A stretch of DNA of 26,231 bases from a virus. The stretch covers positions 1 to 26,231 of the IMG/VR virus record IMGVR_UViG_3300031951_001059. The stretch is one strand, 5' to 3'. The position numbers and the translations under genes are program-made. Below, piece after piece: positions 1-26,231 of this stretch (the first letter of the stretch is position 1; each line of letters begins with the position of its first letter). The notes under the pieces are model-generated. The model saw only the letters and a list, made by a program, of their open reading frames with translations. It was not told where the DNA came from and searched no databases.

Positions 1-30
1 GGCTATCGCATCGTGGGGTGGAAATCATGA
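1..30 (+). CDS. C-terminal end of an upstream gene (partial)
   Basis: Frame 1 is open from the window edge and reads GYRIVGWKS followed by TGA at 28-30. The stop overlaps the ATG of the next gene in an ATGA junction, the coupling style used by many genes in this window, which suggests a real gene end. Only nine residues are visible, so no function can be assigned. Confidence 0.45.
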   Translation, partial: GYRIVGWKS

Positions 31-179
31 AGGGAAAAAATCCACTTAACGACCCAATTATCTACAAGCGCAGCCGCGACAATCAGGGGGACATTGTCAT
101 ATCGGTATTAGTATATGTGCTGTTCTCACTTATTTTTGCCGGGTTGTTCTTTGTGCTTAAATACGGTCACGATTTATGA
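27..179 (+). CDS. small single-helix membrane protein, unknown function
   Basis: This 50-residue gene starts at an ATG that overlaps the preceding stop (ATGA) with a purine-rich GGGGTGGAAA stretch just upstream. The first 22 residues are polar and basic (MKGKNPLNDP, then YKRSRDNQGD). Residues about 24-44 form one hydrophobic segment (VISVLVYVLFSLIFAGLFFVL), followed by a short KYGHDL tail. It ends in TGA at 177-179, overlapping the next start. The layout fits a small inner-membrane peptide. I do not recognise a family. Its place ahead of the replication genes suggests early expression. Confidence 0.6.
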   Translation: MKGKNPLNDPIIYKRSRDNQGDIVISVLVYVLFSLIFAGLFFVLKYGHDL

Positions 180-445
180 TGGTTATCCGCGCACCAAAGC
201 CCGTTAATGATAACGCCCGGCGGAAGCGGACACTTGATGAACGGCTTTTCCATCTTTCGCATGAAGTGAGCCAATTTCGGCTATGCGAATTTGAAACACC
301 AGCGGCACGGGCAGCTTATCTTACCGCGCTCGAAATAGAGCATGATCTGATAGCAGCGGAAATAGTCAAGACCATTCAGAAATATTTAAACTCTACGCAA
401 TACATCAAAAAGACAATCTTAAGGGAGAGAATGAATGGCAAATAG
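176..445 (+). CDS. hypothetical early protein
   Basis: This encodes 89 residues. The start overlaps the upstream stop by ATGA; a second ATG follows immediately. The N-terminus is basic (RAPKPVNDNARRKR). The rest is predicted helical and rich in Ala, Glu and Leu (FETPAARAAYLTALEIEHDLIAAEIVKTIQKY), so a small helical protein is likely. It overlaps the replication initiator gene by 11 nt, so the two are probably co-translated. No family recognised. Confidence 0.6.
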   Translation: MMVIRAPKPVNDNARRKRTLDERLFHLSHEVSQFRLCEFETPAARAAYLTALEIEHDLIAAEIVKTIQKYLNSTQYIKKTILRERMNGK

Positions 446-1355
446 TTGGTTTAGGCTTTGGCATGATTTTACCATAGACCCGAAATGGAGAGCGATTGCT
501 CACCTATCGGATAAACCTTTACACATGGTTCAGGCAATAGCTGTGTTTTTAATGTCCGATGCATCATGCAACGATATGCAACGCGGTGCAACGAAATGCA
601 ACGCTCTCACCGTTGCATGTGCAACGGGATGCAACGAAGCCGACGTTGCATCGGTGTTGCAAGCCATGCAGGGGATAATACTGGAAGGCAATGTTTTTAT
701 CAATTGGGATAAGCGCCAGCCTAAGCGGGAACGTGAACAAATACAAGGCTCTACAGCGCTAAGCTCAACTGAACGTTCTAGACTTCGTAGAGAGCGTTTA
801 AAGGATGCAACGGCAACCGATTATGCAACGCCATGCAACGCCCAAGATACAGATAAAGATACAGATAAGATAAGAAAGAATAATACCCCCTTAAGCCCCC
901 CAAGCGAAAAACCAGAACTCGAACTGGAAATCGAAACCCTAAAGCCAGTCGCCCGCAAGCGGGCTGTGAATCAAAATTTGATAACGCCTGATTTTCTGGA
1001 GTTTTGGGCTGCATATCCAACCGCAGACGGACGCAACAAGGGTGCAAGAGACCCTGCCGCCAAGAAGTACCACCAAGCCCTAAAAACCGCAACACATCAA
1101 CAGATTATGACCGGAGTGCAAAACTATGGAACCTTTATCGCAAGCACTGGAACGTTTAATGCAAACGCGAGCAGCTGGCTTAACCAAAAACGCTGGGCAG
1201 ACGACTACACCGTCACCCGAACCATCAACCCCGCAGCAGGATACGGCAGACAACCGCAACAGCGCCAAAGCGCATGGGAACGCACCATTGCAAGCGGCTT
1301 CCAAGCCGTCCAGCATTACCGTGGCAACGCCGAACTCGAAATGGAACATGCCTGA
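435..1355 (+). CDS. phage replication initiator, lambda O-like
   Basis: This encodes 306 residues, preceded by a strong AAGGGAGAG site. Residues 1-45 (SWFRLWHDFTIDPKW...) resemble the winged-helix N-terminal domain of phage replication proteins. A charged, low-complexity linker spans about residues 105-175. The C-terminal part (about 185-260: DFLEFWAAYP, then SSWLNQKRWADDY) matches the C-terminal segment common in phage O-type proteins. These proteins bind iterons at the origin and recruit the helicase loader. Like lambda O, the gene contains a dense repeat array inside its own coding sequence (567-651 and 806-840) followed by an A/T-rich tract. The next gene looks P-like. The family is assigned by pattern recognition, not by a database search. 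Confidence 0.72.
   Translation: MANSWFRLWHDFTIDPKWRAIAHLSDKPLHMVQAIAVFLMSDASCNDMQRGATKCNALTVACATGCNEADVASVLQAMQGIILEGNVFINWDKRQPKREREQIQGSTALSSTERSRLRRERLKDATATDYATPCNAQDTDKDTDKIRKNNTPLSPPSEKPELELEIETLKPVARKRAVNQNLITPDFLEFWAAYPTADGRNKGARDPAAKKYHQALKTATHQQIMTGVQNYGTFIASTGTFNANASSWLNQKRWADDYTVTRTINPAAGYGRQPQQRQSAWERTIASGFQAVQHYRGNAELEMEHA
567..651 (+). repeat. origin iteron array, main cluster (TGCAACG)
   Basis: The heptamer TGCAACG occurs at 567, 577, 587 and 597 (exactly 10 bp apart), then at 620 and 630 (again 10 bp). Its reverse complement CGTTGCA occurs at 611 and 644. The copies at 597/611 and 630/644 make two identical inverted repeats: arms ATGCAACG and CGTTGCAT (596-603 with 611-618, 629-636 with 644-651), each with a 7-bp spacer. 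Because 10 is not a multiple of 3, the copies fall in all three codon phases and encode different residues (CN, MQR, AT). The repeat is therefore maintained as DNA, not as protein. This is the expected form of an initiator-binding array on one face of the helix. Confidence 0.85.
806..840 (+). repeat. origin iterons, downstream cluster
   Basis: Three more direct TGCAACG copies lie at 806, 824 and 834, the last two again 10 bp apart. They sit about 155 bp after the main cluster and just before the A/T-rich tract at 844-885. Elsewhere in the 26 kb I see only scattered single copies (for example at 2479 and 2745), so the clustering is local to this gene. Confidence 0.75.
844..885 (+). other. candidate DNA unwinding element of the origin
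   Basis: A perfect 12-bp tandem repeat AAGATACAGATA occupies 844-855 and 856-867. It continues into an A/T-rich, nearly all-purine tract (AGATAAGAAAGAATAATA, 868-885). The tract begins 4 bp after the last iteron. In lambda, iterons within gene O are followed by an A/T-rich region that melts first; this arrangement is the same. The function is inferred from position and composition. The stretch also encodes the Asp/Lys-rich linker of the initiator. Confidence 0.6.
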
Positions 1356-1704
1356 GAAGGCGCTCTTAGCTGAGGAGCTTTGTTTTGCCGCAGCGGTGCA
1401 AACTGCTTATGGTCAAGCGCCAGATATTAAAATATTGGTGGAAAGCTATGCCCGATTTTTAGCTGATAACTACACCGCAGAGCAAGTGATTTTGGCCGTT
1501 AGGAAGTTTGTGCCGAATCACAACAGAATGCCAACGCCAAGCGACTTGGTGGCCATCATCAACCCGCCAGCACCCAAGGTGACTTACGCGGAATATTCGC
1601 ACGCTATCAAACTACGCGACCGCGACCGCCTCACATTTGAGCGCGAGGGATGGAGCCAAGTCATCAACGATTACCACAACCAGAAAGACCCGCTCAATGA
1701 CTGA
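1348..1704 (+). CDS. candidate helicase loader, lambda P-like (short)
   Basis: The chosen start (ATG at 1348) overlaps the initiator stop by 8 nt and gives 118 residues. An in-frame ATG at 1126 would add 74 low-complexity residues that only overprint the initiator. The core (about residues 30-72: a helical YTAEQVILAVRKFV segment, then NHNRMPTPSDLVAII) recalls the part of lambda P with LPSPGQFVAW, where a helical repeat precedes a Pro-Thr/Ser-Pro turn. Lambda P is about twice as long, so this would be a minimal version. Position directly after an O-like gene supports a role in bringing host replicative helicase to the origin. The similarity is weak. Confidence 0.4.
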   Translation: MPEKALLAEELCFAAAVQTAYGQAPDIKILVESYARFLADNYTAEQVILAVRKFVPNHNRMPTPSDLVAIINPPAPKVTYAEYSHAIKLRDRDRLTFEREGWSQVINDYHNQKDPLND

Positions 1705-2110
1705 TTCATACGCAGACGCCTTGCGCCCTTCGCGGCCATACACCATGCACGACTTGCCCAGCTGGCTGCATGATGTTTTAAACGAGATGAAAGACCCCCG
1801 GCACGGTAGGCGCTACGCCAATTGCAGACCGCCTGATGAATGGTTAATCAAGGCAATGCCGGTATGGCAGCGGGTGCATGTACGAGGCCGCCAGCTCTGG
1901 TTTTTATCCATCAAGGATAAGAAGTTTTTCTCAGATACCAACAGCTTAAGCTCGGCCGCGGTTAGTGCAAAATATGAGATTCAATGCCGCGAGCTGCCTG
2001 ATTGGGTTTTTGAAGGCGGCAAGCCAAAGCACATCACGCTAGACCCCCTCTACATCATCCCTGAGTGGATAATCAACAATGAAATCAACAACGAAAGGAA
2101 GACCGCCTAA
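1697..2110 (+). CDS. hypothetical protein of the replication operon
   Basis: The start at ATG 1697 overlaps the previous stop by 8 nt and gives 137 residues; an upstream in-frame ATG at 1637 would overlap more and adds an unlikely Ser/Thr/Arg-rich stretch. Residues 1-40 contain an aromatic, proline-containing segment (RPYTMHDLPSWLHDVL). The middle is basic and Trp-rich (PVWQRVHVRGRQLWFLSIKDKKFF). The C-terminus is predicted beta (HITLDPLYIIPEWI). No catalytic motif or membrane segment is visible and no family is recognised. It is co-directional and coupled with the replication genes. Confidence 0.6.
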   Translation: MTDSYADALRPSRPYTMHDLPSWLHDVLNEMKDPRHGRRYANCRPPDEWLIKAMPVWQRVHVRGRQLWFLSIKDKKFFSDTNSLSSAAVSAKYEIQCRELPDWVFEGGKPKHITLDPLYIIPEWIINNEINNERKTA

Positions 2111-2575
2111 ATGACAACCGAAAATTTTAAGGAGATTCGCAATGCGATTGCCACTATTAAGCAAAAACGCTTTGAAATCATTGAATTGCAAGAAGATTTG
2201 GATGAGCTTAGGGAAGATTATGAAGGATTGCTTTATGATTTTCATAACAACCCAGCTTACGCAGAAATTGTTGAAATTGCCGCAGAAATTGCGCTGCTTA
2301 ATGACTTGGGAGGTAACGACGACATCTCGATTGAACAGTTTCCCGTCGATGAGCCTGTCGAAAATTGGGAAGCAAAGGATGTACCCCCCAGTGATGAAGA
2401 CTTCGCAACAGCGTTTTCCAGCCCAACAGATGGGGTTAGTTATGCCTCAAGCTATACCCCTACAGCAGATGATTCAGATGCAACGCCTGAGCTTTCTAAT
2501 GAGCTTGAGAGTGCAACTGGTGGAGATGAAACAGCAGATTCGGGAAATACAACAACTGGCCTAAAATTAGTATAG
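2111..2575 (+). CDS. acidic coiled-coil protein, unknown function
   Basis: This encodes 154 residues starting immediately after the previous stop, with AAGGAAGA as ribosome site. Residues about 5-45 are a strongly predicted coiled coil (IRNAIATIKQKRFEIIELQEDLDELREDYEGLLYDF). Residues 80-154 are very acidic and Ser/Thr-rich, probably disordered (VDEPVENWEAKDVPPSDEDF, then GGDETADSGNTTTG). It is the last gene before a 65-bp gap and the virion genes. No function can be assigned. Confidence 0.6.
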   Translation: MTTENFKEIRNAIATIKQKRFEIIELQEDLDELREDYEGLLYDFHNNPAYAEIVEIAAEIALLNDLGGNDDISIEQFPVDEPVENWEAKDVPPSDEDFATAFSSPTDGVSYASSYTPTADDSDATPELSNELESATGGDETADSGNTTTGLKLV

Positions 2576-2588
2576 CTTTTTTAACTCA

Positions 2589-2616
2589 TTGCAATTATAA
2601 GCAAAACGTTTATAGC
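2589..2616 (+). promoter_or_regulatory. possible promoter for the virion gene block
   Basis: In the 65-bp gap between the early cluster and the virion block, TTGCAA (2589-2594) and TATAGC (2611-2616) are separated by 16 bp and each matches the sigma-70 hexamers at 4 of 6 positions. The gap is A/T-rich. It is the only break of this size on the plus strand before the right-hand intergenic region, so a promoter here is plausible, but the match is weak. Confidence 0.3.
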
Positions 2617-2640
2617 TATTCTAAAAAGGAAAAACTGGAC

Positions 2641-2937
2641 ATGCCTGATTTATCACCGCTAACAGCTAGTTTTACATCCACAACGACCAGTGGCAGTAAA
2701 GGGGTGCATGGGGCTTTCAACGTCTCGGTGCGCGGCACTTTTACTGCAACGATTGTTGCGGAACGTTCTTTCGATGACGGCGCTACATGGGGCATTGTAA
2801 AAACCTATAACAGCGAAACCGAAGACAATGGCGTTGAGCCAGAACACGGCGTTCTATACCGATTGCGCTGCGCTGCTTACACAAGCGGAACAGCTACAGC
2901 GCGTTTAGGCGCTGGCACTAACGAATTCATGCCATGA
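2641..2937 (+). CDS. small beta-rich probable virion protein
   Basis: This encodes 98 residues, with AAGGA about 10 nt before the ATG. The sequence alternates Thr, Ser and hydrophobic residues (FNVSVRGTFTATIVAERSFD, then WGIVKTYNSETEDNG, then YRLRCAAYTSGTATARLG), typical of a single beta-sandwich of the kind found in phage decoration and attachment proteins. It lies directly before the terminase genes. I have seen similar short proteins in phage packaging blocks, but no characterised function is known to me. It could be a capsid decoration protein; this is inference. Confidence 0.55.
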   Translation: MPDLSPLTASFTSTTTSGSKGVHGAFNVSVRGTFTATIVAERSFDDGATWGIVKTYNSETEDNGVEPEHGVLYRLRCAAYTSGTATARLGAGTNEFMP

Positions 2938-3366
2938 ATGGAAACTCACCCTATGAAACCTACTGTTTATAAACCAGAATACTGTCAGAAACTTATCGAA
3001 TCTCAAGCAAGAGGCGAGCACATTATTGAGTTTGCCGCAAGCGTTTCTGTTAGTAAAAAAACGGTTTTTGAATGGTTGGACAAACACCCTGAGTTTGCAG
3101 CCGCCTACGAAGAAGGTAAGCCAAAAGCGATGGCTTGGTATCTCAAAGAAGGCCGTAAAATGGTTAAAGGCGGCAACGGCAACGGCGCTGTTTGGAAATC
3201 CTTTATGGCCAATAAGTTTGGTTGGACGGAAAAAATCGAACAAGAATCACGCAACCAAAATCTAAACGTAAACGCCGATGCGGCGGTAAAACCAGAGGAT
3301 GCCGCGCTTGTGGTATCGGAGATTAAAAAATACCGCGCCAAATATCATGAGCCACCCGTTACATAA
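2938..3366 (+). CDS. terS: terminase small subunit
   Basis: This encodes 142 residues from ATG 2938, directly after the previous stop; a second ATG at 2953 (MKPTVYKPEY) may be the true start, and neither has a good ribosome site. After YKPEYCQKLIESQARGEH comes a helix-turn-helix (about residues 31-50: FAASVSVSKKTVFEWLDKHP), then PEFAAAYEEGKPKA and WKSFMANKFGWTEK. This string of motifs is typical of phage small terminases, which recognise the packaging site and load the large subunit. The large subunit gene follows with a 20-nt overlap. Confidence 0.72.
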   Translation: METHPMKPTVYKPEYCQKLIESQARGEHIIEFAASVSVSKKTVFEWLDKHPEFAAAYEEGKPKAMAWYLKEGRKMVKGGNGNGAVWKSFMANKFGWTEKIEQESRNQNLNVNADAAVKPEDAALVVSEIKKYRAKYHEPPVT

Positions 3367-4786
3367 ATTTTCTGATTTGGAGTTGGCTGCCCTAGAAGAG
3401 CAATGCCAAGAGGTCTTAAAATATAACCGAATTTTTGCTTATGAACCGTATCCAAAACAACTGGATTTTCATACTGCTGGCCTAAATTTTCCAGAGCGCC
3501 TGCTTCTTGCAGGGAACCAGCTTGGCAAAACTTATTGCGGCGCGGGTGAGGTGTCCTATCATTTAACGGGACTATATCCCGATTGGTGGTCTGGCCGACG
3601 CTTCGATAAGCCCGTCAAGGCCTGGGCGGGCGGCGTTACCAACATCACTACCCGCGATACTGTCCAGATGCATTTGTTAGGCGACTTGCGCAACAGGGAT
3701 TTGCTCGGCACTGGCGCTATCCCGCGTAGTCATTTAGATGTTTCTAAAATCAGTTGGGCAAGAGGCATACCGGACGCCGTAGATACAGCTTTTGTGCGTC
3801 ATGTTTCAGGCGGTGAAAGTGTTATCCAATTTAAAAGTTACGAACAGGGACGCGAAAAATGGCAAGCTGCGACGCTTGATTTCGTTTGGTTTGACGAGGA
3901 GCCGCCTACAGAAATTTACGCCGAGGGAAAAACCCGCACCAACGCCACCGGCGGCATGGTTTTTCTGACGTTTACGCCTCTCGAAGGGATAACCGAAGTT
4001 GTTAGGCAATTTTTATATGATATAAATCCGTATCGCAATACAACCGTTATGACTATTGACGATGCTCTCCATTACAGTGCATCCGAAAAGCAGCGTATAT
4101 TGGCATCATACCAGCCGTGGGAATTGGAAGCCCGCGCTTTTGGCCGCCCCATACTAGGCAGTGGTAAAATATTCCCGATAGCTCGCGACGTTATTGCTTG
4201 CGAACCCTTTACGTTTCCTAATCATTTTGCACAAATCAACGGGATAGATATTGGATGGGACCACCCAACTGCAGCGGTAAATTTGGGCTATGACCGTGAT
4301 AGTGATATTGTTTATGTCGCGAAAACCTTTCGGCGCAAGGAAAGTACGCCGATGCAAATAGCCCCTTCGCTTCTTGAATGGGGCGCATGGATACCGTGGG
4401 CATGGCCACATGATGCCCTGCAGCACGATAAAAATGCTGGTTATCAGACCTCGCAGCTATACAGCGACCATGGATTAAAAATGCTGCCAGAGCGTGCCAC
4501 ATGGCCAGATGGAAGCAATTCTGTTGAAGCTGGCGTCATAGATATGCTGGAAAGAATGCAAAGTGGGCGCTTAAAAGTATTTAATACCTGTGATGATTGG
4601 TTTCAAGAAATGGACTTATTCCACAGAAAAAATGGGCAAATTGTAAAAATAAATGATGACTTATTGTCCGCAACGCGTTATGCGATAATGATGCTGCGCT
4701 ATGCATTAACCGAACCAGAGAAAAAGCGTCCCATTCAAGGGCGCTTCACCCACCCTCGCGCACGAGGCACTGCATGGATGTCATAA
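3347..4786 (+). CDS. terL: terminase large subunit (packaging ATPase-nuclease)
   Basis: This encodes 479 residues from ATG 3347, which overlaps terS by 20 nt; the open frame extends upstream to 3299. The ATPase has Walker A GNQLGKT (residues 56-62), Walker B ending in FDEE (182-185) and a TFTP coupling motif (208-211). The C-terminal RNase H-like nuclease has its first acidic residues in GIDIGWDHPTAA (D301, D305), a WPHD motif near 354 and a late acidic pair NDD (436-438). The protein pumps DNA into the prohead and cuts the concatemer. The type and gene order match P22 gp2. Confidence 0.93.
   Translation: MSHPLHKFSDLELAALEEQCQEVLKYNRIFAYEPYPKQLDFHTAGLNFPERLLLAGNQLGKTYCGAGEVSYHLTGLYPDWWSGRRFDKPVKAWAGGVTNITTRDTVQMHLLGDLRNRDLLGTGAIPRSHLDVSKISWARGIPDAVDTAFVRHVSGGESVIQFKSYEQGREKWQAATLDFVWFDEEPPTEIYAEGKTRTNATGGMVFLTFTPLEGITEVVRQFLYDINPYRNTTVMTIDDALHYSASEKQRILASYQPWELEARAFGRPILGSGKIFPIARDVIACEPFTFPNHFAQINGIDIGWDHPTAAVNLGYDRDSDIVYVAKTFRRKESTPMQIAPSLLEWGAWIPWAWPHDALQHDKNAGYQTSQLYSDHGLKMLPERATWPDGSNSVEAGVIDMLERMQSGRLKVFNTCDDWFQEMDLFHRKNGQIVKINDDLLSATRYAIMMLRYALTEPEKKRPIQGRFTHPRARGTAWMS
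4754..4776 (+). promoter_or_regulatory. hairpin masking the portal ribosome site
   Basis: CCTCG (4754-4758), a CGCA loop and CGAGG (4763-4767) form a perfect 5-bp stem. Its 3' arm contains the GAGG Shine-Dalgarno (4764-4767), 6 nt before the portal ATG at 4774. A ribosome finishing terL would melt the stem, so this looks like translational coupling of portal to terL. Inferred from sequence only. Confidence 0.4.
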
Positions 4787-6774
4787 ACGACCAAGAAAAA
4801 GATTTGAACACCATTCTCAGTGAGGCAAGAGAGCGTTATGAATACGCCGTTGATGCTGAAAGGTTAAATTTAGACCACGCAATCGAAGATTTAGATTTCG
4901 CTTCTGGTGAGCAATGGGATAACAGCCTGCGCAGCGAGCGTGAATCCGAAGGCAGGCCATGCATTACCATAAATCGCATACCACAATTCGTAAAACAGAT
5001 TACCGGCGACATAAGGCAGAACGCGCCGCGCATTAAAATCATTCCCGTTGATTCGCAGGGCGATGCTAAAATAGCGGAAATACGCGCAGGCATTATTCGT
5101 TTTATTGAAAACAGCAGCAATGCTGGATATGTTTATGCTGCCACCGCCGAAAAATCTACAATATGCGGCATTGGCCACATCCGCGTAAAGCCTATCGAAA
5201 ACCAAGATGATATTTTTAATCCTGATTTAATCATTGAGGCCATTCAAAACCCGTTAGGAGTGGTTTGGGACCCGGATTCGCGCAGCATAACCCGCGAAGA
5301 TGCAAATTATTGCTTTGTTGTGGAAAGCATGACGGAGGATAGTTTTAAAAAACGATTCCCTAAAGCGGTTTATACCTCATGGGATGATATAACAAAAAGA
5401 TATTCAACCTCTAATAGCATTTCATGGGCAGACCCAACGGGCGTTTTAGTTTGCGAATATTGGTGCAAGAAACCAATTGAGCGCATCATTGTGCGCCTAC
5501 AGAGCGGTGAAATTCTCGATGTAACTGACCGAACGGAGCAAGAAATACAGAGCTTGCCGGTGATTGATATGCGTCGCGCATCAGGTTATAAAATAATGCA
5601 ATACCTCATGAGCGGCGCTGAGATTCTTCAGGAGCCGATTACGTGGCCGGGTAAATATATCCCCATTGTTCCGGTTATCGGTGAGGAGATTTTTAACGGT
5701 AACAAATGCTATCGCCACGGCATAGTACGTTTTGCAAAAGACGCGCAGCGCATGTATAACTTCTTTAGGTCTGCCGAGATAGAGTTGGTGCAGCTGCAGA
5801 ATAAAGCGCCGTATTTGGCAACGCCCGCTAACGTTGAAAACTATGAGGGCGATTGGTCACAGGCCAACAAGCGCGCCCTGCCCTATATATTGTTTAATCC
5901 TGACCCATTAATGCCGGGATTTACGCCGCAGCGTCAACAGCCGCCCGTTAGCAGCTCAGGCATGAGCAATCAGATAGCTTTAGCCGCCGAGGACATGAAG
6001 GCCACAACTGGAATTTACGATGCGGCATTGGGCAAGCAAAGCAACGAAACATCGGGACGTGCTATTTTAGCGCGGCAATCTGAGGCCGATACCAGCACTT
6101 ATGTGTATTTAGATAATTTGCGGTACAGCATAAAGCATGTTGGTAAAATCTTAAATGATTTAATCCCGATATACTACAATGCTGAGCGTTCGGTTAGGAT
6201 GCTAGATGTCAAAGGAGACATCAGTGCTGCGTTTGTTAACGTGCCGATTGTTGACCCTAATACCGGCCAGATAATAGCATACGAAAACGATATAACCGTT
6301 GGAAAGTATGACGTTGCTGTAGAAACGGGTCCAGGATACACCACCAAGCGCCAACAAACCGCCGAGCAGCTTATCCAGCTTATGCAAACAATGCCCGACG
6401 TTGCGCCAAAAATAGCGGACATTCTTATAGGCTCTCTTGATATTAACGAAGCTGACGAAATTAGAAAAAGGCTGCAGGAATTTTACAACCCGCCGCCACC
6501 GCCACCCAATCCCTTCCAAGAAATGGAAATGGCGAGTAAACAGGCGGAAATCGAGGGCGCGCAACTTGATAATCAAGGTAAATCGCTCGACCTTTTAAAA
6601 AAGCAAGCTGAGGTATCGGCTATATCTGGTCGATTGCAAGAATTCATCAACAACGCCGTTCTACAACAAATAGGGAGTATTTTTAATGGAGCAGGAATCA
6701 ACACGGGCGGGGCAATCCCCAGCACCGGAAGCCAAGGACAACAAGTCATCCCAGCAGCCGGCATCACCCAATAA
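4774..6774 (+). CDS. portal protein (P22 gp1-like)
   Basis: This encodes 666 residues, overlapping terL by 13 nt. The N-terminus (YAVDAERLNLDHAIEDLDFASGEQWD, cut here by a short gap from RPCITINRIPQFVKQITGD at 61-79) is the signature of the P22 portal family. The mid-region is mixed alpha/beta. After a PPPPPPNP stretch at 573, the C-terminus is helical and Gln-rich. It forms the dodecameric ring through which DNA enters and leaves the head, and docks the terminase and the gp4-type adaptor. P22 gp1 is 725 residues, slightly longer. Its last 89 nt overlap the scaffold gene. Confidence 0.9.
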   Translation: MDVINDQEKDLNTILSEARERYEYAVDAERLNLDHAIEDLDFASGEQWDNSLRSERESEGRPCITINRIPQFVKQITGDIRQNAPRIKIIPVDSQGDAKIAEIRAGIIRFIENSSNAGYVYAATAEKSTICGIGHIRVKPIENQDDIFNPDLIIEAIQNPLGVVWDPDSRSITREDANYCFVVESMTEDSFKKRFPKAVYTSWDDITKRYSTSNSISWADPTGVLVCEYWCKKPIERIIVRLQSGEILDVTDRTEQEIQSLPVIDMRRASGYKIMQYLMSGAEILQEPITWPGKYIPIVPVIGEEIFNGNKCYRHGIVRFAKDAQRMYNFFRSAEIELVQLQNKAPYLATPANVENYEGDWSQANKRALPYILFNPDPLMPGFTPQRQQPPVSSSGMSNQIALAAEDMKATTGIYDAALGKQSNETSGRAILARQSEADTSTYVYLDNLRYSIKHVGKILNDLIPIYYNAERSVRMLDVKGDISAAFVNVPIVDPNTGQIIAYENDITVGKYDVAVETGPGYTTKRQQTAEQLIQLMQTMPDVAPKIADILIGSLDINEADEIRKRLQEFYNPPPPPPNPFQEMEMASKQAEIEGAQLDNQGKSLDLLKKQAEVSAISGRLQEFINNAVLQQIGSIFNGAGINTGGAIPSTGSQGQQVIPAAGITQ

Positions 6775-7555
6775 AACGGAATCCGCGCCGCAAATAGATG
6801 CCGGCATTGAAACCGAAAACGAACTATCAGACAATGAAGATAGTGACAATTCAGCAACGCCTGAAAAAAAACGCAACCGAAAAACAGCTCAAGAACGCAT
6901 TAAAGAGTTGGTAAATCAGAAGAAAGAGCTTGAAGCTAAGCTGCAATTAAGCCAAGCGCCGGTTGTTAATAACTTCGCTGAGCCGAAAGAGGAGCAATTC
7001 CAAACATACGGGGAATATCAAGAGGCTAGAGCGGCTTGGAGAGCCGTTCAGATGCTGCAACAACGCGATGCGCAAGCTAATCAACAGCGCGAGCAAATTA
7101 GCCAGCAAGCCCAATGGGAGGTAATGCAGAAAAATTATCTTGCAAGTTCCGAAACTGCGCGTAAGATATACCCAGATTTCGATACAGTCGTTAGCAATAG
7201 CCCTGTATTGCAGCTGAACGAGCCAGCCTTTGTTCAGGCGGTTGGTGCAACCGATAATAGCGCCGAAGTGACCTATTATCTGGCAAAAAACCCTGAATTA
7301 GTGACCGAATTGCTAAATCTAAGGTACTCACCAGCAGCATTAGGCGCTCGCATTGGAGAAATATCCGCAAGGGTTTCTTTTAATCGCGGAAAATCCGTTA
7401 GAAAAGTTGACGCCCCCACATCATTAACGACTTTAGGCACTGGCAATACAGGGAAGCCTTTAGATACATCCAGAGCATTAAAAGAAATGCCGCCTGTTGA
7501 TTATTTGGAGTGGAGACGAAAACAAAAGGAACAAAAATTCAACCGCTCAGCTTGA
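6686..7555 (+). CDS. capsid scaffolding protein (P22 gp8-like)
   Basis: This encodes 289 residues. The start is fixed by GGGAG about 10 nt before ATG 6686, inside the portal gene. Residues 1-60 are acidic, Gln/Ser/Pro-rich and disordered. A basic coiled coil follows (about 65-95: KKRNRKTAQERIKELVNQKK). A long helical region ends in NPELVTELLNLRYSPAALGARIGEISARVSF. The C-terminus is basic (EWRRKQKEQKFNRSA), as expected of scaffolds that bind coat through a positively charged C-terminal helix. It lies between portal and coat, the P22 gene 8 place. Confidence 0.78.
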   Translation: MEQESTRAGQSPAPEAKDNKSSQQPASPNKTESAPQIDAGIETENELSDNEDSDNSATPEKKRNRKTAQERIKELVNQKKELEAKLQLSQAPVVNNFAEPKEEQFQTYGEYQEARAAWRAVQMLQQRDAQANQQREQISQQAQWEVMQKNYLASSETARKIYPDFDTVVSNSPVLQLNEPAFVQAVGATDNSAEVTYYLAKNPELVTELLNLRYSPAALGARIGEISARVSFNRGKSVRKVDAPTSLTTLGTGNTGKPLDTSRALKEMPPVDYLEWRRKQKEQKFNRSA

Positions 7556-7564
7556 GGCTAAACA

Positions 7565-8815
7565 ATGTCAAATAACCCAAACCTTTTAACCATCTCAGAA
7601 GTGGCTACATTGGCCGCTGAGTCGTTTATGAATGAGCTTGTTTTTGCTAAGCTCGTATCACGCACCTATGAAAACGAAATGCTGACAGGCAAGAAAAAGG
7701 GCGACTATATCGACGTTCGCTTGCCGGCCGAGTACGAATCCTTTGATGGTCCTACATTGCGCCAGCAAGATAGCTTTGAAGGCTCTGCTCGTTTACAGAT
7801 TAACTTCGACCGCAACGTTGGTCTTCACTTTACCCACGAAGACTTAAAATTAGATGTTGACAGCTTCCAAGAGCGTTTCATTACGCCGGCAGCTCGGACA
7901 TTGGCGAACAATTTTGATAGCTTTATTGCTCAACAAATGTACCTCAACGCCTACCATTTTGAAGGTACGCCAGGCAGCATTCCAAACTCATTAACGGCGG
8001 TAACAAACTGCAAAACGCGCCTTGATAACGCGGGCATGTCTCGCGATTTGGTCGCGGTTTTTGACAATGCAACCTATTACTCTTTAACAAATACCGTTGT
8101 TGGCCTTAACCCATTTAGCAGCAGCAAGGCGCTAGATGCGTTGGAGCAAAATCGCTTGGGTATGCTGGGCGGCTTTGATACATACCAGAGCAGCCTGATT
8201 CGCCGGCATACATCATCCACGCCGGCCGCCGCTGGTACTATTAGTGGTGCAAACCAAAGCGTTACATATGCGTCTGTGAAGGACAATAACTATCAGCAGA
8301 CACTTGTAACAACAGGTATTACAGCAAACGCCGTCATTCGTCGCGGCGATGTATTCCGGATTGCTGGCGTTAACAGCGTCAACCCGATTACTCAAGAAGA
8401 TACCGGCCAGCAACAAACATTTGTTGTGATGCAGGACGTAACCGCAAACGGTACGACCACAAGCACCACTGGCGTTATTATTTCGCCGCCAATTATTACA
8501 ACCGGCGCTCACCGCACGGTGACCACAACCGCAACCAACGGTGCAGCCCTTACATGGTTGACTGGAACGGCTGGTACGGCTTATTCGCAAAATCTTCTCT
8601 TCAATAAGAACGCAGTGCAAATTGCAATGGTTCCTTTTGATGAAGTGCCTAACATGGCCGGCGCAAGCCCTGTCGTAAACCGCAATATAAACGGTTTTAG
8701 CGTGACAGTCGGTCAGCAATATGATATTATCAATCGCAAAGAAATCTGGCGCTTAGATGCCGTCGCTGCCGTTAAAGTGGTGCGGCCTCAGGGTGTTTGC
8801 AGGCTAACGGCTTAA
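7565..8815 (+). CDS. major capsid protein (P22 coat-like, HK97 fold)
   Basis: This encodes 416 residues, with GAGG 9 nt before the start. The N-terminal half (YIDVRLPAEYESFDGPTLRQ, FDRNVGLHFTHEDLKLDVD, ITPAARTLANNFDSFIAQQM) fits the P22 coat family, whose equivalents are the NxxV..RA.DLRD and AARKLANN segments. RRGDVFRIAGV (259-269) corresponds to KRGDKISFAGV in P22 coat, part of the inserted I-domain. The C-terminal NGFSVTVGQQYD and VRPQGVCRL match the coat end. P22 coat is 430 residues. It assembles the icosahedral shell around the scaffold. Confidence 0.92.
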   Translation: MSNNPNLLTISEVATLAAESFMNELVFAKLVSRTYENEMLTGKKKGDYIDVRLPAEYESFDGPTLRQQDSFEGSARLQINFDRNVGLHFTHEDLKLDVDSFQERFITPAARTLANNFDSFIAQQMYLNAYHFEGTPGSIPNSLTAVTNCKTRLDNAGMSRDLVAVFDNATYYSLTNTVVGLNPFSSSKALDALEQNRLGMLGGFDTYQSSLIRRHTSSTPAAAGTISGANQSVTYASVKDNNYQQTLVTTGITANAVIRRGDVFRIAGVNSVNPITQEDTGQQQTFVVMQDVTANGTTTSTTGVIISPPIITTGAHRTVTTTATNGAALTWLTGTAGTAYSQNLLFNKNAVQIAMVPFDEVPNMAGASPVVNRNINGFSVTVGQQYDIINRKEIWRLDAVAAVKVVRPQGVCRLTA

Positions 8816-8833
8816 GGCATAGGAGATAAAAAC

Positions 8834-9043
8834 ATGTCAAGTCAATCAGTTGAACACTTATCGCGTTACAACTCATCTGGGACTACTTTTGGTCAAGATG
8901 CCAGTGATAAAATCTCCTTCTATGGAGTAACTCCCGTAGTAAGAGCTTCGATTGCAGCAGCGGCAACAGATGCGGCTACCAACTTAACCTTAACCAATGA
9001 TATTCGCACCAAGCTCATTGCACTTGGCTTGGTAAGCGCATAA
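8834..9043 (+). CDS. small protein next to coat, possible head decoration
   Basis: This encodes 69 residues, with a strong AGGAGA ribosome site. It carries the segment DKISFYGVTPVVR in the middle, followed by an Ala/Thr/Leu-rich helix (AAAATDAATNLTLTNDIRTKLIALGLV). I associate short GVTPV-type sequences with phage structural genes, but no characterised function is known to me. The position immediately after coat suggests a virion-associated or decoration protein. Its stop overlaps the next start by one base (TAATG). Confidence 0.6.
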   Translation: MSSQSVEHLSRYNSSGTTFGQDASDKISFYGVTPVVRASIAAAATDAATNLTLTNDIRTKLIALGLVSA

Positions 9044-9882
9044 TGACAGAAGAAAAAAAGAGCATTGACGTCATGGTTCTTATGCCGAGCCATGACGCAA
9101 AATGCTACGTAGAGACAGCTCGCAGTGTATTATTAAACTTTGCCGATTGTGCTCGACACGGAATCAACCTATTTTGGCAAACAAAACTAGGTGACAGTAT
9201 CCTCCCCCGGAGTCGTAATCAGTTGCTTCATGCTGCTTTTAAGCATGGCGCTGATTACGCCTTTTTCTGGGATTCCGATATAGTTCTGCCATATGAGGCA
9301 ATTCGCAACCTAATTCAATCCAATCACGAATTATGCGGCATTGCCTACCCGTTAAAAAGCGAAGAAATGAAATTTGCTTTTAATGCACGCGGCGAATTTC
9401 CTATCATTAATGGATGGGCGGAAGTTCAAGGTATTGGCACTGGCGCTATGCTTATTAGCCGTAAGGCATACGAAAAAATGTGCGATGCCTATCCGGGCTT
9501 GCTGTATTTTGATGACCAAATGAAAGAGCAGATATTCCGTCTCTTTGATTTTGAAGTACAGGGCAATATGTACATAGGCGAGGACTATGTATTTTGCGGG
9601 CGCTATCGCCACGTTGGCGGTAAAATCATGATGTTGACGGATATGGATGTTGCCCACTATGGTCACAATGCGTGGACACGTTGTTTTTACAACGATGTAG
9701 CGAAGAAGGTGATAAGCGATGGCGACAGCACAACAAGTGATAAATCGAACGGCGCGGATGATACGCCGGAAGCAAACGGGAGTTTCGTTGACCTCGGAGG
9801 AGGCGGCGGACGCGCTAGAGATACTCAACCAGATGAGGCTATCGTGGCCAATACGATACCCAAAATACACGCCGTCGCCTAG
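9043..9882 (+). CDS. GT-A-like glycosyltransferase in the head module
   Basis: This encodes 279 residues. The core has features of GT-A family 2-type enzymes: an N-terminal strand (IDVMVLMPSHD), an RSRNQLLHAA segment, a metal/nucleotide-sugar DxD motif at residues 77-79 in YAFFWDSDIVLP, GIGTGAMLISRKAYEKM (130-146), acidic GEDYVFCGR (179-187) and VAHYGHNAW. It probably transfers a sugar from a nucleotide donor; the acceptor is unknown. P22 has no gene here. From residue 226 the protein is encoded by DNA shared with the next gene in another frame, and these 54 residues are low-complexity (Gly, Asp, Ser). The functional enzyme is therefore probably only residues 1 to about 225. Confidence 0.75.
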   Translation: MTEEKKSIDVMVLMPSHDAKCYVETARSVLLNFADCARHGINLFWQTKLGDSILPRSRNQLLHAAFKHGADYAFFWDSDIVLPYEAIRNLIQSNHELCGIAYPLKSEEMKFAFNARGEFPIINGWAEVQGIGTGAMLISRKAYEKMCDAYPGLLYFDDQMKEQIFRLFDFEVQGNMYIGEDYVFCGRYRHVGGKIMMLTDMDVAHYGHNAWTRCFYNDVAKKVISDGDSTTSDKSNGADDTPEANGSFVDLGGGGGRARDTQPDEAIVANTIPKIHAVA

Positions 9883-10123
9883 CATTTTAGCGTTAACCGA
9901 TGAGCTTGATGTCTATGATGACCTCATAGAATCCGTTACATATATGCTGGCCGAACAAATGGCCGTTGAATATGGCACCCAATTAACGGCCGAACAAACG
10001 CGGCTTTTGATGGGCGCAAAAAATCAATTTCGCGCTCGCTACATGCCTATTTCAAGCGCCACATTTCCTACAAACTTTTCTAGCATGCCTTCATCGCCAT
10101 ATCGGCGCTCTAGGATTCTATGA
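9719..10123 (+). CDS. head-tail adaptor, P22 gp4-like
   Basis: This encodes 134 residues. GAAGAAGGTGATAAGCG gives a good ribosome site directly before ATG 9719, so the start is well supported despite a 164-nt overlap with the glycosyltransferase frame. The N-terminus (VINRTARMIRRKQTGVSLTSEEAADALEILNQMRLSW) is the classic opening of gp4-type tail accessory proteins, followed by the helical YDDLIESVTYMLAEQMAVEYG. In P22, gp4 (166 residues) binds below the portal and closes the head after packaging. The next gene is gp10-type, as in P22. Confidence 0.85.
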   Translation: MATAQQVINRTARMIRRKQTGVSLTSEEAADALEILNQMRLSWPIRYPKYTPSPSILALTDELDVYDDLIESVTYMLAEQMAVEYGTQLTAEQTRLLMGAKNQFRARYMPISSATFPTNFSSMPSSPYRRSRIL

Positions 10124-11541
10124 CAAGGGTATCACTACCAGCAACCTACGCTAAAGGTTATTCCGCGCCCTTTAGTGTAGAATATTTGCAGAATATGATG
10201 GTTTTGGCGCGGGATATTAGGCAGCAAAATGCGCGGGTAGATTATGTTCTTATTAATACGCCGGGCTTGCGACTTTTTAGCAATTTAAATGCCAGTAATA
10301 ATGACGAGATAAGGGGCTTGCATGTTTGCGGCGGCGTTCTTTATGCAGTGGCCGGAACGTTGTTGTATAGCATTGATGTTAATGGCGCGGCAACGAGCAT
10401 CGGAACCATTAACGGCACACAGCCGGTAAAATTTGCCAACAACGGCACTTGGCTGGTTATAGTGGCCGACAGCGTGTCCTATGCTTACAATACGGGAACG
10501 GCGACTCTATCACAGATAACAGACCCTGATTTTATTACAGCAAGTGATGTTACCTATTTGAAGGGCTATTTTATATTCAAAAAAGCGGCACTTCCTAAGC
10601 AGTTTTTCATATCGAGCCTAGAAGACCCAACCAGTTTTGACGCCACCGATTTTGCATCGGTTAATAGCTCGCCGGGCAATATTACAAAGCTCTTTGGCGC
10701 ATATGGCGATTTGTGGATATTTTTGGAGGATTCCATTGAAATATGGCGCAACACGGGTTCGGCGGATTTTCCTTTTGAGCCAACGGACGGCGCGGCGCAG
10801 GAAATAGGATGCGGCGCTATGGGGAGCGTGGCAAAGATAGAACGCAGCATCTTCTGGCTAGGGAGTGATAATAGTATTTATCAAGCTAGGGGCTACCAAC
10901 CTCAGATTATAAGCACCGATAGCATTTCAAGAGAAATTGAGGCTATGAGTGATATTTCTGATGCTGTTGGTTTTTGCTATACCCAGCACAATAAGAAATT
11001 CTATGTTATTAGTTTTCCAACTGGCGGAAAAACCTTTGTTTTTGATTTAAGCACACAGCTTTGGCACGAACGCTCTAGCGAGGGCAGGAACCGATGGCTG
11101 GGAACGTATGGAGTAACGGCCTATAGAAAAACCTTTGTTGGCGGCTATGATTCAGATGTAATCTATCAGGTCGATATGGATTGGTATTCTGATAATGAAA
11201 ATGAAATTATTAGAATAGTGCAAGGATTGATGGTTCAGGATAATAATAACGCCGTATCGCACAATCAGGTTGAGTTATTATTTGAGACTGGCGTTGGAAC
11301 GGCATCCGGCAGTGCAACTGACCCGCAAGTAATGTTATCATGGTCAGACGATGGCGGCAGAATATTTGGCAACGAGGCGCAGCGGAGCGCTGGCTTAATT
11401 GGAGCCAATAGGACGCGCTTGCAATGGAATCGTTTAGGCCAGGCGGATAATGGGCGCGTTTATAAAATACGAATGTCCGCAAAGGTTAAGTGGGTTTTGC
11501 TTGCCGCCGATATGATTTTAGAGCAAAAGTATCCTAAATGA
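10120..11541 (+). CDS. packaged DNA stabilisation protein, P22 gp10-like
   Basis: This encodes 473 residues, nearly identical in length to P22 gp10 (472). The start overlaps the gp4-like stop (ATGA) and has AGGA upstream. The sequence is a run of beta strands with propeller-like repeats (GLHVCGGVLYAVAGTLLYSID, GTWLVIVADSVSYAYN, YGDLWIFLEDSIEIWRNTG, SIFWLGSDNSIYQARGYQPQIIST, KFYVISFPTGGKTFVFDL). In P22, a gp10 hexamer sits under gp4 and carries the needle and the tailspikes. Placement supports the same role here. Confidence 0.88.
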   Translation: MTRVSLPATYAKGYSAPFSVEYLQNMMVLARDIRQQNARVDYVLINTPGLRLFSNLNASNNDEIRGLHVCGGVLYAVAGTLLYSIDVNGAATSIGTINGTQPVKFANNGTWLVIVADSVSYAYNTGTATLSQITDPDFITASDVTYLKGYFIFKKAALPKQFFISSLEDPTSFDATDFASVNSSPGNITKLFGAYGDLWIFLEDSIEIWRNTGSADFPFEPTDGAAQEIGCGAMGSVAKIERSIFWLGSDNSIYQARGYQPQIISTDSISREIEAMSDISDAVGFCYTQHNKKFYVISFPTGGKTFVFDLSTQLWHERSSEGRNRWLGTYGVTAYRKTFVGGYDSDVIYQVDMDWYSDNENEIIRIVQGLMVQDNNNAVSHNQVELLFETGVGTASGSATDPQVMLSWSDDGGRIFGNEAQRSAGLIGANRTRLQWNRLGQADNGRVYKIRMSAKVKWVLLAADMILEQKYPK

Positions 11542-12530
11542 CCAATAGTATTACCGTATCCCCGCCGAAATCATCTGAGCCTGTAATAGATAGCGGCGGT
11601 TTGATATCAAAATCCTGGTATCGTTTTATGGTGGATTTATGGCGTCGCACAGGCGGCGGCGTTGATTTAATTTCAGGGACGGCAACGACTGTTGTTTTAA
11701 ATTCACCTACTGGCGCAATGATGTTATGGCAAACAGCAACTGCGCCCAGTGGTTGGCTTATATGCAATGGCGCGGCAGTAAGTCGAGCAACATATGCGGA
11801 TTTGTTTTCGGTAATAGGCACAACAAATGGCGCTGGTGATGGCAGCACCACATTTAATCTGCCTGATTTTAGGGATAGGCTTCCTATAGGGCTAGGCGCG
11901 TCTATTGCAACGAGCCTAGGGGCAACAGGCGGCGCAGCAACGCGAACAATATCTCAGGCCAACCTGCCTAATTATTCCCTTACAGTCACGGATGCCGGCC
12001 ACACCCACACGTTTACAGGAGCCGCGCACAATCACGCCATTACAGACGCTGGCCACACGCACACATTTACAGGAACCGCGCACAACCACACAAGCCCGTC
12101 ACACACGCACACAAGCCCGTCACACACGCATACAAGCCCAGCACACACACATACAAGCCCAGCGCACAGCCACGGGCCAACGGCTGGGAATTTTGTGCGA
12201 GACAACGCAGGGACAGAATACGTCAATACGGGCGGCAACAAAGGAACCGTGGTGGCGACCACGGCGACTACGGCTGTAACTATTAACAGCACGGCGGCAA
12301 CTATCAACGGCACGGCGGCAACTATCAACGGCACGGCGGCAACTATAGACAATGCAACCGCGACTGGCACAAACGCCAACAGCACTACTGGTATTACCAT
12401 TAATAACGCCACGGCGGGCGGCACAAATTCCACGTCAACCACAGGTATTACTGTTGCATCGGGCGGCAGTGGAGCGGCTTTAAATGTGATGAACCCCACT
12501 TTATGCGTGAACATGATAATCAAGATTTAA
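11538..12530 (+). CDS. tail fibre with collar domain and His-rich metal sites
   Basis: This encodes 330 residues; the start overlaps the previous stop (ATGA). The N-terminus includes SKSWYRFMVDLWRRTGGG, an attachment motif common in short phage fibres. A phage collar domain follows (about 60-150: GAMMLWQTATAPSGWLICNG, then TTFNLPDFRDRLPIGLG). Next are many His-Thr-His/His-Asn-His motifs (about 165-212), which in trimeric fibres bind a row of metal ions, then TAATING repeats (about 252-272), Asn/Thr/Gly-rich DNATATGTNANST, and an NVMNPTLCVNMIIKI end typical of collar proteins. It sits in the P22 gene 26 (needle) position, so it may be the tail tip rather than a side fibre. Confidence 0.8.
   Translation: MTNSITVSPPKSSEPVIDSGGLISKSWYRFMVDLWRRTGGGVDLISGTATTVVLNSPTGAMMLWQTATAPSGWLICNGAAVSRATYADLFSVIGTTNGAGDGSTTFNLPDFRDRLPIGLGASIATSLGATGGAATRTISQANLPNYSLTVTDAGHTHTFTGAAHNHAITDAGHTHTFTGTAHNHTSPSHTHTSPSHTHTSPAHTHTSPAHSHGPTAGNFVRDNAGTEYVNTGGNKGTVVATTATTAVTINSTAATINGTAATINGTAATIDNATATGTNANSTTGITINNATAGGTNSTSTTGITVASGGSGAALNVMNPTLCVNMIIKI
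12087..12173 (+). repeat. 21-bp tandem repeat encoding HTHTSP(S/A)
   Basis: About three and a half tandem 21-bp units encode HTSPS, HTHTSPS, HTHTSPA, HTHTSPA, HSH. Each unit gives one HxH motif, so expansion or contraction in frame changes the number of metal-binding steps in the fibre shaft. Upstream, a related longer pair (DAGHTHTFTG(A/T)AHNH) occurs twice. Confidence 0.85.
12291..12353 (+). repeat. 21-bp tandem repeat encoding TAATING
   Basis: Three consecutive 21-bp units (12291-12311, 12312-12332, 12333-12353) each begin with ACGGCGGCAACTAT and encode STAATIN/GTAATIN/GTAATID. They are in frame in the fibre gene. Near-identity of the first two units suggests recent slippage or unequal exchange. 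Confidence 0.85.
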
Positions 12531-12964
12531 CCTTAGCGGCGGAAAATGATATTGCCGCATTGTATGGGTTATTAAAGGGCTTTCATGAAGGCTCGATATG
12601 GGGAAAAATACCCCGCTCGGATGCGGATTGCATTGAATATTTATCGGAATTGGTGAACGACAAAGGCTTTGTTATTATCAACAAGGATAAAAATGGCGAT
12701 ATTGTCGCAGCGCTAGGCGTCTTGTTTGCCGCGCCTTGGTACAATAAAAGCGCTAAACTTGCATTGGAAATTTTTTGGTATAAACAGCCCAATATAAGAT
12801 TAGAGGCTAAAGAGTGGATTCTTTTAGCAGAAAACATTTGCAAAATTAAAGGTGCTTGTGCTATTGAGTTTAGCAGTGTTGGATTACGCCGTAAAGCCTT
12901 AGAAAGACTTTACCATCGCGCTGGCTACGTTGAAGCCGAACGGTATTATTTAAGGTGGCTATAA
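12503..12964 (+). CDS. GNAT-like protein in the P22 gene 14 position
   Basis: This encodes 153 residues; the ATG lies inside the fibre gene (28-nt overlap) without a clear ribosome site. Order of elements: an N-terminal helix (AENDIAALYGLLKGFHEGS), a strand pair (GFVIINKDKNGDIVAALGVLFA), another strand (LALEIFWYKQP), a helix (KEWILLAENICKIKGACAIEF) and a C-terminal LERLYHRAGYVEAERYYLRWL, which resembles the end of GNAT acetyltransferases (helix, GY, beta). A clear acetyl-CoA loop is not obvious, so catalysis is uncertain. P22 gene 14 (head assembly) lies here, before gene 7, and podoviruses often have a GNAT-like protein near the ejection genes. Confidence 0.55.
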   Translation: MREHDNQDLTLAAENDIAALYGLLKGFHEGSIWGKIPRSDADCIEYLSELVNDKGFVIINKDKNGDIVAALGVLFAAPWYNKSAKLALEIFWYKQPNIRLEAKEWILLAENICKIKGACAIEFSSVGLRRKALERLYHRAGYVEAERYYLRWL

Positions 12965-14293
12965 ATGGCTATTTCAACCGCAGCAGCCATAGGCGGCGCT
13001 GCTGTATTAGGTGCTGGCGCAAGTATAATTGGCGGCAATAAAGCTGCCTCCGCATCGCGTGCTGCTGCGGATACAGCAGCAGGGGCGCAAAACGAAGCAA
13101 CAGCGCTGCAGAAAGCTATTTTTGAACAGCAAAGAGCAGATTTAACATCACAGCGCGTTATAGGCAACGAGGCGCTATACAGGCTGGCTGATTTAAATAA
13201 CTTACGCCGCCCGATAACAAACGATGCAATACCAAGTGATGATTTTGCGGTTACAACGGGGCGTTTTGGCGGCGCTGCTTTGCCGGTTTTAGGTGGTCAG
13301 CCAACGGCATTTGCTGGCCAGCAGGGCGTCACAATCGGGCAATTCGCGCCAACGCAAACACCGGCAGCCACGCAACAAGGTCAGGCAGGCGCTAATTTTA
13401 TTCCATTGGGGTATAGCCCCGGCTCTGCGGTTACAGCGGCAGATTTGGGTATAAACTTTAATGCACAGCAACCAGCAGACCCTAGGCGGGATGTTGCAGG
13501 GCAAAATGAATTTATGCGCCGCCTTGGTTTTAATCAGGCACTGGATGAAGCAAGCAGATTGAGCGGGGCGGCAAGAGACGCCTATATCGCTGAATTTATG
13601 CGCAATGCCACGCTGAATAATACATTTAATGCCGCTCAACGCCCGGCATTGGAATCTGTATTGCGCAGCGGCCTTAACAGCCAACAATTTGCCTCTAATA
13701 ATTTTCGTTTCCAAGTTCCCGGCACGCAGCAGCCAAGCCCCAGCCAAAGCGGACAAGCGACCTTGCCAGTATTACAAGCCGGCGCATCAGGTGTTGCAAC
13801 TCCGACTTCTCAGCAAACTCTTGGTGCATTTTCTGGGCAAAATAATTCGGCGCAAGTCAATCCTTATTCTGGATTTATGGAATCGCCTGATTATCGCTTC
13901 CGCCTAAGTGAGGGCAACAAGGCCTTGGACAGAGCCTTTGCTGCTAGAGGCTTATCAAATTCTGGCGCTGAATATAAGGCGTTATCGCGCTGGAATCAGG
14001 ACGCGGCAAGTCAAGAATATGGTGCAAATTATAACAGATTGGCGGCGCTTGCAGGAATAGGCCAAACGGCAACTGCGCAAAGTAACGCGGCCGCTGGCGC
14101 TTATGCTGCCAACGCAGGACAGGGAATAGCAAATGCTGGAATGATACGAGCGCAAGGCGGATTACAGGCTGCTGGCGCTCAGTCACAGGGTTATTTGAAT
14201 GCATTTGGCTCGCTATCGCAAAGCAATTTATTTAGCGGCGGTAATAGAGGTGGAATTATAGAATTAGGGAATGCAATGCCATGGCTGGCCTAG
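12965..14293 (+). CDS. DNA ejection protein, P22 gp7-like
   Basis: This encodes 442 residues, starting right after the previous stop. The N-terminus is an Ala/Gly-rich hydrophobic helix (AISTAAAIGGAAVLGAGASIIGG is broken by small residues) suited to membrane insertion. The middle is Gln/Ala/Pro-rich. The C-terminal third carries the family pattern SPDYRFRLSEGNKALDRAFA, then ARGLSNSGAEYKALSRWNQD, then YGANYNRLAALAGIGQTA. In P22, gp7 is packed in the head and expelled to help form the DNA channel. P22 gp7 is about half this length. It overlaps the next gene by 13 nt. Confidence 0.78.
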   Translation: MAISTAAAIGGAAVLGAGASIIGGNKAASASRAAADTAAGAQNEATALQKAIFEQQRADLTSQRVIGNEALYRLADLNNLRRPITNDAIPSDDFAVTTGRFGGAALPVLGGQPTAFAGQQGVTIGQFAPTQTPAATQQGQAGANFIPLGYSPGSAVTAADLGINFNAQQPADPRRDVAGQNEFMRRLGFNQALDEASRLSGAARDAYIAEFMRNATLNNTFNAAQRPALESVLRSGLNSQQFASNNFRFQVPGTQQPSPSQSGQATLPVLQAGASGVATPTSQQTLGAFSGQNNSAQVNPYSGFMESPDYRFRLSEGNKALDRAFAARGLSNSGAEYKALSRWNQDAASQEYGANYNRLAALAGIGQTATAQSNAAAGAYAANAGQGIANAGMIRAQGGLQAAGAQSQGYLNAFGSLSQSNLFSGGNRGGIIELGNAMPWLA

Positions 14294-15654
14294 ATTATTC
14301 ACCGTTACAACCGCTTGCAAACCCTGTGGGCTATCTAAATCAGCAGCGCGCGCAGCAAAATCAGGTTCGCTTGCAAGATTTGGCTTTAAAACAACAAGAG
14401 CAGCAAGCAACGCTAGGGCAATTTATACAGCCGGCAATTTCTGGCAATAAAGCTGCATTATCGGAAATTTTTAACCGCTCTCCTGAGCTTGGAATGAAAA
14501 TAATGGAAGCGCAGCAGCCGCGCCCCTTATCGGATTTAGGCAAGGGCTATGCGGACGTTCAGTCTGGCTTGTTGCCTCAGCAGTATTTTGACCAGAAACT
14601 CGCCATGGATAACGCACGGGCAAGCGAGCTTGCGGATAAAGCAAACGTTAGAAAATCATCAATTGCTTATAATTTAACCAATCAAGTTTTATCAGCGCCG
14701 CCACAAAATAGGCAGCAGGCATATCGGCAAGCATTGGAATCTGCGCAACAAGCCGGCTTGGATGTTTCTAGTTTCCCCATGCAATACGATGAGGCTTTGG
14801 TCAGTAGAATTAACCAAGGCTCGCAAATGGTGCTTCAATCGCAGCCTAAAGGCACAAGCCTTAGTGTTGGCGCAGATGGCAAGGTTGAGTTTACTCAGGG
14901 CGGCTATGGTTTAAATCAAAGTCAACCCGTGCAAAAATCAGTTGAAAAGGATTTGCAAAAAGACCTTATAAGCACAACAGATTCATTACAGCGAGCCGCA
15001 ACAATTGGCGCTAGATACAAATCAGAATTTTTGACATACGGCGGTCAGCTAGGCGCGGCTAGTACGCGAATACAAGAAAAAATGGGTTTAAATTTAAGCA
15101 GTGAACAAAAAGATTTTTTAAAAGACAGAACAAAATTTAACAACTTGGTTGCTCGAGAATTTAACGCCTATAGAAAAGAAATCACAGGCGCCGCAGCTGC
15201 TGTGGCCGAATTAGAATCATTGAAAAAAGCCGTTATCAATACAGACCAATCACCATCTGAGTTTGAGGCGTCATTACAACAATATCAGGACGACCTTCAA
15301 CGCGCCTTGCGCTTGAAACGTGCTTTAATTCGAGAGGGAATTACTGTTGGCTCTAAAGAATTTGGCTCACAATTTGATAGTCGCTTTTTATCGGGCGGCG
15401 ATGATTCTATCGAGGCGCGTATATCTGATTTTCAAGGTGAGACCGATTCAAATAAGATACAGGCAATTCTAGAGCAAGAGGGCTATAGAACGACTCCATT
15501 ATCAAATGATGAGATGGGCGCAGCGCCGGCAAGCACAAAACCAAGCAAGACATTTCAATCAACCAAAGAAGCAACTGCCGCAATTGACCGTGGAGACGTT
15601 TTGATTGGCGACACGGTTATTGTAAATGGTAAAAAATTTAGGATTGACCCCTAA
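14281..15654 (+). CDS. DNA ejection protein, P22 gp20-like
   Basis: This encodes 457 residues (P22 gp20 is 471). The AGGGA site just before the ATG supports the start. It is Gln/Ala-rich and mostly helical: LNQQRAQQNQVRLQDLALKQ near the start, then a charged helical domain (about 215-350: KSVEKDLQKDLISTTDSLQ, then AREFNAYRKEITGAAAAVAE). A small beta-rich end (RGDVLIGDTVIVNGKKFRIDP) looks like a separate tail module. Position between gp7-like and gp16-like genes supports an ejection role. Sequence similarity to P22 itself is not obvious. Confidence 0.68.
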   Translation: MAGLDYSPLQPLANPVGYLNQQRAQQNQVRLQDLALKQQEQQATLGQFIQPAISGNKAALSEIFNRSPELGMKIMEAQQPRPLSDLGKGYADVQSGLLPQQYFDQKLAMDNARASELADKANVRKSSIAYNLTNQVLSAPPQNRQQAYRQALESAQQAGLDVSSFPMQYDEALVSRINQGSQMVLQSQPKGTSLSVGADGKVEFTQGGYGLNQSQPVQKSVEKDLQKDLISTTDSLQRAATIGARYKSEFLTYGGQLGAASTRIQEKMGLNLSSEQKDFLKDRTKFNNLVAREFNAYRKEITGAAAAVAELESLKKAVINTDQSPSEFEASLQQYQDDLQRALRLKRALIREGITVGSKEFGSQFDSRFLSGGDDSIEARISDFQGETDSNKIQAILEQEGYRTTPLSNDEMGAAPASTKPSKTFQSTKEATAAIDRGDVLIGDTVIVNGKKFRIDP

Positions 15655-17813
15655 TGCCTAGATTGGTTGCCATTGATGATGATATGCCTGCGATGGCTTA
15701 TAAATTAACGCCCATTGATGATGAGCCGATTGCGCCTAAAAGAAATTTTCTGCAGCGCAATATTATTGACCCAATTCGAGGAAACGCAACCGAAAAATTG
15801 CCTGAGTTTAGTGTGGGGCAATTGCGCGTCAACAACGTAATCGAGCCTAAGCAGGCAAGAGGTGTAACTGGTGGTTTTGCGCTTACCAGCGATGTAAAAG
15901 CACAAAAAGAGATCATCCAAGAGAATATACCCAATGCTCAATTTGATAGTGATAAAAATGGCAATCTTATTGTTAGTATTCCGCAACCTGATGGCGGAAC
16001 GTACAGGGCGTATGTCAATAAGCCCGGCCTTAGCGGGCGGGATATTGGCAATGTGGTGGTTGATAGTGCACCTTACGCGGTATTGGGCGGTGCAGTTGCA
16101 CCGCTCGGCGCAGCCTTAGCAACGGGGGCAAGTGTTGTTGGTGGTGGGGCTATATCCGTTGCCCAAGATATAGGCGCACAACAGTTTGGCAGTCAGCAAC
16201 CAGTTGACCTTGGAAAGGCCGCAATAAGCGGCTTAGCTTCAGGTGCAGGTGAATTAGGTGCTCGCTATATATCAAATTTACTTAGCAGGGGGGCAACGGA
16301 TACGGCGGCACAATCTGCAGCAGCAAATTATACTATAGATGATTTAGCGTCTAAACTTGCCGCATCTAATACGAGAGAGGCTCAAACACTATCTTCATTG
16401 GGGCGTTATGATGCTCAATCCGTAGCCGCTTTAAACGATAGAATGGCGCAAAGGTTTGGTATAAGCCCCACAAGAGCGCAGGCGACACAAAATTTAGCCG
16501 ATTTACAGGCACAAGAAGCCTTTGCTAAGGGCGCACGTGGCCGCGCCGCCCAAGATTTAGTCTCTGATAGGCTTGCTCAGCAACAACTTGATATTAATCA
16601 ATCCCCGCAGATTACGTTGCGCCAACTTGGTATAGGCGATGTAAGCGAAGTTACCAAGCAAAGAGCCGCTGGCAATGCCTTTCAGGAAATACAAAATCGT
16701 CGCGATATGCTTCGGCAAGATGTGGCGGGCGCATATGAAAACGCATTCATAGATGCACCATCCGTGCCTTTGCAGAGGCTAGATGAATTACTGCCTGCAG
16801 CAAAAGGAACCGTTGAAACAGTAACAAGGCAAAATCAATTATTTCCCGCATCCTATGGCATGATTGATGAAATAGAAGCCAGCCTTAAGGCATTTGGTGA
16901 GGTGGGCGGCACTGATGCAAAAACTATAAATGTACAATTACAGGAAGTAGACGGCCTAAGGAAGCGCTTAAATCAATTTATTGGGGCGGCCTCTAACAAC
17001 GCAGACCGTCGTCAAGCCTCTTTGATAAAGGAAGCCTTTGACGATAAACTTGATGAAATATTTGAACAATCTGTAGAATCAGGTGACCCTTCAAAATATA
17101 AAAAACTGCTTGAAGCTCGTGCATTGCGAACCAGAATGGGGGAATTATTTGAAGCTGGAAAAGGTGCGGGAGTTGGTCAAAAATTTATTGATAAGGTCTT
17201 AAACGACGAAAAAACACCGGAACAATTCGCCAATTTATTTATAGGGGCGTCCGATGTGGGGAAAAACAGCGCCGCGCCGCAGATTTTACGACAAACAAAA
17301 AAAATTCTAGGCGCGGATTCTACAGCCTTTAAATCCGTTCAGCAAATGCATTTTCTGCATATGGTTGATAGAGCAACGAATAATGGCCAGGTTTCACCAC
17401 TTAAATTATCAAACCAAATAAATGATTTGGTGAGAAAAAACCCATCTTACGCCAATGAGTTATTCTCCAAAGAGCAAATACGCGCATTAAAAGATTATGC
17501 TTATGTTCTGCAACTGGTTAAGCCAACGGCATTTAACCCATCTGGAACCGCCTATACCGCAGCTCGCGAAATAAGCAACGTTTATAATAGCACGATGAAA
17601 AATATGGGGCTTTCGATGGGTATAGCCGGCGACCCGTCATTGATAGCGGCCTATGCTGCTAACAAAGGGCGCGGTTTAATGCAAAGAGCCGCTGCAGCAA
17701 AAATAGTTGAGCCATTTATGATTGAGGCGTCGCAAACGCCAATGACTCAGCTTTTAAAGGGCGCTGGTGTGGGTATTGCAGTTGGTCAAGGCTCTCAAGA
17801 GGAGCAGCAATAA
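15654..17813 (+). CDS. DNA ejection protein, P22 gp16-like
   Basis: This encodes 719 residues (P22 gp16 is 609). It begins in a TAATG overlap with the previous stop. Residues about 140-190 are a long Ala/Gly/Val stretch (YAVLGGAVAPLGAALATGAS, then VVGGGAISVAQDIGAQ) that could insert in a membrane. The rest is helical and charged. No lysozyme or transglycosylase motif is visible. In P22, gp16 is the largest ejected protein and helps DNA cross the inner membrane. The assignment rests on size, composition and place as the last gene before the tailspike. Confidence 0.7.
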   Translation: MPRLVAIDDDMPAMAYKLTPIDDEPIAPKRNFLQRNIIDPIRGNATEKLPEFSVGQLRVNNVIEPKQARGVTGGFALTSDVKAQKEIIQENIPNAQFDSDKNGNLIVSIPQPDGGTYRAYVNKPGLSGRDIGNVVVDSAPYAVLGGAVAPLGAALATGASVVGGGAISVAQDIGAQQFGSQQPVDLGKAAISGLASGAGELGARYISNLLSRGATDTAAQSAAANYTIDDLASKLAASNTREAQTLSSLGRYDAQSVAALNDRMAQRFGISPTRAQATQNLADLQAQEAFAKGARGRAAQDLVSDRLAQQQLDINQSPQITLRQLGIGDVSEVTKQRAAGNAFQEIQNRRDMLRQDVAGAYENAFIDAPSVPLQRLDELLPAAKGTVETVTRQNQLFPASYGMIDEIEASLKAFGEVGGTDAKTINVQLQEVDGLRKRLNQFIGAASNNADRRQASLIKEAFDDKLDEIFEQSVESGDPSKYKKLLEARALRTRMGELFEAGKGAGVGQKFIDKVLNDEKTPEQFANLFIGASDVGKNSAAPQILRQTKKILGADSTAFKSVQQMHFLHMVDRATNNGQVSPLKLSNQINDLVRKNPSYANELFSKEQIRALKDYAYVLQLVKPTAFNPSGTAYTAAREISNVYNSTMKNMGLSMGIAGDPSLIAAYAANKGRGLMQRAAAAKIVEPFMIEASQTPMTQLLKGAGVGIAVGQGSQEEQQ

Positions 17814-20800
17814 TGTCGCGCTTTGTAATCCCTTATATTACTGTTCTGGACGGCAACGGAAAACCCATTTCTGGCGCTATTTTAGAGTTTTATGAAAATC
17901 AAACAACCACTCCTAAAAGTGCTTATAAGGATTCCGATTTAACACTGCCATGGAGTCCGTCTATTGACAAAACGGATAGCAACGGGCGCGCAACCATATA
18001 TTTAGCGCCAAACACTCTGTATAGAGTAATTATCAAGGATGCCGCTGGTAATATTATAACCACTCAAGATAATATTTCTAGTGGTGTAAATTCTGCAAAC
18101 ATTAATACAATCAAGAAAATTAGAATTGAAGATTTTCCGGGGTTCTTTGGTGATTTTGACGATTCTACCTATGCGGGACAAAGTGACCACGTTGCTTGGC
18201 AAAGTGTTTTACAGGCAATGCGCGACGAGCCTGATGCCGTTTTTGAAGGCAATCAAAAGAGGTCTAAGGTTATATTTCTGAACAGCAATATCGGCGCATT
18301 CCTTGCGCCTCGCAACGCTAGGTTTTATTGGGAAGGTACGCGGCTCTTTGGCGACACGCGCCCCGGCGGCGTCTATAACAGCGGCGGTTTACTGGCTTTC
18401 GATTCCCCCGTAGGCATGTACCATCGGGACTTAATTATCAACGGCCTAGCGCAACATCCCATCGCCTCGATTACTGTTTCCGGCACAACCGCAACTGTAA
18501 TTACCGTGGACGCGCACGGCTACGTTGCTAATCAGCTTACCGGCCTGTTCGGTGTTGAACGTCCTAACGGCACGTTGACCACACAAGAGCGCATTCTTTC
18601 TGTCTCTGAATTTAACGGCCTTAAAACCGTGCTGAGCGTCCCCACATCTACCAGCTTCACCTACACCGTGGCGGCGGGTACGCCAACGAATCCCGTTGTT
18701 ACACGTGGTCGAGCTTGCTGGACTAAGAACATTCTGTTCGGCGGAGACGGATTGCGGCTGTTTAACGGCATGGATTGCTTACTGGAAAACGTGCGGTTTG
18801 AATCAATCAATGATGCCTACTGCCGCTACTCCGGCACAACCAATGATGCCGCGATTCTAGCAACGCCAACGCTGCCTGTTGGCGCGTTTAACCTCCGCAT
18901 GGATAAATGCCACTCCATCAACTGCACGCAAGGCAGCTCAACGTCGGGCGGCGCACACACGGTCATAATTGATAATCACATTTCTGAATTGTCCCGCGCC
19001 TCTGCATGGAAGATGGCCTCACGCACAGGAACGGGCGCTATTGCTGGCGGCACACTACACTTTGACGGCATTGTGAAAAACAGCATCCCCGCAGCACTAC
19101 CTGATTTTAACGCCGCGCATCCGAACTGCTATTCTCAAGTCGGCGTTGTAGCGGAAGGCGTCCAGAACTTGCGCGTGCGCGGCACTTTTGAACGGGTGCG
19201 CGAGAGCCTGAACTTCCTGCCAAACCGCGATGCAGGTGGCACGCTTCCTACGCGCAACTTGGCACGCAGCCTTGATGTTGACATTAACATTATTAGCGGC
19301 GGAGACCCGCTCAATCTTCGCATGTGGGACGGCGCACGAATTGAGGAAAACTCAACGCAAACCACATACGCGGAAGGCGTTAAAAACACCCGCGTTCGGA
19401 TTCAGTGTTTTGAGCTGAACGGCCATGCACTGCGTGTCGGTGGCTCTAACCTTGGCTTTAATTCAGGAATGGATTATGAAGTTACCTCGCAGGACTGTGC
19501 GGGCGCACTGGCATTGCGAGCGAGAAACGGGCGGCGCGGGCGGGTTAAGGTTACGCATGACGGCGCGGCAACCAGCACAGCCAACCTATGGGCGAGCGGC
19601 GCGGTAACGTACAAAGTCACCGAGCACGCTATTGTGAACGGCGTTAAATGGCGCTGTGATGTCACGCCAGGCACGCCGTCAACAGTTGCGCCTACAGGCT
19701 CAGGCACGATTGTGACCGCAGATGGCTACACATGGAAGAGCCTACATGCAGCAGCCGCGCTGGCAATAGACGCAGATGAATCAAGCGTCCCCATGGAAGA
19801 CATGACGATTGATGCCAAAGTGCATAATAACCCGCTAGGGGATGGCGTGTACCTCAGCAACTTAACCTCGTCCAATTACACCATTGTCGCAACGGGCAAC
19901 GCACGCAACGGTGTGAGTGAGTCGCGCATGACAAACTGCCACGCGCAAAGCGTCACATCGCACCGCAACGGTTTAGCGCAAATAAACTCAACGGGGCTTA
20001 TTAACCACAACTACAGCGTCCTTGATTGTGATAGCGCGAACAACGGCTTTACGCCGCACACGGTTGATTCATTCCAGAATCTTGTGATATGGCAACGCAC
20101 AATTCGCAACGCAAACAGCACGGGCAATCTCAATTTAAACGCAATCCGCCCAGACGGTTTTAAGGTTATGATGCCCGCAACCATGATTAATTGCAGCACG
20201 GTTGTCGATGTGAACAATACGCTTGGTTACGGTCTAAAACACCTGCTTGATAAATCATATCTCAACATTGAATGCCCGCGCATTCATGATTTAGGCACTG
20301 CTAATGGCACGGCCGGACTATACCCCGGTGGGTCAAAATTAACTCTTGGCTCCTTTGGTACAGTACTACAAAAGGGCGGCGCATCGGCGGGCAGCATGAC
20401 GCATGATGTGTCGGTTGGCGGTCATTACTTGCCGCTGGCAAACGCTTTTGTTGCGGGCTCCCCACCAGCAGCAGCACGAATTTACGGCTCAAACAATTTT
20501 AGCGCGGGCTGTGGTTGGGAAGCCTCGCACAATACCGTCATAGGTAGTCCTGCCGTGTGGCACGTTGTCAACTTTGGCGAGGCGGGCGCAACAGGAAACC
20601 TAGCGGCGGAACCCGCAGCCAACACATTCGGCATTGTCGATGGCGGCACACTTAACACCAACGCTCATTGGTGGCTGTACCTCAACGGATACAAAGATTT
20701 AGGAAGTACTTTATCACCTTTTTGGACAACAGGGGTGGTTGTAACTCCCGGCACGATTCGCACAGTAGGCTTTGCTATTACGGCATTAACTGGAAACGGA

Positions 20801-21148
20801 ACAACGGCGACAGCAACGGCGGCGGGTCATGGGCTGTCAACAGGCGATAAGCGATATATCGCGCGAGCGAGTGGCTTGTTCAGCACGTTCAATTTTAGCA
20901 CGCAGAATTTTGACTTAGTAACAGTAACGGTTATCGACGCCAACACCTTTACTTATCCGTGCCTTGCAACGGGTACGGCAACGATAACAGCAGGGAACAC
21001 AGAGATTGCGTGTCTTGTGGGTTGTTATGAAATGGTTGCCCCGAACAACCGGACGACAGGCGCAACGCCGCCTTCTGGGCGCGGCATTGTAAACGGCAAC
21101 TATTTCCTTGCTTTTGCGGGCGCAGGGTTAAGGGCGGTGGCGGTATGA
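17813..21148 (+). CDS. tailspike / receptor-binding fibre
   Basis: This encodes 1111 residues in a TAATG overlap with the previous gene. Residues 1-90 are an anchor domain of the type IPYITVLDGNGKPISGAILE followed by FYENQTTTPKSAYKDSDLTL, common in podovirus tail fibres and different from the P22 gp9 head-binding domain. The middle is a long run of short beta strands with many Asn/Thr/Gly turns, consistent with a right-handed beta-helix and possibly a depolymerase. Two related beta domains occur at about 218-298 and 989-1067. Coding DNA is about 30% GC in the anchor (sampled lines) but about 60% or more in the body (sampled at 19201 and 19501), a sign of domain replacement. Confidence 0.85.
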   Translation: MSRFVIPYITVLDGNGKPISGAILEFYENQTTTPKSAYKDSDLTLPWSPSIDKTDSNGRATIYLAPNTLYRVIIKDAAGNIITTQDNISSGVNSANINTIKKIRIEDFPGFFGDFDDSTYAGQSDHVAWQSVLQAMRDEPDAVFEGNQKRSKVIFLNSNIGAFLAPRNARFYWEGTRLFGDTRPGGVYNSGGLLAFDSPVGMYHRDLIINGLAQHPIASITVSGTTATVITVDAHGYVANQLTGLFGVERPNGTLTTQERILSVSEFNGLKTVLSVPTSTSFTYTVAAGTPTNPVVTRGRACWTKNILFGGDGLRLFNGMDCLLENVRFESINDAYCRYSGTTNDAAILATPTLPVGAFNLRMDKCHSINCTQGSSTSGGAHTVIIDNHISELSRASAWKMASRTGTGAIAGGTLHFDGIVKNSIPAALPDFNAAHPNCYSQVGVVAEGVQNLRVRGTFERVRESLNFLPNRDAGGTLPTRNLARSLDVDINIISGGDPLNLRMWDGARIEENSTQTTYAEGVKNTRVRIQCFELNGHALRVGGSNLGFNSGMDYEVTSQDCAGALALRARNGRRGRVKVTHDGAATSTANLWASGAVTYKVTEHAIVNGVKWRCDVTPGTPSTVAPTGSGTIVTADGYTWKSLHAAAALAIDADESSVPMEDMTIDAKVHNNPLGDGVYLSNLTSSNYTIVATGNARNGVSESRMTNCHAQSVTSHRNGLAQINSTGLINHNYSVLDCDSANNGFTPHTVDSFQNLVIWQRTIRNANSTGNLNLNAIRPDGFKVMMPATMINCSTVVDVNNTLGYGLKHLLDKSYLNIECPRIHDLGTANGTAGLYPGGSKLTLGSFGTVLQKGGASAGSMTHDVSVGGHYLPLANAFVAGSPPAAARIYGSNNFSAGCGWEASHNTVIGSPAVWHVVNFGEAGATGNLAAEPAANTFGIVDGGTLNTNAHWWLYLNGYKDLGSTLSPFWTTGVVVTPGTIRTVGFAITALTGNGTTATATAAGHGLSTGDKRYIARASGLFSTFNFSTQNFDLVTVTVIDANTFTYPCLATGTATITAGNTEIACLVGCYEMVAPNNRTTGATPPSGRGIVNGNYFLAFAGAGLRAVAV

Positions 21149-21357
21149 CCGATAGAGATTATAGAGACATAGTCAGCGTATCGAATGTGATGCTACCTCA
21201 GCACGATGAAACGGGCGCAATTACGGCGTATGTGCCGCACCTGTTTGTGCAGCGATACGGCGGTGAAGAATTTTATACTCGGCCTCTAGCGCACGCGCAT
21301 TGCGCATACAAAAAAGAAATTCAAACGTGGCTTAATTCTGGGGGAATAATTACATGA
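21145..21357 (+). CDS. hypothetical protein between receptor-binding genes
   Basis: This encodes 70 residues with ATGA overlaps at both ends. The sequence is mixed (MLPQHDETGAITAYVPHLFV, FYTRPLAHAHCAYKKEIQTWLNSGG). It has no membrane segment. It could be a fibre chaperone or accessory to the tailspike or to the glycine-rich protein that follows, but nothing in the sequence demonstrates this. Confidence 0.55.
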   Translation: MTDRDYRDIVSVSNVMLPQHDETGAITAYVPHLFVQRYGGEEFYTRPLAHAHCAYKKEIQTWLNSGGIIT

Positions 21358-22304
21358 CAATTTTACGGCCAATTTTGGGAAACGTTTTTGGCGGTGGCGG
21401 CACAAGAGTGCTGCGTGAAATCACATCCAGCAGCACATATATTAAAAGACCCGGCTTGCTAGCGGCGGTTGTAGTCGGCATTGGCGGCGGCGGGGGCGGT
21501 GGTGGCGGCAGGAGAGGCGCGGCGGCAAGTCAAACTAGTGGCGGCGGCGGCGGAGCGGGGGCGGCAATTGCGTGGCGATTCATGCTCGCTTCTGAGATTC
21601 CTGAATCGGTCGCGGTTACAATTGGGGCGGGCGGCGCGGGTGGGCTAGGCGCTACCACGAACGATACAAACGGCGGTAACGGCGGCAACGGAACCGCCAC
21701 ATCTTTCGGCGCTTTGGTTGTCGCAACCTTCGGCCCCGGCGGAACAGGTGGTCTAACCGGAGCAACGGCGGGCGGTACTGGCGGACAAATTACCGCTTGC
21801 ACACCTCCCTTGTACCCCGGAACGAGCGGTAACACCGGCGGCGCAGGAACATCAACAGCAAACGGTGTAGGCGGCGCATCCACATCCCTACAGGGCAGTG
21901 GCGTAGGTATAGCGGGCGGCGGTGGGGGCGGCGGCATTGATAACGTAACGCTGCGAGCGGGCGGTGCTGGCTCTAGGGTTTATACAATCTTTAACGTGCA
22001 GAGCACAGCGGCTACTGGCGGCGCAGCGGGAACAGGTGCGGCTGGTGGGGCTGGCGCGAGTAACGTGGCCTTGCAAATCCTGGGGCAGTACAACGTGACG
22101 CCTATTAACACATTGGGCGCGGGCGCATCTGGCGGTGGCGGCGGCAGCGGCAACACTGCGGGTACTGTGCCGGGCGGTAATGGCGGCGATGGCGGCAACT
22201 ACGGTGCTGGTGGTGGCGGTGGTGGTGCATCGCGAAACGGTGCGAACGCTGGTAACGGCGGCAAGGGCGGCGACGGCTGCTTGCTTATTTTAGAATTCTA
22301 TTGA
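21354..22304 (+). CDS. glycine-rich tail adhesin candidate
   Basis: This encodes 316 residues. After a short N-terminus (VLREITSSSTYIKRPGLLAAVVVGIGGG), about 250 residues are dominated by Gly runs separated by short variable Ser/Asn/Thr/Ala segments, closing with GGKGGDGCLLILEFY. Landmarks such as VAVTIGAGGAGG and the hydrophobic end are typical of glycine-rich domains at phage fibre tips. In T-even-like gp38 adhesins, Gly runs form polyglycine-II helices and the loops between them bind the receptor. The gene follows the tailspike and a small ORF, fitting a receptor-binding role. Similarity to gp38 is architectural only. Confidence 0.6.
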   Translation: MTILRPILGNVFGGGGTRVLREITSSSTYIKRPGLLAAVVVGIGGGGGGGGGRRGAAASQTSGGGGGAGAAIAWRFMLASEIPESVAVTIGAGGAGGLGATTNDTNGGNGGNGTATSFGALVVATFGPGGTGGLTGATAGGTGGQITACTPPLYPGTSGNTGGAGTSTANGVGGASTSLQGSGVGIAGGGGGGGIDNVTLRAGGAGSRVYTIFNVQSTAATGGAAGTGAAGGAGASNVALQILGQYNVTPINTLGAGASGGGGGSGNTAGTVPGGNGGDGGNYGAGGGGGGASRNGANAGNGGKGGDGCLLILEFY

Positions 22305-22313
22305 GGTGTTATT

Positions 22314-22478
22314 ATGTACTACGCAGTTTTGAAAGATGGTGTTTGCATTGCAAAAATTATTGCTGATTCTCTTGACGGATATGTGTATCCTTTTCCGCAT
22401 GATGCGCTGGTTGAAGACCCAGATAATAGCATGGTTGTCGTGGAAACAAGCGCGGTTGAACAGGGTACAGGCGAATGA
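22314..22478 (+). CDS. small hypothetical protein
   Basis: This encodes 54 residues starting MYYAVLKDGVCIAKIIADSL and ending VETSAVEQGTGE, with GAGGTG upstream of the ATG and an ATGA overlap with the next gene. The opening (YYAVLKDGVCIAKIIA) looks like a small beta-hairpin protein; similar short proteins often follow phage fibre genes. No function assigned. Confidence 0.6.
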   Translation: MYYAVLKDGVCIAKIIADSLDGYVYPFPHDALVEDPDNSMVVVETSAVEQGTGE

Positions 22479-22681
22479 CAACGACCAACGACGAACTAAA
22501 AGTTGCGCTGCTATTGGGTGAAATCAGTGGCAAATTAGACACATCTATCAAGCATCAAGCCACTAGCTTACGTTTAATTATTGCGCTAAATATCCTAGGT
22601 ATGACAGGCGGCACAATTACCGTTGGAACTCAGGCGCTTGACGGCTGGCCAGTGATTGAAAAATTATTGGGGCTACTATGA
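22475..22681 (+). CDS. small membrane protein of the lysis cassette
   Basis: This encodes 68 residues. A polar N-terminus (TTTNDELKVALLLGEISGKLDTSIKHQATS) precedes one hydrophobic stretch at about 32-50 (LRLIIALNILGMTGGTITVG) and a short tail. It overlaps both neighbours by ATGA and lies directly before the endolysin gene, so an accessory, antiholin-like or holin-like role is plausible. A second holin candidate lies after the endolysin. Confidence 0.5.
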   Translation: MTTTNDELKVALLLGEISGKLDTSIKHQATSLRLIIALNILGMTGGTITVGTQALDGWPVIEKLLGLL

Positions 22682-23127
22682 GCATCGACCGCGCACGGCT
22701 TGAAAAGCAGCTGCGGATAGACGAGGGTGAACGCTTGAAGCCATATCGCTGCACGGCCGGCAAGCTCACAATCGGTGTGGGGCGCAACCTTGATGACCGA
22801 GGCATCACTAAAGAAGAATCAGCCGTGATGCTGGATAGGGATATTCAAAATTGCTTGGCCGACCTCGCGTTTTTCCTTCCATGGTACAAACAACTTAATG
22901 CGGCGCGGCAGGAAGCCTTAATTAACATGGTTTTCACCATGGGAATTGTCCGGCTGTGCCGTTTTGTTAACATGTTGCTTGCCTTGAAATCGGGTGACTG
23001 GAAACGGGCGCACGATGAGACCCTAAACAGCAAATGGGCGAGAGACCTCAAGGTTTTCAATTCCCCACGAGCAATCAATATCGCCAAAGTTTTTTTAACA
23101 GGAGAGCCAATCTATGCCAACACTTGA
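22678..23127 (+). CDS. endolysin, T4-type lysozyme (GH24)
   Basis: This encodes 149 residues aligning by eye along the whole length of T4 lysozyme: RIDEGERLKPYRCTAG, KLTIGVGRNLDD, then ALINMVFTMG and a final RAINIAKVFLTGEPI. T4 catalytic residues Glu11, Asp20, Thr26 correspond to E16, C25 and T31. The Asp to Cys change is natural in many phage lysozymes. The enzyme cuts the glycan strands of peptidoglycan. There is no signal or anchor sequence, so it needs a holin to reach the wall. It overlaps the next gene by 14 nt. Confidence 0.92.
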   Translation: MSIDRARLEKQLRIDEGERLKPYRCTAGKLTIGVGRNLDDRGITKEESAVMLDRDIQNCLADLAFFLPWYKQLNAARQEALINMVFTMGIVRLCRFVNMLLALKSGDWKRAHDETLNSKWARDLKVFNSPRAINIAKVFLTGEPIYANT

Positions 23128-23314
23128 CGGCAATAAAACGTATATTGTGGCGGCGATTTATATCGCCTCTGTGATAGCATCGCATTACTACCCGGAAATT
23201 GATTGGGACACAATTCAAGCAGTTATTGCTGGCTTCGGTCTCGTGACGCTGCGTCATGCCATTAAAACCACCCAACCCCAACCAACCAAAGAAGAGGAAT
23301 CTAAAAATGTTTGA
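23114..23314 (+). CDS. candidate holin, two transmembrane segments
   Basis: This encodes 66 residues with AGGAG 9 nt before the ATG. Hydrophobic segments lie at about 9-26 (TYIVAAIYIASVIASHYY) and 34-50 (IQAVIAGFGLVTLRHAI), followed by a charged tail (TKEEESKNV). Two helices, small size and a place right after the endolysin are typical of class II holins, which form the membrane lesions that release the lysozyme. Sequence-level family membership is uncertain. Confidence 0.65.
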   Translation: MPTLDGNKTYIVAAIYIASVIASHYYPEIDWDTIQAVIAGFGLVTLRHAIKTTQPQPTKEEESKNV

Positions 23315-23585
23315 ATCAGTATTATACGAAAACGACAATATAAAAGCTGCAAACAACGCCGCTCAAACGGCGGTCTGTTTATATATCAAAGCCAAAGATG
23401 ATTATCTCGTCCTCAAAGGAGAGGACGCAGCCCGATTTCGTCAGCACGCTTTTGTCGGAAATTTCGTGCAACAAACCAAAGCAAATCTTGAATCCCAGAA
23501 AGCCCAGCTCGATGCTCAAGCGGAATTACAAATCAATACTGCTATTAGCGAGTCTAATGCTTATTTTAACGGTTTTGCTGTATGA
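23307..23585 (+). CDS. hypothetical protein of the lysis region
   Basis: The likely start is ATG 23307 (MFESVLYEN, 92 residues), supported by GAGGAA upstream; an in-frame ATG at 23256 would lie deeper in the holin gene. It is helical, Ala/Gln-rich and charged (NNAAQTAVCLYIKAKDDYLVL, cut from GEDAARFRQHAFVGNFVQQT). No membrane segment. It sits between the holin and lipoprotein genes with overlaps on both sides. No function recognised. Confidence 0.6.
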   Translation: MFESVLYENDNIKAANNAAQTAVCLYIKAKDDYLVLKGEDAARFRQHAFVGNFVQQTKANLESQKAQLDAQAELQINTAISESNAYFNGFAV

Positions 23586-23938
23586 CATGCACACTAAAGC
23601 AAAAGCTGCTCGTACCGTTTATCCTGATACTCTTGTCGGCATGTCAGGTATTGACCCCGCAACCCAAAACCCCTGAGCAAGCGGCGTTTGTTTACAGCGC
23701 CCGCTATGAAGCTCTCCAAGAGGAGGTGATTAAGTATCTCGCCAAGCCTAATTGCACGGGCATGGTGGTTGTGAATTGCCGCAAGGCTGAGTTGGTAAAG
23801 CCCCTACAAGAAGCCACATCTGAGGCGTCTGTTGTGGTCACTGAATCGGCAAAGCTTGCTCAAGATGGTTTAGCATACGATAAGCAGCGCGTGTCTGAGG
23901 TGTTGGCAACAATTGCTGAAATCTTGGCGAAGGGGTAA
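23582..23938 (+). CDS. lipoprotein, possible outer-membrane spanin
   Basis: This encodes 118 residues with an ATGA overlap at the start. A lipoprotein signal ends in the lipobox LSAC (residues 18-21: PFILILLSAC), so the mature protein would be lipidated at C21. The remainder is mostly helical and Ala/Glu-rich with two further cysteines (KPNCTGMVVVNCRK). A phage lipoprotein in a lysis cassette is often the outer-membrane spanin subunit, but the expected inner-membrane partner with an N-terminal helix is not evident next to it. The lipoprotein call is strong, the spanin role weak. Confidence 0.65.
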   Translation: MTCTLKQKLLVPFILILLSACQVLTPQPKTPEQAAFVYSARYEALQEEVIKYLAKPNCTGMVVVNCRKAELVKPLQEATSEASVVVTESAKLAQDGLAYDKQRVSEVLATIAEILAKG

Positions 23939-23941
23939 GCT

Positions 23942-24151
23942 ATGAATAAAATCGACTATGCAAAAGCGGTTGATGGTATTGCCCTTATCCTGAATGCATG
24001 GGGCAGCTGGGAACGGGCAAACGCCTCGCTTGTTCAATACCAGACCATCCTCATTGCAGAGCAACGCAATCCGTCCGATGAGGAATGGAACGCCCTAATC
24101 AATTCGATTGAGGCAAACCAAGCCCGCATCAACGAGCTGGCGGCGCAATGA
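23942..24151 (+). CDS. hypothetical protein, helical
   Basis: This encodes 69 residues, with an AAGGGG site before the ATG. The sequence (MNKIDYAKAVDGIALILNAW, then QRNPSDEEWNALINSIEANQ) is predicted helical and acidic at the C-terminus. It starts 3 nt after the lipoprotein stop and overlaps the next start by ATGA. No family recognised. Confidence 0.55.
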   Translation: MNKIDYAKAVDGIALILNAWGSWERANASLVQYQTILIAEQRNPSDEEWNALINSIEANQARINELAAQ

Positions 24152-24330
24152 CGCATACCCTATCCGATTGGGTGAGGGTTATTGCCTGTCAGATTGAGGA
24201 TGGGAGCTCTATCCTTACGGGGATTTGTAGGGATTTGGAAAAAGCCCCCACCGTAAAAAGTGGGGATCAGCTTCCTGATTTGCCGCCGGGGTTTATCTAC
24301 AAGATAGTGCCTTGGGGGCTTGATGTTTAA
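24148..24330 (+). CDS. hypothetical protein
   Basis: This encodes 60 residues overlapping both neighbours (ATGA at the start, 8 nt at the end). It begins MTHTLSDWVRVIACQIEDGS and ends with a Pro-rich, hydrophobic segment (DQLPDLPPGFIYKIVPWGLD). No membrane segment or motif is clear. The coupling pattern is the main support. Confidence 0.5.
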   Translation: MTHTLSDWVRVIACQIEDGSSILTGICRDLEKAPTVKSGDQLPDLPPGFIYKIVPWGLDV

Positions 24331-24466
24331 ATATTGTTTCGGCTTTCTTTCTGGCTGGGTTATGATTGCAATGCTGCATTACGGAAACCCGGAATCCGAG
24401 CGGGCTAAGTGCATCCGGCAGGTGGCGAATGGTGTTTTTCAGGATGTGAAAAAGGATGTTGATTGA
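24323..24466 (+). CDS. small membrane-associated protein, last gene of the plus-strand block
   Basis: This encodes 47 residues overlapping the previous gene by 8 nt. Residues 3-19 are hydrophobic (KYCFGFLSGWVMIAMLH), followed by a charged tail (PESERAKCIRQVANGVFQDV). Its last codons (GATGTTGAT TGA) belong to a motif repeated 186 bp downstream. No function assigned. Confidence 0.5.
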   Translation: MFKYCFGFLSGWVMIAMLHYGNPESERAKCIRQVANGVFQDVKKDVD

Positions 24467-24489
24467 AAAACCCGCTCAACTGGCGGGTC
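24456..24489 (+). repeat. duplicated motif, copy 1
   Basis: ATGTTGATTGAA (24456-24467) leads into ACCCGC and then CTCAACTGGCGGGTC (24475-24489). The same parts recur in the same order in copy 2 at 24642-24698. Within this copy ACCCGC can pair either with the nearby GCGGGT or with the later AGCGGGTTT (24491-24499), giving two mutually exclusive stems. Confidence 0.65.
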
Positions 24490-24637
24490 AAGCGGGTTTA
24501 GAAAGCGAATAAGCAAACTATCAGAACGGCGCTGGTGGGCACTAAGTGCTTAATGACGGACTGTCTGGACAGTATACCTTACTCATCTAAGGTAGTATTT
24601 AGATAGTAGCGGGCTCTCCTGTTTTAGTCAAGGGCTT

Positions 24638-24643
24638 TATAAT
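24638..24643 (+). promoter_or_regulatory. perfect -10 hexamer TATAAT
   Basis: TATAAT lies about 10 bp before the terminator stem. No good -35 hexamer is found at 16-18 bp (CTCTCC region), so it could need an activator, or be chance. If used, transcription would start near 24650 and end at the terminator. Confidence 0.35.
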
Positions 24644-24698
24644 GTTGATTGAACCCGCCAAGGCTATGCGTGCAAACGTACCCTCAAACTGGCGGGTC
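24642..24698 (+). repeat. duplicated motif, copy 2
   Basis: ATGTTGATTGAA (24642-24653) leads into ACCCGCC, a 29-30 nt loop, and CTCAAACTGGCGGGTC (24683-24698). The flanks match copy 1 but the loop is about 20 nt longer. Here the stem is followed by a T-run and acts as a terminator. Confidence 0.65.
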
Positions 24699-24705
24699 TT
24701 TTTAT
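24650..24705 (+). ncRNA. candidate short RNA ending in an intrinsic terminator
   Basis: From a start predicted by TATAAT at 24638 to the T-run at 24698-24703 the transcript would be about 55 nt: essentially a single hairpin with a large loop that may hold a smaller stem-loop (GCGT-GCAA-ACGT). It shares its arms with copy 1 at 24456-24489. This is inference; no known RNA family is recognised. Confidence 0.3.
24653..24703 (+). terminator. intrinsic terminator of the late block
   Basis: ACCCGCCA (24653-24660) pairs with TGGCGGGT (24690-24697), a perfect 8-bp GC-rich stem, followed by CTTTTT. The 29-nt loop is longer than usual. It lies downstream of the last plus-strand gene and before the convergent minus-strand genes. 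Confidence 0.65.
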
Positions 24706-24763
24706 AGGCGCCAATAGTTTGGATAGTTGTTTGGCTCTAAGGAGCGCTTTAACGCCTCGTCTA

Positions 24764-25057
24764 TTAAATCGGGGGAAATATCTTTAATTCGCACGTGTAG
24801 TTTTGCCAAATCTTAGTGTCATCCCACATAATTTTTGCACTCAGTATTGGAAATTCCAAACGCACACGCAGAAACGCAACTTCGTTTGTCCCATATTTGG
24901 TTTCAACGTCTAGCTGTATACCGTTATGCGCGTTTCTATTTGCTACTATTTCTACCTTTGCTGTGCGTCGCCGCGTATCGCTTGGTCTAGAGTCTGTTTC
25001 TGTATATTTTAGGTTGTTTTTATCTACCGCTACTAATATCAATTGGTTGTCGGTCAT
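24764..25057 (-). CDS. hypothetical protein, beta-rich
   Basis: This encodes 97 residues; on the minus strand AAGGTGA lies before the ATG and the start overlaps the preceding gene's stop by ATGA. The sequence is rich in beta-formers (NQLILVAVDKNNLKYTE, AKVEIVANRNAHNGIQLDVE, VAFLRVRLEFPILSAKIM), possibly a small beta-sandwich. It is the last gene of the minus-strand cluster. No family recognised. Confidence 0.55.
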   Translation of the reverse strand: MTDNQLILVAVDKNNLKYTETDSRPSDTRRRTAKVEIVANRNAHNGIQLDVETKYGTNEVAFLRVRLEFPILSAKIMWDDTKIWQNYTCELKIFPPI

Positions 25058-25494
25058 AAATCACCTTTTTCCGTAAAAGTGCAACAAAAGTTAGTGGGCG
25101 TGTGTTTACGCTGTTTAACGTGTGGATTTGACGTTAACTCCGTATCACGATAGAACACCCGCGCCTTCTCGCGCAGAAACACCCTGCGCCACCAGCTAGG
25201 CTTTGTAAGCTGGACAGGCGGCGCGTCACATATAATCGTCCCCGTCTTAGCGATTGCGGTTATCACCGCTGTTTTCAGAACAGTGCGGGGTTTCTCGCGC
25301 AGGAACACGCGCCGCCACCAAGTGGGATGTACCTCTTCGCCGTAACTAAAAGTATCGCCAACTTTGTGGTCGTGTATGACTCCCCTTGGCCACAAAGGTT
25401 CAGGCATACCGGGCAATGCTTCCATTTTGCGCCATGCCCAGCTTTTATACCACGCATACGCTTCTTCGTCCGATTCAAAATCTCTGCCGGTCAT
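25054..25494 (-). CDS. hypothetical protein with a duplicated WWRRVFLREK motif
   Basis: This encodes 146 residues, ATGA-coupled at both ends. The N-terminus is acidic and Trp-rich (DEEAYAWYKSWAWRKMEALP). WWRRVFLREK occurs twice, at residues 59-68 and 101-110, preceded by Pro-Thr/Pro-Ser; a small hydrophobic linker lies between (VLKTAVITAIAKTGTIIC). The tail is basic (PHVKQRKHTPTNFCC). The repeat shows internal duplication. The function is unknown. Confidence 0.55.
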   Translation of the reverse strand: MTGRDFESDEEAYAWYKSWAWRKMEALPGMPEPLWPRGVIHDHKVGDTFSYGEEVHPTWWRRVFLREKPRTVLKTAVITAIAKTGTIICDAPPVQLTKPSWWRRVFLREKARVFYRDTELTSNPHVKQRKHTPTNFCCTFTEKGDL

Positions 25495-25850
25495 GCTGGC
25501 TCCTCCCGATAAAATGCACCACCACCGCCACCAACAGCGAGTGCTTTCGTGGCTTCACGAACCATGTTCTCAAACGCCCTGTCCTGCTCCTCTCTGTGCT
25601 CCTTAAGCATACGCTCCCAAACCCCGTCTGAAACGACTTCGGGCGTAACCTTCAGGGGCTTATCCCCCACAATCCACATGTTTATTTTCGCCGCACCGCC
25701 ACCCTGTTGTCCGGATTTTAGGGGGCGTCGCGACGGGCGGATATACAGCAGCAGATTCGCAGCCAGCGCCAATAGTATAAGCACCAGTGGAACCGCCAAC
25801 CCGTAAGAAAGCGGCGCGTAGGTTGTGAGTAAATCGGTTAGTGTGTTCAT
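25491..25850 (-). CDS. hypothetical membrane protein
   Basis: This encodes 119 residues, ATGA-coupled at both ends. One strong hydrophobic segment lies at about 16-37 (YGLAVPLVLILLALAANLLL), followed by a basic SRRPLK and a helical charged region (about 78-106: WERMLKEHREEQDRAFENMV). A Gly run (VGGGGGAFY) is near the end. An N-terminal helix with a periplasmic or cytoplasmic helical tail is the form of an inner-membrane spanin, but the strand and location do not support that strongly. Confidence 0.55.
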   Translation of the reverse strand: MNTLTDLLTTYAPLSYGLAVPLVLILLALAANLLLYIRPSRRPLKSGQQGGGAAKINMWIVGDKPLKVTPEVVSDGVWERMLKEHREEQDRAFENMVREATKALAVGGGGGAFYREEPA

Positions 25851-26083
25851 ACGCTCTCCTTTTGCGGGGTAATCTCACCTGTATCAACAAACCGCTGCAA
25901 ATACGGCAGCAGGGCTTTTACTTGGCCTTGCGTTAAGTGCATCCTTGCTGGCGGCTCGGTATCCACCCCCAGCCAGATGCAATCTTCGGTTGCCAAGCTG
26001 CTTTTTTGCAAGGAACACCCATTGCCGTAACGGTCTAGAAATTCGATAATGTCAAAGCCGCGCTCTGTTTTTTCGATGTTCAT
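25847..26083 (-). CDS. conserved phage hypothetical protein (DRYG...CSLQKSSL type)
   Basis: This encodes 78 residues, GGGGAG ribosome site on the minus strand, starting one base after the stop of the AP2-like gene (TGAGATG). It contains DRYGNGCSLQKSSLATEDCI, then WLGVDTEPPARMHLTQGQVK and LLPYLQRFVDTGEI. I recognise this combination as a small protein recurring in many unrelated phages and prophages, with no known role. The presence of this well-conserved gene supports the whole minus-strand cluster as real. Confidence 0.75.
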   Translation of the reverse strand: MNIEKTERGFDIIEFLDRYGNGCSLQKSSLATEDCIWLGVDTEPPARMHLTQGQVKALLPYLQRFVDTGEITPQKESV

Positions 26084-26084
26084 C

Positions 26085-26231
26085 TCACTCCCCCAACTTC
26101 ACACCCTGCGGCTGCGGGAAGGGATGTGACTTTATATATGCGTTTTTTGCATCGTGAATGTTATCAAAGCGGCCTAAAAAATAAGTTTTCTTGTCTATCC
26201 TTATGCTGGCGCACCACTTCTTACGCATCTT
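26085..26231 (-). CDS. C-terminal part of an AP2-like DNA-binding protein (partial)
   Basis: The frame is open from the right window edge to TGA at 26085-26087 (48 residues visible). The sequence KKWCASIRIDKKTYFLGRFD then NIHDAKNAYIKSHP matches the AP2-type fold seen at the C-terminus of phage HNH homing endonucleases (W.A.I.ID.K...LG.F....DA..AY). The N-terminal part lies beyond the window, so whether an HNH nuclease is attached cannot be seen. Confidence 0.6.
   Translation of the reverse strand, partial: KMRKKWCASIRIDKKTYFLGRFDNIHDAKNAYIKSHPFPQPQGVKLGE

Follow-up and report, generated by a model that had tools for sequence, protein, structure and literature searches.

A probable intragenic phage replication origin whose iteron word covaries with two residues of the initiator encoded by the same gene

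The DNA analysed here, which we call the window, is the entire 26,231-base IMG/VR record IMGVR_UViG_3300031951_001059, itself a genome fragment, on which Pfam and PHROGs profile searches identified P22-like coat, portal and terminase genes. Its plus strand carries at 435–1355 the gene for a replication initiator of 306 amino acids (aa), assigned through PHROGs profile matches (aa 1–125 to phrog_3729, E 5.9e-26; aa 115–291 to phrog_270, E 2.7e-19) and through relatives recovered by tblastn, which are annotated as replication protein O, primosomal protein I or replisome organizer; Pfam, RepA_N included, gave no match at E up to 1. An AF2 model of aa 1–145 (mean pLDDT about 89–98 across aa 11–90) places an N-terminal winged-helix-turn-helix (wHTH)-like domain at aa 4–94, encoded at 444–716 (+), with helices at aa 57–64 and 68–78 followed by the wing, and a separate helix at aa 111–127. 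Fold searches with the model returned generic winged-HTH proteins only, none significant among solved structures and with no RepA structure among the matches listed, and a profile search of solved structures gave nothing informative. On the same strand, 3′ of the initiator, ORFs 1126–1704 and 1637–2110 had no informative Pfam or PHROG match and ORF 1348–1704 had no phage homologue by tblastn; judged by position, a helicase loader may be encoded here. Elsewhere on the record, ORF 11538–12530 (+) encodes tandem SHTHTSP and ATINGTA peptide repeats and resembles a tail collar or fibre protein.

The initiator gene contains repeated copies of the word TGCAACG. The original prediction had described six direct copies, in two groups with exact 10-bp spacing, and two inverted ones, and we find them at precisely those positions. 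Group 1a (567–603, +) has copies at 567, 577, 587 and 597 and occupies the same place in relatives, and group 1b (620–636, +) has copies at 620 and 630; the step between direct copies is exactly 10 bp in both. The inverted copies (611–617 and 644–650, both on the minus strand) each form an arm of one of two inverted repeats, at 596–618 and 629–651, with the predicted 8-bp arms (ATGCAACG/CGTTGCAT) and 7-bp spacers. Absent from that list was group 2 (806–840, +), with three copies only, at 806, 824 and 834, two of them 10 bp apart, whose place is kept in relatives and in a more distant family described below. Group 1 repeats encode the loop at aa 45–56 between helices together with residues just past it, and group 2 repeats encode the end of helix 111–127 and the start of the following linker.

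TGCAACG occurs 15 times in the record, compared with 6.8 times on average and 14 at most in dinucleotide shuffles, and 11 of the 15 copies lie inside the initiator gene, so the repeats are concentrated there. The copies within the gene fall in all three codon phases, as had been noticed. Synonymous-codon permutation of the gene, in which codons are shuffled and the protein is unchanged, left 2.7 copies on average and never more than 8 in 20,000 trials, where the real gene has 11; the protein sequence is therefore not the explanation of the repeats, and the constraint acts on the DNA, as originally proposed. Cumulative GC skew reaches its minimum at 1759, a value that is uninformative for the origin given that the record is a fragment.

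Homologues gathered from viral contigs, GTDB genomes and named phages carry the same architecture. Identical 6-mers recur at lag 10 in 67 of 69 non-redundant initiator genes, with 548 such pairs versus 48 after synonymous permutation (~11x) and harmonics at 20, 21 and 31; the one-turn spacing, which the original prediction had singled out as unlike that of lambda, is thus family-wide. The places of the array are kept at gene nt ~128–160, where steps are often 10, 10 and 11 bp, and at ~386–430. The word itself varies between relatives and is always NNNACG (GTCACG, CGAACG, GTAACG, GGAACG, GCAACG). In a tally of 140 non-redundant genes that scored ACG-ending words only, the best word was GTCACG in 59, CGAACG in 42, GTAACG in 11, GGAACG in 9, GAAACG in 5, GCAACG in 4, GTGACG in 3, and ACTACG and AGAACG in 1 each, with no best word in 5; when every 3-nt ending was allowed, ACG again ranked first (109 genes). 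A helical-phase pair score of at least 3 was reached by 109/140 genes versus 31/1,400 permuted ones, and 90 of 98 genes use one word throughout the two groups, compared with a shuffled mean of 38 and maximum of 52. A parsimony tree requires 21 word changes, a figure that we do not count as evidence, most forks being unresolved.

Repeats of this kind might have no function and arise from protein repeats, codon bias or replication slippage; slippage does happen nearby, since the AT-rich coding tract alongside often contains tandem hexamers (lags 6, 12 and 18). This account is already contradicted by the permutation, lag and word-sharing results: the copies use every codon phase and the array is lost when synonymous codons are permuted, repeats persist at the same position and spacing in relatives while the encoded residues change, and groups about 200–250 bp apart switch word together. 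We consider it exceedingly improbable. Searches of sampled proteobacterial genomes with phrog_3729 and with alignment A6 found few full-length relatives; in 16 host genomes, all 44 triple GTCACG arrays lie inside the initiator gene, and the reversed pattern occurs 0 times in the same genomes. Permutation, family and host-genome results together thus uphold the original prediction of a DNA-level array against the challenges that sequence comparison can pose.

A more distant family, comprising initiators (L294–L326) retrieved with the protein of cyanophage Cy-LDV1, which is 31–35% identical to the initiator of the window, keeps group 2, and group 1 is mostly missing there. Directly after group 2, the window carries an AT-rich and purine-rich tract with AGATAC/AGATAA repeats (844–885, +; AT 0.76 at 845–886), a candidate DNA-unwinding element. 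An AT peak at this place is family-wide (106/110 genes): in relatives, the ~40 bp after group 2 have an AT content of 0.69 and 0.61 versus about 0.42 farther on, are likewise purine-rich with AGATAA/AGATAC repeats, and exceed the gene's own synonymous-codon expectation for AT in 103 of 109 genes. Next in the window come paired C-tracts, CCCCC-TTAAG-CCCCCC (886–901, +); in many relatives this place holds C-tracts or a hairpin, with C-runs of at least 5 clustering 40–60 nt past group 2 and stems of at least 7 bp past the AT-rich tract in 37/111 relatives versus 64/1,110 permuted sequences. Recurrent hairpin loops, C(TAAC)G, C(TGAC)G and C(TAAA)G, sit on unrelated stems. The window past its AT-rich tract has the two C-tracts and no hairpin.

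This order of elements resembles that of lambda ori, in gene O, and of the O genes of lambdoid and Stx phages, in which iterons also lie inside the initiator gene with an AT-rich tract next to them. The gene positions are close (nt 348–432 for the lambda iterons, nt 371–406 for group 2 of the window), and lambda has an imperfect palindrome past the AT tract where many relatives of the window have a hairpin (PMC7466680). On the other hand, lambda has four 18-bp iterons at 20–24-bp steps, whereas the window has a 6–7-bp core at 10–11-bp steps in two groups, one of them, unlike in lambda ori, within the codons of the DNA-binding domain. The two initiators are not detectably related, the family profile matching lambda O at E 0.15, which is not significant.

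A different role for the repeats would be that of operators or copy-number control sites, acting through operon autoregulation or handcuffing, with the origin elsewhere. The inverted copies in group 1 (611 and 644), one of which many relatives retain at gene nt ~191, would suit such sites, and the scarcity of group 1 in the distant family indicates that it is dispensable for whatever group 2 does. Both groups, however, lie inside coding sequence downstream of the gene start, the AT enrichment past group 2 goes beyond codon expectation, and the iteron-then-AT order and gene position are near those of lambda; we judge this role distinctly unlikely. Very probably, the locus is instead an intragenic phage origin on the lambda plan, in which iterons follow one another at one-turn steps and the specificity helix can switch. 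The original prediction had placed a probable origin at 567–651, and its setting does fit an intragenic lambda-type origin; the putative core, however, is probably 806–885, because group 2 is what the distant family keeps while group 1 is mostly missing there.

Beyond the original prediction, we found that a particular protein helix and the word change together from phage to phage. Sorting the protein segment from the wHTH to group 2 by iteron word brought out a basic helix with the pattern R-X1-x-x-X2-R/K, encoded between the two iteron groups; in the window, the proposed specificity helix is TERSRLRRERL (aa 112–122; codons at 768–800, +), with X1 = S and X2 = R. Across the family, R-K-R-x-Q-R goes with GTCACG, R-A-K-x-W-R with CGAACG, R-V-K-x-[F/Y]-R with GTAACG or GAAACG, R-K-x-x-W-K with GGAACG, R-T-R-x-W-R with GTGACG, and R-S-R-x-R-R with GCAACG (the window and L006). 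Relatedness was controlled for by comparing disjoint gene pairs matched for identity (~70%) over the rest of the domain. X1 differs in 40/41 different-word pairs versus 4/41 same-word pairs (p 1.2e-17) and X2 in 37/41 versus 2/41 (p 2.2e-16), p-values that are indicative, as the pairs are disjoint but phylogenetically not fully independent. The lone different-word pair with a common helix is L227/L228, and L228 carries GGAACG too. With genes removed in which helix codons overlap an iteron, exact or with one mismatch, X1 still differs in 31/33 different-word versus 4/33 same-word pairs under one filter and in 16/16 versus 1/16 under the second. In these comparisons, the variable letters change in step with two helix residues, and the protein largely predicts its DNA site. 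In a two-residue reading, K..Q would specify GTC, A..W CGA, K..W GGA, T..W GTG and S GCA, with V or Q together with an aromatic residue or H giving GTA or GAA; the window's own class (S..R, GCAACG) rests on two close relatives together with S..F and S..S cases in the distant family.

We also considered the recognition helix of the wHTH as the reader of the word, the array being an origin all the same and the basic helix merely co-inherited. The modelled HTH at aa 57–64/68–78 would be a natural candidate, and alignment columns 67 and 68 are associated with the word. Their association weakened once iteron-encoded residues, inverted copy included, were skipped (column 68 p 0.002, column 67 p 0.02), whereas X1 and X2 remain near 1e-16 at matched identity and predict words in the distant family. 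We accordingly set the wHTH aside as the word reader, regarding this alternative as unlikely.

In the distant family, 21 genes have a single top word, and the X1/X2 rule gave it correctly for 21 of 21, compared with a mean of 10 and a maximum of 18 under permutation (20,000 trials). The assignments for S with F or S and for V/Q with H were completed after the distant-family data were seen; restricted to residue pairs already seen, the rule was correct in 15/15. Sets fetched later carried the predicted words, GTCACG in L353–L355 (K..Q) and GTAACG in L365–L366 (V..F). Exceptions are L033 (A..Y) and L311 (Q..K), both with GTCACG, and L368 has a similar helix without an array. It is likely that X1 and X2 form a two-residue code that sets the three variable iteron bases in a large, unrecognised group of phage initiators, so that origin and initiator switch together in one gene and the origin is predictable from the protein.

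The covariation is indirect evidence for binding of the repeats by the initiator. We propose that copies of the initiator bind to NNNACG words (GCAACG in the window) set roughly one helical turn apart, with the basic helix of aa 111–127 (R-X1-x-x-X2-R/K) contacting and reading the NNN triplet and invariant parts of the protein reading the constant ACG that follows. The near-one-turn spacing suggests that neighbouring initiators would stack on one face of the DNA as a filament. Group 2 (806–840), adjoining the AT-rich tract, would then nucleate melting of 844–885 and helicase loading, and the upstream group (567–650), in the loop codons of the DNA-binding domain, could be an accessory assembly or regulatory site that strengthens or regulates this process.

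Intragenic iterons as such are already known from lambda, Stx phages and pSK41 (PMC7466680, PMC5703833). A published parallel is Salmonella phage L, whose gene 18 contains 11-bp repeats, TGTCCAACGGA, already proposed as an origin within the initiator gene (PMC8022706): their core, CCAACG, is also NNNACG and recurs at one-turn spacing, and we found an AT-rich tract and a TAAC-loop hairpin after the repeats. Phage L differs in having one clustered repeat region, with no helix code reported, where the window family has two separated groups, and its initiator shows no significant protein similarity to the profile of the window family. The RepA_N-type Rep of pSK41, with an N-terminal DNA-binding domain, has its Rep boxes within the rep gene (PMC5703833); the iterons of characterised RepA_N replicons, by contrast, are for the most part semi-palindromic and converge on a poly-A tract (PMC7145576). 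In Vibrio PLE, RepA has undergone repeated swaps of specificity, and its DNA-binding domain covaries with the origin (PMC8263062), although PLE iterons are intergenic and ~30 bp long and the switching is described as a whole-domain swap, not as a change of two helix residues. SaPI Rep recognises short iterons through a dedicated domain (PMC7581432), but this Rep is also a helicase, its DNA-binding domain is C-terminal and its origin is downstream of rep, unlike the intragenic array of the window. In the open literature that we searched, we found no description of a two-residue helix code; as far as that literature shows, three things are new here: how widely the one-turn NNNACG array occurs, that its word switches in concert, and that the word is associated with two helix residues.

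The family bears on the wider question of how replication initiators can acquire a new origin specificity while staying functional throughout. Its DNA site and the reader of that site share one gene, the switch comes down to two residues and three bases, and natural variants number in the hundreds, which makes the question directly testable with natural proteins. Word switching might possibly be selected by incompatibility between co-infecting phages, for whose replication incompatibility the code could provide a basis; for PLE satellites, the proposed selective force behind such swaps is a nuclease directed at the origin (PMC8263062). The rule also offers a sequence-based means of locating probable origins in many uncharacterised phages and prophages.

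Several minor observations accompany these results. Small-loop hairpins lie 30–70 nt after group 2 in L047, L067, L208, L209, L213, L214, L219, L227, L228 and L282, and gene 18 of Salmonella phage L (L284), an initiator gene unrelated to these, also has a hairpin with such a loop. In the records of Escherichia phage 204576 (L370) and Pseudomonas phage PACT201 (L371), the initiator frames look frameshifted, likely through sequencing error, and the GTCACG arrays are intact. The triple GTCACG array with 10/11-bp steps, specific to the initiator gene in the host genomes G001–G016, could serve as a DNA-only finder for such prophages.
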